Shown here: piece after piece, positions 1 through 64,000 of the stretch | How positions within the stretch are numbered: position 1 is the first letter of the stretch | Layout of the letters: the number at the start of each line of letters is the position of its first letter | Assembly (NCBI RefSeq): GCF_003544855.1 | Contig: NZ_CP032101.1 | Location: 62,001 to 126,000 of the forward strand | Direction of reading: 5' to 3' | Origin: Malaciobacter marinus | Lineage (GTDB): Bacteria > Campylobacterota > Campylobacteria > Campylobacterales > Arcobacteraceae | Length of the DNA stretch: 64,000 nt | Program-made: the position numbers and the translations under genes | Notes under the pieces: generated by a model | The model's input: the letters and a program-made list of their open reading frames with translations, nothing else | Told to the model about the DNA's origin: nothing | Databases searched by the model: none

Positions 1-700
1 TTCCAACAGCAGGAAGTATAAAGTGTTTTACCAAAGAAATGTTAAGTGATAACTTCCAATTCATCGTTCTTATTTTAACTTCACTTAAATATACACCAAA
101 GATTACTAATTGAATAACCATTGAAGCATATGCTCCCATTTCAAGAGTTCTTGAAATATCTTTATGAATAGGAACATTAAAATAGTTTATAGCAATAGCA
201 AAAAAAGCAACCCAAAGTCCAGGAAGTTTTAAAATTGAATAGATTGACTTTTTTAATGTAAAAGAGTCTTTTGCAAAGAAATATATACTAAAAATATAAA
301 TAAAAAACATATTTGCAATATTTATAATACTTGTGTAAGGAACAGATTGTTCACCAAATAAAGCAATCCCTAATGGAACACCAATATTTCCAGTATTACC
401 CACTAATGACACAGCGATAAATATAGTTCTATCTTTTGAATCAGTAAATATTTTTTTTGAGAATATTATTAAAAAGAATACAACACTTAAAACTGCATAT
501 AAATAAATAATTGGTGACATTACAAATGCATAATCAATAGGAGATTTAGTTAGTCCCCAAAATATTAAAATTGGTTGTAAAAAATAAAAAGATAAAATTA
601 CATAGCTTTTTTCATCGATTTTTTCTTTAAAACTTTTTTTTAAAATTAGTCCAATTACAATAAAAGAATAAACAGGAAGTACTGAAATTAAAGTTTGAAT
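1..700 (-). CDS. AEC-family (auxin efflux carrier-like) permease, C-terminal end outside window
   Basis: An open minus-strand frame runs to the left edge and encodes a very hydrophobic protein with several membrane helices. It contains the segment SLVGNTGNIGVPLGIALFGE, typical of AEC-family transporters (PF03547), which export small organic acids or amino acids across the inner membrane. At least 233 residues are visible; the family usually has about 300-320. No ATG, GTG or TTG lies in frame at the expected N-terminus. The upstream frame is closed by a stop, and AAGG sits 7 nt before an ATT codon at 700-698, so I placed the start there. The first in-frame ATG is more than 60 codons further in. 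It could instead be a gene with a damaged start. The family call is fairly secure, the substrate is not. Confidence 0.75.
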   Translation of the reverse strand, partial: MQTLISVLPVYSFIVIGLILKKSFKEKIDEKSYVILSFYFLQPILIFWGLTKSPIDYAFVMSPIIYLYAVLSVVFFLIIFSKKIFTDSKDRTIFIAVSLVGNTGNIGVPLGIALFGEQSVPYTSIINIANMFFIYIFSIYFFAKDSFTLKKSIYSILKLPGLWVAFFAIAINYFNVPIHKDISRTLEMGAYASMVIQLVIFGVYLSEVKIRTMNWKLSLNISLVKHFILPAVG

Positions 701-787
701 GAAGTTACCTTTATAATATAATAAATTTTATTTTATCATAAAGAAGTAAAAAATATAATTTAGTCTTAGAAGTATTAGGATTTAGAT

Positions 788-813
788 ATTATGTCGTAAA
801 TTTACGACATAAT
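788..813. terminator. Perfect 26-bp palindrome at the 3' end of the phosphate permease gene
   Basis: The two arms ATTATGTCGTAAA and TTTACGACATAAT match perfectly and the palindrome contains the permease stop codon. As RNA it would fold with an 11-bp stem and a 4-nt loop. There is no strong U-run after it on either strand, so terminator function is likely but not certain. Confidence 0.45.
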
Positions 814-2382
814 ACCTTTTATCATAAAGAATATTGATGCAGATAAAAGTCCAGCTGCAGGAACTGTTATTAACCATGCAGCAACAATTTTTTTGATTGC
901 ATCTCTTTTTACATACTTAACTCTTTTTTTAGCTTTAAAATCTCTTTTTTCAATTCTTACTTGCTCTATTTTTTCTTCAATTAGTTTATAAAGTTCAACA
1001 ACTCTAATATATTCAGATTTGCTTTTTTTATTTTTATCTTCTAAGTCAATTAATTCCGCTTCATATTTATCAAGAATTTTTTTGTCTTTTTTTAATTTTT
1101 TTCTAATATCACTTAATATTTTTGATTCACTTGAATCTAAAAACTCTCTTAAGAACCCTACTCCAAATACTCCACCTACTGCAATATGTGTTGAAGATAC
1201 AGGTAGTCCTAATTGACTAGCAATAATAACAGTAATAGCTGCTGCCATTGCAATTGAAAATGCTCTTACTTGATCTAATTCTGTAATTTCTGAGCCAACT
1301 GTTTTGATGATTCTTGGTCCATAAAGAGCTAAACCTATTGCAATACCTAATGCACCTACAGCCATAACCCAAAAAGGAATTCCTACTTGTGAAGAAACAG
1401 ATGATTTAATAATTGCATCATTTATAGCAGCAAGTGGACCAATTGCATTTGCAACATCATTTGCACCATGAGCAAAAGATAAAAGTGCTGCTGAGAAAAT
1501 CAATGGTATTGTAAATAGTGAGTTAATGCCAAGTCTTGTATTGTCAATTTTTTGTGCAGATTTTTCAATTAGTGGTCTTACTACAAAGAAGACTATAAGG
1601 GCAATTATTAATCCTACTAAAGAAGCTGTCAAAAAATTAACTTTAATTAAATGTTTTATTCCCTTTACGATTAAATATGTAGAAAAGGCCCAAGACATAA
1701 TGGCAATTAAATATGGAACAAACTTTTTAGCTGAGCTTACCATATCTTTTTGAAACATAATATTTTTTTTAATAAATAATAAAAACAGTGCCGCAACCAC
1801 TCCACCAAAAACTGGGGAGATTATCCAAGAAGCTGCAATTTTAGCCATGGTTCCCCAAGAAACTATGGCAAAACCAGCTGCTGCAATTCCTGCACCCATA
1901 ACACCACCTACAATTGAGTGTGTTGTTGATACAGGAGCACCAACAGAAGTTGCAAAGTTTAACCAAAGTGCAGCTGAAAGTAGTGCTGCTGTCATTGCCC
2001 AAATAAATATTTCAGGATCAGAAATTAAAGCTGGATCAATAATTCCTTTTTTTATTGTTTTTACAACTTCTCCACCAGCAATTAATGCACCTGCTGCTTC
2101 AAAAATTGCTGCAATAACAATTGCCCAAAACATTGTTATTGCTTTTGAACCAACTGCTGGACCTACATTATTAGCAACATCATTTGCACCAATATTCATA
2201 GCCATATAGGCTCCAAAAACAGCTCCAATAATCAAAAATGAATTATTAGGAACATTACCATGTGAGGTATAACTCCATAAAAAGACAACAACTATAAATA
2301 GAAGTCCTAGTGATAGTTTAGCAAAGCCCGGAAGTGTCTTGTCTGTAGCTTTATCCATCTTATTGATAGTTTCAAAGTCCAA
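802..2382 (-). CDS. pit: Inorganic phosphate permease, PiT family
   Basis: This 526-residue membrane protein has the duplicated PiT signature: GANDVANNVGPAVGSKA near residues 65-81 and GANDVANAIGPLAAI in the second half, each followed by a PVSTTH or PVSSTH motif. PiT proteins (PF01384) take up inorganic phosphate, probably as a metal-phosphate complex, driven by protons or sodium. A long charged cytoplasmic segment (roughly residues 420-500, lysine/glutamate-rich and coiled-coil-like) lies before the last membrane helix. The start is TTG at 2382 with AAAGGG 5 nt upstream. The next gene upstream is divergent and the gene downstream is the AEC permease, so it is probably transcribed alone. No PhoU-like partner gene is adjacent. 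Confidence 0.93.
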   Translation of the reverse strand: MDFETINKMDKATDKTLPGFAKLSLGLLFIVVVFLWSYTSHGNVPNNSFLIIGAVFGAYMAMNIGANDVANNVGPAVGSKAITMFWAIVIAAIFEAAGALIAGGEVVKTIKKGIIDPALISDPEIFIWAMTAALLSAALWLNFATSVGAPVSTTHSIVGGVMGAGIAAAGFAIVSWGTMAKIAASWIISPVFGGVVAALFLLFIKKNIMFQKDMVSSAKKFVPYLIAIMSWAFSTYLIVKGIKHLIKVNFLTASLVGLIIALIVFFVVRPLIEKSAQKIDNTRLGINSLFTIPLIFSAALLSFAHGANDVANAIGPLAAINDAIIKSSVSSQVGIPFWVMAVGALGIAIGLALYGPRIIKTVGSEITELDQVRAFSIAMAAAITVIIASQLGLPVSSTHIAVGGVFGVGFLREFLDSSESKILSDIRKKLKKDKKILDKYEAELIDLEDKNKKSKSEYIRVVELYKLIEEKIEQVRIEKRDFKAKKRVKYVKRDAIKKIVAAWLITVPAAGLLSASIFFMIKGIMS

Positions 2383-2390
2383 TGTAACCC

Positions 2391-2453
2391 TTTACGTAAC
2401 CATTTTGTAATTTAATTTGTTTAGTATTGTAATGGATAATTCTTTACATAACC
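2391..2453 (-). promoter_or_regulatory. Leader of the phosphate permease with a repeated GGTTAnGTAAA motif
   Basis: TTTACGTAACC at 2391-2401 and TTTACATAACC at 2443-2453 are near-identical copies 52 bp apart, about five helical turns. A TACAAT -10-like hexamer for the minus strand (2431-2426) lies between them. This could be a two-site operator for the permease gene; the binding protein is unknown. Confidence 0.3.
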
Positions 2454-2597
2454 TTTAAATAAGCTTAAAAATTATATGGATAAAATATTTATAATATTCA
2501 AGTTGTCTATATATTATTCTTTTATAATTTGAAAATTTACTCCATTTTAAACAATATTACAGAATAAGAAATTAATCTTTCTTTAAGATTTTATATA

Positions 2598-2603
2598 TAT
2601 AAT
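2598..2603 (+). promoter_or_regulatory. -10 element of the small gene at 2642
   Basis: TATAAT sits in an AT-rich stretch 38 bp before the ATG. A clear -35 is not visible, which is usual for Campylobacterota promoters. Confidence 0.5.
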
Positions 2604-2641
2604 GCCAATAAAATATAGACAAAACACATAAAGGAGTAGTT

Positions 2642-2857
2642 ATGTTAAGCATAAGAATTTTGACAAACAACGATATTCCTAAAATTGAAAAAATGAAACA
2701 AGATTTCAATATCTTTAGAGTTGTTGATACTAAAAAAGGTAAACTTGAAATGGTAGAATTTTTCAATAAAGATGGGGTATTTAGAGGTTTTGGTAGAGAT
2801 ACAAAAGCTGCTTATAAAAGAGCAAAAAGAGCTGTTATTAAATATTATAATAAATAA
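2642..2857 (+). CDS. Small conserved-looking protein of unknown function (71 aa)
   Basis: I do not recognise this family. The ORF starts with ATG and has AAAGGAG 6 nt upstream. It has a TATAAT box before it and a clean bidirectional terminator after it, so it is very likely a real monocistronic gene. The protein has no signal peptide or membrane helix. The C-terminal third is lysine/arginine-rich (KAAYKRAKRAVIKYYNK), suggesting a soluble nucleic-acid- or ribosome-associated protein, but that is only a guess from composition. It faces the phosphate permease divergently and the helicase gene convergently. Confidence 0.75.
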   Translation: MLSIRILTNNDIPKIEKMKQDFNIFRVVDTKKGKLEMVEFFNKDGVFRGFGRDTKAAYKRAKRAVIKYYNK

Positions 2858-2878
2858 AGAAGAAAATCTTCTTTATTT
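2852..2878. terminator. Bidirectional terminator
   Basis: AAATAAAGAAGA and TCTTCTTTATTT form a perfect 12-bp stem with a 3-nt loop between two convergent genes. The stem includes the stop codon of the plus-strand gene. Confidence 0.8.
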
Positions 2879-2880
2879 AT

Positions 2881-4338
2881 CTAGCTTCTTCGTCTTCTAT
2901 TTGAAGATGAAGATGAACTAGAAGATTTATTTCTATTATTTTTAAATCCTCCACTTCTTGGACCTCTTCTTCTTTGTCCGCCTCTTTTATCATTATTTCT
3001 ACTACTATTTCTAACAGCACTTTCAATTAACTTTTCAATATCTTTATGAGATTTACCAATTGTATTGCTTCCTTTTACAGAAGTAGCACTTGTAAGCATT
3101 GAAGCTAGTTTAAATGCAATTGTAGAAATATCATACTCTTCTTTTAAGTTTTCAATAATTAATAATGCTGAATCATCAACTTTGTGTGCTTTGATTTTTT
3201 CAACAAGTGAATTTGTTTTTTTATCTTTTACAGATTTAATATTTGGAATCGTCTTAGCTTCTAATCTTCCACCAGTAGATTTTTGAATCTTTTGAAGCAT
3301 TCTAAATTCATGTGGAGTTACAATAGAAACAGCAACACCTTCTTTTCCTGCACGACCTGTTCTTCCAATTCTATGAACATAACTTTCAGAATCAAAAGGT
3401 AAATGATAATTAAATACATGTGTTACATCATTTACATCAAGTCCACGAGCAGCTACATCTGTAGCAATTAAAACATCAAGTCTACCTTTTTTAAAGGCAT
3501 TAATTGCTTCTTCTCTTTGTCTTTGCTCCATATCTCCATGAAGACCTTTAGCACCAAAACCTTGAGATACTAAAAATGTAGAAAGTCTATCTACTTCTTT
3601 TTTTGTTCTACAAAAAATAATTGATTTATCAGGATTTTTATAATCATACAATCTAATAAGTGCATCATCTCTTTCATATTCATCAACAACATAAAATGCT
3701 TGTTTAATTTTTGAGTTTGTTATTTCACTTGTTGTAACTGTAATAAACTCTGGTTCATTTAAGATTGTTTTTGCTAATTGTTTAATTGCATTTGGCATAG
3801 TTGCTGAAAACATTAATGTTTGTCTTTGCTTAGGCATATAAGTAAAGATTTCTTTAATATCATCTAAGAACCCCATATCAAGCATTTCATCTGCTTCATC
3901 AAGGATTACATAATTTGGTTTAATATTGATTTTTTTATCTCTTAGTAAATCTAAAAATCTTCCTGGTGTTGCAACTAAAATTGATGCATTAGAGATATGC
4001 TTTAGTTGTCTGCTATAAGATTGTCCACCATAAACTGTTGCTGTATTTATATCTAAATATTTTCCAAACTTAAATAATTCATCTGAAACTTGCATTGCAA
4101 GTTCTCTTGTTGGAACGATTACTACAGCTTCTACTTCTTTGTTACATTTCATCATATTTAAAATTGGTAGTCCAAATGCTGCTGTTTTTCCTGTACCTGT
4201 GTGGGCTTGACCAACTATGTCTTTACCTTCTAAAATAACTGGAATTGCATCTTTTTGAATTGGACTTGGCTCTTTAAAGCCTGCATCATCAATTGATTTT
4301 TGTAAATTTGTTTTGAAATTGAACTCTTGAAAAGTCAC
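2881..4338 (-). CDS. DEAD-box ATP-dependent RNA helicase
   Basis: The 485-residue protein has the full DEAD-box set: Q motif near residue 24, AHTGTGKT (motif I), PTRELAMQ (Ia), DEAD in VILDEADEMLD (motif II), SAT (III), ARGLDV (V) and HRIGRTGR (VI). These unwind short RNA duplexes during ribosome assembly, mRNA decay or cold adaptation. The tail after about residue 455 is rich in Arg/Gly and ends in a run of eight serines followed by RRRR, an RNA-binding low-complexity tail as in RhlE/DeaD/CshA proteins. The start is GTG at 4338, with AAGG 6-7 nt before it. Upstream, 4339-4555 holds no gene; TTGACA on the minus strand (4430-4425) may be part of its promoter. Confidence 0.95.
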   Translation of the reverse strand: MTFQEFNFKTNLQKSIDDAGFKEPSPIQKDAIPVILEGKDIVGQAHTGTGKTAAFGLPILNMMKCNKEVEAVVIVPTRELAMQVSDELFKFGKYLDINTATVYGGQSYSRQLKHISNASILVATPGRFLDLLRDKKINIKPNYVILDEADEMLDMGFLDDIKEIFTYMPKQRQTLMFSATMPNAIKQLAKTILNEPEFITVTTSEITNSKIKQAFYVVDEYERDDALIRLYDYKNPDKSIIFCRTKKEVDRLSTFLVSQGFGAKGLHGDMEQRQREEAINAFKKGRLDVLIATDVAARGLDVNDVTHVFNYHLPFDSESYVHRIGRTGRAGKEGVAVSIVTPHEFRMLQKIQKSTGGRLEAKTIPNIKSVKDKKTNSLVEKIKAHKVDDSALLIIENLKEEYDISTIAFKLASMLTSATSVKGSNTIGKSHKDIEKLIESAVRNSSRNNDKRGGQRRRGPRSGGFKNNRNKSSSSSSSSNRRRRS

Positions 4339-4530
4339 TTCTTACCTTCGTATATTTGAATTTAAAATACACTTTATATAACTTCTTTTGTTCTTTTTAA
4401 AAAAATCTATGATAAATAATTGGATGTCAATAATTTAAAATCTCTGAGTTGAAATCAAAGTAAAATAGGTATATAACTGTGTATAATTGTCTGATTATAG
4501 CTAAATTTATATAAATTTAAGCTTTAGAGT

Positions 4531-4557
4531 AAAAGTAAGGCTTAATGCCCTACTTTT
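4531..4557 (-). terminator. Terminator after accC
   Basis: AAAAGTAAGGC and GCCCTACTTTT pair with one mismatch around a 5-nt loop and overlap the accC stop codon. On the minus strand the stem is followed by a short U-rich stretch. Confidence 0.55.
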
Positions 4558-5896
4558 AACCTTTGTAGTTTTCTAAGTATTTTGTATCGTAGTTGTTGTT
4601 TTTAAAGTCTTCGTTTTGCATCATCTTCATATGAAATGGAATAGTAGTTTTAATACCTTCAACTTCAAACTCATTTAATGCTCTTTTCATAATATTTATA
4701 GCTTTATCTCTATCTCTTCCCCAAACAATTAGTTTCCCAATCATTGAGTCATAATATGGAGGAACATCATAGTTTGTATAAACGTGAGAATCAACTCTTA
4801 CATTTCTTCCACCAGGAACCATCCATTGTTTTACTTTTCCAGGACAAGGTAAGAAAGAAATAGGATCTTCTGCTGTAATTCTACACTCAATTGCATGACC
4901 TCTAAATTTAACTTCTTCTTGTGGAGGAACTTTTTCACCCTCTGCAACTCTAATCATTAGTTCAACTATATCAATTCCAGAAACCATTTCTGAAACAGGA
5001 TGTTCTACTTGAAGTCTTGTATTCATTTCCATAAAGTAAAAGTTTTGTTTATCATCTGCTAAGAATTCAAATGTTCCTGCTCCCTCATACTCTAAGTATT
5101 TTGTAGCTTTTACTGCAACTTCATGAAGTTGTCTTCTTGTTTCATCATTTAATAAAATAGCAGGTGATTCTTCAATAACTTTTTGGTGTCTTCTTTGTAA
5201 TGAACAATCTCTTTCACCAATATGAATTGCATTTCCATGAGAATCTCCAACAACTTGAACTTCAATATGTCTTGGGTTGTTGATAAATCTTTCTAAATAC
5301 ATTGTTCCATCACCAAAGGCAGCAAGTGCTTCTGATGAAGCTGCCATAAATAGTTGATCAAATTCAGACTCTTCATTTATAAGTCTCATTCCTCTACCAC
5401 CGCCACCAGCAGCAGCTTTAGCCATGATAGGATAACCTATTTCTTTTGCAACTTTTTTACCCTCTTCTAGTGAATGAATAGCGCCTTTACTACCTGGTAC
5501 AACAGGAACCCCTGCTCTTACCATTTCATCTTTAGCTTTTGATTTATCAGCCATTTTTTCCATTACTTCAACAGATGGACCAATAAATTTAATACCATGT
5601 AATCTACAAATTTCAACAAAATCTTGGTTTTCTGATAAGAAACCATAACCTGGGAAAATTGCATCACTTCCAGTCATCTCAGCTGCTGTGATAATTGCTG
5701 GAATATTTAAATATGATTCATTAGATCTTGCTGGACCAATACAAACTGCTTCATCTGCGTGTTTTAAGTAAGATGCATTTTTATCACCTGCACTATAAAT
5801 TACAACAGACTTTTTTCCCATTTCTCTAATTGTTCTAATTGCTCTTTGAACAATTTCACCTCTATTAGCAATTAAAATTTTCTTTATTTCAGCCAT
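4556..5896 (-). CDS. accC: Acetyl-CoA carboxylase, biotin carboxylase subunit
   Basis: The 446-residue protein matches the usual AccC length. It has the N-terminal ILIANRGEI motif, the ATP-grasp glycine-rich loop KAAAGGGGRGMR (about 160-171) and the catalytic EMNTRLQVEHPVSE segment (about 291-304). It carboxylates biotin on AccB using ATP and bicarbonate, the first half-reaction of malonyl-CoA synthesis for fatty acids. It follows accB by 12 nt in one operon, with AGGAAAGAG before its ATG. AccA and AccD are not in the window. A short hairpin over the stop codon probably ends the transcript. Confidence 0.97.
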   Translation of the reverse strand: MAEIKKILIANRGEIVQRAIRTIREMGKKSVVIYSAGDKNASYLKHADEAVCIGPARSNESYLNIPAIITAAEMTGSDAIFPGYGFLSENQDFVEICRLHGIKFIGPSVEVMEKMADKSKAKDEMVRAGVPVVPGSKGAIHSLEEGKKVAKEIGYPIMAKAAAGGGGRGMRLINEESEFDQLFMAASSEALAAFGDGTMYLERFINNPRHIEVQVVGDSHGNAIHIGERDCSLQRRHQKVIEESPAILLNDETRRQLHEVAVKATKYLEYEGAGTFEFLADDKQNFYFMEMNTRLQVEHPVSEMVSGIDIVELMIRVAEGEKVPPQEEVKFRGHAIECRITAEDPISFLPCPGKVKQWMVPGGRNVRVDSHVYTNYDVPPYYDSMIGKLIVWGRDRDKAINIMKRALNEFEVEGIKTTIPFHMKMMQNEDFKNNNYDTKYLENYKG

Positions 5897-5908
5897 ACTA
5901 GCTCTTTC

Positions 5909-6373
5909 CTAAAGTTTTTCAATTGTAAACAGTGGCATATCAAATTCTACTGGATCAGCGTCGTTAACTAATACATCTAAAATTTTACAATCACACTCAG
6001 CCTCAACTTCATTCATTATTTTCATAGCCTCTAAAATACATAAAGTATCACCTTTTCTAACTGTATCTCCTGGTTTAACAAATGCAGAAGAATCAGGTGA
6101 TGGTGCAGTATAAAACGTTCCAACCATTGGTGAATTAATAGTATCTGAACAAGTTTGAGTACTTTTTTCAGTAGTGCAAGATGTCTCAATTGGAGCACTT
6201 ACGCTTGGAGCAGGAGCAGCAACTTGTTGTGCTACAGGTGCAGAAGAAACTTGAATGTCTCCGTCAAATCCTTTACCCATTGAAATTTCAAAATCACTCT
6301 CTTTTATTTTTAGTTTATTAAGTTCACTTTTGTCAAATACTTTAATTAATTCTTTTATCTCTTTAAAATCCAT
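5909..6373 (-). CDS. accB: Biotin carboxyl carrier protein of acetyl-CoA carboxylase
   Basis: This 154-residue protein has a helical N-terminus, a Pro/Ala/Ser/Thr-rich linker (about 43-80) and a C-terminal biotinyl domain. The acceptor lysine is in EAMKIM, K118. It carries carboxybiotin between AccC and the AccAD transferase in the cytoplasm. Four cysteines occur in or near the linker and biotinyl domain (C66, C75, C127, C129); I attach no function to them. It is first in the accB-accC operon, divergent from the dCMP deaminase gene, with a 77-bp shared control region. Confidence 0.97.
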   Translation of the reverse strand: MDFKEIKELIKVFDKSELNKLKIKESDFEISMGKGFDGDIQVSSAPVAQQVAAPAPSVSAPIETSCTTEKSTQTCSDTINSPMVGTFYTAPSPDSSAFVKPGDTVRKGDTLCILEAMKIMNEVEAECDCKILDVLVNDADPVEFDMPLFTIEKL

Positions 6374-6392
6374 GACGTACCTTTTTTATTAA

Positions 6393-6425
6393 TTTTTGCT
6401 ATAATGTAGCAAAAAAATGATTATA
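6393..6425. promoter_or_regulatory. Divergent promoter region between accB and the dCMP deaminase gene
   Basis: TATAAT at 6400-6405 serves the plus strand and TATAAT on the minus strand (6425-6420) serves accB. The plus-strand -10 is embedded in an inverted repeat, TTTTTGCTA (6393-6401) and TAGCAAAAA (6407-6415), around 5 nt. The repeat could be an operator or, in the accB transcript, a leader hairpin. Confidence 0.5.
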
Positions 6426-6450
6426 AACCAATTTAATTAATGGAGTTTAA

Positions 6451-6888
6451 GTGTTAAGTGATAGAAATTTTATAAATATAGCTCATGAGATAGCAAGTGC
6501 ATCTAAGTGCGTGTCAAAACAAGTAGGTGCAGTAATAGTAAAAGATGGAAGAATACTTTCAACAGGATATAATGGAACACCAGCAGGATATGTAAATTGT
6601 TGCGAACATTGGGATGGTGCATATACAAAAGACCATCATGAATGGTCAAGAACTTATGAAATTCATGCAGAAATGAATGCAATAATTTGGGCAGCAAGAA
6701 ATGGAATAAGTATTGAAAGTGCCACTATTTATGTAACTTTAGAACCTTGTGCAGATTGTTCAAAAAATTTAATAGCAAGTGGTATTAAAAGAATAGTTTA
6801 TGATAAAGCTTATGAGCATACAAACTCTGATGTTGTAACAAAATTTATAAAAGATAATGGCGTAATAATAGAACAAATAGCTAAATGA
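6451..6888 (+). CDS. dCMP deaminase family zinc enzyme
   Basis: The 145-residue cytidine/deoxycytidylate deaminase fold has the zinc site HAEMNA (H72, catalytic E74) and PCADC (C100, C103). The sequence GYNGTPAGYVNCCEHWDGAY, with its extra Cys/His residues, is typical of ComEB-type dCMP deaminases. It converts dCMP to dUMP, feeding thymidylate synthesis. The start is GTG with TGGAG 5-6 nt upstream. The methyltransferase gene overlaps its stop by 4 nt (ATGA), so the two are translationally coupled. Confidence 0.9.
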   Translation: MLSDRNFINIAHEIASASKCVSKQVGAVIVKDGRILSTGYNGTPAGYVNCCEHWDGAYTKDHHEWSRTYEIHAEMNAIIWAARNGISIESATIYVTLEPCADCSKNLIASGIKRIVYDKAYEHTNSDVVTKFIKDNGVIIEQIAK

Positions 6889-7448
6889 AACTAGACAATC
6901 ATACCTTTTATAAAAAGTCAACATTAAAATATGGAGTAACAGCAAGAGGTGTTCATTGGAACTCAAAATTTTCTCAATATCTAAGATTTGAAGTACTTAC
7001 TAAGTATTTAAATAATTTAGAAGATTCAACTATTATTGATATAGGTTGCGGATTTGCTGAATATTTGAACTTTTTAAAAAGAAAAAAAATAGATTTTAAA
7101 AAATATACTGGCATTGATTGTGAAAAACATATGATACAAATAAGTAAAAAAAGATTTAATGATTATGAGTTTTTACTTCTTAATGTATTAAAAAACAGAT
7201 TACCACAAGCTGATTATTTTGTTTGTAGTGGAGCTATGAATTTATTAGAATTCAATGATATGCAAATATTTATACAAAAATGTTTTGATTCAAGTAAAAA
7301 AGGTTTTGTTTTTAATTTTTTAAAAGAGGATAACTTTACTTATGTAAGTCAAAAAGAAATTTTAAGTTTTTGTAAAACAATTACTACTAAAATAAAGATT
7401 GAAGATACATATTTACACAATGATTGTACCATATACCTTGAAAAATAG
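6885..7448 (+). CDS. Class I SAM-dependent methyltransferase
   Basis: This 187-residue protein has the Rossmann SAM-binding motif IIDIGCGFAEYL (about 50-61) and an acidic residue after the second strand (YTGIDCEKHMI). The substrate cannot be read from sequence. It is shorter than tRNA or ubiquinone methylases of this fold. Overlap with the dCMP deaminase gene suggests co-expression but not a shared pathway. Confidence 0.8.
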   Translation: MKLDNHTFYKKSTLKYGVTARGVHWNSKFSQYLRFEVLTKYLNNLEDSTIIDIGCGFAEYLNFLKRKKIDFKKYTGIDCEKHMIQISKKRFNDYEFLLLNVLKNRLPQADYFVCSGAMNLLEFNDMQIFIQKCFDSSKKGFVFNFLKEDNFTYVSQKEILSFCKTITTKIKIEDTYLHNDCTIYLEK

Positions 7449-7474
7449 CATAGATGTCTTAAAGAAAGAAAATA

Positions 7475-7505
7475 TCATAAGTTTTTCATATATCTAGTGT
7501 AAAAT
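7475..7505 (+). promoter_or_regulatory. Promoter of lutABC with 11-bp direct repeat
   Basis: TCATA occurs at 7475-7479 and 7486-7490, exactly 11 bp apart, and a -10-like TAAAAT begins at 7500. The spacing from the second TCATA to the -10 (14 nt start to start) is identical at dctP (13126 and 13140). That fits an OmpR-type activator replacing the -35, most simply the regulator encoded at 12446. Confidence 0.55.
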
Positions 7506-7529
7506 TTCTCATAATTAAAAGGAGTTTGC

Positions 7530-8276
7530 ATGAAAATTGGATTATTTATCCCATGTTTTATGAATGAGCTATATCCAGATATATGTATGGCAACACTTAA
7601 AATTTTAAAAGATCAAGGCTTAGATGTTGATTACCCTATGAGTCAAACATGCTGTGGTCAACCAATGGCTAATTCAGGCTGTTCAAAAGATGTAGAAACA
7701 CTAGCAAAACAGTTTGTAGAAAATTTCAAAGATTATGATTACATTGTTGCTCCAAGTGGATCATGTGTTTCAATGGTAAAAGAACACTATGCACCATTTT
7801 TTGAGAATAATAGTGATTATGACAAAGTTAAAACTTCAATATATGAAATTTGTGAATTCTTGCATGATATAATAAAAATTGAAAAGTTTGATGTGAGTTT
7901 TCCTCATAAAGTAGGTATTCATAATTCATGTCATGGACATAGAATGCTTAAACTTGGAAGTGCTAGTGAATTAAATATACCTTATCAATCAAAATTGAAA
8001 AATCTATTATCATTAGTAAAAGATATAGAAATTGTAAGTTTAAAAAGAGATGATGAGTGCTGTGGTTTTGGTGGAACTTTTTGTGTAACAGAAGAAGATA
8101 TATCAGTTTCTATGGGAAAAGATAGAATTAAAGATCATCTTGATTCTCATGCCCAAGTAATAACAGGAGCAGATATGTCATGTTTAATGCATATGGATGG
8201 AATCATTAATAGAGATAATGAAAATATTAAAGTTATGCATATAGTAGAAATACTTGCAGGAGTTAAATATGAGTAA
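7530..8276 (+). CDS. lutA: Lactate utilization Fe-S protein LutA (CCG-domain)
   Basis: The 248-residue protein has two cysteine-rich CCG domains (PF02754): TCCGQP at 40-45 and ECCGFGGTF at 176-184, with supporting C134. LutA, LutB and LutC form the L-lactate oxidation complex that turns L-lactate into pyruvate and feeds electrons to the quinone pool. A good ribosome-binding site (AAAAGGAG) precedes the ATG. It is first in the operon and overlaps lutB by 8 nt. Homologues such as YkgE and C. jejuni Cj0075c have the same gene order, as far as I recall. Confidence 0.93.
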   Translation: MKIGLFIPCFMNELYPDICMATLKILKDQGLDVDYPMSQTCCGQPMANSGCSKDVETLAKQFVENFKDYDYIVAPSGSCVSMVKEHYAPFFENNSDYDKVKTSIYEICEFLHDIIKIEKFDVSFPHKVGIHNSCHGHRMLKLGSASELNIPYQSKLKNLLSLVKDIEIVSLKRDDECCGFGGTFCVTEEDISVSMGKDRIKDHLDSHAQVITGADMSCLMHMDGIINRDNENIKVMHIVEILAGVKYE

Positions 8277-9645
8277 TAAACACCCTCAAAATGCAAAAGA
8301 GTTCGTTGCAAATGATGAAAGAATGCATTGGCATGACCAAGCATTATGGTTTGTAAGAGAAAAAAGAGATGTAGCTACTAAAACAATTCCTGAATGGGAA
8401 CAATTAAGAGAGCATGGAAATAATATAAAAACTCATACAATGGCAAATCTTGATAAATATCTTTTAGAGTTTGAAAAAAATGCAACAGCTAAAGGAATTA
8501 CTGTTCATTGGGCAAAAGATGCAAAAGAACATAATGAAATAGTAGAAAAAATCTTGAGCCAAAACAGTGTTAAAAAAGTTGTAAAGTCAAAATCTATGTT
8601 AACAGAAGAGTGCCACTTAAATCCTTATTTAGAAAGTAAAGGGTTTGAAGTAGTTGATACAGATTTAGGTGAAAGAATTGTTCAATTAAGAAAAGAACCA
8701 CCATCACATATTGTACTTCCTGCCATTCATTTAAAAAAGCAAGATGTTTCTGATACATTTCATGAAAAAATGGGAACAGAAAAAGGAAATTATGACCCTA
8801 CTTATTTAACAAGAGCTGCAAGGGCTGATTTAAGACAAAAGTTTTTAGATGCAGATGCTGGAATAACAGGGGTTAATTTTGCAATTGCAAATACAGGCGC
8901 AATTGTAGTTTGCACAAATGAAGGTAATGCAGATATGGGTGCAAATTTACCAAAACTTCATATTGCTTCTATGGGAATTGAAAAAGTTATTCCAAGATTA
9001 GAAGATTTAGGAGTATTTACAAGATTACTTGCAAGAAGTGCAACAGGTCAAGCAATTACTTCATATACATCACACTTTGCTGGAGCAGTTGAGGGTGGAC
9101 AAATGCATATAATAATTGTTGATAATAAAAGAACACCTTTTTTACAATCACAAAAGTATCAAAAAGCATTAAATTGTATTAGATGTGGCGCATGTATGAA
9201 TACTTGTCCTATATACAGAAGAAGTGGAGGGCACTCTTATGAGTATGTTATTCCTGGACCAATTGGATCAACTTTAGCAACATTTAGAGACCCTAAAAAG
9301 CATAAAACACTATCTTTTGCTTGTACACTTTGTGGTTCTTGTTCTCATGTTTGTCCAGTAAAAATTGATTTAGATTCACAATTATATAATCATAGACAAG
9401 ATTTAACAGCACAAGATATTATTGATCCTAAGAAAAAATTTGCTATGAAAGCTACATCTTGGTTGATGTCTCATCCAACTTTATTTGATATTGCAGGAAA
9501 AGTAGCAAGAAAAGTAGTTCCAATACTTCCAAAATCATTTATTTATAATAAAGCAAATGTTTGGGGAAAACAAAGAGACTTACCACAAATGCCAAAAAAT
9601 AGCTTCAAAGAACTATATAAAAAAGGATTAGAAGATGACAAGTAA
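8269..9645 (+). CDS. lutB: Lactate utilization Fe-S protein LutB
   Basis: The 458-residue protein has an N-terminal LUD domain and two 4Fe-4S motifs: CIRCGACMNTC (from C303) and CTLCGSCSHVC (from C352). LutB is the ferredoxin-like electron-transfer subunit of the L-lactate dehydrogenase complex. I chose ATG at 8269 because AGGAG lies 6 nt before it. A TTG at 8254 would add five residues, but it lacks a ribosome-binding site and lies further inside lutA. It overlaps lutC by 11 nt. Confidence 0.93.
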   Translation: MSNKHPQNAKEFVANDERMHWHDQALWFVREKRDVATKTIPEWEQLREHGNNIKTHTMANLDKYLLEFEKNATAKGITVHWAKDAKEHNEIVEKILSQNSVKKVVKSKSMLTEECHLNPYLESKGFEVVDTDLGERIVQLRKEPPSHIVLPAIHLKKQDVSDTFHEKMGTEKGNYDPTYLTRAARADLRQKFLDADAGITGVNFAIANTGAIVVCTNEGNADMGANLPKLHIASMGIEKVIPRLEDLGVFTRLLARSATGQAITSYTSHFAGAVEGGQMHIIIVDNKRTPFLQSQKYQKALNCIRCGACMNTCPIYRRSGGHSYEYVIPGPIGSTLATFRDPKKHKTLSFACTLCGSCSHVCPVKIDLDSQLYNHRQDLTAQDIIDPKKKFAMKATSWLMSHPTLFDIAGKVARKVVPILPKSFIYNKANVWGKQRDLPQMPKNSFKELYKKGLEDDK

Positions 9646-10219
9646 AGAGCAAATCCTATCACAAATTAGACAAAACAATGTAGTAAATGATGCAACTTTA
9701 CCATCATATGATAATTTCGGAATTACATTTGATGATAAATTCTCAATGTTTTCAAAAATGCTTGAAAATGTAGGTGGTAAAGCTTTAGATATAAAAAAAG
9801 AAGAGTTAGATGAAACAATTAAAAAGCTTTATCCAGAAGTAAAAATAGTTGCAACAAATGTTAAAGAGTGTTCTTTAGGAACATTTGATTCAAATGCCCA
9901 AGATGATATACATAATTTAAAAGATATTGAATTATGTGTTGTAAATGGAAATTTTGCAGTAGCTGAAAATGGTGCTGTTTGGCTAAAAAATGAAGAAAAT
10001 AGACATAGAGGTTTATATTTTATTTCTGAAAATATTGTAATTGTAGTTAAAAAAGAGGATATTTTAAATAATATGCATGAAGCATATGAAAAAATATCTT
10101 TTGATAAAGCTGGTTATGGAGTATTTGTAAGTGGACCTTCAAAAACTGCTGATATTGAACAATCTTTAGTAATTGGAGCACATGGACCAAAGTCAGGATA
10201 TGTAATTTTTATTTCATAA
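9635..10219 (+). CDS. lutC: Lactate utilization protein LutC
   Basis: This 194-residue LUD-domain protein (PF02589) is the third subunit of the LutABC L-lactate oxidation system. The segment AVAENGAVWL and the C-terminal GAHGPKSGYVIFIS match the LUD fold, including the conserved G-A-H-G-P-x-S turn. The start overlaps the end of lutB. A sensor kinase gene follows after 30 nt on the same strand, so the regulator may be co-transcribed with the enzymes. Confidence 0.9.
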   Translation: MTSKEQILSQIRQNNVVNDATLPSYDNFGITFDDKFSMFSKMLENVGGKALDIKKEELDETIKKLYPEVKIVATNVKECSLGTFDSNAQDDIHNLKDIELCVVNGNFAVAENGAVWLKNEENRHRGLYFISENIVIVVKKEDILNNMHEAYEKISFDKAGYGVFVSGPSKTADIEQSLVIGAHGPKSGYVIFIS

Positions 10220-10249
10220 TGATATAATATAGGTTTAAAGGATTATATT

Positions 10250-12442
10250 TTGAAAAAGATATTAGTTTTAAGCCTATTACTTAGTATATATTTATTTGCA
10301 CAAGAGCCTTCAAAAGAAGTTTTATTACTTCATTCATATCATAAAGGTTATAAGTGGACTGATGATATTTCAAAAGCAATTGAAAAAAACTTTGAAAAAT
10401 ACTCAAATATAAATCTAACAACAATATATATGGATACTAAAAAAGTATCTAATGATAACTATTTCCAAAAACTATACGAACTTTATAAAGAGCAGTTTAA
10501 AAATAGAAAATTTGATGTAATAATTGCAAGTGATAATTCTGCTTTGGAGTTTTTAGTTGAATATCAAAAAAAACTATTTCCAAAAACACCAATTTTATTT
10601 TCTGGAATAAACTATTTTGATGAAAAACTTATTGAAAAAAATGGAATGAGAAAATATATAAGTGGAGTAATTGAACAAGTTGATTTAAAAAAGAATTTTG
10701 AATTAATTTCAAAGATTCATCCAAAACTAGACAAATTAATAATAATAAATGATAAGTCAAAAACAGGACTTATCATGAAAGATGATTTAAAAAAAATTAT
10801 TCCTAAGTTCAACAATAAATTTGAAGTTGAATATATTGATGATATGCAAATGAATGATTTAAAAAAATATGTATCTAATACAAATAATAATACAGCTTTA
10901 CTTTTTGTGCTTCTATTTAAAGATAAAACAGGAAAGTTTTTTACATATAAAGAGAGTTTAGAACATATAAAAAGTTTTTCTCATGTCCCAATATATGGTC
11001 TTTGGGATTTTTATTTAAATTATGGAGTAATTGGAGGGCTTTTAACTTCTGCACAAGCTCAAGGTGATGCCGTTTCAAAAATGGTATTAGAAGTTTTAAA
11101 TGGAAAGAAAATAACAGAAATACCAATTTTAAGAAAGTCACCCAATGAGTATATTTTTGATTTTAATGAATTGAAAAAATTTGATATAAAAATAGAAGAC
11201 TATGTTGATGATTTTGTTATTGTAAATAAACCTTTTTCTTTTTATCGAAAATATAAACTACTTGTTAATATAACTATTGCAACAATGCTTATTTTTGTAA
11301 TTTTAATAATCTTAATGAAAGCAAATATAAATAGAAGAAAAAAACTTCAAAGGGATTTATCAAATAGATTAGAATTTGATAAAGTATTACTAGATACCAT
11401 TCCAAATGCAATCTATTATAAAAATGTTGATGGTAAGTTTATAGGCTCAAATTTAGCTTTTGCAAATTTGATGGAACTTTCAAAAAGTAGTGTAATTGGT
11501 AAAACAGCTTTTGATTTTTTTCCACATGATATTGCAGTTAAGAATACAAAGATTGATGATAAACTTTTAAAAACTCTAAAAACAGACACTTCTGAAATGG
11601 CACTTCATTTTAGTAATCAAAAAATAAAATATTTCATTTTAAATAAAGCAGTATATAAAAATATAGATGGAAGAATAGGTGGAATAGTTTGTATAATGGA
11701 TGATATTACAGAAAGAGTACAGCAAAAACAATTTCTAATTCAACAAAGTAAATTAGCAGAAATGGGAGATATGGTTGCAGCAATTGCTCATCAATGGAAT
11801 GAACCTTTAGTTGAACTGTCTGCTCAAATACAAGATATACAAACTTCATATTTATTAGATGAATTAAAAGATTGTCAAGTAAAAGAGTTTGTAAATGATT
11901 CAATGGTTCAAATAAAATATATGTCAACAACATTAAATGATTTTAGAAACTTTTTAAAACCTTCAACTAAAAAAGTAACTTTTCCTATAAAAAAAGCTCT
12001 TGATGAAATAAATGAAATAATAGGAAAACAGGTATTTTACTCAAATATAAATATGAAATTTAACTATATAAATGGTGAAGATTTAGTTGTTTATGGATAT
12101 GAAAATGAGTTTAAACAAGTATTATTAAACTTGATTAATAATGCAAAAACAAAAATACTTGAAAATTTATTGAAAGAAAATACTAAAGGAAATATTATTA
12201 TAAATATCTCTAAGTCAAAGGAGTATAATAAAATAGAGATAATTGATGATGGTGGAAAAATTGATGAAAAAATAATATCTTCAATATTTGAACCATATTT
12301 TACTACAAAAAAAGATGGAACAGGAATAGGACTTTACATGGCAAAAGTAATAGTTGAAGATAAAATGCAAGGTAAGATAAAAGTAAAGAATATAGACAAT
12401 AAAGTGGTATTTACAATTAAAGTACCTTTTAAAAAGGATTAG
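10250..12442 (+). CDS. Sensor histidine kinase with periplasmic binding-protein domain and PAS
   Basis: The 730-residue kinase starts at TTG. It has a signal/anchor helix (1-18), a long periplasmic region resembling ABC substrate-binding proteins (PF04392-like; starts EVLLLHSYHKGYKW, about 20-325), a membrane helix near 334-356, and a PAS domain (about 375-490). The histidine box AIAHQWNEPL has H514 as the likely phosphosite, and the ATPase domain has GTGIGLYMAK. Position between lutABC and the TRAP genes suggests it senses lactate or a related acid, directly or through the TRAP binding protein; this is inference. Its regulator begins 3 nt downstream. Confidence 0.9.
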   Translation: MKKILVLSLLLSIYLFAQEPSKEVLLLHSYHKGYKWTDDISKAIEKNFEKYSNINLTTIYMDTKKVSNDNYFQKLYELYKEQFKNRKFDVIIASDNSALEFLVEYQKKLFPKTPILFSGINYFDEKLIEKNGMRKYISGVIEQVDLKKNFELISKIHPKLDKLIIINDKSKTGLIMKDDLKKIIPKFNNKFEVEYIDDMQMNDLKKYVSNTNNNTALLFVLLFKDKTGKFFTYKESLEHIKSFSHVPIYGLWDFYLNYGVIGGLLTSAQAQGDAVSKMVLEVLNGKKITEIPILRKSPNEYIFDFNELKKFDIKIEDYVDDFVIVNKPFSFYRKYKLLVNITIATMLIFVILIILMKANINRRKKLQRDLSNRLEFDKVLLDTIPNAIYYKNVDGKFIGSNLAFANLMELSKSSVIGKTAFDFFPHDIAVKNTKIDDKLLKTLKTDTSEMALHFSNQKIKYFILNKAVYKNIDGRIGGIVCIMDDITERVQQKQFLIQQSKLAEMGDMVAAIAHQWNEPLVELSAQIQDIQTSYLLDELKDCQVKEFVNDSMVQIKYMSTTLNDFRNFLKPSTKKVTFPIKKALDEINEIIGKQVFYSNINMKFNYINGEDLVVYGYENEFKQVLLNLINNAKTKILENLLKENTKGNIIINISKSKEYNKIEIIDDGGKIDEKIISSIFEPYFTTKKDGTGIGLYMAKVIVEDKMQGKIKVKNIDNKVVFTIKVPFKKD

Positions 12443-12445
12443 AAT

Positions 12446-13090
12446 ATGAATATATTACTTCTAGAAGATAATAAAAAGCTAAATCAAATAATAAGTAAGA
12501 GATTGAAACTCAAAGGATATAAAGTTGATTCATATGTAGATGGAAATGAAGCATATAATAACATAACAGAAGGATTTAGCTGTTTTATTTTAGATATTAA
12601 TGTACCAAATATTGATGGAATAAAAATACTTAAAAAAATTAGAGAATTTTATGATGAGGTTCCAGTTATAATTATTAGTGCATCAATTGAATTAGAAGTA
12701 ATTAAAGAGTCATATAATTTTGGCTGTAGTGATTATTTAAAAAAACCATTTTTTATAGATGAGCTTGAAATTAAAGTTGAAAGACTTTGTAAAATAAAGA
12801 ATGATTTAATATATTTTGATGAAAGCTGCTATTTTGATTATAAATCATCAGTTGTTTACTTAGAGAATCAACCTCAACGTTTAACAAAAAAAGAGAGACT
12901 TTTATTAAATCTATTTTTAACAAAACGAAATCAAGTTTTATCATATGACACAATACAAAATTATGTTTGGGAAGGAAGTTTCGCTTCATTAGAATCTATT
13001 CGAAGTCTTATTAGACGTCTAAGAAAAGTACTTTCTAACAAATATATAGAAACTGTAGTTGATACGGGGTATATTTTTAAAACTACATAA
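12446..13090 (+). CDS. Response regulator, OmpR-type
   Basis: The 214-residue protein has a receiver domain (acidic pocket E7-D8, phosphoacceptor D50, Lys in LKKPF) and a C-terminal winged helix (LTKKERLLLNLF to YIFKTT). It pairs with the kinase ending 3 nt upstream. Likely targets are the 11-bp TCATA repeats before lutA and dctP, since both lie beside it and have the same geometry. A tandem repeat at the -35 position is what OmpR/PhoB-type activators use. Confidence 0.92.
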   Translation: MNILLLEDNKKLNQIISKRLKLKGYKVDSYVDGNEAYNNITEGFSCFILDINVPNIDGIKILKKIREFYDEVPVIIISASIELEVIKESYNFGCSDYLKKPFFIDELEIKVERLCKIKNDLIYFDESCYFDYKSSVVYLENQPQRLTKKERLLLNLFLTKRNQVLSYDTIQNYVWEGSFASLESIRSLIRRLRKVLSNKYIETVVDTGYIFKTT

Positions 13091-13114
13091 AAATTACATA
13101 ATAATTCCAAAATA

Positions 13115-13145
13115 TCATATTATTATCATATCAAGTAGTTACAAT
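13115..13145 (+). promoter_or_regulatory. Promoter of the TRAP transporter genes with 11-bp direct repeat
   Basis: ATCATAT occurs at 13114-13120 and 13125-13131, so TCATA recurs at exactly 11 bp. TACAAT at 13140-13145 is a plausible -10. The arrangement matches that before lutA in both sequence and distance. Confidence 0.6.
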
Positions 13146-13178
13146 TTGTGTCAATACAACATAAAAGGGGATGTTAAG

Positions 13179-14246
13179 ATGTTAAAAACGACAACAAAAT
13201 TACTTGTTGCTTCTGCTTTAGTTGCGGGACTAAGCACAGCAGCATTTGCGAAAGATAAAGTTTATAAGTGGAAATTGGCAACTACTTGGGGTTCAACTTT
13301 ATCTCCATTTATTGATGCTCCAACAAATATGGCAAAATTAGCAAAAGAGATGTCTAATGGTAGATTAGATATTAGAGTTGATGCTGCAAATAAGCATAAA
13401 GCACCTTTAGGTATTTTAGATATGGTAAAAGGTGGTCAATATGAAATGGGTCATTCTGCTTCATATTATTGGAAAGGTAAAGATATAAATACTTTACCAT
13501 TTACTACAATGCCATTTGGTATGACAGCACCTGAACAGTATGCATGGTTTTATTATGGTGGTGGATTAGAACTAATGCAAAAAGCATATAAAAGACATAA
13601 AGTATTATCATTCCCTGGAGGAAATTCAGGAAATCAAATGGGTGGATGGTTTAAAAAAGAGATTAATTCACTTGAAGATCTAAAAGGTCTTAAGATGAGA
13701 ATTCCAGGCTTTGCAGGAGAAGTTTTAGCTAAACTTGGTGTTACTGTTACAAATATTGCTCCTGGTGAACTTTATACTTCTTTAGAAAGAGGAACTATTG
13801 ATGCATTAGAGTGGGTAAGTCCATCAATGGATGTAAAAATGGGTTTTCATAAAATTGCTCCATATTATTATACTGGATGGCATGAGCCAGCAACTGAATT
13901 ACAGTTTTTAGTAAATGAAAGACAATTTAAAAGATTACCAAAAGATTTACAAAAAATCTTAATAACTGCTATGAAAGTTGCTGCTTATGATATGTATATT
14001 CAAAATTATCATATGAATGCTGTTGCATGGTCAAAAATTTCAACAGACTATCCAAATGTAAAAATCAAAACATTACCAAAAAATGTAATCAATGCAATGA
14101 AAAAAGCAAATAATGAACTACTTATAGAAAAGGCAAAAGAGAGTCCTTTAGTAAAAGAGGTTTTAAAATCTCAAAAAGAGTATCTAGAAAAAGCTAGAGA
14201 ATGGACAAAGATGTCAGACTATAAATATCTAGAAGATAACTTATAA
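13179..14246 (+). CDS. dctP: TRAP transporter periplasmic substrate-binding protein DctP
   Basis: The 355-residue solute-binding protein (PF03480) has a clear signal peptide, LLVASALVAGLSTAAFA, cut before KDKVYKW. Internal landmarks are LKGLKMRIPGFAGEVL and GELYTSLERGTIDALEWVSP, the region with the substrate-contacting arginine. It captures an organic acid in the periplasm and passes it to DctQM. The ATG at 13179 follows AAGGGG by 8 nt. A longer frame back to 13059 overlaps the regulator gene and would bury the signal peptide. Lactate or another 2-hydroxy acid is the likely ligand from context. A hairpin after the stop probably lowers dctQM expression relative to dctP. Confidence 0.93.
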   Translation: MLKTTTKLLVASALVAGLSTAAFAKDKVYKWKLATTWGSTLSPFIDAPTNMAKLAKEMSNGRLDIRVDAANKHKAPLGILDMVKGGQYEMGHSASYYWKGKDINTLPFTTMPFGMTAPEQYAWFYYGGGLELMQKAYKRHKVLSFPGGNSGNQMGGWFKKEINSLEDLKGLKMRIPGFAGEVLAKLGVTVTNIAPGELYTSLERGTIDALEWVSPSMDVKMGFHKIAPYYYTGWHEPATELQFLVNERQFKRLPKDLQKILITAMKVAAYDMYIQNYHMNAVAWSKISTDYPNVKIKTLPKNVINAMKKANNELLIEKAKESPLVKEVLKSQKEYLEKAREWTKMSDYKYLEDNL

Positions 14247-14266
14247 GATTTACAAACTGCACAAAT

Positions 14267-14300
14267 AAAATACGTAGTTTTTCTAAACTACGTATTTTTA
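14267..14300 (+). terminator. Intercistronic hairpin between dctP and dctQ
   Basis: AAAATACGTAGTTT and AAACTACGTATTTT form a perfect 14-bp stem with a TTCT loop, followed by TAGTTT. It lies inside the TRAP operon, so it probably acts as a partial terminator or as 3' protection for the abundant dctP message. Confidence 0.65.
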
Positions 14301-14396
14301 GTTTATATATTAGATAAAATTTAAAATAAGTGATGAATTTAATAAGTGTAAAATTTGCATTTATTTAACTCATTTGAGAGAGAAAAAAAGGATAAT

Positions 14397-14978
14397 ATGA
14401 TGCTTTTAAAACTAGAGAGAGGTTTTGACAAGTTCGCAAATATCATAGGTGGCTTTACTGCAATTGTATTGGTACTTATGATATTAAATGTATTTTATGA
14501 TGCAATTATGAGGTATCTATTTAATACAGGAGATATTGCAATGCAAGAAATGGAGTGGCATCTTTTTTCTGTTGTAATATTATTTGGAGTTTCTTATACA
14601 TTAAAAGAAGATGGACATGTAAGAGTTGATTTGATTTATGATAGATTAAAACCAAAGAAAAAAGCAATTATTAATATGATTGGAGTAATAACATTTATTT
14701 TACCTATTACACTTTTAGTTATTTTTTCATCAATAGGTTTTGCGCAAGAAGCTTATGAATTCAATGAAATTTCAGGTGATCCAGGTGGATTAACTCATAG
14801 ATGGATAATCAAAGCTATGATTCCAATATCATTTTCTCTTTTGATTATAACATCAGTGGGATTTTTTATTAGAAATTTGAATATATATTTAGGTTTACAT
14901 GAGTATGAAGACCATTCAATCGCCCATGAAGCTCAAAAATATAAAGAAGAGATAACAAGAAAAACAGGAGATAAATAA
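14397..14978 (+). CDS. dctQ: TRAP transporter small permease DctQ
   Basis: The protein has four membrane helices and about 193 residues, as expected for DctQ (PF04290), including the QEMEWHLFSVVILFG segment characteristic of the family. It bridges DctP and the large subunit DctM in the inner membrane. I chose ATG at 14397, with AAAAAAGGA just upstream; a second ATG follows immediately. A longer frame from 14355 lacks a ribosome-binding site and adds a charged leader. It overlaps dctM by 1 nt. Confidence 0.9.
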   Translation: MMLLKLERGFDKFANIIGGFTAIVLVLMILNVFYDAIMRYLFNTGDIAMQEMEWHLFSVVILFGVSYTLKEDGHVRVDLIYDRLKPKKKAIINMIGVITFILPITLLVIFSSIGFAQEAYEFNEISGDPGGLTHRWIIKAMIPISFSLLIITSVGFFIRNLNIYLGLHEYEDHSIAHEAQKYKEEITRKTGDK

Positions 14979-16351
14979 TGATTGGTATAATAATGTTTTT
15001 TACAGCACTATTTATGCTGTTAATTGGTTTTCCTGTTGCTTTTACTTTTGGTGCTGTTTCAGTTTTATTTGGATTAATTGCTGGAATTGTTGAAATATAT
15101 ACATATGCTGATGCTAGTATGGGAATTACTGCAATTATATCAGAAGGTTTAACTGAGGGTATGTATATGTTTGATTTTATGCCACATAGAATTTGGTCTA
15201 TTATGAATAATACTATTTTAATGGCAGTACCAATGTTTATTTTTATGGGAATTGTTCTTCAAAAAACAGGACTTGCAGAAAGACTTTTAGAATCTATGGG
15301 ATTTTTATTTGGAGAAATTAGAGGTGGAGTTGCAATTTCAACTGTATTAGTTGGGTCATTACTTGCAGCATCAACTGGTGTTGTTGGTGCATCTGTTGTT
15401 GCTATGGGAGTTATTTCACTTCCTGTGATGCTAAAATATAAATATAATACAGAATTAGCAGCTGGAACGATTTGTGCTTCTGGTACTTTAGGACAAATAA
15501 TTCCTCCATCAATTGTATTGATTATCTTAGGAGATGTTTTTCAAGTTCCTGTTGGTGATTTATTTAAAGCTGCTATTTGGCCTGGTCTTACTTTGGTTGC
15601 TTCTTATATTCTTTTTATATTAATTGTAGCTTTTGTAAAAAAAGATATGGCTCCTGCAATTCCAGCAGACCCAAGTAGAGGAAAAAAATCAAAACAAGTA
15701 GTAAGAGCATTGATTGATATTATTCCTTCACTTACATTAATAATTCTAGTTTTAGGTTCAATTTTTGCAGGTGTTGCAACACCTACAGAATCATCAGCTG
15801 TTGGATGTTTAGGTGCAATTGCTTTAAGTTTTTTATATAAAAGCTTTTCTATTGGTATGGTAAAAGAAGCAGCTTTAGAATCAGTAAAGATTACATCAAT
15901 GGTATTTGCAATCTTAATTGGTGCAACAGCTTTTTCTATGGTATTTACTTACACAGGTGGAGATGAACTTGTTGAACACTTTATGTTAAGTTTACCAGGT
16001 GATCAAAAATGGACATTTATTTTATTTACAATGATTGCTATTTTAATCTTAGGATTTTTTATTGATTTTGTTGAAATCTCATATATTATTGTTCCAATTT
16101 TAGTTCCAATTGCTGTAAATTTAGATATAAATCCAGTTTGGTTTGCTATACTAATAGCAATGAATTTACAAACATCATTTTTAACACCACCATTTGGATT
16201 CTCTCTTTTTTATCTAAAAGGAGTTGTCCCCTCAAGTGTTAGAACGATGCAAATATACAAAGGAGTACTTCCTTTTATTCTAATTCAAATAATAGTTTTA
16301 GGATTATTGGCTGTATTCCCAGAGTTTTTTGGAATAAATCCAAGTCTTTAG
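14978..16351 (+). CDS. dctM: TRAP transporter large permease DctM
   Basis: The 457-residue protein has about 12 membrane helices and the TRAP large-subunit family features (PF06808): AASTGVVGASVVAMGVISLP, IPPSIVLIILGD and TPTESSAVG. It is the ion-driven translocation subunit of the DctPQM system, typically sodium-coupled. The start codon overlaps the dctQ stop. A perfect hairpin begins at its stop codon, after which the Fe-S flavoprotein gene is transcribed from its own upstream region. Confidence 0.95.
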   Translation: MIGIIMFFTALFMLLIGFPVAFTFGAVSVLFGLIAGIVEIYTYADASMGITAIISEGLTEGMYMFDFMPHRIWSIMNNTILMAVPMFIFMGIVLQKTGLAERLLESMGFLFGEIRGGVAISTVLVGSLLAASTGVVGASVVAMGVISLPVMLKYKYNTELAAGTICASGTLGQIIPPSIVLIILGDVFQVPVGDLFKAAIWPGLTLVASYILFILIVAFVKKDMAPAIPADPSRGKKSKQVVRALIDIIPSLTLIILVLGSIFAGVATPTESSAVGCLGAIALSFLYKSFSIGMVKEAALESVKITSMVFAILIGATAFSMVFTYTGGDELVEHFMLSLPGDQKWTFILFTMIAILILGFFIDFVEISYIIVPILVPIAVNLDINPVWFAILIAMNLQTSFLTPPFGFSLFYLKGVVPSSVRTMQIYKGVLPFILIQIIVLGLLAVFPEFFGINPSL

Positions 16352-16372
16352 AATAAGAGAAATCTCTTATTC
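16351..16372 (+). terminator. Terminator of the TRAP operon
   Basis: GAATAAGAGA and TCTCTTATTC form a perfect 10-bp stem with a 2-nt spacer, starting on the last base of dctM. The downstream U-run is weak. The rest of the gap to 16566 holds no gene. TCATA at 16531-16535 with TAAAAT at 16544 resembles half of the lutA/dctP control site. Confidence 0.6.
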
Positions 16373-16566
16373 TAATAATATTTTAGGATAAAGATTGTGT
16401 GTAAAAAAGATATTATAAAACTTATTAAAAACCTTATCTTTAAATGTTGTGATAAAATGTTTTTCTTTATTGATGACCCACAACAAAGAATATATACTGT
16501 GCCAAGGCTTGAATAGTACTTTCTTAATTTTCATATAAAAATATAAAATATAATTAAGGATTTCAA

Positions 16567-19404
16567 ATGTTAGCTGGAAAATACCAAGATTTCTATAATC
16601 AAATAATAAACAAAATACCCCAAGAAATAATATATACAGATGATTTACATACTTTAGCGTATGGAACAGATGCTTCTTTTTATAGACTTATTCCTAAATT
16701 GGTTATAAAAGTTGAAAACTCAAAACAAGTAAAAGATATTTTGCAATTAGCTTGTAATATGAAACTAAGTGTTACATTCAGAGCAGCTGGTACCTCGCTT
16801 TCTGGACAAGCAATTAGTGATTCAATTTTAGTTATTACTTCAAGAAATTGGACAGATTTTAAAATTGCTGAAGATAAATCACATGTGTCATTATCACCTT
16901 CTTTAACAGGAGCACAAGCAAATAATATTTTAGCACCATTTAGTAAAAAAATTGGACCAGATCCAGCTAGTATTAATTCTGCAATGATTGGTGGGATTGC
17001 TGCTAATAATGCTTCTGGAATGTGCTGTGGAGTTGCTCAAAACTCATACAAAACATTAAAATCAATGAAACTAGTTTTTAGTGATGGAACACAATTAGAT
17101 ACAGGAAATGAAGATAGCAAAGCAGAGTTTGCAAAAACGCATAAAGAGTTTTTGCAAAGTTTAAAAATGTATGCAAAAAATATAAAAGATGATGAAGAGC
17201 TAAGTGCAAAAATTAGAAAAAAATTTAAAATGAAAAATACAACAGGGTATAGTTTAAATGCCCTTGTTGATTTTGAAGATGAATTTGAGATTTTACAACA
17301 TCTAATTATTGGAAGTGAGGGAACATTAGCTTTTATTAAAGAAGTAACATATTATACAGTTGAAGATTATAAAGATAAAGCAAGTGCATTAGTATATTTT
17401 AAAGATGTAAATGAAGCCTGTAAAGCAGTAACAAAATTAAAACTTGAAAAACAGAAAAATATAATAAGTGTTGATGCAGTTGAACTTATGGATAGAGCAG
17501 GTCTTGCAAGTATTGAAGATGATCCTAAAATGCCTTCATATATAAAAGAGTTTGATGAAAATGTTACAGCTTTATTAATTGAAACAAGAGCAAAAAGTGA
17601 TAAAGAGTTAGATACTCAAATTAAGCAAATTGAAGATAGTTTAAAAGAGTTTTCTTTAGCAAAAGAGCTTTATTTTACAAAAGATGTTGAAGAGTATACT
17701 CAATATTGGAAGATTAGAAAAGGACTTTTTCCAGCAGTTGGAGCAGTAAGAAAAATAGGTACAACTGTTATTATTGAAGATATTGCATTTCCTATTGAGT
17801 ATTTAGCAGAAGGAACATTAAAACTTCAAGGATTATTTAAGCAACATAAATACAATGAAGCTTTAATTTTTGGACATGCTTTAGAGGGTAATTTACACTT
17901 TGTTTTTACACAAGATTTTTCAACACAAGAAGAGATTCAAAGATATGATGACTTTATGTATGATGTTACACAACTTGTTGCTGTGCAATACCAAGGAAGT
18001 TTAAAAGCAGAGCATGGAACAGGTAGAAATATGGCTGCTTTTGTTGAATTAGAGTGGGGTAATACAGCTTATGAAATGATGAAAAAAATTAAAAGCTTAT
18101 TTGATCCAAATAATATTTTAAATCCAGGGGTAATCATCAATGATGATAAAAAAGCCCACATAAAAAATCTAAAACCACTTCCAAAAACAAATGATTTAGT
18201 TGATAAATGTATTGAGTGTGGTTTTTGTGAACCTGTATGTCCATCAAATGTTTTAACATTAACTCCAAGACAAAGAATAGTTATAAATAGAGAAATTTCA
18301 AGACTTGAAGATGAAGAACACAATCTAAAAAAAGCAAAAGAGTTAAAACAACTATATCAATATGATGGAATAGAAACATGTGCTACATGTAGTTTATGCT
18401 CAACTGCCTGTCCTGTTGGAATTGATACAGGAAGTTTAACAAAGTACTTAAGACATGAACAAGTAAGCAGTACTCAAAATAAAGTTGCAAATGTTATTAC
18501 AAACAATTTTTCAGCTACATTAACAGGAATGAAGTTTGGTTTAAAAGCAGCAAATTTAACACACACTATTTTAGGTACAAGTTTAATGAGTGGCTTAACA
18601 TCAGGACTTAGAAAAATATCAAGTGATAAAATTCCAAGATGGAGTGAACATTTACCAAAAGGTATCTCAATAAATACAAGAATTGAGCAAAAAGCAAATA
18701 GTTTAAAAGTTGTATATTTCCCATCATGTATTAACAGAACTATGGGATTAAGTAGTGCAAGTAAAGAAGAAAAAGAACTTTTTGATACAACAGTAGAACT
18801 ACTTCAAAAAGCAGGTTTTGAAATTATATTTCCAAAACAAATTGATAATTTATGCTGTGGTATGCCTTTTTCATCAAAAGGTTTTACAAAACAAGCAAAA
18901 ATAAAATCAGATGAATTAGAAACAGCACTAAATGAAGCTAGTAATAATGGCCAATATCCAATTCTTTGTGATACTAGTCCTTGTACTAAAAAAATGATGG
19001 AGAGTTTTAACTCAAATTTAGATTTATATGAACCAATTGAGTTTGCATTAGAACATTTAGTTGATAAATTAGAGCTTGAAAAAATTGATGAGGCAATTAC
19101 TATTCATACAACTTGTTCTTCAAGAAAAATGGGATTACATGAAAAGTTTATTAAACTTGCAAATATGTGTTCATCAAAAGTTATAGTTCCCTCAGATGTT
19201 ACATGCTGTGGATTTGCAGGAGATAGAGGCTTTAGTTATCCAGAACTAAATCAAAGTGCACTAAGAAATCTTCCAAAAAGTGTAAAAGATGCAAAATATG
19301 CCTTTTCAACTTCTAAAACTTGTGAGATAGGACTTAGTGAATATTCAGGGATTGATTATAATTCAATTTTTTACTTAATAAATAAGTGTTCAAAGGCTAA
19401 ATAA
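16567..19404 (+). CDS. dld: FAD-linked oxidoreductase with Fe-S and CCG domains, D-lactate dehydrogenase type
   Basis: The 945-residue fusion has an N-terminal FAD-binding PCMH domain (RAAGTSLSGQ at 72-81), an FAD oxidase C-terminal domain, and two ferredoxin motifs, CIECGFCEPVC (from C548) and CATCSLCSTAC (from C605). Two CCG domains follow, with CCG at C763-C764 and C880-C881. This architecture matches the respiratory D-lactate dehydrogenase Dld-II of Shewanella and Cj1585c-type proteins, oxidising D-lactate to pyruvate with electrons to quinone. Neighbouring lactate genes support that substrate, but glycolate or 2-hydroxyglutarate oxidases share the fold. TAATTAAGGA precedes the ATG and a stem-loop follows the stop. 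Confidence 0.88.
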   Translation: MLAGKYQDFYNQIINKIPQEIIYTDDLHTLAYGTDASFYRLIPKLVIKVENSKQVKDILQLACNMKLSVTFRAAGTSLSGQAISDSILVITSRNWTDFKIAEDKSHVSLSPSLTGAQANNILAPFSKKIGPDPASINSAMIGGIAANNASGMCCGVAQNSYKTLKSMKLVFSDGTQLDTGNEDSKAEFAKTHKEFLQSLKMYAKNIKDDEELSAKIRKKFKMKNTTGYSLNALVDFEDEFEILQHLIIGSEGTLAFIKEVTYYTVEDYKDKASALVYFKDVNEACKAVTKLKLEKQKNIISVDAVELMDRAGLASIEDDPKMPSYIKEFDENVTALLIETRAKSDKELDTQIKQIEDSLKEFSLAKELYFTKDVEEYTQYWKIRKGLFPAVGAVRKIGTTVIIEDIAFPIEYLAEGTLKLQGLFKQHKYNEALIFGHALEGNLHFVFTQDFSTQEEIQRYDDFMYDVTQLVAVQYQGSLKAEHGTGRNMAAFVELEWGNTAYEMMKKIKSLFDPNNILNPGVIINDDKKAHIKNLKPLPKTNDLVDKCIECGFCEPVCPSNVLTLTPRQRIVINREISRLEDEEHNLKKAKELKQLYQYDGIETCATCSLCSTACPVGIDTGSLTKYLRHEQVSSTQNKVANVITNNFSATLTGMKFGLKAANLTHTILGTSLMSGLTSGLRKISSDKIPRWSEHLPKGISINTRIEQKANSLKVVYFPSCINRTMGLSSASKEEKELFDTTVELLQKAGFEIIFPKQIDNLCCGMPFSSKGFTKQAKIKSDELETALNEASNNGQYPILCDTSPCTKKMMESFNSNLDLYEPIEFALEHLVDKLELEKIDEAITIHTTCSSRKMGLHEKFIKLANMCSSKVIVPSDVTCCGFAGDRGFSYPELNQSALRNLPKSVKDAKYAFSTSKTCEIGLSEYSGIDYNSIFYLINKCSKAK

Positions 19405-19432
19405 AAAGTAATTTTCTTAAATATTTCTTCAT

Positions 19433-19473
19433 AAAAGTGATATTTACTATTTTTTTGGTAAAATATCACTTTT
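19433..19473 (+). terminator. Terminator after the D-lactate dehydrogenase-like gene
   Basis: AAAAGTGATATTTAC (19433-19447) and GTAAAATATCACTTTT (19458-19473) pair with a single bulged A around a 10-nt loop. It separates the lactate module from the core genes that follow. Confidence 0.65.
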
Positions 19474-19492
19474 AAGATAAAGGGATTAGATT

Positions 19493-20317
19493 ATGAAAAA
19501 GCTATTAGGTATACTTTTATTATCAACAACTATAAGTTTTGCAGGTTTAGTTGATGCAGTTGCATTAGTTGTTAATGATGAACCAATTACACTTTATGAT
19601 ATTGATAAGCGAATGGTTGAATCAAAAGTTAGTAAAAAAGAGGCAGTTAGTTCTTTAATAGATGAAGCATTATATGAGCAATTACTTCAAGAGAAAAATA
19701 TCAATGTAGATATCTTTGATGTAAATAACTATTTAGAAAAAATTGCAGCATCAAATGGTATGGATTTATATACTTTTAAATCAGTTGTTAAGCAAAAATA
19801 TAAAAATTATGATGCTTATGAAGATGAAATAAGAAAAAGAATACAAAGAGAGAAATTAATAGGTCAACTTGTAAGAGGGAATCTAAAAATTGCCACTCAA
19901 GAAGATTTAAAAATATATTATAAAAATAATAAAAATCAATTTACTACAGCAAAAACGATTGATGTGGTTCAATATGCTTCAAATAATAAAAAAGCATTAT
20001 TAGAAATTCAAAATAATCCTCTGACTGTAAACAATGAAGTATCAAAAAGTAATATTTCACTTGATCAAGAAAAGTTAAATTCACAAATGAGATTTCTTTT
20101 AAATGATACTAAAATAAATCAATTTACACCAATTATCACTGCAGATAAACAATATGTGACTTTATTGGTTACACAAAAGAAAGGTGTTAATACTTTAGCT
20201 TTTGAAGATGTAAAAGATAAGATTTTTACAGTATTAATGCAAAAAAGAGAACAAAACTTCTTAAAAGAGTATTTTGAGAAATTAAAACTAACTGCTAATA
20301 TAAAAGTTGTAAGATAA
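19493..20317 (+). CDS. SurA-like periplasmic chaperone / peptidyl-prolyl isomerase-related protein
   Basis: The 274-residue exported protein has a signal peptide, MKKLLGILLLSTTISFA, followed by the SurA N-terminal chaperone motif VDAVALVVNDEPITLYDID. It then has a helical domain and a C-terminal helix. A short parvulin-like segment may lie between 150 and 230 but lacks obvious conserved isomerase residues. It resembles C. jejuni Cj1289, a SurA-like protein of the outer-membrane protein folding pathway. It lies 10 nt before gatB. Confidence 0.8.
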   Translation: MKKLLGILLLSTTISFAGLVDAVALVVNDEPITLYDIDKRMVESKVSKKEAVSSLIDEALYEQLLQEKNINVDIFDVNNYLEKIAASNGMDLYTFKSVVKQKYKNYDAYEDEIRKRIQREKLIGQLVRGNLKIATQEDLKIYYKNNKNQFTTAKTIDVVQYASNNKKALLEIQNNPLTVNNEVSKSNISLDQEKLNSQMRFLLNDTKINQFTPIITADKQYVTLLVTQKKGVNTLAFEDVKDKIFTVLMQKREQNFLKEYFEKLKLTANIKVVR

Positions 20318-20327
20318 AAGGAAATAG

Positions 20328-21755
20328 ATGTTTGAAGTTATTATAGGATTAGAAGTACATGTTCAATTAAATACAAATAGTAAACTATTTTGTTCTTGTG
20401 CGACAAGTTTTGGTGAAGAACCAAATACAAATGTTTGTCCTACTTGTTTAGGACTTCCAGGAGCACTTCCTGTATTAAATAAAGAAGCAGTTCATAAAGC
20501 TATTATGCTAGGAACTGCACTTAAATCACAAATAAATAAAAAATCAATTTTTAATAGAAAAAACTATTTTTATCCAGATTTACCAAGTGGTTATCAAATC
20601 TCTCAGTTTGAAGTTCCTGTTGTAGGACTTGGAGAACTTGTTATTGACTTTGAAGATGGAACAAATAAAAAAATTGGAGTTACAAGAGCTCACTTAGAAA
20701 ATGATGCAGGAAAAAGTATCCATGTAGGGGATGTTTCTCATGTGGATTTAAATAGAGCTGGAACACCACTTCTTGAGATAGTTTCAGAACCTGATATGAG
20801 AAGCTCTGAAGAGGCTATTTTATATCTTAAAAAGCTTCATTCTATTGTAAGATACTTGGGTATTAGTGATGCTAATATGCAAGAGGGAAGTTTCAGATGT
20901 GATGTAAATGTATCTATTAGACCAAAAGGTGATGATAAGCTTTATACAAGATGCGAAATTAAAAATATGAACTCATTTAAGTTTATTGAAAAAGCAATTA
21001 AATATGAAGTTCAAAGACAAATTGAAGCTTGGGAAGATGGTTTTTATGAAAAAGAAGTAGTTCAAGAAACAAGACTATTTGATCCAGAAAAAGGTGAAAC
21101 TAGATCTATGAGAGGTAAAGAAGATGCTGCTGATTATAGATATTTCCCAGATCCAGATCTTTTGCCTGTTATTATTACAGATGAAATGATGGAAAAATAT
21201 TCAAAAATTCCTGAACTTCCAGATGAGAAAAAAGCTAGATTTGTAAGTGATTTCAAAATTAAAGATTATGATGCATCTGTTATTACTTCTTCATTAGAAA
21301 CTGCAAACTTCTTTGATGAAATGATGGAAGAGAATATCAGTGGTAAAAATGCAGCAACATGGTTAACTGTTGAGTTACCAGCAAGATTTGGAGAGGGTGT
21401 AAGCTTAGAAAACTCTCCTGTGAAAGCTAAAAAATTAGCTTCTATTGTAAAAGCAATTGAAGATGGAACTATTTCAGGAAAAGCTGCTAAAGAAGTACTT
21501 GATTACTTAATGGAAAAACCTGAGATGCAAGTAGATTCAGTTATTGATGAACTTGGATTAAAACAAGTATCTGATGATGGAGCAATACTTGAAATTATTG
21601 ATGGGATACTTGCAGCCAATGAAGATAAAGTAGAACAATATAAAAGTGGGAAAGATAAACTATTTGGATTTTTTGTTGGTCAAACAATGAAAGCATCTAA
21701 AGGTAGTGCAAATCCACAAAAAGTAAATGAACTTTTAAAACAAAGATTATCATAA
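20328..21755 (+). CDS. gatB: Asp-tRNA(Asn)/Glu-tRNA(Gln) amidotransferase subunit B
   Basis: The 475-residue protein begins [15 protein letters not shown] and contains [16 protein letters not shown] and the [12 protein letters not shown] motif, all GatB signatures. The C-terminal helical YqeY-like tRNA-binding domain ends QRLS. With GatA and GatC, which are not in the window, it amidates mischarged Glu-tRNA(Gln) and Asp-tRNA(Asn). Conserved cysteines CSCATSF and CPTCLG near the N-terminus suggest the zinc-binding form. gpsA overlaps its stop by 1 nt. Confidence 0.97.
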
Positions 21756-22651
21756 TGCAAAAAAACTCAGTAGCAGTAATAGGAGCAGGGAAGTGGGGAC
21801 AAGCACTTCATTTTGCCCTTGGTCAAAAACAAAAGTGTTATATTACTTCAAGAACAAAAAGAGATATAAATAATTTTGTAGATTTAAATACAGCTCTGAG
21901 TTGTGAATATCTTATAATAGCTATTCCTGCACAACAAATTAGACAATGGTTAGACGAACACTTTGAGTTTAAAGGCCAAAAAATACTTGTAGCTTCAAAA
22001 GGTATTGAAGCTAGTACAGGAAAGTTCTTAAATGAAATATATGAAGAGTTTATTCCTAGTGAAAACTTAGGTTTTATTTCAGGACCTTCTTTTGCAGCAG
22101 AGGTAATAAAAGGCTTACCATGTGCTCTTGTTTTAAATAGTTTAAATAAACAAATTTTTATTGAATTTGAAAAACTATTCCCTGATTTTATTAAAACATA
22201 TTATAGTGATGATGTTATAGGTGCAGAAATATGTGGTGCTTATAAAAATGTACTTGCAATTGCAAGTGGAATATGTGAGGGAATGAATCTTGGAAATAAT
22301 GCAAGGGTTTCATTAATCTCAAGAGGCTTAGTAGAAATGCAAAGATTTGGTAGCCATTTTGGTGCAAAAATGGAAACATTTATTGGATTAAGTGGTGCAG
22401 GGGATCTTTTTTTAACTGCGAGTAGTGAATTGAGTCGTAATTTTAGAGTAGGGCTTGGACTTGCAAATAATAAAACACTTGATGAAATACTAGAAGAATT
22501 AGGAGAAGTAGCAGAGGGCGTTAAAACATCTTATGCAATTAATTCTTTAAATAAAAAGCATAAAATTTATACGCCAATAGCAAATGAAGTCTACTCTATA
22601 TTAGAGGGTAAAAATCCAAAGGATAGTTTAAAAGATTTATTAAAAGATTAA
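21755..22651 (+). CDS. gpsA: NAD(P)H-dependent glycerol-3-phosphate dehydrogenase
   Basis: The 298-residue protein has an N-terminal dinucleotide fold, VIGAGKWGQAL, the motif FISGPSFAAEV, the catalytic-lysine segment GAYKNVLAIASG and a C-terminal helical domain with SGAGDLFLTASS. It makes sn-glycerol-3-phosphate from dihydroxyacetone phosphate for phospholipid synthesis. It is slightly shorter than the E. coli enzyme (339 aa). It shares the gatB transcript and is followed 10 nt later by a sensor kinase. Confidence 0.96.
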   Translation: MQKNSVAVIGAGKWGQALHFALGQKQKCYITSRTKRDINNFVDLNTALSCEYLIIAIPAQQIRQWLDEHFEFKGQKILVASKGIEASTGKFLNEIYEEFIPSENLGFISGPSFAAEVIKGLPCALVLNSLNKQIFIEFEKLFPDFIKTYYSDDVIGAEICGAYKNVLAIASGICEGMNLGNNARVSLISRGLVEMQRFGSHFGAKMETFIGLSGAGDLFLTASSELSRNFRVGLGLANNKTLDEILEELGEVAEGVKTSYAINSLNKKHKIYTPIANEVYSILEGKNPKDSLKDLLKD

Positions 22652-22661
22652 AAGAGTAATA

Positions 22662-24680
22662 ATGAGTGATGTAAAATTATATACAAAAAAGTATTTAATC
22701 TTAGTCTTTTTATTTATCATAAGCTTATGTGTATATATTTATATTGTTTACTCAAATTATACTAGCAATAAAGAGTTTTTATTAAACTCAACCACTCAAA
22801 ATCAAATAAAACTTGTAAAAGCGTATAAATCAAAAATTGATGAAAAACTTTTACAGAAAAAAAGAATTATAAAATCAACTGCAAATTATATAAAGAAAAA
22901 AGATAGAGAAAAAAATTATACTCTTATAAAAGAAACATTAGCTTTAGCTATTTTAAATGGGGATTTTAGAAGTGTATATATAGGTTATTATGATGATTAT
23001 TTTATTACAGGTATTAATTGGATAGCACCAAGTTGGTATAAAGTAACAAAAAGAAAATGGTACAAACAAGTAGAACAAGCAAAATCTATAGTTGTTACAA
23101 AACCATATTTGGATTCAGATTTAGATTCAAATGTTATTTCAATTGCAACACCATTATTTGTAAATGACAAACTATATGCTGTATTATCAAGTGATATAAA
23201 AATCGATGATTTTAGACATGATATTTTATCTTTATTACCTGTAAAAGAAGGTTTTGCCTTTATGATGTCAAATGACGGTGATGTTGTATTGCAACCTAAA
23301 AAATTTAGTTTTAATATTGATGAAAAATTTTTAAAACAAATAAGCAAAGATTTCTCACAAAATTCATCGGGAGTGAATATATATAAAATAGAAGGTGAGA
23401 ATTATATATTCACTTATGACTCTTTAGAAAATAGTGATTGGATATTTATCACCGTATTAAGTGAAAAGAAAATTTTCCAAAATATAAATAAAGAATTATT
23501 CAAAAATCTTTTAATTGCTGCGTTTTTAATGTTAGTTGGAATATTAGTAGTAATTTATCTATCTTCTATTCAAAGAAAACTTTTAAGAAATAAAAATTTA
23601 TTGGAACTATTTGCTAAAAGCTCTAGTTGGGGAGTTTTAATGACTGATAAAGAAGGGCATATAGTTTTTATAAATAAATTTTATGAAAAAATATTTTCAC
23701 TTGGAAACAAATCTTTATATGAAAAAAATATCTTGAAGATACCTCATAGAATAGGACAAAAAAACTATTTTGATAAAGATACACACTTTTTTAATTTAGC
23801 AAAACAAAATCCTGAAAATATAGCAACTTATAAAATCGGTGATGAACAAATCTATAATTTTCAAGTTACTCCTTTATTAAAAGCGAATCGTTATTTTGAG
23901 GGAATTATTGTAACAGTAAATAATATTACAAATGAAAGATTAATAGAAAAAAATAAACTAAAACAAGAAAAGATATTTATACAAAATAGTAAGATGATTG
24001 CTTTAGGAGAAATGGTTAGCGCAATTTCACATCAATGGAAACAACCTTTAAGCTCACTTCTTCTTCTAATAAATAATATTGATGAAAAGATTCAAGAAAA
24101 AGATTTTGAAGATATAGATGAATACATTTCTCGTTCTAGAACAAATATAGAATTAATGAGTGAAACTATGGATGCTTTTAGAAGTTTTTATAAGGAACAA
24201 CTAAAGCAAAAAGAGTTTGATTTAGTTCAAACAATAGATGAAATAATAAATATTAGTTCAGCTTTGATTAAAATGAACTCAATTTCTATAAATTTTTACT
24301 ATAATAAAGAGTATAACTATAAAATTTATGGTTATCCAACATACTTAAAGCAAGTAATATTAAATTTAATATCTAATTCAAAAGATGCACTTGTAGAAAA
24401 GATTAATGATAGTGATTTTGACAAAGCACAAATTTCTATTTATTTAGAAAAGCATGATAATAATATTATAATAAGATTTGAAGATAATGGAAATGGAGTA
24501 GATTCATCAAAAATAATAGATATCTTTAACTCTTCATTTACAACAAAAGGTGATAAGGGTACAGGGACAGGCTTGCATTTATGTAAACTTTTAATAGAAG
24601 ATAAAATGGATGGAAAGATTTTTCTTGAAAGCAATAAAAATCCAACTTCTTTTGTAATTGAATTAAAGGAAAGTAGATGA
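22662..24680 (+). CDS. Sensor histidine kinase with double-Cache sensor and PAS domain
   Basis: The 672-residue kinase has membrane helices near 10-30 and 280-302 enclosing a periplasmic dCache-type domain, which includes YWIAPSW-like and KPYLDSDL segments. A PAS domain follows (about 315-425). The HisKA box is AISHQWKQPL with H457, and the ATPase domain has NLISNSKDAL and GTGTGLHLCK. The regulator gene overlaps its end by 4 nt. The cytochrome and molybdoenzyme genes downstream are probable targets, so the signal could be TMAO, DMSO or a similar electron acceptor; this is inference from position. Confidence 0.92.
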   Translation: MSDVKLYTKKYLILVFLFIISLCVYIYIVYSNYTSNKEFLLNSTTQNQIKLVKAYKSKIDEKLLQKKRIIKSTANYIKKKDREKNYTLIKETLALAILNGDFRSVYIGYYDDYFITGINWIAPSWYKVTKRKWYKQVEQAKSIVVTKPYLDSDLDSNVISIATPLFVNDKLYAVLSSDIKIDDFRHDILSLLPVKEGFAFMMSNDGDVVLQPKKFSFNIDEKFLKQISKDFSQNSSGVNIYKIEGENYIFTYDSLENSDWIFITVLSEKKIFQNINKELFKNLLIAAFLMLVGILVVIYLSSIQRKLLRNKNLLELFAKSSSWGVLMTDKEGHIVFINKFYEKIFSLGNKSLYEKNILKIPHRIGQKNYFDKDTHFFNLAKQNPENIATYKIGDEQIYNFQVTPLLKANRYFEGIIVTVNNITNERLIEKNKLKQEKIFIQNSKMIALGEMVSAISHQWKQPLSSLLLLINNIDEKIQEKDFEDIDEYISRSRTNIELMSETMDAFRSFYKEQLKQKEFDLVQTIDEIINISSALIKMNSISINFYYNKEYNYKIYGYPTYLKQVILNLISNSKDALVEKINDSDFDKAQISIYLEKHDNNIIIRFEDNGNGVDSSKIIDIFNSSFTTKGDKGTGTGLHLCKLLIEDKMDGKIFLESNKNPTSFVIELKESR

Positions 24681-25363
24681 TTAGAAAACTTGAAAATATT
24701 CTAAAAAGCACAAAGGTTTTACTTGTTGAAGATGAAGAAGATTTAAGGTTTATAATTCAGCGTTCCATTTATAAATATGTAAATAGTATAGTAGAAGCAA
24801 AGAATGGAGCAGAAGGCTTAGAAAAGTTTCTTTCACATGATATTGATTTAATACTTTCTGATATAAATATGCAAAAGATGAGTGGACTTAAGATGTTGAA
24901 AAAAATAAGAGAATATAACTCAACTATTCCTGTGATTTTTTTAACTGCATATGATACAGATGAAAATATTCTTGATGCGATAAATCTTACAAATAGTTTT
25001 TTACTTAAAAAACCTTTTGAGAAAAAACAACTACTTACAACTATTCAAATGGTTATGGGACAACAAAATATCAATGAAGAGATAATAGAATTAGGTGAAG
25101 GTTTCTCATATTCAGTAAAAAATAAAGAATTATTTTACAAAGAAGAATTAATTTCATTAACAAAGTTAGAAAAAAAACTCTTAGAAGTATTAGTACATAA
25201 TAAAACGCATGTTGTAACATATGAAATGATTGAAAACTTTGTATGGCAAGAAAAAGGTGCTACTCAAGAGGTTATAAGAGCATACATAAAAAAACTTCGT
25301 AAAAAAACTTATCAAGAACTTATTGAAAATATCCAAGGTATTGGATACTTACTTAAAATCTAA
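24677..25363 (+). CDS. Response regulator, OmpR-type
   Basis: The 228-residue protein has a receiver (acidic residues E19-D20, phosphoacceptor D62 in LSDINM, Lys in LKKPFEKKQ) and a winged-helix C-terminus ending GIGYLLKI. It is translationally coupled to the kinase. Three 11-bp-spaced repeats before the cytochrome gene, 13 bp after this gene ends, are a likely binding site. Confidence 0.92.
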   Translation: MIRKLENILKSTKVLLVEDEEDLRFIIQRSIYKYVNSIVEAKNGAEGLEKFLSHDIDLILSDINMQKMSGLKMLKKIREYNSTIPVIFLTAYDTDENILDAINLTNSFLLKKPFEKKQLLTTIQMVMGQQNINEEIIELGEGFSYSVKNKELFYKEELISLTKLEKKLLEVLVHNKTHVVTYEMIENFVWQEKGATQEVIRAYIKKLRKKTYQELIENIQGIGYLLKI

Positions 25364-25376
25364 ATAGAATAAAAAA

Positions 25377-25408
25377 TTCATAGTTTATTCACACTTTACT
25401 TATACAAT
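25377..25408 (+). promoter_or_regulatory. Promoter of the cytochrome/molybdoenzyme operon with three 11-bp repeats
   Basis: TTCATA (25377), TTCACA (25388) and CTTATA (25399) recur at exactly 11 bp, and a TACAAT -10-like box lies at 25403-25408. The third copy overlaps the -10. This looks like an OmpR-type regulator site for the two-component system just upstream. Confidence 0.5.
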
Positions 25409-25438
25409 AACTTTAAGTAAAAAAATTAAGGAAAAACT

Positions 25439-26017
25439 ATGAAAAAGAGAAGCTTAATCTTAATTGGTTTAATTTTTTCAAACTCACTACTTTTTGCAGG
25501 ACAAAATGCTTATTTGAAAAATGATGGGCAAGTATTTATAACTCCAAATGCAAAAAAAGAGATAGGAAAGATTGACACAGCTACACCAGTGGAAGTTTTA
25601 AAAGAAAAAGGTAACTTTAAAAAAGTAAAAGTAAGTGGTTGGGCTGCTTATGGTTTTGAAAATGTACTTTTTAAAGATGCAGGGAAAAGAATTTTTTATT
25701 TAGTACTTGATGATAACAAAACTATAAAACCAAAAGTTCTAGGAGAAAAAACTGATACATATGATACTGTATGGAAAAATGTATCTTATACATTTTGGGT
25801 AAAAAAAGACTCTTTAAGTAAAGATATAGATAGTATTTATGCTAAAGGGAAAGAACTATTTACTAATAGATGTGGAGCGTGTCATGCTGCACCTGAATTA
25901 GAGCACTATACAGTAAATCAATGGCCAAGTATTATTAACTCTATGAAACCAAGAGCTGGTTTAACAGATGAAGATATGCAGTTTGTTGTGAAATTTGTTC
26001 AAAAACATGGAAAATAA
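25439..26017 (+). CDS. Periplasmic monohaem c-type cytochrome, molybdoenzyme partner
   Basis: The 192-residue protein has a signal peptide (about 1-20, LLFA/GQNA), an SH3-like domain (about 22-80) and a C-terminal cytochrome c domain with a single haem motif, CGACH at 145-149. SMKPRAGL probably supplies the distal methionine. It matches the haem protein paired with the Campylobacter TMAO/DMSO reductase (Cj0265c-like) and would pass electrons to the molybdoenzyme encoded 9 nt downstream. No multihaem TorC/NapC-type quinol oxidase is adjacent, so the quinol-side donor must be elsewhere. Confidence 0.88.
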   Translation: MKKRSLILIGLIFSNSLLFAGQNAYLKNDGQVFITPNAKKEIGKIDTATPVEVLKEKGNFKKVKVSGWAAYGFENVLFKDAGKRIFYLVLDDNKTIKPKVLGEKTDTYDTVWKNVSYTFWVKKDSLSKDIDSIYAKGKELFTNRCGACHAAPELEHYTVNQWPSIINSMKPRAGLTDEDMQFVVKFVQKHGK

Positions 26018-26026
26018 GGAGACATT

Positions 26027-28489
26027 ATGGGAAATATAAAAAGAAGAGAGTTTCTAAAAGGAAGTGGTGCAGCAGCAGCTAGTACACTTTTATTTAGTGA
26101 TTTATCAGCAAATAGTTTAATTAGTGGTCCAGTTGCAAATAAATCTAAATCTTTAAGTGGTTCTCACTTTGGAGCATTTAGAGCTCATGTAAAAGGTGGA
26201 CAGTTTACTGGCGTTACAGCTTTTGAAGATGACCCAAACCCATCTCCTATGATTAATGCATTACCAAGTAGAACATATGCAAAAACAAGAGTTGAATATC
26301 CAATGGTAAGAGAAGGTTTCTTAAAACATGGACATAAAAGTGATACTTCAAAAAGAGGTTCTGACAAATTTGTAAGAGTTAGTTGGGAAAAGGCACTTGA
26401 TTTAGTAGCTTCTGAAGTTAAAAGAGTTCAAAAGTCATATGGATATAAAAGTATTTATGCAGGAAGTTATGGTTGGTATTGTACAGGTAAACTTCATAAT
26501 CCTCAAACATTAATGAATAGAATGATGAAAATATCAGGTGGTTTTGTAGGAAGAATTGGTGATTATTCAACTGCAGCTGCACAAATTATTTTACCTCATG
26601 TTTTAGGAAGTATTGAAGTTTATGAGCAACAAACTTCTTGGCCATTAGTTTTAAAACATGCTAAAAATGTAGTTTTTTGGGGTGCAAATCCACTTGTTAC
26701 TTGTCAAATTGATTGGGATGTATCAGGACATGGAGCTTTTCCTTATTTAGAACAGTTAAAAAAAGCACATAAAAAAGGTCAAGTTGATGTATTCTCTGTT
26801 GATCCTGTAAAAAATGATACAGCAATGTATTTTGATTCAAAAATGATACAACCAAAACCTAATACAGATGTTGCAATGATGCTTGGTATGATGTATTATT
26901 TACATACTTCAAATCAATATGATAAAGAGTTTATCAAAAAATATACTGTTGGATTTAAAGATTTTGAAGAGTATTTACTTGGAAAAGTAGATAACACTCC
27001 AAAAACATTGACATGGGCTTCAAATATTTGTGGAATAAAAGAAAAAGATATTAAAGACTTTGCACAAAAATTAAAAGATGAAAAAAGTATGTTAATGGCT
27101 GGATGGGGAGTTCAAAGAGCTGACCATGGAGAGCAATTTCACTGGACTTTAGTTACATTAGCTTGTATGTTAGGTCAAGTAGGAGTACCTGGGTGTGGAT
27201 TTGGATTTAGTTATCACTACTCAAATGGAGGAACACCAAGTTCATACGCACCAGGTTTAGGTGGAATCTCTACAAACATTAATAGTAGTAAAAATGGTCC
27301 TTGGACAAAATATGAGCCATTTAATATTCCTTGTGCAAGAATGGTAGATATGATATCAAATCCTGGTAAAGTTATTGACTTTAATGGTAAAAAAATAGAG
27401 TATCCAGAAATTAAAATGGTATATTGGACAAGTGGTAACCCATTTCATCATCATCAAGATAGAAACACAATGATTGAAGCTTGGAAAAAGCTAGAAACAT
27501 TTATTGTGCATGAACCTTTTTGGACACCAACAGCTAGAATGGCGGACATAGTTCTTCCAGCTACAACTGAAATTGAAAGAAATGATATTGAAATAATTGG
27601 TGACTATAATAGTAGCCATATTATTGCTATGAAAAAAGCTATTGACCCAGTTAAAGAATCAAAAGATGATTATGAAATTTGTAGATTAATTAGTAAAAGA
27701 CTTGGATATGAAGAAGAGTTTACAGATGGTAAAAAATCACAAATGGATTGGATTAAAGAGTTTTATAATAACTCAAAAGTTCAAGGTGAAAATAAAGGTA
27801 TAAAAATGCCTACATTTGAAGAATTCTGGGAAAAAGGATATGTTAAATTTGACGTAAGAGAAGAAGACAAAAACTTTACTAGATATGAAGAATATGTAAA
27901 AAATCCAATGCTAAATCCTTTGGGAACACCATCTGGAAAAATCGAAATTAGTTCAAGAGTAATTAAAAAATTCAATTATGATGATTGCTTACATTATCCA
28001 AGTTGGATAGAACCAGCTGAATGGTTAGGTTCAGAAGAATCAGAAGAGTATCCATTGCATGTATTATCTCCTCATCCAAAATATAGATTACACTCACAGT
28101 TATCTAATACTTGGATAAGAGACTTATATGAAGTAAATGGAAGAGAGCCAATTTGGTTAAATCCAAAAGATGCTAAAAAAAGAGGAATTAAAAACGGAGA
28201 TATTGTAAAAGTTTACAATAAAAGAGGTTCTACACTTGCAGGTGCAATTGTAACTAAGAATGTTCTTCCAGGTGTTGTTAAAATGGATGAGGGTGGATGG
28301 TATGACCCAAAAAATCCAGGTGAAGAGAAAACAATGTGCAAACATGGTGATGTAAATCAACTTACTATTGATAAAGGTACATCAAAACTTGCACAAGGAA
28401 ATATCTCAAACACAGCTTTAGTTCAAATTGAAAAATATACTAAAGAAGCACCACATATATCAGTTTTTGAAAAACCTTCAATAGTATAA
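26027..28489 (+). CDS. torA: Periplasmic molybdopterin oxidoreductase, TMAO/DMSO reductase family
   Basis: The 820-residue enzyme has a Tat signal, KRREFLKGSGAAAAST. It has no N-terminal 4Fe-4S motif, as in the TorA/DorA branch. GSYGW (146-150) and GDYST (178-182) are active-site segments, with S181 as the predicted Mo-ligating serine. It would reduce S- or N-oxides using electrons from the cytochrome upstream. From memory, a tyrosine at the SYGW position is typical of DMSO-type enzymes and differs in E. coli TorA, so substrate preference is open and the symbol is provisional. No TorD chaperone gene is adjacent. A strong terminator follows. Confidence 0.9.
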   Translation: MGNIKRREFLKGSGAAAASTLLFSDLSANSLISGPVANKSKSLSGSHFGAFRAHVKGGQFTGVTAFEDDPNPSPMINALPSRTYAKTRVEYPMVREGFLKHGHKSDTSKRGSDKFVRVSWEKALDLVASEVKRVQKSYGYKSIYAGSYGWYCTGKLHNPQTLMNRMMKISGGFVGRIGDYSTAAAQIILPHVLGSIEVYEQQTSWPLVLKHAKNVVFWGANPLVTCQIDWDVSGHGAFPYLEQLKKAHKKGQVDVFSVDPVKNDTAMYFDSKMIQPKPNTDVAMMLGMMYYLHTSNQYDKEFIKKYTVGFKDFEEYLLGKVDNTPKTLTWASNICGIKEKDIKDFAQKLKDEKSMLMAGWGVQRADHGEQFHWTLVTLACMLGQVGVPGCGFGFSYHYSNGGTPSSYAPGLGGISTNINSSKNGPWTKYEPFNIPCARMVDMISNPGKVIDFNGKKIEYPEIKMVYWTSGNPFHHHQDRNTMIEAWKKLETFIVHEPFWTPTARMADIVLPATTEIERNDIEIIGDYNSSHIIAMKKAIDPVKESKDDYEICRLISKRLGYEEEFTDGKKSQMDWIKEFYNNSKVQGENKGIKMPTFEEFWEKGYVKFDVREEDKNFTRYEEYVKNPMLNPLGTPSGKIEISSRVIKKFNYDDCLHYPSWIEPAEWLGSEESEEYPLHVLSPHPKYRLHSQLSNTWIRDLYEVNGREPIWLNPKDAKKRGIKNGDIVKVYNKRGSTLAGAIVTKNVLPGVVKMDEGGWYDPKNPGEEKTMCKHGDVNQLTIDKGTSKLAQGNISNTALVQIEKYTKEAPHISVFEKPSIV

Positions 28490-28495
28490 ACATAT

Positions 28496-28529
28496 AAAAA
28501 GAACAAGTGAAATCAGCTTGTTCTTTTTT
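28496..28529 (+). terminator. Rho-independent terminator of the molybdoenzyme operon
   Basis: AAAAAGAACAAG and CTTGTTCTTTTTT pair around a 9-nt loop, and the right arm ends in six or more Ts. It is the first of three hairpins in a row. Confidence 0.85.
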
Positions 28530-28541
28530 AATTAATTAATA

Positions 28542-28570
28542 GTATGAAAACTTTATAATAGTTTTCATAC
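28542..28570. other. Second hairpin without U-run
   Basis: GTATGAAAACT and AGTTTTCATAC form a perfect 11-bp inverted repeat around a 7-bp centre, TTATAAT. There is no T-run after it. The centre looks like part of a -10 box, so this may be an operator or promoter rather than a terminator. Confidence 0.5.
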
Positions 28571-28594
28571 AAAATAAATCAAAACAAACTCATT

Positions 28595-28628
28595 AAGCTA
28601 CAAGTATTTTTTACTTGTAGCTTTTTTT
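28595..28628 (+). terminator. Third hairpin, strong terminator
   Basis: AAGCTACAAGTA (28595-28606) and TACTTGTAGCTT (28612-28623) are perfect 12-bp arms with a 5-nt loop and seven Ts at 28622-28628. Together with the hairpin at 28542 it could bound a small RNA. Confidence 0.8.
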
Positions 28629-28725
28629 ATATAAACTCCCTCAAAATAGTACTTTACACAATTTTTTATCTTTATCGATTTATAGAATATAAAAAATAAA
28701 ATTTCAAAATTAGCTAATATTAATC

Positions 28726-28769
28726 TTGACTTATGAACATATGTTCGTTATAATTATGAACATATGTGC
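28726..28769 (+). promoter_or_regulatory. Consensus sigma-70 promoter with two palindromic operators
   Basis: TTGACT (28726-28731) and TATAAT (28749-28754) are separated by 17 bp. GAACATATGTTC, a perfect 12-bp palindrome, fills the spacer at 28735-28746. A near-copy, GAACATATGTGC, lies over the start region at 28758-28769, centres 23 bp apart. Binding at either site would block RNA polymerase, so the operon at 28785-31720 is probably repressed, likely by its own first gene product. Confidence 0.75.
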
Positions 28770-28784
28770 ATATAGGAAGAAAAA

Positions 28785-29081
28785 ATGAATTGTTGTGGCA
28801 GAAAAAGAAAGAGTAGAAATATTAATGCTGATTATTGCAATATCGCATTTAAACCAGCTGGTATAAGAAGAAAATTACTAGAAACAGTAATTATTTATGA
28901 AGATGAAATGGAATCAATTAAATTAGCAGATTATGAATCAATGTATCATCAAGATTGTGCTAATAAGATGAATATATCTCGTTCTACTTTTTCAAGATTG
29001 ATTGAAAGTGCAAGAAAGAAAATTGCGGATGCTTTATTAAATCAAAAAGCCATAAGTGTAGAATCAAGAATTGAAGGATAA
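28785..29081 (+). CDS. UPF0251/DUF134 predicted DNA-binding protein
   Basis: The 98-residue protein belongs to the UPF0251 family (PF02001). It has an N-terminal Cys/Arg segment, NCCGRKRKSR, and a helix-turn-helix at about 60-85, QDCANKMNISRSTFSRLIES, like sigma-70 region 4. Such genes often sit beside NifX/NifB-like and MinD-like genes, as here. Ribosome-binding site AGGAAGA precedes the ATG. It lies directly behind two palindromic operators overlapping the promoter, so autoregulation is the simplest model. Confidence 0.85.
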   Translation: MNCCGRKRKSRNINADYCNIAFKPAGIRRKLLETVIIYEDEMESIKLADYESMYHQDCANKMNISRSTFSRLIESARKKIADALLNQKAISVESRIEG

Positions 29082-29084
29082 AAA

Positions 29085-29273
29085 ATGAGAAATTGTAGAA
29101 AACTGAATAATAAAAGTTCTAATCAAGGATTAGGACAAGGTAAAAGAAGAGCTCAAGGAAAAAGACAAAGAAGAGGAGCTCAAGGATTAAAAGAAGGTAG
29201 AAATTCAAATAAAATTGAAAATAGTTTTGAATCTTCAATGACTAGAAGATTTCAAAATAGAAATCAATTCTAA
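29085..29273 (+). CDS. Very small basic Gln/Gly/Arg-rich protein (62 aa)
   Basis: The 62-residue ORF starts 3 nt after the regulator and its stop overlaps the next ATG (TAATG), so it is tightly built into the operon. It is rich in Arg, Lys, Gln, Gly and Asn with few hydrophobic residues. It has a loose internal repeat: QGLGQGKRRAQGK and RRGAQGLKEGR. I know no named family with certainty. DUF5320-type Gly-rich small proteins occupy similar places in related operons, and it may be a divergent form. It could bind RNA, DNA or an acidic partner; that is inference from charge. Confidence 0.65.
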   Translation: MRNCRKLNNKSSNQGLGQGKRRAQGKRQRRGAQGLKEGRNSNKIENSFESSMTRRFQNRNQF

Positions 29274-30121
29274 TGAAAATTACAATTGCTAGTGGAAAGG
29301 GTGGTACAGGAAAAACAACTCTTTCTACTAATTTAGCAATGTATCTAAAAAGTAAAAAAGAAGATATTGTTTTAACAGATTTAGATGTTGAAGAACCAAA
29401 TATTACTCAGTTTTTAAAAGGTGATTTGAAAAATGAGTATCTTTGTAATAAGTTTGTTCCTCAATGGGAAGAAAACAATTGCACCTTATGTGGACATTGT
29501 TCCGAAATTTGTAATTTTAATGCAATAGTAACAACAGACAAAAAAGTTTTGATTTTTAATGAACTTTGTCATAGTTGTTTTGCTTGTAGTGAATTATGCC
29601 CTACTACATCTTTATTGATGAAACCTACAAAAATAGGTCGAATAAAAGAGTTTTTTAATGAATTTGTTTTCATAGAAGGATGCCTTGATTTAGGGCAAGA
29701 AATGGCTATACCTGTTATATCTCAAACTATTTCTTATACAAACAAAAAATTTCAAAAAAGTTTAAATCTTTTTGATGCTCCACCTGGAACTAGTTGTTCT
29801 TTTGTGGAAGCTTGCAGACAAAGTGATTTTATTTTTTTAGTTACTGAGCCAACACCTTTTGGTTTAAATGATTTAAAACTGGCAGTTGAAACTTTAAAAG
29901 TAATAAAAAAAGAGTTTGCAGTAATTATAAATAGAGATGGAATAGGAAATAGTGAAGTAGAGGATTATTGTAATAAAGAATCAATACAAATAATTACAAA
30001 AATCAAAAATGATAAAAATGTTGCAAAATTATATTCTAATGGAAAAATAATATATAACAAAGTTGAACATTTTAAAGAATCATTAGAAGAAATAAGCTCT
30101 TTTATAGGAGGTATAAAATGA
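29273..30121 (+). CDS. MinD/Mrp-like ATPase with inserted 2x4Fe-4S ferredoxin domain (first copy)
   Basis: The 282-residue P-loop ATPase has a deviant Walker A, GKGGTGKTT (8-16). A bacterial ferredoxin domain is inserted after about residue 65, with cysteines C70, C73, C76, C80 and C99, C102, C105, C109. DAPPGTSC is a Walker B-like motif. Such nucleotide-binding proteins are thought to assemble or transfer Fe-S or other metal clusters. The second copy overlaps its end by 4 nt, so the two may form a heterodimer. Function beyond the family is unknown. Confidence 0.85.
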   Translation: MKITIASGKGGTGKTTLSTNLAMYLKSKKEDIVLTDLDVEEPNITQFLKGDLKNEYLCNKFVPQWEENNCTLCGHCSEICNFNAIVTTDKKVLIFNELCHSCFACSELCPTTSLLMKPTKIGRIKEFFNEFVFIEGCLDLGQEMAIPVISQTISYTNKKFQKSLNLFDAPPGTSCSFVEACRQSDFIFLVTEPTPFGLNDLKLAVETLKVIKKEFAVIINRDGIGNSEVEDYCNKESIQIITKIKNDKNVAKLYSNGKIIYNKVEHFKESLEEISSFIGGIK

Positions 30122-31032
30122 GGGAAATTGTAATAATTTCTGGAAAAGGTGGTACAGGAAAAAGTTCTATAAGTGCATCTTTTGCGTATTTAGAAAAGAG
30201 TAATGCACTTATAACTGATTGTGATGTTGATGCAGCAAATTTACATTTACTTTTGGATGCAGATTTTGAAGAGAGTGAAGAGTTTTATAGTGGTAAACTT
30301 GCAGTAATTGATAATGAAGAGTGTCTTAGTTGTGGGGCTTGTTTAAGAGGTTGTAAGTTTGAAGCAATAACAAAAGAAAATAATAAACTAATAGTAGATG
30401 CAATTTTATGTGAAGGTTGTGGCTATTGTAGTCAAATTTGTCCAACAGATGCTATTCGTATGAAAGATCAAAAAGCTGGTGATTTATATATTTCAAATAT
30501 AAAAACTGGTTCAAAATTAGTACATGCAAAACTTGGATTTGGAGCAGAAAATTCAGGAAAACTTGTCTCAAAGGTGAAAAAAGAGGGAAAAGTTTTAGCT
30601 TTAAAACAAAATAAAGAGTTTGTCATTACAGATGGAAGTCCAGGTATTGGATGTTCTGTTATTTCAAGTTTAAGTGGGGCAAATTTAGTTGTAATTGTAA
30701 CAGAAGCTAGTAAGTCTGGTTTTCATGATTTGCAAAGAGTAGTTGAACTTGTAAAATCATTTGAACTTGAAGCAATTTGCATAATAAATAAGTATGATTT
30801 AAATCAGGAATTATCAGAAAAAATAGAACAATATTTAAAAAGAAAAAAAATAAAAGTTGTTTCAAAACTACCTTATAATGAGATTTTTTCTGAAGCATTA
30901 GTTCATTCACAAAGTTTAATAGAGTTTGATAAAGATTGTGAAATCTCTAATCTTATAAATGAGAGTTGGAATGAAATAAAATGGACAATAAGAAGACAAG
31001 ATAATGAAAATAGTTTTTACAGCAATAAATAA
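30118..31032 (+). CDS. MinD/Mrp-like ATPase with inserted 2x4Fe-4S ferredoxin domain (second copy)
   Basis: The 304-residue paralogue of the preceding gene has Walker A GKGGTGKSS (9-17) and ferredoxin cysteines C69, C72, C75, C79 and C98, C101, C104, C108. DGSPGIGCSV is the Walker B-type segment. It has about 20 more residues than the first copy, mainly around YISNIKTGSKLVHAKLGFGA (about 122-150). Its last 29 nt overlap the next gene. The pair plus two NifX-like proteins forms a recurring but poorly understood metal-cofactor gene set. Confidence 0.85.
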   Translation: MREIVIISGKGGTGKSSISASFAYLEKSNALITDCDVDAANLHLLLDADFEESEEFYSGKLAVIDNEECLSCGACLRGCKFEAITKENNKLIVDAILCEGCGYCSQICPTDAIRMKDQKAGDLYISNIKTGSKLVHAKLGFGAENSGKLVSKVKKEGKVLALKQNKEFVITDGSPGIGCSVISSLSGANLVVIVTEASKSGFHDLQRVVELVKSFELEAICIINKYDLNQELSEKIEQYLKRKKIKVVSKLPYNEIFSEALVHSQSLIEFDKDCEISNLINESWNEIKWTIRRQDNENSFYSNK

Positions 31033-31345
31033 AAGTGAAGATAGCTTAATAGATAGTAGATTTGGTAGAGCAAGTGTATTAGTAGTATATGATGAAGATA
31101 CTAAAACAAAAGAATTTATATCAAATGATGAAAGTGAGGGCATGAGTCAAGGTGCTGGATTACAAACAGCACAAAAAGTTTTAAAAATAAATCCTGATAT
31201 GATAATTATAGCAAATGCAATAGGATATAAAACCTTAGATGTCATAAAACAAACAGATATAAAAGTCTATATTGGAGCTATTGATATGACAATAGATGAA
31301 GCGTATAAAGCTTTTAAAAATAATAAATTAAAATTACAAAATTAA
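31004..31345 (+). CDS. NifX/NifB-C-terminal-like metal-cofactor-binding protein (first)
   Basis: The 113-residue single-domain protein belongs to the dinitrogenase iron-molybdenum cofactor family (PF02579): IDSRFGRASVLVVYD, then GAGLQTAQKVL and DMIIIANAIGYKTLDVI. Members bind Fe-S or Mo-containing cluster precursors. There is no nitrogenase gene in the window, so a role in nitrogen fixation is not supported. Its start lies inside the previous gene (29-nt overlap). Confidence 0.82.
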   Translation: MKIVFTAINKSEDSLIDSRFGRASVLVVYDEDTKTKEFISNDESEGMSQGAGLQTAQKVLKINPDMIIIANAIGYKTLDVIKQTDIKVYIGAIDMTIDEAYKAFKNNKLKLQN

Positions 31346-31354
31346 GGAGTAAAG

Positions 31355-31720
31355 ATGAGATTAATTTTTCCAACAAATGAAAATCAAGGATATTTAAGTA
31401 AAAGAGGTGCCCATTTTGGCAAAGCAAAATTCTATACAGTAATTACATTAGAAGATGAAAAAATAGTAGATGTAGAATCTTTGAAAAACCCAGGTCATGA
31501 AACAGGTGCTTGTAGTAATGCAATTAGTAATATTCTAAGTTTTAATCCAGATGCCCTAATAGTAGGTGGAATTGGTACAAAACCAGCTGAGGGTTTTAAA
31601 GAAGCAGGACTAGATGTATATTTTGATGAAACAAGTAAAACTGTCGAAGATAGTATTAAACTGTTTTTATCAAATAAATTAGAAAAAAGTGTAGGAAAAG
31701 GTACTTGCAGTGTACATTAG
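31355..31720 (+). CDS. NifX/NifB-C-terminal-like metal-cofactor-binding protein (second)
   Basis: The 121-residue member of the same family has SKRGAHFGKAKFYTVI, GHETGACSNAISNIL and DALIVGGIGTKPAEGF. Cys52-type and C-terminal Cys-His residues (GTCSVH at the end) could bind metal. AAGGAG precedes the ATG. It is the last gene of the UPF0251 operon before a possible new promoter. Confidence 0.82.
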   Translation: MRLIFPTNENQGYLSKRGAHFGKAKFYTVITLEDEKIVDVESLKNPGHETGACSNAISNILSFNPDALIVGGIGTKPAEGFKEAGLDVYFDETSKTVEDSIKLFLSNKLEKSVGKGTCSVH

Positions 31721-31731
31721 GAGTTTTTGTG

Positions 31732-31737
31732 TATAAT
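31732..31737 (+). promoter_or_regulatory. -10 element before the FetB-like gene
   Basis: TATAAT lies 30 bp before the ATG at 31767, in the 46-bp gap after the cofactor operon. No convincing -35 is visible. Confidence 0.4.
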
Positions 31738-31766
31738 TTACATAAAAAATAATATAAAGAATTTTT

Positions 31767-32468
31767 ATGGTAACTATCTCTTTTTTAAATTTATCAATAA
31801 TGCTCTTGCCTTTAGCTTTTGTAGGCTTTTTCTATTATAGATATACAAGTGATAAAAAAGAGATAGCTTATGCAAGCTTAAGAATGGTTTTACAGTTGAC
31901 ATTAATAGGCTACGTATTAATTTTTATATTTAAAACAAAAGATTTACTTATTGGTTCTTTTATTCTTCTTTTTATGCTTGTATTTGCAACTTTTATTATT
32001 TTAAGAGTAACCAAAGACAAAAGTCTTAAAAACTATATGCATATATTTATAGCTACTTTTATTTCATCATTTATACATCTTTTTTTAATTATTGTAGTGG
32101 TTTTAGATTTAGATAGTTTGTATGAGCCAAGATATGTTATTCCTATTGCTGGGATGATATTTGCAAACTCAATGAATGTTATTTCTTTAGCTATTGAAAG
32201 ATTTGAAAAAGAGTTAAGTAGAAATGAAAGCTTTAAAAAAGCAAGAGAAATAAGCTTTAAAGCCTCTATGATTCCTCAAATAAACTCACTTTTAGCCGTA
32301 GGTTTAGTGGCTTTGCCTGGTATGATGACAGGACAAATTTTATCAGGAGTTGATCCTTTAATTGCTGTAAGATATCAAATCATGATTATGATAATGGCAA
32401 TATCCAGTGGAGGAATGGCAACTATTTTTTATTATATACTAAAATCAAAAATTATTTTTAAAAAGTAA
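31767..32468 (+). CDS. fetB: FetB-like (UPF0014) ABC-type metal exporter permease
   Basis: The 233-residue protein has about seven membrane helices and the UPF0014 features VIPIAGMIFANSMNVISLAI and GLVALPGMMTGQILSGVDP. In E. coli FetB works with the ATPase FetA to export iron under stress. No fetA-like ATPase gene is adjacent, so the partner would have to be encoded elsewhere. No Shine-Dalgarno sequence is obvious before the ATG. It is placed between a metal-cluster operon and the copper efflux region. Confidence 0.82.
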   Translation: MVTISFLNLSIMLLPLAFVGFFYYRYTSDKKEIAYASLRMVLQLTLIGYVLIFIFKTKDLLIGSFILLFMLVFATFIILRVTKDKSLKNYMHIFIATFISSFIHLFLIIVVVLDLDSLYEPRYVIPIAGMIFANSMNVISLAIERFEKELSRNESFKKAREISFKASMIPQINSLLAVGLVALPGMMTGQILSGVDPLIAVRYQIMIMIMAISSGGMATIFYYILKSKIIFKK

Positions 32469-32514
32469 GATTTTACACGATAAATCCATACTATTTTTAT
32501 ATATTTAAATAAAA

Positions 32515-33186
32515 ATGGTTGAAAAAATGAAAATATTATTACTTGAAGACGATATGATCTTAAATGAGATAATTGAAGAGTATTTACTTGAAAATAAATA
32601 TGATGTAAAGGCAACTACTAACTCACAAGAGGCTTTAGAGTTAATCTATGATAATCTTTTTGATATTTTACTTTTAGATGTTAATGTCCCTTATCTAAAT
32701 GGATTTTCCCTTTTAAAAAAATTAAGAAAAAACTCAATATATGTACCCACAATTTTTATTACTTCAAAAAATCAAGCAGATGATATGCAAGAGGGCTTTG
32801 ATGCTGGTTGTGATGACTATATTAAAAAGCCTTTTAATTTAGATGAGTTAAATTTAAGAATTAAAAACTTAAAAAGACTATATAGTATTGACTCAACTTT
32901 TGTAAAAATAGCACCTAATCTTTGTTATGATGTGAGCAATAGAATAATTTTAAAAGATGAGGTGAAGTATCAACTTTCAAAGATGGAAGCAAAAGTATTT
33001 GAGTATCTTTATAAAAACAAAAATAGAGCAGTATCAATAGAAGAAATAGGATTAAATAACTGGGTTTATGATGATATACCAATTGATACTACAATTAGAA
33101 CATATATTAAAAATTTAAGAAAAATTGTGGGAAAAGAGACAATAGAGACTATAAAAAGTATTGGTTATAAATTAAAGACAGCATAA
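32515..33186 (+). CDS. Orphan OmpR-type response regulator
   Basis: The 223-residue protein has an acidic pocket (E11-D12-D13), phosphoacceptor D55 in LLLDVNVP, IKKPFNLDEL and a C-terminal winged helix ending GYKLKTA. It is clearly paralogous to the regulator at 40408-41067: both share LNEII, LLLDVNVP, NGF, FITS and YIKKPF blocks. No kinase gene is adjacent. The ATG at 32527 (MKILLLEDD) is an alternative start. A stem-loop shared with the convergent small gene follows. Confidence 0.88.
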   Translation: MVEKMKILLLEDDMILNEIIEEYLLENKYDVKATTNSQEALELIYDNLFDILLLDVNVPYLNGFSLLKKLRKNSIYVPTIFITSKNQADDMQEGFDAGCDDYIKKPFNLDELNLRIKNLKRLYSIDSTFVKIAPNLCYDVSNRIILKDEVKYQLSKMEAKVFEYLYKNKNRAVSIEEIGLNNWVYDDIPIDTTIRTYIKNLRKIVGKETIETIKSIGYKLKTA

Positions 33187-33198
33187 AAGCTGTCTTTA
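33173..33198. terminator. Bidirectional terminator
   Basis: TAAAGACAGC and GCTGTCTTTA form a perfect 10-bp stem with a 6-nt loop between convergent genes. Confidence 0.75.
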
Positions 33199-33429
33199 TC
33201 CAGAATATTTAGCTGTTTTATTTAAATCTTCTAATAATCTATCATAATTTGTTTGTTTTATATTAGATTGAGAATCTTTTTTTGCAAAATTTTTATGCAT
33301 CTTAATGCATAACTCTTTTGTCATTGCACCTTTCATGCTTTGCATATTATGGTGACTCATATTTGAAGCAAAAAGTGCGCTTGTAAATAAAGCTGTTCCT
33401 AAAATTGTAACTGTAAGTTTTTTCATCAT
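33196..33429 (-). CDS. Small exported Met/His-containing protein
   Basis: The 77-residue protein has a signal peptide, LTVTILGTALFTSALFA, cut before SNMSHH. The mature N-terminus, NMSHHNMQSMKGAM, is rich in Met and His, as in periplasmic copper-handling peptides. The family is not recognised. It lies 90 bp downstream of cusA on the same strand but behind a terminator, with AAAGGATG before its start. A copper chaperone role in place of CusF is possible; that is inference from composition and place. Confidence 0.7.
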   Translation of the reverse strand: MMKKLTVTILGTALFTSALFASNMSHHNMQSMKGAMTKELCIKMHKNFAKKDSQSNIKQTNYDRLLEDLNKTAKYSG

Positions 33430-33493
33430 ACATCCTTTTTCTTGATTTGTAGTATGATTTTAGTAGTTTAATATGGAAAGAATATGGAAAAAC

Positions 33494-33522
33494 TAAAAGT
33501 CTTCAATTAAGAAGACTTTTTA
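33494..33522 (-). terminator. Terminator of the cus operon
   Basis: TAAAAGTCTTC and GAAGACTTTTTA pair around a 6-nt loop and overlap the cusA stop codon. On the minus strand the stem is followed by a T-rich run. Confidence 0.75.
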
Positions 33523-36500
33523 GACAGAAATATTAGTTTCTAAAATTTTATCTGTTTTTTTAAGAGCTAATATAAAAAATATTGCTGGAATAACTATAAG
33601 TGTTAAGAATGCTGAAGATATCATTCCTCCAATCATAGGTGCAGCAATTCTTTGCATTACTTCACTTCCCACACCATTTATATACATAATAGGTATAAGT
33701 CCACCTAAAATAGCAAATAAAGTCATAAGTTTAGGTCTTAATCTTAAAACGGCACCTTTAAAAACTGCATGAAAGATATGCTCTTTTGTAAACTTTATAC
33801 CTTTATTTTTAAGTTCAAGCATTGCTTCATGTAAATATACAAGCATAACTATTGAAGTTTCAGCTGCAACTCCAAGTAATGCAAGAAATCCTACAATAAC
33901 TGCGATTGAAATATTGAAGTTTAAATACTCTAAATAAAATACTCCTCCTGTTAATGCAAAAGGAAGTGTAAAGAAGATAATTAGTGTATATGTGATATTT
34001 CTTAATGCAAAATAGATTAAAATAAATATAATCATCAAAGTAAAAGGAATAATATATGTAAGTCTTTGCATAGCAGATTCTAAATATTCACTTTGACCTG
34101 CCCATTCAAAAAAGTAACCACTTGGTAGCTTTATCTCTTCTAAAAGCTCTTTAGCACCATCCTTATACTCTTTCGCACTAACCCCACTTTTAGGTGTAAT
34201 ATATATAAAGTTTACATTTAAAGCTTTTTCTGATTTTATAACAGATGGCCCCTCTTCATATTTTAATTTTGCAAATAGTTTTAAAGGTTGAAATCCAAGT
34301 TTTGTTTTAATTTGAAGATTTTCTAAACTTGCAATATCTTCTCTTTGTGTTGTTTCATATCTTAAACTAATAGGATATCTTTCTAAATCTTTATAGAAAG
34401 TAGAAACTTCTGCTCCACTTACACCAAAAGAGATAGTATTTAATACATCATCTTTTGTAATAGAGTATCTTGATAACATTTTATCATCGATTTTTATATT
34501 TAAATAATATCCAGAGTTTATTTTATCAGATGATACTGCAAGAGTTTTATCATATTTTTTTAATTTTTGCTCAATTTTAAGTGCTACATTTTCCAATGTT
34601 TCATGGTCATTTCCATATAATTTTATTCCAAGTGGAGTTCTAATCCCTGTTAAAAGCATATCTATTCTTCCTCTAATAGGATAAGTCCATGAATTAGTAA
34701 GTCCAGCAATTCTTAGTTTTTCATCCATTTCTTGCATAAGTTTTTTATATGTCATGCCTTCTCTCCACTTCTCTTGTGGCTTTAAAGTTATAATTGTTTC
34801 AATCATTGCAAGTGGAGCAGGGTCAGTTGCTGTGTCTGCTCTTCCTGCTTTTCCAAATACAGTTTCAACTTCAGGGAAAGATTTCAGAATTTTATCTGTT
34901 TTTTGAGTTAACTCTTTTGATAAATCAATTCCAAGTCCATAAGGAGTTACAGGCATATACATAAAAGTTTGCTCATTCATCATTGGCATAAATTCCCAGT
35001 TTTGTTTTTTATAAACAGGGTATGCTAATATTATAGTTGCTAAAAATAGGGCTACAATTACATATCTAAATCTAAGTGAGAGTTTTAAAAGTGGTGAATA
35101 AAGCTTTACAAAGAATCTATTTAGTATATTTTTGTCTTCACTTAAAATCTTGCCTTTTATAAAAAATATCATTAAAATAGGTACCACTGTAATTGATAAA
35201 ATAGCTCCACTAACCATCGCAAAAGTTTTTGTAAATGCAAGGGGAGTAAATAATCTTCCCTCTTGTCCTGTTAATGCAAAGATTGGTAAAAAAGATACAA
35301 CAACTAAAATTAAAGCAAAGAAAATAGGGCGACCTACTTGTTTTGCTGATTTTATAATAATTTCAATCCTTTGTTTATTTGAAATATCTTCTTTTCCTTG
35401 TAAATGTTTATGGGCATTTTCTACCATTACAATAGTTGCATCAACCATAGCTCCAATTGCTATTGCAATACCACCTAAACTCATAATATTTGAACCCATT
35501 CCAAATATCTTCATAAACAAAAAAGTTAAAAGTACAGTAATAGGAAGAGTAATTATTATAATTAATGCAGATCTTGCATGAAATAAAAATAAAGCAGTAA
35601 CTACCATTACTATAATAGACTCTTCTATTAATGTAGATTTTAAAGTATCAATGGCTTTATCAATTAGTGAGCTTCTATCATATGTCTCAACTACTTCAAC
35701 TCCATCAATTTTAAGTGTTTCAATCTTTTTTTTCACATTTTTAATTACTTTATATGGATTCTCTCCATACCTTACAACTACAATACCACCAACAGTTTCA
35801 CCTTGACCGTTTAAATCAGCCATTCCTCTTCTACTTGCTGAACTTATATTAACACTTGCAATATCTTTTATTTTTAAAGGGATATTATTTTGAGTTTTTA
35901 TAGTGATATTTTCAATATCATAAACACTTTGTAAATAGCCTTTTGCTGTAATTAAGTGTTCATAACCATTCTCTAAGATTATTCTTCCACCTTTGTCATT
36001 ATTGCTTTTTTCAAGGGCTTTTTTTATCTCGTCAATACCTATATTGTATTGCACCATTTTATTTTGATTTAAAGTAATTTCATAATTTTTTATAAATCCA
36101 CCAATTGAAGCAATTTCACTAACTCCATCTACACCTAAAAGTGCAAATTTATAGTAATAATCTTGTAATGTTTTTAGCTCATCTAAACTTTTTGTATCAG
36201 ATTTTAATGCATACTCATAAGCCCAACCAACACCAGTTGCATCTGGACCAATAGTTATTTTTGCATTTGAGGGAAATTCCCCTTGAAGTTGAGATAGTTG
36301 CTCTAATATTCTGTTTCTTGATTCATAAAGGTCTGTATTATCTTTAAAAATTATATAAATTAATGCATTTGAAAAAGAACTCATAGCTCTTACTGTTTCA
36401 ATATTTGGCAAACTCATCAAGTTTGATATAAGAGGATATGAAACTTGCTCTTCAATTGTCTTAGGACTTTGTCCTGCCCATTCTACTTGTACAATTACTT

Positions 36501-36636
36501 GAGGAGGAGATAAATCAGGCAAGGCATCTAAACTAGTATTTTTAACTGCCCAAAATGAACCTAATGTTAATATTATAATAGAAAAAAGTACTAGAAATTT
36601 GTTTTTTATACTATATGAGATTATATTTTCAACCAT
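33520..36636 (-). CDS. cusA: Heavy-metal efflux RND pump, CusA type
   Basis: The 1038-residue HME-type RND transporter has 12 membrane helices and two large periplasmic loops. The three methionines that carry Cu(I)/Ag(I) through E. coli CusA (M573, M623, M672) have counterparts at about M561 (YMPVTP), M611 (APLAM) and M660 (RIDM), with the same spacing of 50 and 49 residues. The proton-relay aspartate is in IGAMVDATIVMVENAH. It exports monovalent copper or silver across the outer membrane with CusB and the TolC-like protein encoded upstream. It is the last gene of the operon from 41067. Confidence 0.95.
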   Translation of the reverse strand: MVENIISYSIKNKFLVLFSIIILTLGSFWAVKNTSLDALPDLSPPQVIVQVEWAGQSPKTIEEQVSYPLISNLMSLPNIETVRAMSSFSNALIYIIFKDNTDLYESRNRILEQLSQLQGEFPSNAKITIGPDATGVGWAYEYALKSDTKSLDELKTLQDYYYKFALLGVDGVSEIASIGGFIKNYEITLNQNKMVQYNIGIDEIKKALEKSNNDKGGRIILENGYEHLITAKGYLQSVYDIENITIKTQNNIPLKIKDIASVNISSASRRGMADLNGQGETVGGIVVVRYGENPYKVIKNVKKKIETLKIDGVEVVETYDRSSLIDKAIDTLKSTLIEESIIVMVVTALFLFHARSALIIIITLPITVLLTFLFMKIFGMGSNIMSLGGIAIAIGAMVDATIVMVENAHKHLQGKEDISNKQRIEIIIKSAKQVGRPIFFALILVVVSFLPIFALTGQEGRLFTPLAFTKTFAMVSGAILSITVVPILMIFFIKGKILSEDKNILNRFFVKLYSPLLKLSLRFRYVIVALFLATIILAYPVYKKQNWEFMPMMNEQTFMYMPVTPYGLGIDLSKELTQKTDKILKSFPEVETVFGKAGRADTATDPAPLAMIETIITLKPQEKWREGMTYKKLMQEMDEKLRIAGLTNSWTYPIRGRIDMLLTGIRTPLGIKLYGNDHETLENVALKIEQKLKKYDKTLAVSSDKINSGYYLNIKIDDKMLSRYSITKDDVLNTISFGVSGAEVSTFYKDLERYPISLRYETTQREDIASLENLQIKTKLGFQPLKLFAKLKYEEGPSVIKSEKALNVNFIYITPKSGVSAKEYKDGAKELLEEIKLPSGYFFEWAGQSEYLESAMQRLTYIIPFTLMIIFILIYFALRNITYTLIIFFTLPFALTGGVFYLEYLNFNISIAVIVGFLALLGVAAETSIVMLVYLHEAMLELKNKGIKFTKEHIFHAVFKGAVLRLRPKLMTLFAILGGLIPIMYINGVGSEVMQRIAAPMIGGMISSAFLTLIVIPAIFFILALKKTDKILETNISV

Positions 36637-36646
36637 AATTTATTTC

Positions 36647-37648
36647 CTACCAATCATCGTCATCATTGTCATAAAGACCATTTGTAACAGCATCACTATC
36701 AAGTAAGAATAGAGAGTTATTTATTACTTTTTGACCTTCACTAAGACCGCTTAGGATTTGATACTTATTTGAAGATACTCTTTTTACTTTTACTTCAATT
36801 GGTTCAAATTCACTTTTTGAAATTGGTTCAAAAACATAATATTTGCTTGCTTTATTTAAAACAGCTGTTTTAGGTAAAGTAAGCATTGTTTCATGTGCAA
36901 TCTCTACTTTTACTTTTGCAAACATATTTGGATATATTTTTTTATCTTTATTATCAATTATCATTCTAACATCAACTGTTTTGCTTGTTGAGTCTATGTT
37001 TGGATAAATAAAATCTATTTTTGATTCAACTGCTTGTTCTAATCCATCAAAATAGATTTTTGTTCTTTGACCTACTTTTATATCTTTTAAATCACTTTCA
37101 TATATTTTTGCAATAACCCAAAGTTTATCTATATTTGCAAGTTGTAAAAGAAGTTTCCCTTTTTTTGCAAATGATTTATAGTTTATATTTTTTTGCAAGA
37201 TTATTGCATCTATAGGAGAGTAAAAAGTCACATCTTTAAACTCTTTTTTTGAATTTTGAATTCTATTTATCTCTTTTTTATTAATAGCTAGAACTTCGAG
37301 TTTATCAAGTGTACTTTCATAAAGGTTTTTATCTAAATCTTTTGCTATTTTTAACTCTTTAGTTATATTATAAATATCATCAGAATAGATAGAAAAAAGT
37401 GCTTGGTTCTTTTTTACATCCATATATAATCTATTTGCATTTAGTTTTGTTATAAAGCCATCAAATCTTGTTACTATATCAACAACTTTATCTTCTATTA
37501 TTAAGCTATTTGCATAAAATTCTTTGCTAAATGATACTTTTTCTTTTTTTACAGTGGTGATTTTTTTATTAAATAGTTGTTCAACTTCTATTATTTTTGC
37601 ATTTATAAAAGTTAAGCTAATTAAACATATAAATAGTACTTTTTTCAT
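36647..37648 (-). CDS. cusB: Efflux RND periplasmic adaptor, CusB type
   Basis: The 333-residue membrane fusion protein has an N-terminal signal, a short hairpin (about 105-150, coiled-coil), and lipoyl and beta-barrel domains (VIAKIYESDLKDIKVGQ and YPNMFAKVKVEI). It is shorter than E. coli CusB (about 407 aa) and seems to lack much of the Met-rich N-terminal region that receives copper from CusF, consistent with no CusF gene here. It is 10 nt before cusA, and starts 1 nt after the outer-membrane gene. Confidence 0.9.
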   Translation of the reverse strand: MKKVLFICLISLTFINAKIIEVEQLFNKKITTVKKEKVSFSKEFYANSLIIEDKVVDIVTRFDGFITKLNANRLYMDVKKNQALFSIYSDDIYNITKELKIAKDLDKNLYESTLDKLEVLAINKKEINRIQNSKKEFKDVTFYSPIDAIILQKNINYKSFAKKGKLLLQLANIDKLWVIAKIYESDLKDIKVGQRTKIYFDGLEQAVESKIDFIYPNIDSTSKTVDVRMIIDNKDKKIYPNMFAKVKVEIAHETMLTLPKTAVLNKASKYYVFEPISKSEFEPIEVKVKRVSSNKYQILSGLSEGQKVINNSLFLLDSDAVTNGLYDNDDDDW

Positions 37649-38833
37649 CTATTTTCCTTCATAATAAATAGCTTTTGATAAAGCTGTGAAATATTTTGTT
37701 TTTTCATCTAATGCTGCAATTTTTAAGCTAATTGTTTTATTTAGATTTTGAATAATTTTTGTAGTATTATTTTTAAATCTATTGTTTATATTCAAACTTT
37801 TTTCAATAGCTTTTTGTAATGAAATAATATCTTTTGAAATTAACTCATGATTTTTATAGCTATTATCTAACTCTTTTTGTAAGATTTTGTTTGAAATAAT
37901 AAAGTTTTGTTTTAAAGTTTGTAAATCATCTTTGGTTTTTAAGTATTGTAGTTGTGCTTTTTTTACTTTTATATTTTCTGTATTATAAATTGACAAAGGA
38001 ATAGAAACAGAGACATTTACATAATCTTGAAACTCTCTTCTATTAAAATATGTAGCATTTAATTTAATATCAGATGTTTTAGAAGCCTCTTCAAAAGCTT
38101 CTTGCTGTTTATTTAATCTTAATTGTTGTTGTAAAGCTTTTATTTTAGGGTGATTATCAGATTTTAGTTTAATAAGTTTTTTATTAATTGTAGTATTTAT
38201 ATTTATATCTTTTATATTTTTATATGTTATCTCTTCTAAATTTAATTTAAGTGTTTGGATATTTGTATCTAAATTATTTAATACAATATCAAAACTCTTA
38301 CTTGCAATTTTTGTATCAAATAAGGATTTTACATCTATATTAGAAGTTTGATACTTATAGTTTTGTAGTTTTTCAATTTTGTTTAAATTTTGTTTTTGTT
38401 TTATTATAAAATCTCTTTTTTCTTTTAAAATAGCTATTTTATATGCAAGTTCATAAATCTTTGATTTTAATAATAGCTTTTTATCCTCTAAACTAAGAGC
38501 CAAAATAGTTTTATTTGTGATTTGAATTGATTGATTAATTTCTAGTTTATCAGTTATAGGAATAGCTTGAGTTATCCCTATAGACTGTGCTTGCATTGGT
38601 TCTAAATCTCTTTTGTTATAGTTTTCATTTGTATGAATATCTGTTAAACCTAAAGACAAAGTTGGATTTGAATACTTTGTTGCAAGTAAGATGTTCTCAT
38701 TTGCAATCATAATAGATTTTTCTATACTTTTAAGCTCACTATTTTTCAAAATAGCACTATTTACTAAAGTATCAATGCTATTTGCTGTTAGAGTTGATAT
38801 AAAAAGAGTGATTACAAATAAAAACTTTTTCAT
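37649..38833 (-). CDS. cusC: TolC-like outer-membrane efflux protein, CusC type
   Basis: The 394-residue OEP-family protein has a signal peptide, FLFVITLFISTLTANS, and long amphipathic helices repeated twice, as in TolC channels. YFNRREFQDYVNVSVSIPLSIYN is split here by family-typical beta-strand residues near 265-285. It forms the outer-membrane duct of the CusCBA system. It is somewhat shorter than E. coli CusC (about 460 aa) and shows no lipobox. Its start overlaps the upstream gene by 1 nt. Confidence 0.85.
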   Translation of the reverse strand: MKKFLFVITLFISTLTANSIDTLVNSAILKNSELKSIEKSIMIANENILLATKYSNPTLSLGLTDIHTNENYNKRDLEPMQAQSIGITQAIPITDKLEINQSIQITNKTILALSLEDKKLLLKSKIYELAYKIAILKEKRDFIIKQKQNLNKIEKLQNYKYQTSNIDVKSLFDTKIASKSFDIVLNNLDTNIQTLKLNLEEITYKNIKDININTTINKKLIKLKSDNHPKIKALQQQLRLNKQQEAFEEASKTSDIKLNATYFNRREFQDYVNVSVSIPLSIYNTENIKVKKAQLQYLKTKDDLQTLKQNFIISNKILQKELDNSYKNHELISKDIISLQKAIEKSLNINNRFKNNTTKIIQNLNKTISLKIAALDEKTKYFTALSKAIYYEGK

Positions 38834-39216
38834 TATAAGTTCACGCTTCCTCTTAAAGTATGAACTTCTCCATTAGAAGTTTTAAACTTTAGTTGATATT
38901 GCCATGTTCCACTCATTGATAAATTTACATCTAATTTATATTTATCTCCTACAAGCTTACCTTTATCTTTAAACTCCATATATGGCATACCTGGCATCTC
39001 TGGCATATAAAACTTTATTTTAGTTTTTGCATTAGTGATTTGTTTGCCATCTTTAAAGATTTGAACAAAGAAACTATTTTGTCCAACAACAAGTGATTTT
39101 TCAGATGTAAATTTTACATCATAGCCATTTTTATTTCCAGATTGTGAAATAGGTTCTGCATTTGCAATACCAAATGCTAAGATTAGAATAGAAAAAAGTT
39201 TTAAAAAACTTTTCAT
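38833..39216 (-). CDS. Exported FixH/YtkA-like protein with Met-rich motif
   Basis: The 127-residue protein has a signal peptide (1-20, FGIANA/EP) and a single beta-sandwich domain like FixH/YtkA. The motif FYMPEMPGMPYM puts methionines at 71, 74, 77 and 80, an MxxMxxMxxM array suited to Cu(I)/Ag(I). The final strand is WQYQLKFKTSNGEVHTLRG. AAAGGAG precedes the ATG. As the first structural gene of the efflux operon it may deliver copper to CusB, standing in for CusF; this is inference. Confidence 0.8.
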   Translation of the reverse strand: MKSFLKLFSILILAFGIANAEPISQSGNKNGYDVKFTSEKSLVVGQNSFFVQIFKDGKQITNAKTKIKFYMPEMPGMPYMEFKDKGKLVGDKYKLDVNLSMSGTWQYQLKFKTSNGEVHTLRGSVNL

Positions 39217-39257
39217 AAGAACTCCTTTTTGTTATTTTATAAGGAATTCTTACATTT

Positions 39258-40463
39258 TTACTGTGCAATTAACGTGGAATTTAAATTTAAAGTAAAAGTT
39301 GTGCCTTTATTTTGTGTAGAATCAACATTTATATCAATATTGTGCTCTTTACATATTGTATATACTATATTTAGACCTATTCCAAATCCCCCTTGAACAC
39401 TATTTGCTCTATAAAATCTTTTGAAAATATCTTTTAAATTTTTTTTATCAATACCTGTACCTGTATCACTTACAATAAATTGATTATTTTTCAAAATAAT
39501 ATCTACTGAACCACCTATTTTATTATATTTTATTGCATTAGAAATAAGATTATTACTTAGTCTAATAAAACTCTCTTTGTCTATAAAAAAAGAAGTTGAT
39601 TCAATATCTGTTGTGATTTGCACTCTTTTTTTTGATGCTAAAGTTGTAAAATACTCTATTTGTTCATTTAAAATTTCATCAATTTTTAAAACCTTTGGTG
39701 ACTCTTTTTTCTTCTCTTCTAAAAATAGATAAATTAGGTCTTTATATATTTCTGAAATTCTTTTTGCACTTAGGTTTATTCTTTGTAAGTTTTTTTCACT
39801 AAGTGATGAACCTTTGCTTGTACACATTAAAATAGCAGTAATTGGGGTGTTTAATTCATGGGTTGTATCTTTTATAAAGTTATTTAATTTTAGCCTTTCA
39901 TTTGTAATAGGTTTAATAAACATCTTTGCAAGATAAAAACCAGTTATAAATAAAAATGCAAAAATTAGTAAAAAGGATATAAAAATCTTCTCTTTTAATT
40001 CAAGTATTTTTTTATGAAAGAAATTCTCTTTAATAACAACATAATTTATTCCTAAATGTCCCAATGCAGAATCATCAATTAAAATAAAACTGTTTCCATA
40101 TTGATTTATCTTTTTTGTAAAATCAATCTTATCTTCAATATTCCCTACAAGTTTTTCATGCTTGTTATTATAAAGTGCAAAATCAAAATCAATATTTTTT
40201 CTAATCTTTTCAGGATTTATTTTTTGATTTGTCATATGTGCATAGATTATGGTTGAAGATATTTTAGAGGCAACACTTTTCATATTTGAAGTTATCAAAT
40301 CATAATATAAGTTTGACTCTACTTTATAAAAAAGCCAAGCAATAATAGTAAGTAAAATAAACGATGAACCAAGATATAGGCTCAAAAATCTAACAAGTGC
40401 AGATTTTTCACTTCTTGTTAAAACTATAACCAACTCCTTTTTTTGTTTGTATATACTCATCAC
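39258..40463 (-). CDS. Sensor histidine kinase of the copper efflux operon
   Basis: The kinase has at most 401 residues: membrane helices near 27-46 and 160-178, a periplasmic sensor loop of about 110 residues, then HisKA with DTTHELNTPITAI (H202) and an ATPase domain with NLISNAIKYN, DTGTGI and GIGLNIVYTI. It is of CusS/ArsS type. The start is uncertain: GTG 40463 or ATG 40460 overlap the regulator by 56 or 53 nt, and TTG at 40433 has AAGGAG directly against it. All the likely starts imply coupling to the regulator gene. Confidence 0.88.
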   Translation of the reverse strand: MMSIYKQKKELVIVLTRSEKSALVRFLSLYLGSSFILLTIIAWLFYKVESNLYYDLITSNMKSVASKISSTIIYAHMTNQKINPEKIRKNIDFDFALYNNKHEKLVGNIEDKIDFTKKINQYGNSFILIDDSALGHLGINYVVIKENFFHKKILELKEKIFISFLLIFAFLFITGFYLAKMFIKPITNERLKLNNFIKDTTHELNTPITAILMCTSKGSSLSEKNLQRINLSAKRISEIYKDLIYLFLEEKKKESPKVLKIDEILNEQIEYFTTLASKKRVQITTDIESTSFFIDKESFIRLSNNLISNAIKYNKIGGSVDIILKNNQFIVSDTGTGIDKKNLKDIFKRFYRANSVQGGFGIGLNIVYTICKEHNIDINVDSTQNKGTTFTLNLNSTLIAQ

Positions 40464-41067
40464 TTAAAATTTTACGAAGATTTTTTATATATGTTCTAAG
40501 TGTTGAAGAACTAGGAGTATCTTCATATCCCCAAACATTAGATATCAACTCTTCATGGGGTATTATTTTATTTGCATTATTTACTAAATAAATAAGTATC
40601 TTAGCCTCTTTTTGTGGAAGATGATGAATAATACCATCATTATTTAAAATTAAATCTTGAGTATTAAAAGTAATATTCTCTTCAATTTGTAAAATATTTG
40701 CATTTATATTAAATATTTTTTTTATATTTTCAATTCTTAATCCTAACTCTTCAAGTTCAAAGGGTTTTTTGATATAGTCATTGCAACCTACATCAAAGCC
40801 TTTTTTCAAATCATCAATTTGATTTAGTGAAGTAATAAAAATAGATGGAGTTGTAATACCCTCATCTCTTAATCTTTTTAAAATTTCAAAACCATTTATA
40901 TTTGGTACATTTACATCTAAAAGTAATAAATCATAGATATTTGAAAATAGATATGATAATGCGTCTTCTCCATCATAAGTTGAAGTTACTTCAAAATCTT
41001 TATTTTCAAGATATTCTGTGATTATTTCATTTAATATAAGGTCGTCTTCTAATAATAGTATATTCAT
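40408..41067 (-). CDS. Response regulator of the copper efflux operon, OmpR-type
   Basis: The 219-residue protein has a receiver with E7-D8-D9, phosphoacceptor D51 and IKKPFELEEL, and a winged-helix C-terminus ending GVGYSFNKK. It is the first gene of the minus-strand operon RR-HK-FixH-like-cusC-cusB-cusA. It is divergent from the bufferin operon, with 116 bp between the two. A paralogue without a kinase lies at 32515. The repeats at 41119-41135 are its most likely site. Confidence 0.92.
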   Translation of the reverse strand: MNILLLEDDLILNEIITEYLENKDFEVTSTYDGEDALSYLFSNIYDLLLLDVNVPNINGFEILKRLRDEGITTPSIFITSLNQIDDLKKGFDVGCNDYIKKPFELEELGLRIENIKKIFNINANILQIEENITFNTQDLILNNDGIIHHLPQKEAKILIYLVNNANKIIPHEELISNVWGYEDTPSSSTLRTYIKNLRKILSDEYIQTKKGVGYSFNKK

Positions 41068-41090
41068 AATTAATCCTAAAAGTTAAGGTA

Positions 41091-41150
41091 AGTATAACAT
41101 AATAATAAATAAGATTTCTACACAAACAATACACATAAGTATTCTATAAT
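41091..41150. promoter_or_regulatory. Shared divergent control region of the cus and bufferin operons
   Basis: TACACA occurs at 41119-41124 and 41130-41135, exactly 11 bp apart. TATAAT at 41145-41150 serves the plus strand, 15 nt from the second repeat start. TATACT on the minus strand (41096-41091) serves the regulator operon. One OmpR-type regulator bound here could control copper efflux and the copper-binding peptide together. Confidence 0.6.
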
Positions 41151-41183
41151 GCTTTTGTATAAAAATGACACGAAGGAGACAAT

Positions 41184-41765
41184 ATGAAGTTAACAGCAAA
41201 ATTACTAGCAGGCTTATTTTTAGCAGTGGGATTATTAAATGCAACGCCTTACTCTTTAGATAAAGCACATTCAGAAGTAGGTTTCTCGGTTAAGCATCTT
41301 ATGATTACAAAAGTAAATGGTCAGTTTAAGAAGTTTGATGCGAATATAGATTTTGATTCTAAAACAAAAGTTTTCAAATCATTAAACGCAACAATAAAAA
41401 CAGAATCAATAGATACAGGTATTGAAAAAAGAGATAATCACCTAAGAAGTGCAGATTTCTTTTTAGCAAAAAAATATCCAGAACTTAAATTTGTTATGAA
41501 AACTTATATTAAAAAAAGTGATGACGAAGGTGTTATGATTGGTGACTTGACAATAAGAGGAATTACAAAAGAGGTTAAATTAGAAGTTGAAATTGGTGGT
41601 ACAATCAAAGACTTAGAGGGAAATAATAGAGTAGGGTTTTCACTTGAGGGAGAGATTAATCGTACAGATTTTGATTTGAAATGGAATAAAGCTTTAGAGT
41701 TTGGTGGAGTAGCTGTTAGTGAAAAAGTTGAATTAGAAGTTGAAGCTCAAGCAGTAGAAAAGTAG
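41184..41765 (+). CDS. YceI-family periplasmic protein
   Basis: The 193-residue protein has a signal peptide, KLLAGLFLAVGLLNA, cut before TPYSLDKAHSEVGFSVKH, which is the YceI N-terminal motif (PF04264). The family folds as a lipocalin-like barrel that binds isoprenoid lipids such as polyprenyl chains or quinones. GAAGGAGAC precedes the ATG. It is the first gene of the bufferin operon and ends 14 nt before bufA. Its role with a copper peptide is unknown. Confidence 0.92.
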   Translation: MKLTAKLLAGLFLAVGLLNATPYSLDKAHSEVGFSVKHLMITKVNGQFKKFDANIDFDSKTKVFKSLNATIKTESIDTGIEKRDNHLRSADFFLAKKYPELKFVMKTYIKKSDDEGVMIGDLTIRGITKEVKLEVEIGGTIKDLEGNNRVGFSLEGEINRTDFDLKWNKALEFGGVAVSEKVELEVEAQAVEK

Positions 41766-41779
41766 TTTAAGGAAAAAAC

Positions 41780-42100
41780 ATGAGAAGTAATACAAAATTA
41801 AAACTAGCAGGTATGATGCTAGGAGCTGCTCTTACATCAACAACAGCAGTTGCTGCAAGTAGTGGTTCTTGTGGCGCTGGCAAGTGTGGTGGCGATATGA
41901 AGAAAGTAGAGAAAAAAGGCTCATGCGGTTCTGGTAAATGTGGAGCTGATATGCAAAAAGAGATGAAAGGTTCTACTGGTTCTGCTAAATGTGGTGGTGA
42001 TATGAAAAGCAATGACATGAAAAATGACATGCACAACAATAGTATGAAAAAAGATAAAAAAGTTACTGGTTCTTGTGGTTCTGGTAAATGTGGAAGCTAA
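41780..42100 (+). CDS. bufA: Cys-rich bufferin/HvfA-like RiPP precursor
   Basis: The 106-residue protein has a signal peptide (about 1-26, TSTTAVAA) and a low-complexity mature part. It has four repeats: C31GAGKC36GGDM, C49GSGKC54GADM, T66GSAKC71GGDM and C99GSGKC104GS. The third has lost its first Cys and the GK pair. Met and His residues fill the linkers. In HvfA and bufferins, GKCG-type cysteines are oxidised by an MNIO enzyme to thio-oxazole or oxazolone groups that bind copper. Here Ala or Ser replaces the usual Glu of EGKCG. The MNIO gene follows after 13 nt. Without that context it could pass for a metallothionein-like protein. Confidence 0.88.
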   Translation: MRSNTKLKLAGMMLGAALTSTTAVAASSGSCGAGKCGGDMKKVEKKGSCGSGKCGADMQKEMKGSTGSAKCGGDMKSNDMKNDMHNNSMKKDKKVTGSCGSGKCGS

Positions 42101-42113
42101 CTAAGAGTTTTGT

Positions 42114-42935
42114 ATGACTAAATTGAAGGGGTGTGGATTAGGTCTAAGAAGTGATTTTTTATTAGATTTAAAACATAACAATTTCTCACCTGATTGGTGG
42201 GAAGTTACTCCTGAAAATTGGATGCATATGCCAAGGGTTTATGAAAAAGCCTTTGAGCAAGAAGTATTCTCAAAACCTACCGTTGCCCATGGATTATCAC
42301 TATCAATTGGTTCTATTGATAAATTAAATAAAGAGTTTGTTAAAAAGATAAAAGAGTTCTTAGATAGATATAATATTGAGTTTTATTCTGAACATCTTAG
42401 TTTCTCATCATTAAATAATATGCAAACATATGAGCTTTTGCCTTTGCCTATGACAAAAAGAATGGTAAATATTATAAGTGATAGAGTAAAAGAGGTTGAG
42501 GATATAATTCAAAGAAATTTAATCTTAGAAAATGCCACATATTACTTAATACCTTATGCAAATATGCGTGAAGTTGACTTTATAAATGAAGTATTGGAAA
42601 AATCAGGTGCTAAAATGCTTCTTGATGTAAATAATGTATTTGTAAATTCAGTAAATCACTCTTTTAAAGCAAGAGATTTTATCGACCAAATTGACAAAAG
42701 TAAAATTGCATATATGCATATAGCAGGACACTATTTTGATGAGGAGTCAAATCTTAGAATAGATTCTCATGGCATGCCAATTTGTAGTGGAGTTTGGAAA
42801 CTTTTAGAGTATACTTTAAAGCAAATAAATGCCCCTGTGATGATAGAAAGGGATAATAATATTCCACCATTAAGTGAGCTTGAAAAAGAGTATCTGCACA
42901 TGAAAAACATAGTAAAAGAAGTTCAAAATGGCTGA
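42114..42935 (+). CDS. bufB: MNIO-family (DUF692) RiPP-modifying iron enzyme, BufB/HvfB type
   Basis: The 273-residue TIM-barrel protein of DUF692 (PF05114) has metal-ligand candidates spaced as in the multinuclear non-haem iron oxidative enzymes: H59 (VAHGLSLSIG), E93-H94 (SEHLSF), E139-N140 (LENATYY), D171 and N174 (LDVNNVFVN), H202 and H206 (HIAGH), D217 and H219 (DSHG), E245 (IERDNN). It would modify cysteines of the BufA precursor with oxygen before export. It overlaps the partner gene bufC by 8 nt. Confidence 0.92.
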   Translation: MTKLKGCGLGLRSDFLLDLKHNNFSPDWWEVTPENWMHMPRVYEKAFEQEVFSKPTVAHGLSLSIGSIDKLNKEFVKKIKEFLDRYNIEFYSEHLSFSSLNNMQTYELLPLPMTKRMVNIISDRVKEVEDIIQRNLILENATYYLIPYANMREVDFINEVLEKSGAKMLLDVNNVFVNSVNHSFKARDFIDQIDKSKIAYMHIAGHYFDEESNLRIDSHGMPICSGVWKLLEYTLKQINAPVMIERDNNIPPLSELEKEYLHMKNIVKEVQNG

Positions 42936-43620
42936 TTTAGAAAGAGATATACAAGAAAATTTTATTAATATTGTTACAAAAGATAATAAAAAAGAGATCT
43001 CTTCAAAATATAAAGTTTATCAAAAGTTAGTTTACTATAGATATGAAGAGATTATAAAAAATAGTTTTTTAGAGTTTAAAAAGTATATTAGTGAAAAAGA
43101 GTTAGAAAACTCAATAAAAAAGTTTCTAAAAGAGCCTTGCACTACAGAGTTTGTTTGGCAAATTGCAAATGATTATAGAAAGTTTGTAAAGAAAAACAGA
43201 CTATTTCATGATAGAAAATATCTTTATGAACTTTTGTATTTTGATTGGATTGAGATTGAACTAGCTATGCAAGAGTACAAAATAGAAGAGTTAAAAGAGT
43301 TTCATTATGAAAATAGCTATAAACTTTCAAATAGTGCAAGACTTAAGAAATTTAACTATGATATTTTAAATGCAAATATAGAAAAAAAAGAAGAGAATTT
43401 TGCAATTATTTATTATGATTTTAAAGATGATGAGGTTAAGTATAGACAAATAAACCCAGTGATATTTTATCTTTTACGAAAAATAGATAAAACTAAAAAT
43501 ATTCAAAGCCATCTTTTAGAACTATGTTTTGAAAATGATATAGAGTTTCAAGAAGCAAAAGATGTTTTGTTTGAGCCTTTAAGTGAGTTATTTCATAATA
43601 GAATCTTCGAATCTAAATAA
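42928..43620 (+). CDS. bufC: DUF2063-type partner protein, BufC/HvfC
   Basis: The 230-residue mostly helical protein follows the MNIO gene with an 8-nt overlap. The N-terminal half (ERDIQENFINIV to about 95) matches the DUF2063 (PF09836) putative DNA-binding/partner domain, which presents the precursor to the MNIO enzyme in characterised systems. Sequence conservation is low here and the call leans on gene order. There is no signal peptide, so it acts in the cytoplasm. Confidence 0.8.
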   Translation: MADLERDIQENFINIVTKDNKKEISSKYKVYQKLVYYRYEEIIKNSFLEFKKYISEKELENSIKKFLKEPCTTEFVWQIANDYRKFVKKNRLFHDRKYLYELLYFDWIEIELAMQEYKIEELKEFHYENSYKLSNSARLKKFNYDILNANIEKKEENFAIIYYDFKDDEVKYRQINPVIFYLLRKIDKTKNIQSHLLELCFENDIEFQEAKDVLFEPLSELFHNRIFESK

Positions 43621-43670
43621 TATACTCATCTTTTATAAAAACTTTAATTTAATAATAGATATTATAAATA

Positions 43671-45107
43671 ATGCAAAAGAACAATAATTTTTTAACAATT
43701 TTAAATAATCTTCCTGAAATCATTATTCTAGTAGTAAAAAACGACACAATAATTGATTCCTTTGGGCAGATAAAAGAGAAGTTTAATAATAGCAAATTAT
43801 ATGAACATTTTAGTAAAGTAACTTATAATAAACTTTTATTATTAAAATCAAAAAATATAGATAACTTGACTATATATTGGAATAGTAAAGATTATGAAGT
43901 TTCATATTTTGATGATACATATTACTTCAAAGATGTTACAAAGTATAGGAATTTATATTTAGAATTAAAAAAAAGTCTTAGAGATTTAAGGTCTAAAAAA
44001 GAAGAACTTCATGCAGTTTTTGATTTAGCAGGAAATGGTATCTCTATTTTAAATGAAGAGGGTACTTTTCTTTATGCAAATAAATTTTTTCAAACAATGA
44101 TGGAGTATTCAATGGAAGAGTTATACAATGAGTCTTGTATATCTTTATCCTCTCCTGAATATGCACAGCCTAGTAAAAGTGCAGTACAAAGAGCTATTGA
44201 GGAAGGGATTGTTGAAAGATTTAGGAAAATATGTGTTACAAAATCAGGTAAAAAAATCAATGCTAGTATGTCTTTAAGTTATATTAAAAGTACAAATGAA
44301 ATTGTGATGATTACTTCTGATATTACTTCTGATGTAAAATATCAAGAAGATTTAAAAAGAAGAATAAACAAAGAAGTACAAAGAAGAACTAAACAATATG
44401 AAATCATGTGTCATCAATCAAGACTTGCTTCAATGGGAGAGATGATTGAATCAATTGCGCACCAATGGAGACAACCTTTAAATAGTCTTGGAGTTATTGT
44501 TCAAGGTTTAAAACATTTAAACAATAGTGAAAATTTTGATTTTGATTTGTTAAATGAAATGGAAACAGAGATGATTGAAAAAATCAATTATATGTCTGAA
44601 ACAATTGATGATTTTAGTAATTTCTTTAAAATTTCCAAAGAAAAAAAAAATTTTAATATATTAAATAGTGTAAAAGATACAATCAAACTAATTGATGTTC
44701 AATTAAAAAATGAAAATATAAAAATAAATGTAAATATTGAAGAGGGTGTAAACTTAGAACTTTATAGTTTAGAAAATGAGTTTAGGCAAGCTCTTTTAAA
44801 TATAATACAAAATGCTTTAGATATTTTAATATTAAGAAAACAGTTAAATAGTTTTATTAATATTGATATTATTCAAAATGGAAACTTCACAGAACTTAAT
44901 ATCTCTGATAATGGTGGAGGTATTTGTATGAAAAATATTGAACAAATATTTAGACCCTATGTTACTACAAAAAAACAAGGAAATGGAATAGGTTTGTATA
45001 TGTCAAAAGTGATTATAGAACATAATATGAAAGGAAATTTAACTGTGCAAAATAATCAAATGGGTGCAGTATTTACTATTTCCTTAAAATCAAAAGATGA
45101 AAATTAA
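43671..45107 (+). CDS. Soluble PAS sensor histidine kinase in the bufferin operon
   Basis: The 478-residue kinase has no membrane helix. It has an N-terminal PAS-like region (about 1-90), a second PAS (AVFDLAGNGISILNEEGTFL, about 118-235), the HisKA box SIAHQWRQPL with H264, and an ATPase domain with NIIQNALDIL and GNGIGLYMSK. A cytoplasmic sensor fits redox or intracellular metal signals. It starts 50 nt after bufC on the same strand, and its regulator overlaps it by 1 nt, so it probably belongs to the operon. Confidence 0.9.
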   Translation: MQKNNNFLTILNNLPEIIILVVKNDTIIDSFGQIKEKFNNSKLYEHFSKVTYNKLLLLKSKNIDNLTIYWNSKDYEVSYFDDTYYFKDVTKYRNLYLELKKSLRDLRSKKEELHAVFDLAGNGISILNEEGTFLYANKFFQTMMEYSMEELYNESCISLSSPEYAQPSKSAVQRAIEEGIVERFRKICVTKSGKKINASMSLSYIKSTNEIVMITSDITSDVKYQEDLKRRINKEVQRRTKQYEIMCHQSRLASMGEMIESIAHQWRQPLNSLGVIVQGLKHLNNSENFDFDLLNEMETEMIEKINYMSETIDDFSNFFKISKEKKNFNILNSVKDTIKLIDVQLKNENIKINVNIEEGVNLELYSLENEFRQALLNIIQNALDILILRKQLNSFINIDIIQNGNFTELNISDNGGGICMKNIEQIFRPYVTTKKQGNGIGLYMSKVIIEHNMKGNLTVQNNQMGAVFTISLKSKDEN

Positions 45108-45790
45108 TGGAAAAATTACATACAAAACTACAAGCATTAACTTTATTAATTGTTGAAGATGATGAGAGTACATTAAAATGGCTAGAAAGAATACTCTCAA
45201 TTTATTTTAAAGATGTAAAAGTTGCAAATAATGCAATGGATGCCTTTGCAATATTTAGAAAAGAAGATATTGATGTAATAGTTGCGGATATTCAGATTCC
45301 AGAAGTTGATGGTTTGCATTTGTTACAAAAAATTGCAAGTGTTAAGCCAAGTTGTATCAGAATAGTAATGACAGCTTTTAATAATCATATTTATTTAAAT
45401 AGGGCAATTGATGCAGAAGTGGATTTTTATTTCAAAAAGCCAATAGATATAGATGAGTTATTGGTCTCTATTTCTTTAAGTATAAAAAATCAAAAGAAAA
45501 TTATTGAGAAAATCAAACTAAAAAATAACTATGTATATGATTCTGTACAAAAGATGATAATAAATAAAAATTCAAAAATAAATTTAACAAAAAAAGAGTC
45601 CTTACTATTTGAACTTTTATATGAAAATAGAAACACAATTGTAAGTTTAGAGTATATAGAAAATTCAATTTGGGAAGAACCCACAACTAATGAAGCTATT
45701 AGAATGGTGATTTCAAGTCTTAGAAAAAAGCTTTATGAAAACTCAATCAAAAATATTAAAGGTTTTGGTTATAAACTTTGCATGAGTTAA
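45107..45790 (+). CDS. Response regulator, OmpR-type, in the bufferin operon
   Basis: The 227-residue protein has a receiver with E17-D18-D19, phosphoacceptor D61 (VVADIQIP-like) and FKKPIDIDEL, and a winged helix ending GFGYKLCMS. It is paired with the preceding soluble kinase. The first of three AATCTTA repeats before the sulfide:quinone reductase-like gene overlaps its last codon region, making that promoter a candidate target beside the bufferin promoter. Confidence 0.9.
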   Translation: MEKLHTKLQALTLLIVEDDESTLKWLERILSIYFKDVKVANNAMDAFAIFRKEDIDVIVADIQIPEVDGLHLLQKIASVKPSCIRIVMTAFNNHIYLNRAIDAEVDFYFKKPIDIDELLVSISLSIKNQKKIIEKIKLKNNYVYDSVQKMIINKNSKINLTKKESLLFELLYENRNTIVSLEYIENSIWEEPTTNEAIRMVISSLRKKLYENSIKNIKGFGYKLCMS

Positions 45791-45846
45791 ATCTTATATT
45801 AATCTTACACTAATCTTATTATTTCCTTTTGTTCTTTTGTTAGAAT
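45790..45846 (+). promoter_or_regulatory. Three AATCTTA direct repeats at 11-bp period before the SQR-like gene
   Basis: AATCTTA occurs at 45790-45796, 45801-45807 and 45812-45818, each exactly 11 bp apart and identical. TAGAAT at 45841-45846 is a possible -10. The repeats would sit just upstream of the -35, as tandem sites of an OmpR-type activator do. Confidence 0.65.
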
Positions 45847-45866
45847 TAATTATAAAAGGAGTTTCT

Positions 45867-47057
45867 ATGAAGAAAAAAATTCTTATTGTGGGTGGTGGTA
45901 CTGCTGGTACAATGACTGCAAATAATTTAGCAAGAAGACTGATGCACGAAATTGATAAAGATGAAATAGAAATTACAATGATTTCAGATTCAAAATATCA
46001 TTATTATAGACCTGGTGCTATGTATGTTGCTTTTCACAAAGCATCAGGACATGAATTTGTAAGAGAACAAAAAACTCTTTTAATGCCAGAAATAAATTTC
46101 ATAATAGATAAAGCAATACAGATAAAACCTAATGAAAATTTTGTAAAAGGGGAGAGTGGAACTATTTATAAATATGATTTTGTAGTTCTTGCTACAGGTT
46201 GTGAAGTAGCAGTAGATAGAATTCCTGGATTAAAAGAGGGTGGAAATTGGTTCTATTCATATGATGGAGCAAAAAAGCTAGCAAAAAAGCTTGGGCACTT
46301 AAAAAAAGGAAGAGTTTTAGTAACTGTTAGTTTTCCAAAAACTCCAAATGTTCCTTATCAATGCGGTATTGCACCTGTTGAAACGACGATTATGTTGCAT
46401 GATTATTTAAAAGAACATGGAGTAAGAGAAGATGTTGAGATTATATATACTTATCCAAAAGTTGCACAAAGCATAACAGATGGACTTTTTATGCAAGGAC
46501 CTACTTCTAAAGTTTTACCTTCTATTTTTGATGATATAGGTGTAAAGCATAAAACAAGTTTTACTTTAAACAAAGTTGATCCTGATAAGAAAATTGCTTA
46601 TTCAGAAGAGGGTGAGGAAATTGAGTTTGATATTTTGATGTCAACACCTCCTTTTATTGCAACAAAATTTATAAGAGAATCAGGATTATCAAAAGCTATT
46701 AATGATGAGGGATGGTTACCAACTGATAAAAAAACTTTAAAAGTTAAAGGATATGAGAATATATATACTTTAGGAGATACAGTTGATTTACCAGTTTCAA
46801 AAGCAGGTGGAACAATACATAATCAAACAGATGTTGTTGCTGATAATATTGCCTCAGAGCTTAGATACGGCTATCCAACAGAAACTTATGATGGTAAAGT
46901 AATTGCAATTGCTCAGATGGGATTATCTTGCGGAATGCCACTTTGGTATGATTATGACGAAGATGTAAAACCTACTCCTTGTAGTAAACTTGGGAGTTTC
47001 GTAAGAAAAGGTTTTAATATGGGAATTTATTGGGCAGCAGCTCGTGGAATGGTATAG
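45867..47057 (+). CDS. sqr: Sulfide:quinone oxidoreductase-like flavoprotein
   Basis: The 396-residue FAD-dependent pyridine nucleotide-disulfide family protein starts KKILIVGGGTAGTMTANNL and has a second motif, LGDTVDLPVSKAGGTIHNQ. Cysteines in VPYQCGIAPVE and at the C-terminus (GLSCGM, TPCSKLG) could form the sulfide-oxidising pair. It would oxidise sulfide and reduce quinone at the membrane. I chose ATG at 45867 with AAAAGGAG 7 nt before it; a TTG frame from 45837 lies in the promoter. A DUF1641 gene follows after 9 nt, as often seen. Exact SQR type is not resolved. Confidence 0.85.
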   Translation: MKKKILIVGGGTAGTMTANNLARRLMHEIDKDEIEITMISDSKYHYYRPGAMYVAFHKASGHEFVREQKTLLMPEINFIIDKAIQIKPNENFVKGESGTIYKYDFVVLATGCEVAVDRIPGLKEGGNWFYSYDGAKKLAKKLGHLKKGRVLVTVSFPKTPNVPYQCGIAPVETTIMLHDYLKEHGVREDVEIIYTYPKVAQSITDGLFMQGPTSKVLPSIFDDIGVKHKTSFTLNKVDPDKKIAYSEEGEEIEFDILMSTPPFIATKFIRESGLSKAINDEGWLPTDKKTLKVKGYENIYTLGDTVDLPVSKAGGTIHNQTDVVADNIASELRYGYPTETYDGKVIAIAQMGLSCGMPLWYDYDEDVKPTPCSKLGSFVRKGFNMGIYWAAARGMV

Positions 47058-47066
47058 GAGAAAATA

Positions 47067-47420
47067 ATGAGTGAAAAAGTAGAAGTTTTAAAAACAGAAG
47101 AGATGGAAAAACTTGAAGAGAAGTTCTCAATGCTAATACAAACTGGTAGAATAGATAATCTAATAGATCTATTAGCTGTTATATCAGATAATATTGAGAT
47201 GACAACTGCTCCAATGGTTGATAAAATGATAGGTACAGTAGATAATCTTGCCACTGCAGGTTTTGTAACAGAAAATGCTGTAAGATATGCAAATAGAGAA
47301 ATGAAAAAAAATGAAGTACCATCTTTATTTGGTTTACTTAAACTGTTAAAAGATGAAGAGACAAGAAAAGGCTTAGCTTTTGTTCTTCACTTAACAAAAG
47401 GTATCGGGAAGCAAGTATAG
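47067..47420 (+). CDS. DUF1641 family protein
   Basis: The 117-residue protein is helical and soluble, with FVTENAVRYANREM and a C-terminal DEETRKGLAFVLHLTKGIGK motif characteristic of DUF1641 (PF07849). Members are commonly encoded beside SQR-like or formate dehydrogenase-linked oxidoreductases, but their function is unknown. AGGAGAAAATA precedes the ATG. A bidirectional terminator follows. Confidence 0.85.
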   Translation: MSEKVEVLKTEEMEKLEEKFSMLIQTGRIDNLIDLLAVISDNIEMTTAPMVDKMIGTVDNLATAGFVTENAVRYANREMKKNEVPSLFGLLKLLKDEETRKGLAFVLHLTKGIGKQV

Positions 47421-47425
47421 TTTTT

Positions 47426-47460
47426 TAAATAAACTTTCTATTTTTTAGAAAGTTTATTTA
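47426..47460. terminator. Bidirectional terminator
   Basis: TAAATAAACTTTCT and AGAAAGTTTATTTA form a perfect 14-bp stem with a 7-nt loop between convergent genes. The MATE stop codon lies in it. Confidence 0.85.
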
Positions 47461-48802
47461 GCGTAACCTCTTTTAAAAGCTTTTGTGTATAAAAGTACGC
47501 AAAAATCGCAGCACTATAAATCATGATAAGAACACCAACCCAAAGATAGATATAATCTAAAGCAAGCCAAATAACTATAACATAAGCAATAGCATACTTA
47601 GCAATTAGTTGGCGATATAAAGCTATATACAAAATCATCTTAGGTCTTTTTATACCTTGAAGTGTTGATACACAAATAAATAGTATTACATAAGCATAAA
47701 AAACTAAAACTTCAATAACTAAATAGTCATATCCAAAGCCTATTACTATAGGATCTGAGTCAAATTGAGAAATAATAGTTTTACCAAAAATATATAAAAA
47801 TATTATTCCAAAAGTAGCAATTATAAATCCATATTTTAAAGCTTTATTTACAGTTTCCATAACTCTATCATATCTTCTTGCTCCAAAGTTATTTGAAACA
47901 ATAGAAAGAACAGCAGAACTAAGTCCAAGTGCTGGTAGAAGCATGATTTGCTCAACTCTAAAACCTACTCCATATCCTGCTACTGCTTTTACTCCGTAAA
48001 GTGATACAAAGTACATTAAAAACAAAGAACCAATAGACATAATAAGCATATTCATTGATGAGGGAATACCTTGATTTATAAGGTCTTTATATATCTTTTT
48101 ATGGGGAAAGAAATAGTTTATTTTATTAAAATGTACAAGCTTAGTATCCATAACTTTAAGTAAAAGATATGAAGCATTTAAAAGTTGTATTAGTATAGTA
48201 GAAAGTGCTATTCCTTTTAAACCCATAGCAGGAACAAATAAAAAACCATATATAAATAAAGGATTTAATGCTAAGTTTGCAAAAAAACCAAATATTAAAG
48301 TATTTCTATAAGCTTTAGTATCTCCTTTTGATACAAGTATTGCATTAAGTGCAAAATTAGTCATGAAAAATATAGTTCCAGCTAAAATTATATATATATA
48401 ATCAAGTGCCATTTGTAAGTATTCACCACTTGCACCCAATAGTTTAAATAAATAAGGTGAGATTATAAATCCAATTATTGTAAGTACTATTGCAAGCAGT
48501 TGCATAAAGAAAATACCTTTATGGGCATATATTGAAGCTAAAAAACTTTTAGAACGACCACTAGCATTTCCAATAAGTGCTGTAATAGCAGAAGAAAATC
48601 CATATCCTAATCCAATAATTGTAAAAAATATCATAAAAGATAGAGAAAGTGCAGAAATAGCTTGTGTAGAAATAAGTCCAGCATAAAATGTATCTACAAC
48701 ATTGTACATAGTATTAAAAAACATTCCCGTACTTGCAGGAATAGTTATTTGTTTAAGTAAGCTTGGAATATTATCATTAAGTAAATGGGATTTTTTTTTC
48801 AA
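47438..48802 (-). CDS. MATE-family multidrug efflux transporter
   Basis: The 454-residue inner-membrane protein has 12 predicted helices in two MatE halves (PF01554). The first half starts IPASTGMFFNTMYNVVDTFYAG, the VDTFYAG motif being typical. It exports cationic drugs or dyes using sodium or protons. The start is TTG, overlapping the stop of the MerR gene by 4 nt, so the two are coupled. The regulator-pump pairing suggests drug-inducible expression. Confidence 0.92.
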   Translation of the reverse strand: MKKKSHLLNDNIPSLLKQITIPASTGMFFNTMYNVVDTFYAGLISTQAISALSLSFMIFFTIIGLGYGFSSAITALIGNASGRSKSFLASIYAHKGIFFMQLLAIVLTIIGFIISPYLFKLLGASGEYLQMALDYIYIILAGTIFFMTNFALNAILVSKGDTKAYRNTLIFGFFANLALNPLFIYGFLFVPAMGLKGIALSTILIQLLNASYLLLKVMDTKLVHFNKINYFFPHKKIYKDLINQGIPSSMNMLIMSIGSLFLMYFVSLYGVKAVAGYGVGFRVEQIMLLPALGLSSAVLSIVSNNFGARRYDRVMETVNKALKYGFIIATFGIIFLYIFGKTIISQFDSDPIVIGFGYDYLVIEVLVFYAYVILFICVSTLQGIKRPKMILYIALYRQLIAKYAIAYVIVIWLALDYIYLWVGVLIMIYSAAIFAYFYTQKLLKEVTLNKLSKK

Positions 48803-49110
48803 TTTATTTGTGTCTTTTCTTTTATTTTTTTAAAGGCATCTTCAAGTTTTTTAATTCTTTCTTCAACTTTTTTAACAGAAGATTCAAGAGTAAAACCTTC
48901 ATCAAGGAGTTCTTTTATAAGAAGTATTTTTTTGATATTTAAATAATCAAACTTTCTAGTACCACCTTCTTTTTGACAAGAAGATATTATTATTCCTTTT
49001 TCTTCCCAATATCTTAATTTTCTTTGTGGTATCCCTGTTACTTCTGAAACATCACCTATAGTTACAAGTAATTGAGAAACTAATTTAGGGTCAAACAATT
49101 GTTCTATCAT
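48799..49110 (-). CDS. MerR-family transcriptional regulator
   Basis: The 103-residue protein has the MerR winged HTH (TIGDVSEVTGIPQRKLRYWEEKGI, about 17-40) and a short dimerisation coiled coil, but no effector-binding domain. Family members of this length sense small thiols or metals or act without ligand. One cysteine (C45) is present. The two TTGTA-N7-TACAA sites upstream have the size and symmetry of MerR operators. It is the first gene of a two-gene operon with the MATE pump. Confidence 0.9.
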   Translation of the reverse strand: MIEQLFDPKLVSQLLVTIGDVSEVTGIPQRKLRYWEEKGIIISSCQKEGGTRKFDYLNIKKILLIKELLDEGFTLESSVKKVEERIKKLEDAFKKIKEKTQIN

Positions 49111-49141
49111 TTTATTCCTTTAGTAAATTAGGATACAATAA

Positions 49142-49210
49142 TTGTAATTAATTTACAATTAAGGAAACTAATGTAAGAATTTACTTTCATAAATTGTAGA
49201 TTATCTACAA
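49142..49210. promoter_or_regulatory. Two identical-geometry palindromic operators between merR and the hydrolase gene
   Basis: TTGTA-N7-TACAA occurs at 49142-49158 and 49194-49210, centres 52 bp apart (about five helical turns). The second extends to a perfect 8-1-8 palindrome, TTGTAGAT-T-ATCTACAA. They probably bind the MerR protein and control both directions. Confidence 0.65.
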
Positions 49211-49223
49211 AAAAGGATAGTAA

Positions 49224-49895
49224 ATGACAAGAATATTTTTGATTTGTTTGATTATATTGAACTTACATGCTAAAAAAGAGGATAAAATGAATAATATATC
49301 ATTAGAAAATAGTGGATTGGTATTGATAGAATATCAAAATGAGTGGCTTAATGAGGGAACTAAATTGTCAAAATTGATGAAAGATAAAATTCAATTTAAA
49401 AACTCAATTGAGAATTCTAAAAAAGTTTTATCTTATGCTAGAAAACTAGGCTTAAATATAATTCATGTTCCTCTTATGATAAGTGACGATTATAAAGAGT
49501 TTGGAAATAATGCCAAATACGGATTACGTGCAATTATTCCAAAAGTAAAAACATGGCAAGGAAATAATAAAGATTTTCATGAGGATTTCAAACCTTTAAA
49601 AAAAGAGTTTATTGTTTCAGGAAGAATAGGTGCAAGTGGTTTTGCTAATTCAAATTTGGATGCAATATTAAGAAATAATGGAATAGAAAATATATTTTTA
49701 ATTGGGTATGCTACTAATGTTTGTGTAGATTCAACTATGAGAGAAGCACATGACAAGGGTTATAATACAACTATCATTTCTGATGCTACAAGTTCTTTTA
49801 CAAAAGAGGAACAAGAACACTTTTTAGAATATATTGTTCATCATTTTGCAGCTAAAATAACAACACAAGAGTTTTTATCTCTAAAGCCGAAATAA
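49224..49895 (+). CDS. Isochorismatase-like cysteine hydrolase, possibly with two starts
   Basis: The 223-residue protein has the isochorismatase fold (PF00857) with the nucleophile in GYATNVCVDSTMREA. The usual catalytic aspartate (IDMQ-type) is Glu in VLIEYQNEW, and the lysine position before GR seems to be Ser in FIVSGRIG, so activity may be altered. The first 16 residues, MTRIFLICLIILNLHA, look like a signal peptide. A second ATG at 49287 with AGAGGAT upstream would give a cytoplasmic form that starts where the domain starts. It is divergent from merR-MATE and has two operators before it. Confidence 0.82.
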   Translation: MTRIFLICLIILNLHAKKEDKMNNISLENSGLVLIEYQNEWLNEGTKLSKLMKDKIQFKNSIENSKKVLSYARKLGLNIIHVPLMISDDYKEFGNNAKYGLRAIIPKVKTWQGNNKDFHEDFKPLKKEFIVSGRIGASGFANSNLDAILRNNGIENIFLIGYATNVCVDSTMREAHDKGYNTTIISDATSSFTKEEQEHFLEYIVHHFAAKITTQEFLSLKPK

Positions 49896-49962
49896 ATATT
49901 ATAAAATTTTGATTCTAGAATTGATAGGTTAGATGAAAATAAAAAAATATCAATTTTTTAAA

Positions 49963-49996
49963 GATTAGAAGAGGAGATTAATCCTCTATTCTAATC
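49963..49996 (-). terminator. Terminator of hom
   Basis: GATTAGAA-GAGGA and TCCTC-TATTCTAATC pair with a 2-nt bulge around a 6-nt loop over the hom stop codon. A T-rich tract follows on the minus strand. Confidence 0.55.
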
Positions 49997-51240
49997 ATTG
50001 CTGGTTTTTGAGTTACTACTTTAGTATTTTCTAACTCTTCAATTGCTTTTAAAATATCTCTTTCAACTGAACTATGTGTTGAAAGTAAAAGATTTGATTT
50101 TTGATTACCTAAAGGTTTTTGTAGCATTTTTTCTATTGAAATACCACAATCTCCCAAGATTGAAGCTACTTTTGCTAAAACGCCTGTTTTATCTGCAACT
50201 TCTAATCTTAGATAATATTTTGTTCTTGTTTGGTTTTTATTTAATAATGAAAGTTTATTTCCATAATTTCTTTCAAAACCAAGCATTGGAGAGCCTTTAC
50301 CTCGTCTTGCTATATCAACAATATTTGCAATAACAGCACTTGCAGTTGCATCACCACCTGCACCTGGCCCATAATACATTGTTTCACCAACTTTATCACC
50401 AATTACAGAAATACCATTCATAACTCCATCAACTTTTGCAATCATTTGATCTTTTGGAACAAATGCTGGATGAACTCTAAGTTCTACATTGTCATTTTCT
50501 CTTTTTGCAATACCAAGAAGTTTAATAGAGTAATTAAACTCTTTAGCAAATTCAATATCATAACTTGTGATATTTTCAATACCTTCAATTAATATATCTT
50601 CTGGTTTTGCATCAATTCCATAAGCAATAGAACCAAGAATTAGTAGTTTATGTGCTGCATCAAAACCACCTACATCAAAAGTTGGATCAGCTTCTGCATA
50701 ACCTAAATCTTGTGCTTCTTTAAGAATATCCTCATATTTTACACCCTCATCAATCATCTTTGTAAGCATATAATTACAAGTACCATTCATAATACCTTGA
50801 ATTGAAAGAATATTATTTGCAGTTAATCCTTCTCTTAATGCATTAATAATAGGAATACCACCTGCAACTGCTGCTTCATATTCAAAAGGAATATCTTTTG
50901 CAAACTCTTCAAGCTCATATCTATGATAAGCTAATAGCGCTTTATTTGCAGTTACAACTGATTTTCCTTTTTTTAAAGCTTTCTTTACAACTTCATAAGG
51001 CTTCTCAACTCCACCCATAAGTTCAACTACAATATCAATTGAGTCATCGTTTAAAACCTTATCTATATCATCAGTTAATTCAATAGATACATCTCTTTTT
51101 TTAGATAAATTATTTACAACTCCAATTGTTGGTATTAGTTCCCTTCCAGCTCTTGCAGTAATAATCTCTTTATTATCTTTTAAAATATTTGCTACACTTG
51201 AACCTACTGTTCCTACACCAATAATTGCTATTTTTAACAT
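49978..51240 (-). CDS. hom: Homoserine dehydrogenase
   Basis: The 420-residue protein has an N-terminal NAD(P) fold (IGVGTVGSSVANIL), the catalytic domain motif GIMNGTCNYML, DPTFDVGGFDAAHKL, and a C-terminal ACT domain (YYLRLEVADKTGVLAKVASI) for feedback control. It reduces aspartate semialdehyde to homoserine for threonine and methionine. It lies 15 nt after the aminotransferase gene, a pairing I recall from Campylobacter. Confidence 0.96.
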   Translation of the reverse strand: MLKIAIIGVGTVGSSVANILKDNKEIITARAGRELIPTIGVVNNLSKKRDVSIELTDDIDKVLNDDSIDIVVELMGGVEKPYEVVKKALKKGKSVVTANKALLAYHRYELEEFAKDIPFEYEAAVAGGIPIINALREGLTANNILSIQGIMNGTCNYMLTKMIDEGVKYEDILKEAQDLGYAEADPTFDVGGFDAAHKLLILGSIAYGIDAKPEDILIEGIENITSYDIEFAKEFNYSIKLLGIAKRENDNVELRVHPAFVPKDQMIAKVDGVMNGISVIGDKVGETMYYGPGAGGDATASAVIANIVDIARRGKGSPMLGFERNYGNKLSLLNKNQTRTKYYLRLEVADKTGVLAKVASILGDCGISIEKMLQKPLGNQKSNLLLSTHSSVERDILKAIEELENTKVVTQKPAMIRIED

Positions 51241-51255
51241 TTTCTATCCTAATAA

Positions 51256-52467
51256 TTATAAAGTTTTTAAATATTTTTTTATATTTTTTGCTGCTTGTCT
51301 AATTCTTTTTTCATTTTCTATTAAGGCAATTCTTACATACTTATCACCATAATGCCCAAAGCCAATACCTGGACTTACTGCAACTTTAGCTTCTGTTAGA
51401 AGCTGTTTAGAAAATTCCATACTTCCAAGATGCATGGCTTTTTCTGGGATTTTTGCCCATATAAACATAGAAGCATTTGGTGTTTCCATTTCCCACCCCG
51501 CATCTTTAAATGCTTCTATCATAACATCTCTTCTATGGTTATATTTTTTAATATGTTCAGCTACACAATCTTGTGGTCCATCAAGTGCAACAGTAGCTGC
51601 AACTTGGATAGGTGTGAACATACCGTAATCAAGCCAAGATTTAATTCTTTTTAAAGCTCCTACAAGCTTTTCATTTCCAACTATAAAACCAACTCTCCAG
51701 CCTGCCATATTGTATGACTTTGAAAGAGTAAATGACTCAACTGCTACATCAATAGCACCTTTTGCTTGGAAAATTGATGGTGTTTTATATCCATCAAAAG
51801 TAATATCAGCATATGCAATATCAGAGATAATATAAAATCTCTCTTTTTTAGCTAAATCAACTAATCTTTGGTAAAACTCAGGTCTTACTGTTGCACAAGT
51901 TGGATTGTGTGGAAAGTTTACTAAAACATATTTTACTTTTGGAATAGATTCTCTTAATGTTTTATTTAATCTTTCAAAAAACAGATCTTCATCAACTCTA
52001 TAATTTTGCTCATCAAATGGTAGTTCAAAGTTATGAATAGCTCCACCTGCAAGCATAAATGCATATGAATGTATTGGATAAGTTGGGTCTGGAACAACTG
52101 CAACATCTCCAACATTTACAATAGCTTGAATAAGATGAACATATCCCTCTTTACTACCCATTGTAGCACAAGCATGTTTATTAGGATCAAGATAATCAAC
52201 CCCATATTTTCTTTTGTACCAATTACAAATAGCTAGTCTTAATTTATAAATACCAGCACTTGCACTATATCCATGATTTTTTGGTTTATCTGCTGTTTCT
52301 TTTAGTTTATCAACGATATGCTGAGGAGCTGGACCATCTGGATTACCCATAGAGAAATCTATAATATCTTCGCCTCTTCTTCTTGCATCCATTTTTATTT
52401 CATTAACTTCTGCAAACACATAGTTTGGAAGTCTTTTCATTCTTTCAAATTCAATTTCAGGAAACAC
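51256..52467 (-). CDS. PLP-dependent class I/II aminotransferase, AlaC/DapL-like
   Basis: The 403-residue protein has the PLP-lysine segment SFTLSKSYNMAGWRVGF, the substrate-contact motif NFPHNPTC and the C-terminal YVRIALIENEKRIRQA arginine segment. It belongs to the branch with AlaC (glutamate-pyruvate transaminase) and LL-diaminopimelate aminotransferases; the true amino acid is not clear from sequence. Its place next to hom suggests aspartate-family metabolism. It starts 2 nt after the upstream periplasmic protein gene. Confidence 0.9.
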   Translation of the reverse strand: MFPEIEFERMKRLPNYVFAEVNEIKMDARRRGEDIIDFSMGNPDGPAPQHIVDKLKETADKPKNHGYSASAGIYKLRLAICNWYKRKYGVDYLDPNKHACATMGSKEGYVHLIQAIVNVGDVAVVPDPTYPIHSYAFMLAGGAIHNFELPFDEQNYRVDEDLFFERLNKTLRESIPKVKYVLVNFPHNPTCATVRPEFYQRLVDLAKKERFYIISDIAYADITFDGYKTPSIFQAKGAIDVAVESFTLSKSYNMAGWRVGFIVGNEKLVGALKRIKSWLDYGMFTPIQVAATVALDGPQDCVAEHIKKYNHRRDVMIEAFKDAGWEMETPNASMFIWAKIPEKAMHLGSMEFSKQLLTEAKVAVSPGIGFGHYGDKYVRIALIENEKRIRQAAKNIKKYLKTL

Positions 52468-52469
52468 TA

Positions 52470-53291
52470 CTACTCCTTAATTATAATACTTAATCCACGC
52501 TTGATATTTATAAGCGTGTATAAGTCATCTATTTTTATATATTTTGTGTTTTGTGGCACTTCAAGAACTAACTTTCCATGCACCTTATCTTCTTTGATAA
52601 GTTTTAAAATATTTAAACTCTTATCATAAAATACAACTTTAGGGAACCAGTTATTTAGTATTTTTGATACAACTGTAATTTTGCTTGCATCACCTTTGAT
52701 TTTTAGTAAATAAGGCTTAAGCGGTTTTCTTAAATATTTTTTTTCATCTACTGTTATTTGAATTGAGTTATTTAATGATGAAAATGTTGTATCAATGCTG
52801 TATTCCCATTTATTATCTCCCTCTCTTTTTATATCAGCAACTCTACAGTTTTGTTTATAGAGTTCATTTGCTAAAATGAGAGGGTCAATGGCGGCTTCTG
52901 TTTTCAGCTTGATTTCCCAATTTAGATTTTCTTTGTCATATTTTAATGTTTTTGTAAAATAATAGTAAAAGCCTAAAGATTTAAGAGTGTCTTTTAAAAT
53001 TTTTAAAGATTTTATAGGGTCATGATTTGTATTGAATTTAATATAAACATCTTTTGGTCTATCTAATGATAGGTTTAAAAGACCATTGCTTTGAAGTTTT
53101 TTAATCACCTTAATATAATCAATATTTTCCCCAATTATATAATTGTGTTTATCTTTGAATATATAATTGATAAGATTTTTATGCTTAATGTAGTCAAACT
53201 TTCCAATTAAATTTGATATTTTATTATCAAGTATAGTTGAAGCTTGTAGTGTTAAAGCTAAAATTGTTAAGAAAAATATTTTTTTTATCAT
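52470..53291 (-). CDS. Periplasmic protein of unknown function
   Basis: The 273-residue protein has a signal peptide, IFFLTILALTLQAS, and a basic, beta-rich remainder with two similar halves of about 90-100 residues (LNWEIKLKTEAAIDP and KWEYSIDTTFSS may be equivalent strands). No catalytic motif is seen. Position between a SpoU-type methylase and an aminotransferase matches the C. jejuni protein Cj0151c, also uncharacterised as far as I know. Confidence 0.8.
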   Translation of the reverse strand: MIKKIFFLTILALTLQASTILDNKISNLIGKFDYIKHKNLINYIFKDKHNYIIGENIDYIKVIKKLQSNGLLNLSLDRPKDVYIKFNTNHDPIKSLKILKDTLKSLGFYYYFTKTLKYDKENLNWEIKLKTEAAIDPLILANELYKQNCRVADIKREGDNKWEYSIDTTFSSLNNSIQITVDEKKYLRKPLKPYLLKIKGDASKITVVSKILNNWFPKVVFYDKSLNILKLIKEDKVHGKLVLEVPQNTKYIKIDDLYTLINIKRGLSIIIKE

Positions 53292-53300
53292 GGCCTACTT

Positions 53301-53990
53301 CTATTTTTTCAAATTATATATTAATATTCCTGCTGCAACAGATACATTTAAAGAGTTGAAATCATGTTGCATACCAATAGATACTTTCAAGTCAAGTTTT
53401 TTTTCAACTTTTTTTGAAAGACCTTTTCCTTCACTTCCTAAAAATAGTGCAACCTTATCAGATTCGTCTATTTTTCCATATTTTTTCAAGTCAGTACCAT
53501 CCATCGTTGCACCAATAAGTGCAAAACCACACTGTTTTAGTTCATTTGCTAAATCAAGTGTATTAGGATATAAGGCAAAAGGAATATCAAGCATAGCTCC
53601 AGAACTTGTTCTTATAAGACCTGAATTATTAAGAGTTTTTACATTTGAAGCTACTATTGCATCAACACCTAGTGAGTATGCAGATCTTGCAATTGCTCCA
53701 ATATTACCAACATCTGTTAGTCCATCTAAAACTAAAATAAAATTTTTTTCTTTTATTTCAGAAATATCACTGTACTCAAACTCTTTTAGTCTTAAAAAAA
53801 AGCCTTGATGATTTCCACCTTGCGCAAGGGCTTGTGCTTTTTTATTATCAAGTCTTATGACTTTTTTACCAAGTTTTAAAAATTTTGAGAATATTTTTTT
53901 ATCTATCTCTTTTGAAAATAGAACCTCTTCAATTAAGTGAGGATGTTTATCAAGTACGTGTAGTACTATTTGTTTTCCATATATTATCAT
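53301..53990 (-). CDS. rlmB: TrmH/SpoU-family RNA 2'-O-ribose methyltransferase
   Basis: The protein has about 229 residues: an N-terminal substrate-binding domain and a C-terminal SPOUT knot with the three family motifs, LDGLTDVGNIGAIARSA, LGSEGKGLSKKV and SLNVSVAAGILIYNL. RlmB methylates G2251 of 23S rRNA, but TrmH-type tRNA substrates cannot be excluded. I chose ATG at 53990 (MIIYGKQIVLHVLDK), since the longer frame from 54047 adds 19 residues not expected in the family. No strong ribosome-binding site is visible. Confidence 0.85.
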   Translation of the reverse strand: MIIYGKQIVLHVLDKHPHLIEEVLFSKEIDKKIFSKFLKLGKKVIRLDNKKAQALAQGGNHQGFFLRLKEFEYSDISEIKEKNFILVLDGLTDVGNIGAIARSAYSLGVDAIVASNVKTLNNSGLIRTSSGAMLDIPFALYPNTLDLANELKQCGFALIGATMDGTDLKKYGKIDESDKVALFLGSEGKGLSKKVEKKLDLKVSIGMQHDFNSLNVSVAAGILIYNLKK

Positions 53991-54075
53991 AGATAAGATT
54001 TTATCGAAAAAATCTTGATAAACCTCTTTAAAGTTAAGAATAAACAATTTAAAAGAAGTGAGTAGGTGAATTTAT

Positions 54076-54885
54076 TTATTGCATTAGTTCTTGATAAATA
54101 TCTTTTGTTTTCTTTCCTGTAAGTTTAGAAAGAAGTTTTGCTTTTACTTTTGGAGCTAAATCTAAATCTTTTATATCATCAACATTTAAAGCTTGACCCT
54201 CAAAAATAGTTGGCTCAATAATTACTACCCATTCACCTTTGATATTTACATCTTTAAAAATTTCAAAGATATTTTTAGCACTATCTTTAAAGCTTTTTTG
54301 ATGTAATTTACTTATCTCTTTTACTAAAAATATTGTTCTATTTTCATCTATATTTTTAAGCTCTTCTAAAAGTTTTAAAAGTCTATGTGGTGACTCATAA
54401 AGGATACCAAGTTTATCACTTTGCATTATTGTTTTTAGTTTTGAAGCTCTATCACTTCCTTTATGTGCTAAAAAACCATGAAATGAAAAAGTTGTATGTG
54501 TAAAACCACTCATTGCATAAGCTGTAAGTATTGCATTTGCACCTGGAATAACATCATATTTAATATCATTTTTTATACAAAAATCAACAAGCGTAGCTCC
54601 TGGGTCACTAACGCATGGCATTCCTGCATCACTTACATAAACAACATTTTTAGTAAAAGTTTCTTTATCTAAAGTTTTTAAAACTTTATTTTCATTATGA
54701 GAGTGATAAGATTGAAACTGTTTATTTTCAAAGTTTAGATTAAATTTTTCAGATAGTAAATTTAGTAGTTTTTTTGTAACTCTTGTGTCTTCACAAAAGA
54801 TTAGTTCCGCTTCCATAAGGGCATCTAGAGCTCTTTTAGAGATATCCTCCAAATTTCCTATGGGTGTGGGAACTAATATTAACAA
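54076..54885 (-). CDS. rsmI: 16S rRNA (cytidine1402-2'-O)-methyltransferase
   Basis: The 269-residue tetrapyrrole-methylase-fold protein has LVPTPIGNLEDISKRAL at the N-terminus, FCEDTRVTKKLL, VSDAGMPCVSDPG and GFTHTTFSFHGFL, all RsmI markers. It methylates C1402 in the ribosomal decoding centre. It lies 9 nt after rpmE and in the core run hom to rpmE. Confidence 0.95.
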   Translation of the reverse strand: MLILVPTPIGNLEDISKRALDALMEAELIFCEDTRVTKKLLNLLSEKFNLNFENKQFQSYHSHNENKVLKTLDKETFTKNVVYVSDAGMPCVSDPGATLVDFCIKNDIKYDVIPGANAILTAYAMSGFTHTTFSFHGFLAHKGSDRASKLKTIMQSDKLGILYESPHRLLKLLEELKNIDENRTIFLVKEISKLHQKSFKDSAKNIFEIFKDVNIKGEWVVIIEPTIFEGQALNVDDIKDLDLAPKVKAKLLSKLTGKKTKDIYQELMQ

Positions 54886-54894
54886 GACAAAGTC

Positions 54895-55098
54895 TTATTT
54901 ATTTAAATTATATTTAGCTTTAAACTTCTCAACTCTACCAGCAGCATCAACAATTTTTTGCTCTCCAGTAAAGAATGGATGACAAGCTGAACAAATGTCA
55001 ATTCTTAATGTTTCAACATTTGATTTTGTTTCAAATGTATTTCCACAAGCACAACTAACTGTACAAGCTTTATAATCTGGGTGAATGTTCTTTTTCAC
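54895..55098 (-). CDS. rpmE: Ribosomal protein L31
   Basis: The 67-residue L31 is the zinc-binding type: C16, C18, C36 and C39 (SCAC and CSAC) form the zinc site. It starts with GTG and GGAAG lies 6 nt upstream. It is a 50S subunit protein bridging the two subunits. A TATAAT-driven leader of about 75 nt precedes it. The window does not show whether a zinc-free second L31 exists. Confidence 0.97.
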
Positions 55099-55179
55099 TT
55101 TAACTTCCTTAAGGTTTCTAATGTCTACTAAAAGGTCAAATTTATGTGTTGCCCTTTAATAAACTCTTTTAGGAGAGGG

Positions 55180-55185
55180 ATTATA
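55180..55185 (-). promoter_or_regulatory. -10 element for rpmE inside the end of miaA
   Basis: On the minus strand TATAAT is read at 55185-55180, overlapping the stop codon of the upstream gene miaA. It gives a leader of about 75 nt before rpmE. Confidence 0.5.
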
Positions 55186-56059
55186 GCGAAAAAAACTTAA
55201 GAATCTCTGAATTTAAGTTTTCTATAATATTTGAACTTTTATTTTCTACGAATTGTGATTTATTAAAAGTATTTTGTCTTTTTGCTAATTTTGCTGTATT
55301 TGTTAAAATCTTTTCTTCAAGCTCTTTTTTTGTAAGTTTTCCATCAAGATATTCTAACGTTTCAATAATTCCTATTGCACTCATACAGTTTGGCTCTCTT
55401 GTATAAGTTTTTTCTAAAAATATAACTTCATCAATAAGTCCATCTTCTAACATCTGTTTTGTTCTTAAAGCAATTCTTTTTCTTAAGTCATCTCTTTGCC
55501 AAACTATTTCAAAAATTTGTAAATTTTCTATAATTGGTATTTTTTTGTTTTTTTTGAAAAACTGTGTTGGAGTCATACCACTTTGTGTGTATATACTATA
55601 AGCTTTTTCTATTCTATATGTATCATTTGGAGCTATTTTTTCCATATACTCTTTATCTAAATTGTATAAGATATCGTATGCTTCTTCTTTTGGGATATCT
55701 AGTTTATTTTTTGTATCAATTCCTGTAGAAATTCCCTCAACTAGTGCTTTTAGATAAAAGCCTGTACCTCCTACAATGATTAGGTTTTTCTTATTGTTTT
55801 GTGCAAATTTTTTTGCTCTTTGATAACAATCAATAAATTGAATAACATCAAAAGTTTCATTAGCATAAACTTCATCTATACCAAAATGAATAATATCACC
55901 TCTTTCTTGTACAGTTGGTTTTGCAGATGCAATATCTATTTGTTTGTAAACAGACAAAGAATCAAGAGATAAAATTATTGAGTCTGTTTTTTTTGCAATA
56001 TCAAGTGCTAAAGATGTTTTTCCTGATGCAGTTGAACCTATAATTGCTATTTGTTTCAT
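55181..56059 (-). CDS. miaA: tRNA dimethylallyltransferase
   Basis: The 292-residue protein has a P-loop GSTASGKTSLA (8-18), LSLDSLSVYKQIDIASAKP and GGTGFYLKALVEGIS, typical of MiaA. It prenylates A37 in tRNAs that read UNN codons. It directly abuts the small lipoprotein gene (stop TAA then ATG), so they are co-transcribed. The family usually has 300-315 residues. Confidence 0.96.
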   Translation of the reverse strand: MKQIAIIGSTASGKTSLALDIAKKTDSIILSLDSLSVYKQIDIASAKPTVQERGDIIHFGIDEVYANETFDVIQFIDCYQRAKKFAQNNKKNLIIVGGTGFYLKALVEGISTGIDTKNKLDIPKEEAYDILYNLDKEYMEKIAPNDTYRIEKAYSIYTQSGMTPTQFFKKNKKIPIIENLQIFEIVWQRDDLRKRIALRTKQMLEDGLIDEVIFLEKTYTREPNCMSAIGIIETLEYLDGKLTKKELEEKILTNTAKLAKRQNTFNKSQFVENKSSNIIENLNSEILKFFSL

Positions 56060-56254
56060 TTAGTTGTATCTTTTCTCATACTCTGATAATTTTTTTTCAA
56101 GTTTTGTAATCTTCAAGTCTTTTTGATGAATCTCATCTAATAATTCAGAGATTTGTTTATTATTTGAGTTGTGAATACTTGTTTGATTTGTTGAAATACA
56201 AGCTGTAAAAGTTGTTGTAATTAAAATTAATAATAATATTTTTATATATTTCAT
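56060..56254 (-). CDS. Small lipoprotein with coiled coil
   Basis: The 64-residue protein has a lipoprotein signal, ILLLILITTTFTAC, with a lipobox ending at C19. A serine/asparagine linker follows, then a C-terminal coiled coil (LLDEIHQKDLKITKLEKKL). It probably sits on a membrane and dimerises, somewhat like Lpp-type small lipoproteins, but I do not recognise the family. Tight fusion to miaA suggests shared transcription. Confidence 0.75.
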   Translation of the reverse strand: MKYIKILLLILITTTFTACISTNQTSIHNSNNKQISELLDEIHQKDLKITKLEKKLSEYEKRYN

Positions 56255-56310
56255 TTGATTCCTTTGTGAAATTTTAATTAAATACCAATAAAAAACAGTT
56301 GAAAAAACAT

Positions 56311-56330
56311 CATATAAATTACTTTATATG
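56311..56330. promoter_or_regulatory. Inverted repeat between the lipoprotein and prenyltransferase genes
   Basis: CATATAAA and TTTATATG form a perfect 8-bp repeat around TTAC in the divergent spacer, 24 bp before the prenyltransferase ATG. It could be an operator or overlapping -10 regions. Confidence 0.35.
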
Positions 56331-56353
56331 TAATATTAGATAGAATCGATTTT

Positions 56354-57208
56354 ATGGAAAAAATAACAAAACTATTAAATGATTTCAATGAACTAGTAAT
56401 GTTCAAACACTCAATTTTCTCGCTGCCTTTTATTTTTATTGCAATGGTAGTTGCTGCAAATGGTTGGTTTGGGTTTAGCCTTTGTATTTTAGGTATCTTA
56501 GCTGCACTTACAGCAAGAAATTTTGCTATGGGATTTAATAGATATCTTGATAGAGATATTGATGCTCTTAACCCAAGAACAGTAAACAGACCAAATGTAG
56601 ATGGAAGAATCTCGCCTACACAAATGGCAATATTTGTAGCACTAAATGCAATTGGATTTATAATTGTAGCATATTTTGTAAATGATTTAGCTTTTTATAT
56701 GTCTGTGCCTATTCTTATTGTAATAGGTTCATACTCATACTTTAAAAGGTTCTCATTCTTAGCACATCTAATTTTAGGTGTTTCTTTAGGACTTGCTCCA
56801 ATAGCTGGAGTTGTTGCAGTTAGTGAAACTATACCTTTATGGGCTATTTTGTTGAGTATTGGGGTGATGTTTTGGGTTGCTGGATTTGATTTATTGTATT
56901 CATTGCAAGATATTGATGTGGATAAAGAGTTAGGACTTCACTCAATCCCAAGCAAATTTGGTGCTAAAAATACTATGATAATCTCAAGAGTATTTCACCT
57001 TTTTACAGTAATATTTTGGTTACTATTTGTAATTGTATCAAATAGTTCAACTTTTGCTTTTATAGCAGTAGCAGTAAGTGCTTTAATGCTAAGTTATGAA
57101 CACTATTTAGTAAATAAAGATTTTAGAAAAATTGATAAAGCTTTTTTTACTGTAAATGGTTACTTAGGTATAGTATTTTTTGTACTAATAGTATTGGATA
57201 ATTTATAA
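56354..57208 (+). CDS. mqnP: UbiA-family prenyltransferase, probably menaquinone MqnP
   Basis: The 284-residue protein has eight or nine membrane helices and the two Asp-rich UbiA motifs: NRYLDRDID (62-70) and DIDVDKELGLHSIP in the second half. In Campylobacterota the MqnP-type enzyme attaches the prenyl tail in futalosine-pathway menaquinone synthesis. A 4-hydroxybenzoate substrate is less likely for such an organism. It is co-directional with a GGDEF gene 6 nt downstream. Confidence 0.88.
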   Translation: MEKITKLLNDFNELVMFKHSIFSLPFIFIAMVVAANGWFGFSLCILGILAALTARNFAMGFNRYLDRDIDALNPRTVNRPNVDGRISPTQMAIFVALNAIGFIIVAYFVNDLAFYMSVPILIVIGSYSYFKRFSFLAHLILGVSLGLAPIAGVVAVSETIPLWAILLSIGVMFWVAGFDLLYSLQDIDVDKELGLHSIPSKFGAKNTMIISRVFHLFTVIFWLLFVIVSNSSTFAFIAVAVSALMLSYEHYLVNKDFRKIDKAFFTVNGYLGIVFFVLIVLDNL

Positions 57209-57214
57209 AGATAG

Positions 57215-58027
57215 ATGATGAGTAATAGACTTAAAGAAGTTACATTTTTAACTGTTAATGATTTAAAAAATGAAGATATAATTTTACCAAGTAAATACTC
57301 CCAAGTATTTGAAAATCATGCAAATAGTTTAGAAGTAAATATAGAAGATGAAAATGTATTATTTAAAGATTTACATGAAGATAATGTAAATATTGACAAA
57401 ATAGTAAGACAAACAAATGATAACTTAAGTATCTTATATCAATCAACAGATGATGCAAGAACTGCAATTTTAAATAAAGATGATAAATCTCTTCAAAATA
57501 TTTATGGTGAACTAGCAAAAATGAAAAGTAAAATAAATCTTTTACAAAAAGAACTTTTTTCAGATAGTTTAACAAAAGCTTTTAATAGAAAATGGTTTAT
57601 GGATTACTACTTAATAAATAAAAGCTTCCCAGAAGATGGAGCTTTGGCATTTATTGATTTAAATAAGTTCAAATATATAAATGATACATTTGGACACTTA
57701 GTAGGAGATCAAGTACTAAAGTATCTTGTGGATTTTTTGAAAAAAGAGTTTAAAGATAAAGAGATAAAAGTTTTAAGATATGCAGGAGATGAGTTTATTG
57801 TACTTTTTAATCAAGATACAATAAATCAGTTTGATATTAAAACACTTATGACAAATGCACAAAAAAAACTTGCAAGACAAAAACTAAAAACCTCAAAATT
57901 TAAAAATATCCAATTTTCATTCTCTTTTGGATTAGTACCATTTAAAAAAGATGAACAATTAGAAAAAATAGTTCTAAAAGCAGATGAACTAATGTATAAA
58001 AATAAAAAAGCCTTAATATCTAGATAA
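57215..58027 (+). CDS. GGDEF diguanylate cyclase
   Basis: The 270-residue protein has an N-terminal helical region without a membrane segment and a GGDEF domain (about 115-270). The substrate site reads RYAGDEF, an accepted variant of GGDEF. The expected RxxD inhibitory site, five residues upstream, is absent. It would make cyclic di-GMP. MMSN at the start offers two adjacent ATGs. It is the last core gene before the tRNA. Confidence 0.9.
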   Translation: MMSNRLKEVTFLTVNDLKNEDIILPSKYSQVFENHANSLEVNIEDENVLFKDLHEDNVNIDKIVRQTNDNLSILYQSTDDARTAILNKDDKSLQNIYGELAKMKSKINLLQKELFSDSLTKAFNRKWFMDYYLINKSFPEDGALAFIDLNKFKYINDTFGHLVGDQVLKYLVDFLKKEFKDKEIKVLRYAGDEFIVLFNQDTINQFDIKTLMTNAQKKLARQKLKTSKFKNIQFSFSFGLVPFKKDEQLEKIVLKADELMYKNKKALISR

Positions 58028-58068
58028 TTTTAAGTTTTCTTTTGATAAAATTCCAAGCTATCATAAAC

Positions 58069-58145
58069 GCGTCTGTGGCTCAACTGGATAGAGCTCCCGG
58101 TTTCGGCCCGGGTGGTTGTGGGTTCGAATCCTACCAGGCGTACCA
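58069..58145 (+). tRNA. tRNA-Arg (anticodon TCG)
   Basis: All arms fold: acceptor GCGTCTG with CAGGCGT (two G-U pairs), D-stem GCTC/GAGC, anticodon stem CCCGG/CCGGG with loop TTTCGGC (anticodon TCG), and T-stem GTGGG/CCTAC with loop TTCGAAT. Discriminator A and an encoded CCA follow (58143-58145). It reads CGA and, by wobble, CGN codons. tRNA-Arg genes are common integration sites, and accessory genes begin right after it. Confidence 0.95.
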
Positions 58146-58243
58146 TTACTAGAAGTAATTAAAGTTTATCATATGAAATATATTAAATAATTTTTTAGTT
58201 AATTATATTTTAGTTTAATGTGTTTTTTGAGATAATGAATTGA

Positions 58244-58465
58244 TTACTTTAATATTAAAAGATTATCAATACTAGTGTATTTGTTTAATAAAATATTTAA
58301 AAATATTATACTTTTTTCGTTATTGGTACAGTTGTACATTATTTTTGTAGGTAATTTTTTATATATTAATTTTTTTGTTTTGGTAAAAGAGATATATTCT
58401 GAATCTCCATTTGTGTATTCAATATAAATATCCTTTTCCATAATATCAATAAATTTTATTTCCAA
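58244..58465 (-). CDS. Hypothetical small protein (73 aa), doubtful
   Basis: This minus-strand ORF lies in the roughly 400-bp gap between the tRNA and the HTH-like gene. It starts at TTG; ATG at 58441 is an alternative. AAAGGAA occurs upstream but is too far away for the TTG. The translation, with TNGDSEYISFTKTKKLIYKKL, looks like a plausible small beta protein and does not match a family I know. Nothing else is seen in 58146-58547. Confidence 0.35.
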   Translation of the reverse strand: MEIKFIDIMEKDIYIEYTNGDSEYISFTKTKKLIYKKLPTKIMYNCTNNEKSIIFLNILLNKYTSIDNLLILK

Positions 58466-58547
58466 ATAGGTAAATATTCCTTTAGTTTTTATGATTATAG
58501 TAAATTATTTCCTTTTTGTCAATACTTTTAAATAGGAATTTATAAAA

Positions 58548-58721
58548 ATGACTAAAAAAGAGTTAGCTCACAGAATTAATGTTGATCCAAAAACTTTAAA
58601 AAACTGGGAAGAAACTAAACCCGAGCTTTTAAAACTTATTTATTTAGGACTTGCTACGGAAGAGCATATTAAAGATACTGAAGAGTATTTAAAAAAAATA
58701 AAAAGAAATACAGAAAGTTAA
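58548..58721 (+). CDS. Small helix-turn-helix-like protein (57 aa)
   Basis: The ORF encodes 57 residues starting MTKKELAHRINVDPKTLKNW, which reads like a short HTH (helix, turn with VDPKTLKNWE, recognition helix). The tail is lysine- and glutamate-rich, KDTEEYLKKIKRNTES. AGGAA lies 10 nt upstream. It ends 10 nt before the GIY-YIG gene on the same strand, so it may regulate the island operon. Its family is not certain. Confidence 0.6.
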   Translation: MTKKELAHRINVDPKTLKNWEETKPELLKLIYLGLATEEHIKDTEEYLKKIKRNTES

Positions 58722-58731
58722 TTTTAGTATC

Positions 58732-59334
58732 ATGATTCAAAAAGAAATATCTCATAGAAAACTTTATCCTAGAACTAGCAGTGTTTCTAATACTCCAGGC
58801 ATCTATGCTTGGTACTATGACTATAGAAAGTTAATAGATATTCTAAATATAGCTGCTCCAAGAAATACTATTATTGATACTTTTTTAAATGAATTAGAAA
58901 GTGTTTCTAAAAAAATAAAACTACCAACAGTAAAAGGAAATATAAAAGGAAAGCTAAATACAGAATATTCTTGTATTATCGATAACATTGACTATTTAAA
59001 AAGTAAATCATATCATGCAAAAATGGCATCAACAGATTTTGATATGCTTAAGGAAAGTATTTATGTACTACAAAACTATTCTGCACCTTTGTATATAGGG
59101 AAAGCTGTTAAGCAAACATTAAGAGAAAGATATAAACAACACATAAAAAACTATGATGATGCATCAACAGGGAAAAATAACAAAAATACATTTGGATACA
59201 GACTTTATGAAGTAGGTCTAACTCCTTCTGAATTAATTTTTAAGTATCATAGCCTAACTAATAGAGAGAATGAAATAGATATGATAGAACATATAATAAA
59301 TAGAATAACTAAACCTACACTAGGAGAAAGATAA
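58732..59334 (+). CDS. GIY-YIG nuclease with a large insertion, Eco29kI-like
   Basis: The 200-residue protein has GIY at 23-25 (TPGIYAWYYD) and YIG at 121-123 (APLYIGKAVKQTL). The two halves of the catalytic site are about 95 residues apart instead of the usual 10-30. Candidate catalytic residues are Y25, Y121, R131 and a glutamate near 180-187. PLYIGKA and the GIYA-YY segment resemble Eco29kI-type restriction enzymes. Its stop overlaps the DndB-like gene start by 1 nt (TAATG). A DNA-cleaving partner of the phosphorothioation system is likely but inferred. Confidence 0.82.
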   Translation: MIQKEISHRKLYPRTSSVSNTPGIYAWYYDYRKLIDILNIAAPRNTIIDTFLNELESVSKKIKLPTVKGNIKGKLNTEYSCIIDNIDYLKSKSYHAKMASTDFDMLKESIYVLQNYSAPLYIGKAVKQTLRERYKQHIKNYDDASTGKNNKNTFGYRLYEVGLTPSELIFKYHSLTNRENEIDMIEHIINRITKPTLGER

Positions 59335-61157
59335 TGAGCTTATTTTGTGCAAAAGAAAAAGAATGGGATATAAATAAAAAAGGTCATTCTGGTGTTTTTA
59401 AAACAAAAAATGATATATCTATTGAGTATATACAAACTACCTTTAACACAAAGGAACTAGATTTAATAAAACCTTTAAGAAGTATTTTTAACCCTGATGA
59501 TATTGAAGATTTTGATCTGTTATTACAAAGAGACTTAGATGAAACTAGAATTAAAAGAGAATTAATTCCTTATTTAAAAAGAGATGATAAACTAAGTTTT
59601 TTTCCTTCATTATTAGTTGTTGTACTGAACATTGAAAATAATGGAAGTGGAGCAATGATTAAACAACAATATCCACCACTTGATGAACAAATTATTGATA
59701 ACCCCGAGGATAATTCAGGAAATAGTAAAGTTAACTCCAAAAAATATGGTGACTTATTTAGTGTTGAAATCTTGGTTGATGAGAATGAAAAAAAACAACG
59801 ATGGTTTAGTATATTTAATTTTAATAGAAACACTCAATTATTAGCTATTGATGGACAACATCGGCTAGTAGCACTACAAGCAATTACTGGAAAACTTACA
59901 ACAGAAAGAGATAAAGAAAAGTTTTTGGCTTATTCTGATGAAAAAGAGTTATTTAATGATTTAGAAATTCCAGTAACAATTTTATATGTTCCTGATATGC
60001 ATCAAGGTACGGATGACAATAATGAACCATTAACAAGTATTTTTAGACAAGTTTTTGTGGATGTAAATAAGAATGCGATTACAGTAAGTAAAATGCGGAA
60101 TATTCTTTTAGATGAGAATGATTTTAATTCAATTTTTACGAGAATGATTTGTTCTGAAATATTAAAAAATACTAATTTAAATATTTCAATTAATGAAATT
60201 GAATGGAATAAAGAGCAAAAAGTAGATCAACTTACAGAAGAATTATCTATTACAAGTATTGTTTTTATAAAAAACTTTTTAGATAACTGGCTAGGAGATA
60301 TCAAAACGCTTGAGGATGATTGTCTCATAAAAGACAATCTACAATTATCAAAAATAAAAATAGATTTAGAAGATGAAACATTACCGTATGATGAAATGAC
60401 AAATAAAAAATTTACATATAATCAAAAAAATAAAATACTTGAATATTTTTCTGATAATTATTTAAATGGATTAATTATTTTAATTTGTTCTTTACCATTA
60501 TTTAATAAAAGACATGCCCATATAAAAGCTATCAAAAATGAATTAACTAATCAAATTGAGAATCATGAAAATATTGATGCTTCAAATGCATATAAATATT
60601 TATTTGGTGGAAATGAAAATAATATCTTATTAACTAAAGAATTAAATGCATATATTAAAAATACAATTATGAAAGATTTAATACAATTTGAAGATGAAAA
60701 TCACTATGAGCTTGTAAAAACACAAATGTTTCAAGTAATGTATTTTAAAATTGTTATTGATATTTACGCTGATCAAGAAGATATGGACTTTAATATTTTT
60801 TTAACAGAATATAATAAAATCATTAATGATATTGATTTTATAAATGCATGGAAAGATATTTTTGTTAATAAATACACTATTTTAAAAACAGGAATAGGTA
60901 ATTTTGGAAAAAATAAACAAAATCTAATATATGACTATCTTCAACTATTTATGAATAAACATAAAGATATTTTGAATAACGGTAAAATAAAATTTGAAGA
61001 ATATGATGTAAACATTAAATCAATATATACAAAATTTGAAGCAAACAAAATAAGAGAATTGGAAAAATTAGACTTAGATGAAGAACTTTACGAAAAACAG
61101 CTAGAAAATTATAAAAATCAATTAAAAGAAATTTATATTGAAGAAAATGTAGAGTAA
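59334..61157 (+). CDS. dndB: DGQHR-domain protein, DndB-like, extended
   Basis: The 607-residue protein has the DGQHR motif at 173-177 (LLAIDGQHRLVAL), preceded by FNFNRNTQ and followed by VNKNAITVSKMRNILLDEND. This is the DndB-type domain that binds DNA and represses the phosphorothioation operon. Usual DndB proteins have about 360 residues, so the N-terminal 150 and C-terminal 200 residues are extra. It is co-directional with the GIY-YIG gene and convergent with dndCDE. The symbol is by family and context. Confidence 0.8.
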   Translation: MSLFCAKEKEWDINKKGHSGVFKTKNDISIEYIQTTFNTKELDLIKPLRSIFNPDDIEDFDLLLQRDLDETRIKRELIPYLKRDDKLSFFPSLLVVVLNIENNGSGAMIKQQYPPLDEQIIDNPEDNSGNSKVNSKKYGDLFSVEILVDENEKKQRWFSIFNFNRNTQLLAIDGQHRLVALQAITGKLTTERDKEKFLAYSDEKELFNDLEIPVTILYVPDMHQGTDDNNEPLTSIFRQVFVDVNKNAITVSKMRNILLDENDFNSIFTRMICSEILKNTNLNISINEIEWNKEQKVDQLTEELSITSIVFIKNFLDNWLGDIKTLEDDCLIKDNLQLSKIKIDLEDETLPYDEMTNKKFTYNQKNKILEYFSDNYLNGLIILICSLPLFNKRHAHIKAIKNELTNQIENHENIDASNAYKYLFGGNENNILLTKELNAYIKNTIMKDLIQFEDENHYELVKTQMFQVMYFKIVIDIYADQEDMDFNIFLTEYNKIINDIDFINAWKDIFVNKYTILKTGIGNFGKNKQNLIYDYLQLFMNKHKDILNNGKIKFEEYDVNIKSIYTKFEANKIRELEKLDLDEELYEKQLENYKNQLKEIYIEENVE

Positions 61158-61191
61158 TTAATAGTAAAATCTATTTAGGAGAAGGGGAGAA

Positions 61192-61575
61192 TTAAAAATC
61201 CTGCCCAATAAACTCAAAAATATTACTATCAGATTTTAGTGATGTTTTAAGTATCAAATAACCTCTTACGATATGTCGTTGGAGGTTTTCCTCTAGTTTC
61301 TTTTTTGATGTAATAGTAATATTATCAAAAACTTCAATCATATCCCAAAAAAGTTTTGTATAGTCTTCGCTCTCTTTTCCTTCACCTGTTATTTGTACCA
61401 GTCTATACTCTTTGCCATCATAATTTGGAACATCTATATCTTTAAACTCCTTTTCTAATGATAGCGATATATTTATCATAAATCTAAGGATTACCCATTT
61501 GGGTTCATTTTCAAGGTTTAGCATTTTTGATAAGGGATAAAGATATTGTTCTATTTCTTGTGTTGTTTTTATCAT
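61192..61575 (-). CDS. dndE: DNA phosphorothioation protein DndE
   Basis: The 127-residue mostly helical protein follows dndD with a 4-nt overlap. Lengths, helices (KWVILRFMINISLSLEKEF, about 26-44) and order match DndE, which binds nicked DNA and helps sulfur exchange in the backbone. Conservation is low in this family, so order carries much of the call. Only 34 bp separate it from the convergent dndB-like gene, with no clear terminator. Confidence 0.82.
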   Translation of the reverse strand: MIKTTQEIEQYLYPLSKMLNLENEPKWVILRFMINISLSLEKEFKDIDVPNYDGKEYRLVQITGEGKESEDYTKLFWDMIEVFDNITITSKKKLEENLQRHIVRGYLILKTSLKSDSNIFEFIGQDF

Positions 61576-63323
61576 GTTATTTCCTCTATATTCGACCCTA
61601 AATCATTTCTTTTGATTTGGTATGTTTTATAGTTGAGATTTTGAGTTTTTACAAAATCATATTCACTATCTGTTAGTAGTAAAATTAGATTTTCAAAAGA
61701 TAAATAACAAGAGTTAAGTAAAAGCTCTTTATTTTTATTTGAAAGTCTTCCAAATGGAGTATCTACCATTACAAATGATGCAAAATTTTTAAAATCTAAA
61801 ATCGTCTTAACTATCAAAAAGTTTAATATTTGTTTTTGACCTGCTGAAAGTAATTTAGTACTTAACTTCTCTTCTTTTTTATCTGTGATTATTATATTGT
61901 GATTATCATTGATAAATATATTACTTATATGGTCATATTGTTTTAAAAACCGTGATGTATTTTCTTTTAGTTTCTCATTAAAGATTGAAAGTTCTTTTTC
62001 TAATCTTTTATTATAAACTCGGGCACTTACTTTTGAAATAATCTGTAACTCTTCATATCCTTTTATAAATGCATATTTGTGTTGATTTTCTTTAAATGCT
62101 TGAGTTAAAGTTTTATTTATCTCTTTTGATTTTATAGTATTTGATTCGATTTTATCTTTTAATTCTTGAATATATTTATCAAGTACATTTAGTTCTTCTT
62201 CTTGTAAATCTCTTGATTCTACTAAAGAACGCATCATTTCTTGTTCCATTATTGAGTCTTGTGCTATTTTAATCTTTTCTTCTATTTGAACAGTTATAAG
62301 TTTTAAGTCTTTCATCTCTTCAATAAGTTTTTTAAAATCATTGTTAGACATTGAAAGTTGAATTTTTGGTGAATTGTTAATCATAGTTGATTTAAATAGT
62401 TCTAAAATTTTATTTTCTTCAAGTGGTGAATTTATTTCTTGAATAAACTTGTGAAACTTATTTGAAAAAAGTGATTCATCTTCTATTTTTAAAGCACTAG
62501 AAGTTCTATCTTGTATACCATTAAATATTCTTTTATTCAAAAGCAAAGGCATCTGCCAAAGAATAATCTCTTTTAATTTCGATGCCTTTTCATCAAGTAT
62601 TGCTTTTGTTTTATCTAATTCTTCATGTAGTTTATTGACCTTTTTACTCTTATTTCTTATTTGAGTATTTGATTTTTGTAAATTCATTTTTTGAATTTTA
62701 AACTCTTTTTCTTTTTCTATTAACTCTTCTTTTTGATTTGATATTAAGTCCAATATATCCAATCTTTGATTTTCAAGAACTAGAAGTTCTTTTGTAGAGT
62801 CATCATTATTTTTTTCAAGTAATCTTTTTGAAACTGCTTGTGAGTCCTTTTGAGTGTTTACTAAAAGATCTAAATCAAATATATAATCAAATATTGATTT
62901 TAGTTTTATATTTGATAATAAAAGTAAATTATTACCTATCTCACCATCATAAAATAAAAAATCAATCAAAAACTCAGGTATTTTATTCTGAATAAAATGT
63001 TCTGCTTCATCATCTTCATATTTCTCACCATCTTTTAATATAACTGAAAGTGACTCTTCAAATTTAGAAGTAAAATTCCAAGTCCTTTTAATATTAAACT
63101 CATCAAAATCAAGATTTACCCAACATTTTTTTTCTTCTGCATTATTATTAAGTACAGAATCAATATCTATTTTTGATTGACCTAAACATAATTTGATAGA
63201 ATTTAGAATTGATGTTTTACCATACCCATTAGCTCCTATTATGCATGAGATATTATTAAATAATATACTATTTGTTCCATGATAAGAGAACATATTGTTC
63301 AATGTGATACTAGTTAGTTTCAC
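61572..63323 (-). CDS. dndD: DNA phosphorothioation ATPase DndD
   Basis: The SMC/RecF-like ATPase has about 583 residues. It has Walker A GANGYGKTS near the N-terminus (about 30-38), a long coiled coil (about 150-470), the signature LLSAGQKQILN and Walker B FVMVDTPFGRLS. It supports sulfur insertion or DNA nicking by the Dnd complex. I chose GTG at 63323 because AAAGGAG lies 6-7 nt upstream; ATG at 63350 lies deeper in dndC and has no such site. It overlaps dndC by 14 nt and dndE by 4 nt. Confidence 0.9.
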   Translation of the reverse strand: MKLTSITLNNMFSYHGTNSILFNNISCIIGANGYGKTSILNSIKLCLGQSKIDIDSVLNNNAEEKKCWVNLDFDEFNIKRTWNFTSKFEESLSVILKDGEKYEDDEAEHFIQNKIPEFLIDFLFYDGEIGNNLLLLSNIKLKSIFDYIFDLDLLVNTQKDSQAVSKRLLEKNNDDSTKELLVLENQRLDILDLISNQKEELIEKEKEFKIQKMNLQKSNTQIRNKSKKVNKLHEELDKTKAILDEKASKLKEIILWQMPLLLNKRIFNGIQDRTSSALKIEDESLFSNKFHKFIQEINSPLEENKILELFKSTMINNSPKIQLSMSNNDFKKLIEEMKDLKLITVQIEEKIKIAQDSIMEQEMMRSLVESRDLQEEELNVLDKYIQELKDKIESNTIKSKEINKTLTQAFKENQHKYAFIKGYEELQIISKVSARVYNKRLEKELSIFNEKLKENTSRFLKQYDHISNIFINDNHNIIITDKKEEKLSTKLLSAGQKQILNFLIVKTILDFKNFASFVMVDTPFGRLSNKNKELLLNSCYLSFENLILLLTDSEYDFVKTQNLNYKTYQIKRNDLGSNIEEIT

Positions 63324-64000
63324 GAAACTCTCCTTTATAGAAGTCAACAACTCTTTTTTCTATATCATTTAATACACCATATCTATTTGATATGTTTTTT
63401 CTATAAGCTTGAATCTCATGAATCCTTTCAAATAAATCAATGTTAAAATTCTCTTCATCTAAGACTTCTAAGTCTTCTCTTAATTCAGTTTTTACAGGTT
63501 TATTTAGCAATTTATCAAATTTTTGAGCTATTCTATATGCAGTATTTGAAATATCACCATCTTTATTCCAGTTTTCTTGAATCAATTCAATCTCTTCATC
63601 TTTGATTAAAGCAATTTTTTCACTTGGATTATAATCAGCATCGTTTATTTTCATAGAATGATAATTTTCATTTACTTTAACTTCTGTTTTAAGTAAATCT
63701 TCTAAAAGTTCTTTTCTTGTTTCCATTAAAAATGGTCCAGCCCCCACTTGACCACTTCTTCTTCTTGTATCTCTTTTCTCTAAATCGTTTCTATATGTAT
63801 ATATTTTTTCTCTATAATGCCAAAGTGGACTCATCCACTCTTCACCATTTTTAAGCATCCCTTCCATTGAACGGTCACTTTCAACAACGGTACAAACCCA
63901 ACAACCAAACCTAGTTTTTCCACAAGTTGCCGCATCAGGATGTAATGCAATATTGCAATCAGCTTCACCTGAACCTTTGTCATATAAGCTCATCATATAA
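63310..64000 (-). CDS. dndC: DNA phosphorothioation protein DndC, N-terminus outside window
   Basis: The frame is open to the right edge. It encodes at least 230 C-terminal residues of DndC, a PAPS-reductase-fold ATP pyrophosphatase with an Fe-S cluster. The cysteine set TCGKTRFGCWVCTVVESDRS is the DndC hallmark, and RRSGQVGAGPFLMETRKELL is typical of the C-terminal part. It supplies or activates sulfur for backbone phosphorothioation. The catalytic SGGKDS region is not visible here. Confidence 0.92.
   Translation of the reverse strand, partial: YMMSLYDKGSGEADCNIALHPDAATCGKTRFGCWVCTVVESDRSMEGMLKNGEEWMSPLWHYREKIYTYRNDLEKRDTRRRSGQVGAGPFLMETRKELLEDLLKTEVKVNENYHSMKINDADYNPSEKIALIKDEEIELIQENWNKDGDISNTAYRIAQKFDKLLNKPVKTELREDLEVLDEENFNIDLFERIHEIQAYRKNISNRYGVLNDIEKRVVDFYKGEFRETN

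What the first reader, a model, noticed from the sequence alone, without database searches (positions are those of the whole stretch)
41780..42100. Bufferin-like RiPP precursor with four CGxGKCG repeats, one degenerate, and no EGKCG glutamate
The sequence shows four repeats with cysteine pairs (31/36, 49/54, 99/104) and a third copy with Thr in place of its first Cys and Ser-Ala in place of Ser-Gly. Known HvfA/bufferin cores are written EGKCG; here the residue before GKC is Gly preceded by Ala or Ser, and a second Cys precedes it by five. A DUF692 enzyme follows at once, so the product is probably a modified copper-binding peptide with a new core pattern.
Basis: partly seen in the sequence, partly recalled or inferred. 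Interest (0 to 1): 0.85.

Follow-up and report, generated by a model that had tools for sequence, protein, structure and literature searches.

The report
Glu-less copper-peptide precursor, optional modifying enzymes
An Arcobacter-family bacterium encodes an exported cysteine-repeat peptide next to the enzymes that turn such cysteines into copper-binding rings; the peptide belongs to a known family, but a third of its close relatives keep the same peptide beside the same copper-efflux genes with no modifying enzyme at all, a natural test of what the modification is for.

Summary
An MNIO (DUF692) gene starts 13 nt downstream, followed by an HvfC/PME1 partner (predicted fold matches 3DEE). It is an HvfA/oxazolin ("Buf_EGKCG") type precursor, not a DUF2282 bufferin. 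Its 5-residue Cys spacing is that of EGKCGEGKCG; the Glu, and the first Lys of each pair, differ. The Glu-less core is the rule in Arcobacteraceae, so it is a variant, not unique; the degenerate copy is specific to this lineage.

Not foreseen: 18 of 53 precursor-bearing Arcobacteraceae genomes show no MNIO and no HvfC, yet keep the same GSCGAGKCG repeats, 17 of them at the same place (cus genes, usually yceI, then hvfA, then MATE), under purifying selection. The motif alone does not predict modification. What follows the enzyme is the signal peptide: an LGAAL-like motif in 49/49 MNIO+ versus 7/28 MNIO- Campylobacterota proteins, with about twofold stronger constraint when HvfBC is present.

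Best reading: a Cus-linked periplasmic copper buffer whose cysteines HvfBC converts to 5-thiooxazoles before export. The chemistry is inferred, not shown.

The parts
41780..42100 (+). hvfA-type precursor, 106 aa, 7 Cys in four 9-residue units
   Evidence: NCBIfam NF050137 32.3 bits over cut-off 19.5
41780..41854 (+). Sec-type signal peptide (inferred, residues 1-25, AVA-A cleavage), with LGAAL motif at residues 14-18 (41819-41833) that tracks HvfBC presence
   Evidence: sequence
41864..41890 (+). unit 1 GSCGAGKCG (Cys31, Cys36)
41918..41944 (+). unit 2 GSCGSGKCG (Cys49, Cys54)
41969..41995 (+). unit 3, degenerate, GSTGSAKCG (Cys71 only); intact GSCGAGKCG in the sister species G078
42068..42094 (+). 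unit 4 GSCGSGKCG (Cys99, Cys104)
42114..42935 (+). hvfB-type MNIO (DUF692), 273 aa; Arg12-Ser13 and Asp247-Asn248 at the places of FonB Arg15-Arg16 and Asp249-Phe250
   Evidence: PF05114 9e-86; alignment to 3bww
42928..43620 (+). hvfC-type partner (PME1/RRE), 230 aa
   Evidence: NF050145 2e-19 but under cut-off; profile to 3dee 2e-8; Foldseek 3dee 8e-9, TglHI 1e-6
41184..41765 (+). yceI, 14 nt upstream of hvfA on the same strand; a usual neighbour of hvfA with or without hvfBC
   Evidence: PF04264 9e-47
40408..41067 (-). OmpR-type response regulator, divergent from yceI-hvfA; possible metal regulator (inferred)
39258..40463 (-). its histidine kinase
38833..39216 (-). YtkA-domain protein, first gene before cusCBA
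   Evidence: PF13115 1e-21
37649..38833 (-). outer-membrane efflux protein (CusC-like)
   Evidence: PF02321
36647..37648 (-). periplasmic adaptor (CusB-like)
   Evidence: PF16576 2e-46; NF007303 CusB 5e-31
33520..36636 (-). CusA/CzcA family heavy-metal RND pump
   Evidence: TIGR00914 1005.8 bits, cut-off 701.45

Best explanation
hvfA-hvfB-hvfC is a captophorin (oxazolin-type) cluster. HvfC binds the precursor in the cytosol, probably in part through its signal peptide. HvfB then oxidises the Cys of each xG[S/K]CG pentapeptide (seven in this strain) to a 5-thiooxazole. The product is exported by Sec and buffers copper in the periplasm beside the CusCBA efflux pump and YceI. Shown here: gene order, families, the partner's predicted fold, conservation, genomic link to cus. 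Inferred from characterised relatives: the 5-thiooxazole, copper binding, the order of events. The Glu-less core is a lineage variant of EGKCG that the local enzyme has followed.
For: Precursor hits NF050137 over cut-off. MNIO PF05114 9e-86 with the D-x-H and Asn residues kept throughout, the kind of residues that were mutated in HvfB with loss of activity (PMC13419390). Partner fold = 3DEE/NgoC and TglHI. HvfB and HvfC co-occur: 35 of 36 MNIO+ Arcobacteraceae genomes have HvfC and no MNIO- genome does. All seven Cys are followed by Gly; FonBC needed Gly or Ala there, tolerated loss of Glu1 and of Glu11 and position-3 Ala or Thr, and processed non-Pro variants of positions 1 and 2 except Arg at 1. 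Gene neighbours CusCBA, YtkA, YceI in most relatives. The MNIO's second substrate-facing Arg (FonB Arg16) is Ser in 32 of 36 Arcobacteraceae enzymes, whose cores are Glu-less, and Arg in 11 of 14 other Campylobacterota enzymes, most of whose cores are DGKCG-like.
Against: No chemistry was measured. Same-motif homologues without any enzyme show that the motif can work unmodified. HvfB, HvfC and HvfA all fall under NCBI's equivalog cut-offs. DoxX, usual in these clusters, is not found beside the genes or in the window. The enzyme/substrate Glu association fails a tree-aware test (about 1.5 pairs for, 1.4 against).
Confidence: 0.72

Rival explanations
1. The repeat protein is in essence a plain thiolate copper buffer of the periplasm, metallothionein-like, tied to the Cus pump. 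Its Cys pairs bind Cu(I) without modification. hvfBC is an optional upgrade in some lineages.
For: 18 of 53 HvfA+ Arcobacteraceae genomes have no detected MNIO or HvfC; several are single closed contigs (G002, G010, G011, G026, G030, G032). PF05114 at E<=0.1 found nothing in the six of these tested, nor in 15 further Campylobacterota genomes with KCG-repeat proteins. Same gene order, same core, pN/pS of cores 0.14. Some enzyme-less copies gained CxC segments (G004, G020); a 21-Cys protein mixes CxC and GSCGAGKCG (L104); a YtkA protein carries MKCGAGKCG (L118).
Against: In the window hvfBC are intact and adjacent, and hvfBC are conserved in 35 related genomes; the enzyme is not decaying. Cys in the periplasm would need protection from oxidation (general knowledge).
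Confidence: 0.2
2. The MNIO installs a different modification here, because its substrate pocket differs (Arg16 to Ser, Phe250 to Asn relative to FonB) and the first Cys of each pair is preceded by Ser, not Lys.
For: Ser13 and Asn248 by alignment; Asn is in all 50 Campylobacterota enzymes examined.
Against: FonB variants at these sites still gave the 305-nm product (PMC13097082); all characterised MNIO-PME1 clusters give 5-thiooxazole (same paper).
Confidence: 0.08

Closest known systems
HvfA/oxazolin (Haemophilus influenzae) and fontiphorin/gonophorin: captophorins, Buf_EGKCG family
   Same: Signal peptide, tandem pentapeptides with Cys every 5 residues and Gly after each Cys, adjacent MNIO and PME1 partner
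   Different: xGSCG-[A/S]GKCG instead of EGKCG-EGKCG; no Glu; one degenerate unit; no DoxX beside it; beside CusCBA/YceI; enzyme has Arg16 to Ser and Phe250 to Asn
Bufferin Buf1 (DUF2282) and Buf2
   Same: MNIO plus PME1, signal peptide, copper role by analogy
   Different: No DUF2282 match, different Cys layout
CxxxxC group of MNIO precursors (Antoine et al. 2025, PMC12452194)
   Same: Cys pairs five residues apart, signal peptide
   Different: That group was described only by its own profile, which was not available here; no Lactamase_B_2 gene among the neighbours named here
Bacterial metallothioneins
   Same: Small, Cys-rich; enzyme-less homologues may act this way
   Different: Exported; Cys pairs spaced by four residues, not CxC/CxxC

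Membership tests
HvfA / Buf_EGKCG-oxazolin precursor family | Match to the family's domain model (NF050137) | tested here: met
   32.3 bits, cut-off 19.5
HvfA / Buf_EGKCG-oxazolin precursor family | Match to the HvfA equivalog model (NF050188) | tested here: not met
   20.7 bits, cut-off 95
HvfA / Buf_EGKCG-oxazolin precursor family | Repeated EGKCG with Glu | tested here: not met
   Units are GS[C/T]G[A/S][G/A]KCG
HvfA / Buf_EGKCG-oxazolin precursor family | Signal peptide | tested here: inconclusive
   K-rich start, hydrophobic stretch, AVA-A by eye; no SignalP run; motif analysis
HvfA / Buf_EGKCG-oxazolin precursor family | Adjacent MNIO and PME1 (DUF2063/RRE) genes | tested here: met
HvfA / Buf_EGKCG-oxazolin precursor family | DoxX gene in the cluster (common, not obligatory) | tested here: not met
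   no DoxX hit in the window by tblastn with the L125 DoxX
Captophorin (5-thiooxazole RiPP) | Cys converted to 5-thiooxazole | not testable with these tools
   needs mass spectrometry/NMR
HvfB family MNIO | MNIO superfamily domain PF05114 | tested here: met
   287.8 bits, cut-off 25
HvfB family MNIO | Equivalog cut-off NF003818 | tested here: not met
   313.4 bits, cut-off 360
HvfC / PME1 partner | Fold of 3DEE | tested here: met
   Foldseek E 8e-9, TM 0.71/0.81, on an AF2 model of mean pLDDT 82.6
HvfC / PME1 partner | Equivalog cut-off NF050145 | tested here: not met
   70.3 bits, cut-off 142
Bufferin Buf1 | DUF2282 domain | tested here: not met
   only a chance hit in Pfam
Plain metallothionein without MNIO | No MNIO in the genome | tested here: not met
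   One MNIO in the window's genome, next to the gene; but met by 18 homologues

The most novel reading that the evidence does not exclude
The same Cus-linked Cys-repeat protein exists in two natural states. Without hvfBC it is an unmodified thiolate copper buffer; with hvfBC it is a thiooxazole metallophore. The enzyme pair was repeatedly gained or lost beneath a conserved substrate, and the substrate's signal peptide (LGxxL motif) is the part that HvfBC reads, so that it drifts once HvfBC is absent.
Probability: 0.4. Interest if true: 0.75.

Novelty: new variant of a known kind. Interest (0 to 1): 0.55.

Why it matters
What thiooxazole modification adds over plain thiols, and how MNIO-PME1 complexes recognise precursors that carry export signals, are open questions in the field (PMC12452194, PMC13097082). 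Closely related species with the same gene at the same place, with and without the enzymes, allow both to be tested by simple gene swaps. The data also warn that a KCG-repeat protein in Campylobacterota should not be annotated as a modified metallophore from its motif alone: 21 of the 40 sampled genomes with such a protein had no detectable MNIO, against 67 of 2,583 in a published survey that used its own profile.

Tried and rejected
Chance repeat: rejected. DUF2282 bufferin: rejected. 'Unique to this genome': rejected. Core-Glu/enzyme-Arg16 coevolution: raw Fisher p 8e-10 but not upheld by independent pairs on the enzyme tree, so kept only as a lead; Asn for Phe250 is phylum-wide and so cannot explain the Glu loss. 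The downstream kinase/regulator/SQR genes (43671-47420) as part of the system: not core, found with hvfBC in the window, G078 and G062 only among the larger stretches examined. Spacer motif EKK after unit 1 as recognition site: 25 of 31 MNIO+ versus 0 of 17 MNIO-, but absent from several MNIO+, weaker than the signal-peptide signal. Promoter/terminator scan: nothing above shuffles. Gain versus loss of hvfBC: the rpoB tree needs 9 changes, at least 6 forced by well-supported branches; the HvfB tree agrees with genus groupings in the main, so loss is likelier than repeated import, but direction is not proven. Papers on Arcobacter plus DUF692 plus copper: none held.

Full report
What is there. 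The ORF at 41780-42100 encodes MRSNTKLKLAGMMLGAALTSTTAVAASSGSCGAGKCGGDMKKVEKKGSCGSGKCGADMQKEMKGSTGSAKCGGDMKSNDMKNDMHNNSMKKDKKVTGSCGSGKCGS. Its units start at residues 29, 47, 64 and 97, and Cys lie at 31, 36, 49, 54, 71, 99 and 104. In pentapeptide register each unit is xGSCG + [A/S]GKCG, the same double pentapeptide as EGKCG + EGKCG of HvfA, with Glu replaced and the first Lys replaced by Ser.

The neighbours. yceI ends 14 nt upstream on the same strand. The MNIO gene starts 13 nt downstream (PF05114, 9e-86) and is the only MNIO of the genome. The partner gene overlaps the MNIO's end; its sequence match to HvfC is real but under the cut-off. A profile of nine relatives finds 3DEE, the gonococcal PME1, at 2e-8, and an AlphaFold2 model (mean pLDDT 82.6) finds 3DEE (E 8e-9) and the TglHI complex by Foldseek. 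On the other strand lie a histidine kinase, an OmpR-type regulator, a YtkA protein and a CusA/CzcA-family efflux system. No DoxX was found in the window.

How common. The family is Arcobacteraceae: G060 and G066 have contigs of the same length and place as records titled Arcobacter sp. BM102 and uncultured Campylobacteraceae. Of 104 genomes (one per species), 36 have the MNIO, 35 HvfC and 53 the precursor (profile A1, E<=1e-5). In MNIO+ genomes the core is almost always xG[S/A]CGAGKCG (137 cores). More distant Campylobacterota mostly use DGKCGAGKCG or similar, and Gammaproteobacteria EGKCGEGKCG. The Glu-less core is therefore a family trait. The Thr66 degeneration is specific to this lineage: G078, of the same genus, has an intact third unit. 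G030 shows a similar loss of Cys in its first unit.

Precursors without enzymes. Eighteen of the 53 genomes have the precursor but no MNIO or HvfC. For six of these, and for 15 further Campylobacterota genomes with KCG-repeat proteins, a PF05114 search at E<=0.1 also found nothing; for the other twelve the absence rests on searches with the window's own MNIO (E<=1e-20) and HvfC (E<=1e-3). Four of the 18 are 76-96% complete, but others are single closed contigs. Seventeen of the 18 stand next to MATE and the cus genes, mostly with yceI, the place where relatives carry hvfA-hvfB-hvfC. On an rpoB tree of 60 genomes, presence of hvfBC needs 9 changes, at least 6 forced by well-supported branches; G019 and G017 (without) are neighbours. 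The enzyme-less genes have pN/pS-type ratios of 0.10-0.41, like the enzyme-bearing ones (0.10-0.21), and keep their Cys while Cys codons change synonymously. They are thus functional genes. This occurs far more often than in a published survey (67 of 2,583 genomes, PMC12452194 Table 3), though the profiles differ.

What changes with the enzyme. The core hardly changes. The signal peptide does: [LIVMA]G[AVTSL][AVTSM][LIVMFA] is found in 49 of 49 MNIO+ Campylobacterota precursors, 25 of 28 gammaproteobacterial ones (one miss is a parsing fault), 7 of 28 MNIO- ones, and 4 of 81 signal peptides of neighbouring YceI, YtkA, CusB and CusC proteins. The pattern was written after seeing the data, and on the tree only four independent contrasts exist on well-supported branches, three in favour and none against for the looser form of the motif, so this is suggestive. 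An independent measure agrees: nonsynonymous change in the signal peptide relative to synonymous change is 0.14 in MNIO+ pairs and 0.32 in MNIO- pairs (permutation of pairs p = 0.03), while the mature part is the same (0.28 and 0.27; p = 0.52). This fits a remark in PMC12452194 that preliminary data implicate the signal peptide of Buf1 in recognition by BufBC.

The enzyme pocket. In FonB, Arg15 and Arg16 flank the substrate Glu and Phe250 touches Lys and Gly (PMC13097082). The window's enzyme has Arg12-Ser13 and Asp247-Asn248 there. Ser is found in 32 of 36 Arcobacteraceae enzymes; the family members with acidic cores keep Arg (G035, G084) or have Thr (G075). Raw association is strong, but a tree-aware test does not uphold it.

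Mechanism. Best supported: cytosolic oxidation of Cys to 5-thiooxazoles by HvfB with HvfC, Sec export, copper buffering beside CusCBA. FonBC tolerates loss of Glu1 and Ala or Thr at position 3, and requires a small residue after Cys; all seven Cys here are followed by Gly. The main uncertainty is that the same protein evidently works without the enzymes elsewhere.

Novelty. A new variant of a known kind. No paper held describes the Campylobacterota members. The interest lies less in the missing Glu than in the natural with/without-enzyme series.

Noticed in passing
L125:6625-9621; L243, L245, L247, L253, L255, L258, L259, L261, L263, L264, L266, L267: In Campylobacterota, KCG-repeat proteins stand upstream of DoxX (PF07681, usually), Gluconate_2-dh3 (PF13618) and a GMC oxidoreductase: 13 of the 30 nearest GMC loci. 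Four such genomes (G085, G129, G342, G364) plus G379 were shown to have no MNIO. A possible MNIO-free partner set for such peptides.
   Followed up: partly
L118 (G339): A YtkA-domain protein, the kind found beside cusCBA, carries an N-terminal MKCGAGKCG segment in a genome without MNIO.
   Followed up: partly
L104 (G059): A second protein of 171 aa with 21 Cys mixes metallothionein-like CxC/CxxC segments with two GSCGAGKCG units.
   Followed up: no
45837-47057: Best NCBIfam match is type III sulfide:quinone reductase, selenoprotein subtype (275 bits, cut-off 525), followed by DUF1641. Whether it is a selenoprotein was not examined beyond noting a TAG stop at its end.
   Followed up: no
L041 (G073): An Arcobacteraceae MNIO cluster with a different Cys arrangement in the precursor (ACAAGKCGKGACG, SSSCGASKCAAGTCGAKG).
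   Followed up: no
41767-42039 (-): A 90-aa open frame lies antisense to hvfA; similar antisense frames recur in relatives, as expected from the repeat's codon use, so it was not treated as a gene.
   Followed up: no

Follow-up and report, generated by a model that had tools for sequence, protein, structure and literature searches.

A long-gap GIY-YIG nuclease and its DGQHR partner as a candidate two-gene effector beside phosphorothioation genes in Malaciobacter marinus

Known phosphorothioate (PT) modification systems include IscS-DndBCDE-DndI (PMC11662687) and SspABCD-SspE (PMC9646914, PMC13251355), in which the PT genes are accompanied by an effector joining a ParB/Srx NTPase (motif DGQQR) to a nuclease; an arrangement of this kind is proposed here. 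In SspE and DndI, a P-x-Y-Q patch senses PT, and the arginine of DGQQR is needed for NTP hydrolysis (PMC11662687, PMC9646914, PMC13251355). One study treats SspE as the Ssp equivalent of DndB (PMC10853773). GmrSD (PMC4619093) also consists of a ParB/Srx NTPase and a nuclease, encoded by one gene or two, but it combines DUF262 with HNH, acts as a modification-dependent Type IV system and has no link to PT genes. A QR pair, DGQHR and FxxxN together characterize both the DGQHR domain and GmrS, for which a ParB/sulfiredoxin fold has been predicted (PMC4619093). Known restriction parts are missing from 83.9% of 2,678 sspBCD loci (PMC8092258); many dnd loci are without them as well, namely those of 2,610 among the 3,416 taxa that have a Dnd-linked endonuclease (PMC10853773).

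The presence of GIY-YIG (URI) genes at the borders of Dnd loci has already been reported, and Rakesh, Aravind and Krishnan proposed a suicide back-up role for such standalone nucleases (PMC10853773). The main text of that work does not include a long-gap family, a DGQHR partner, occurrence with ssp genes or slot exchange, and its supplement may list such genes. Our literature search for a GIY-YIG gene paired with DGQHR/DndB, or with SspB/sspBCD, found no description in the papers covered. What looks new, and is described below, is the long-gap family together with its DGQHR partner, its association with ssp genes and the exchange of cassettes in one slot.

The dnd island and its variable slot

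The window, a stretch of 64,000 nucleotides of the M. marinus genome (NZ_CP032101.1, positions 62,001 to 126,000), ends in an island with the following features:

58069..58145, + strand: tRNA-Arg (TCG), left island border (ARAGORN)
58244..58465, - strand: 73-aa ORF, conserved left flank of the variable slot (65-68% identical copies in loci L027, L028 and L038)
58548..58721, + strand: 57-aa helix-turn-helix (HTH) protein, first gene of the putative effector operon and candidate controller (weak HTH matches)
58732..59334, + strand: long-gap GIY-YIG nuclease, 200 aa (intact ORF, ATG start)
59334..61157, + strand: long DGQHR protein, 607 aa, predicted ParB/Srx-fold NTPase (PF14072, 4.8e-8)
61192..61575, - strand: dndE (PF08870, 2.3e-9)
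61572..63350, - strand: dndD (TIGR03185, 2.4e-22; PADLOC DndD, 2.3e-25)
63310..64000, - strand: dndC, 3′ part (TIGR03183, 1e-30; 442 aa in all)

The nuclease and DGQHR genes overlap by 1 nt (TAATG), and dndCDE run on the opposite strand; a sequence-only reading of the window had described both the coupling and this orientation correctly. The dndC gene extends 638 bases beyond the window, its 5′ end lying at about 64638, and is complete in L002:7311-8639. It is followed by a gene for a CBS-domain protein and then by ordinary chromosomal functions; an attachment-site repeat of the tRNA-Arg 3′ end was not found beyond dndC.

The same reading noted that DndFGH is not in the window, and for DndH this extends genome-wide: TIGR03237 has no match in the complete host genome and scores >1000 bits in three relatives serving as positive controls (G112, G239 and G272). 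A 1678-aa DndH protein used as query gave the same result for G112 and G272. The host genome also contains a DUF262-HNH gene (L050:877-2999, at about 2,197,373), located 2.1 Mb away, with no PT genes beside it; its neighbours encode a DNA methyltransferase-like protein and a tyrosine recombinase (integrase).

Close relatives of this dndCDE set occur in five other Campylobacterota genomes, and a GTDB scan added five further contigs. In the window, L027, L028 and L038, the 73-aa ORF (65-68%) and the HTH gene bound the slot at one end and dndE (80-89%) at the opposite end, while the cassette between the HTH gene and dndE differs in each of the four loci. It consists of the GIY-YIG and DGQHR genes in the window; a membrane protein with a DUF262 protein, and an MNT/HEPN pair, in L027; a ParB-like protein with a protein that is PD-(D/E)XK-like by eye in L028; and DUF262-HNH, GHKL and Methyltransf_35 genes in L038. 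The HTH protein is 77-88% identical in L027, L028 and L038, and 48-50% in L026 and L040. The DUF262-HNH protein that occupies the homologous slot of L038 (GmrSD_N 5e-33, GmrSD_C 2e-23) has the DndI/SspE architecture, and DUF262-HNH genes adjoin dnd genes also in L020, L025 and L043. Varied cassettes at a fixed place are what effector exchange would look like.

Several related dnd loci deserve separate mention. A near-identical MNT/HEPN toxin-antitoxin pair lies beside dndE in two different genomes (L026:10861-11506 and L027:7053-7698) and is probably mobile within dnd loci. In L029:8589-10695, next to related dndCDE, genes for a GHKL ATPase and for a small GIY-YIG-like protein with ordinary spacing (VYFIIKENCIYIG) overlap and run convergently towards dndE; a Pfam search with the small protein gave no match. 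After the related dndCDE genes of L030:5850-12618, and in the same orientation, come two Dam-like methyltransferases flanking a restriction-like protein: a methylation system joined to dnd genes. L040, a 4.3-kb contig titled as a Flavobacteriaceae MAG, carries dndCDE 61-81% identical to those of the window and is probably either a mis-binned Campylobacterota contig or a recent transfer.

The nuclease, its family and its predicted active site

The nuclease ORF contains the following elements:

58798..58815, + strand: first half-motif G-I-Y-A-W-Y, residues 23-28 (G23, Y25, A26, W27 and Y28 invariant)
58825..59082, + strand: variable segment between the half-motifs, residues 32-117, candidate insert for specificity or docking
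59086..59100, + strand: second half-motif P-L-Y-I-G, residues 119-123 (P119, Y121, I122 and G123 invariant)
59128..59142, + strand: predicted catalytic R133-x3-H137 (invariant; spacing equal to R104-x3-H108 of Eco29kI)
59287..59325, + strand: predicted metal ligand E186 through G198 (Gly replaces the usual Asn; spacing as E142-N154 of Eco29kI)

The spacing from GIY to YIG is about 10 residues in UvrC and I-TevI. In the window ORF, GIY (residues 23-25) and YIG (121-123) have 95 residues between them. Ordinary profiles match it below their curated cut-offs (Pfam GIY_YIG_2, 19.5 vs 22.4; Pfam GIY-YIG, 17.7 vs 22.6), and the latter puts the first half-motif on SIY at residues ~109-111, so the long gap needed testing.

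At E 0.01, tblastn with the nuclease gave no match in plasmids, phages, genome contigs, viral contigs or 104 relatives; the family was reached through the DGQHR partner and by tblastn at E 10, PT genes not being used as bait. The partner matched seven plasmid records. The permissive nuclease search returned a Nonomuraea match at E 3 directly beside the partner's match, accepted only because of this adjacency; it was later confirmed by a comparison of the Asticcacaulis and Nonomuraea proteins (2e-5) and by an independent profile. Proteins of the same layout were found upstream of other partner matches, in Geminocystis and as an unannotated Asticcacaulis ORF, and further members come from Trichormus (two plasmids) and a second Asticcacaulis plasmid. 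A profile built from six sequences other than that of the window retrieved the window ORF at E 6.8e-10, with no other of the 766 ORFs searched below E 0.25. A four-row profile gave one match in 296 genomes of another phylum, chosen around a Flavobacteriaceae MAG: a partial family member (G669) within an ssp locus. In viral contigs, the family GIY profile had no match and the family DGQHR profile had two; GIY_YIG_2 matched once across 397 genomes of the host phylum, in an unrelated protein. The sample is small, about eight loci. The family is diverged and mostly unannotated, with the conserved catalytic residues Y, Y, R, H and E and a long spacing.

Some members have unusual gene structures. 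On the Asticcacaulis excentricus plasmid pASTEX02 (L035:7340-7999) the nuclease starts with GTG and is unannotated, and it is annotated in strain DW145. In plasmid A of Trichormus variabilis ATCC 29413, an in-frame TAG (L046:9154-9156) lies between the half-motifs, directly followed by ATG; the annotations of ATCC 29413 and of strain 0441 list two hypothetical proteins, and the gene is either an inactivated copy or encodes a two-piece protein. In an ssp locus (L049:6743-8758), a masked 2-kb stretch of N, the size of a DGQHR gene, directly follows the partial nuclease gene.

The two tyrosines are 96 residues apart in the window protein and 69-116 in the family (68-115 residues between the motifs). 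Residues G23, Y25, A26, W27, Y28, P119, Y121, I122, G123, R133, H137, E186, P195 and G198 are invariant in the full-length members, and GxY-[AS]-W is present in 7/7 members, the partial G669 protein included. In the family alignment none of the 86 columns of the inter-motif segment is invariant, the flanking parts having 5 of 31 and 11 of 83, and SIY at ~109-111 is not conserved. The sequence-only reading had thus placed GIY correctly, and the unusually long gap it reported is borne out. The insert, raised in that reading as a possible DNA-recognition domain, has no invariant residue and is a candidate specificity or docking element. An AlphaFold2 model computed without homologues was of low confidence (mean pLDDT 35), and the GIY profile, run against PDB sequences, matched only below threshold and at YIG (T4 endonuclease II 0.08, UvrC 0.1).

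The half-motifs and the conserved Arg and Glu that define the superfamily occur in the expected order (Y25, Y121, R133, E186), and the short GIY-YIG spacing does not. Eco29kI also has a longer spacing within the superfamily, so that of the window represents a variant rather than grounds for exclusion. The active site of R.Eco29kI comprises Y49, Y76, R104, H108, E142 and N154, all backed by mutations except Y76 (PMC1952068). These positions correspond to Y25, Y121, R133, H137, E186 and G198 of the window nuclease, which retains five of the six residues; every full-length member has Gly where Eco29kI has Asn. The two share residue order and part of the spacing (GVYA...PIYVG...R-x3-H...E-x11-(N/G)): R and H are 4 apart in the window, Nonomuraea, Asticcacaulis and G669 fragment sequences and 5 apart in cyanobacteria, and the distance from Glu to the last residue is exactly 12 in all six full-length members. 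The Eco29kI-like segments noticed earlier are thus real at the level of motifs (residue order, R-H and Glu spacing), the Pfam RE_Eco29kI match itself being weak (E 0.25; 11.6 vs a cut-off of 30.8 bits). However, the Tyr-Tyr distance is 27 in Eco29kI vs 69-116 in the long-gap family, which also differs by the Asn-to-Gly replacement, the lack of a methyltransferase partner and an RE_Eco29kI score far under the cut-off. As the N154L variant of Eco29kI retains ~10% activity (PMC1952068), nuclease activity of the Gly-bearing window protein is plausible, not assured.

The DGQHR partner and recurrence of the pair

Three motifs stand out in the 607-aa protein:

59526..59531, + strand: QR pair Q65-R66 (invariant; motif-aligned with P-x-Y-Q-R of SspE and DndI)
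59850..59864, + strand: DGQHR motif, residues 173-177 (invariant in the DGQHR family alignment)
60054..60068, + strand: FxxxN motif F241...N245 (invariant in the DGQHR family alignment)

The protein scores over the cut-off of PF14072 (32.9 vs 29.1) and under that of TIGR03187 (34.4 vs 58.85 bits), and the DndB equivalog TIGR03233 does not match it at E<=1. Nonomuraea encodes a true DndB (TIGR03233, 538 bits) in the usual place before dndC and, separately, a long DGQHR protein adjoining the nuclease; the co-occurrence of the two indicates that their roles differ. We therefore rejected the identification of the 607-aa protein as DndB. The earlier label "DndB-like" is accurate for the DGQHR domain and fails for the protein as a whole, a distinct and longer one unmatched by TIGR03233. 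Long DGQHR proteins share the DGQHR core, the QR pair and FxxxN with DndB, but they are 607-778 aa long vs ~360-390 aa, are paired with a nuclease, and coexist with true DndB in Nonomuraea.

Profile comparison with hhalign gave 93.5% between the long DGQHR family and true DndB over the DGQHR core, 3.6% with DUF262 (not significant) and 0.1% for a negative control. Pfam searches detected no DUF262 (GmrSD_N) match in the 607-aa protein and no HNH (DUF1524) domain in either protein of the pair. The Gln and Arg positions of the SspE/DndI patch are conserved in the long DGQHR family and the PT-sensing Tyr is replaced by Leu or Met (L64-Q65-R66 in the window). A PDB sequence search with the DGQHR profile found no match, and the AlphaFold2 model was of low confidence (mean pLDDT 36). 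The long DGQHR protein is predicted to be a ParB/Srx-fold NTPase related to DndB and, more remotely, to the NTPase halves of SspE and DndI; it probably forms an effector together with the nuclease. Unlike DndI and SspE, which are single effectors, the window has two separate genes; its NTPase belongs to the DGQHR/DndB branch, not DUF262, its nuclease is GIY-YIG, not HNH, and the PT-sensing Tyr gives way to Leu or Met.

A long DGQHR gene directly follows that of the nuclease in the window, Nonomuraea, Geminocystis, two Trichormus plasmids and two Asticcacaulis plasmids, with a gap of -1 to +3 nt at the loci read at base level (2-3 nt in Nonomuraea). Pairwise identities of the GIY and DGQHR proteins rise in parallel, and the two stay paired in four phyla, at 21-25% identity. 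Long DGQHR genes need not have this nuclease beside them: Cyanobacterium HL-69 lacks it, and an actinomycete contig (L051) has a GHKL ATPase in its place. That contig (IMG/VR, L051:6014-13486) encodes true dndBCDE, then an MzaB-like GHKL ATPase, the long DGQHR protein and an Mrr-like nuclease, followed by a second DGQHR protein and one resembling HNH enzymes, which makes a further set of effectors beside dnd genes.

All of the approximately eight loci with a long-gap nuclease contain dnd or ssp genes. The recurrence beside dnd genes of other genomes that the sequence-only reading called for is seen in Nonomuraea (dndA, dndB, dndC and the PT-associated methyltransferase TIGR04096), and on plasmids the pair also stands beside ssp genes. 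The Trichormus and Geminocystis loci combine ssp-type genes with those for a helicase, a GHKL ATPase and a PLD protein. In Asticcacaulis the genes run GIY, DGQHR, cysteine desulfurase, DUF4007 (SspB), SspC-type ATPase and PAPS-reductase-like SspD, an operon of the form nuclease-DGQHR-sspABCD; no SspE or SspFGH is annotated in the stretch read.

Proposed effector and alternative explanations

We hypothesize that the DGQHR NTPase and the GIY-YIG nuclease constitute an exchangeable two-gene, PT-linked effector resembling a split DndI or SspE, and consider this reading reasonably likely. It starts from features present in the sequences (the pair, its conservation and coupling, the PT-gene context, slot exchange, DndH absence and motifs), from which we infer all of the biochemistry, also how PT is sensed and in which direction it gates. 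DndCDE would mark the cell's own DNA with PT, a housekeeping cysteine desulfurase donating the sulfur. The DGQHR protein would sense the mark, coupling sensing to NTP turnover at DGQHR (R177), and would thereby gate the nuclease, which could cut or nick DNA via Y25, Y121, R133, H137 and E186; unmarked phage or plasmid DNA would be attacked and marked DNA spared. Gating could run either way, since PT inhibits DndI and activates SspE. The 57-aa HTH protein may tune expression, like the controller protein of a restriction system, and the module in its exchangeable slot would serve PT systems of the dsDNA type (Dnd) as well as those of the ssDNA type (Ssp).

The sequence-only reading had suggested a restriction or defence effector of the PT system. 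Its position beside dnd and ssp genes and the absence of DndH agree with this, the partner is not the DndB that was supposed, and the function stays putative. We give an even chance to the broader proposal that a DGQHR NTPase with a long-insert GIY-YIG nuclease, occurring with Dnd or Ssp and using a non-Tyr PT reader, is a new class of PT-dependent effector and a missing partner of orphan dnd/ssp loci.

The main rival to the split-effector reading is a back-up suicide role, in which the nuclease is freed when a phage blocks Dnd and then destroys host DNA. As with the URI nucleases of PMC10853773, the GIY-YIG gene lies at the border of the dnd locus and is read from the other strand, and it has its own HTH gene and its own operon. 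However, it is not standalone but coupled to the DGQHR partner, the Asticcacaulis nuclease heads an ssp operon with no other annotated effector there, and DndH is absent from the host genome; we regard this role as unlikely.

Considerably less probable is a combination of regulator and nuclease, where the DGQHR protein represses or limits PT modification like DndB and an independent nuclease is co-transcribed by chance. Public records do annotate the DGQHR proteins as DndB, and the hhalign result over the DGQHR core points the same way. Against this, Nonomuraea has a true DndB besides, the partner is 1.5-2 times longer than DndB, and the nuclease pairing persists at 21-25% identity in four phyla. 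Slightly weaker again is an unlinked passenger, a self-contained restriction-like cassette within the dnd defence island that makes no use of PT marks. Defence genes do cluster, and many unrelated cassettes can occupy the slot, some of which bring methyltransferases of their own (L030), but all nuclease loci adjoin PT-modification genes even though these were not the bait, and neither the window nor Asticcacaulis has a methyltransferase beside the nuclease. Least credible is a misread gap, with SIY at ~109-111 as the true first half-motif of a compact GIY-YIG domain bearing an N-terminal extension: the Pfam GIY-YIG alignment does start at residue 109 and both AlphaFold2 models are of low confidence, but SIY is unconserved and GxY-[AS]-W occurs in all seven members, including partial G669, and we rejected it.

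On the split-effector reading, the pair is a small, testable candidate for acting on unmarked DNA that spans both types of PT modification. Judging from our comparison, some database entries now called "DndB" may well be partners of a nuclease and not regulators. If the proposal is true, PT systems would treat their effectors as exchangeable cassettes in a common slot.
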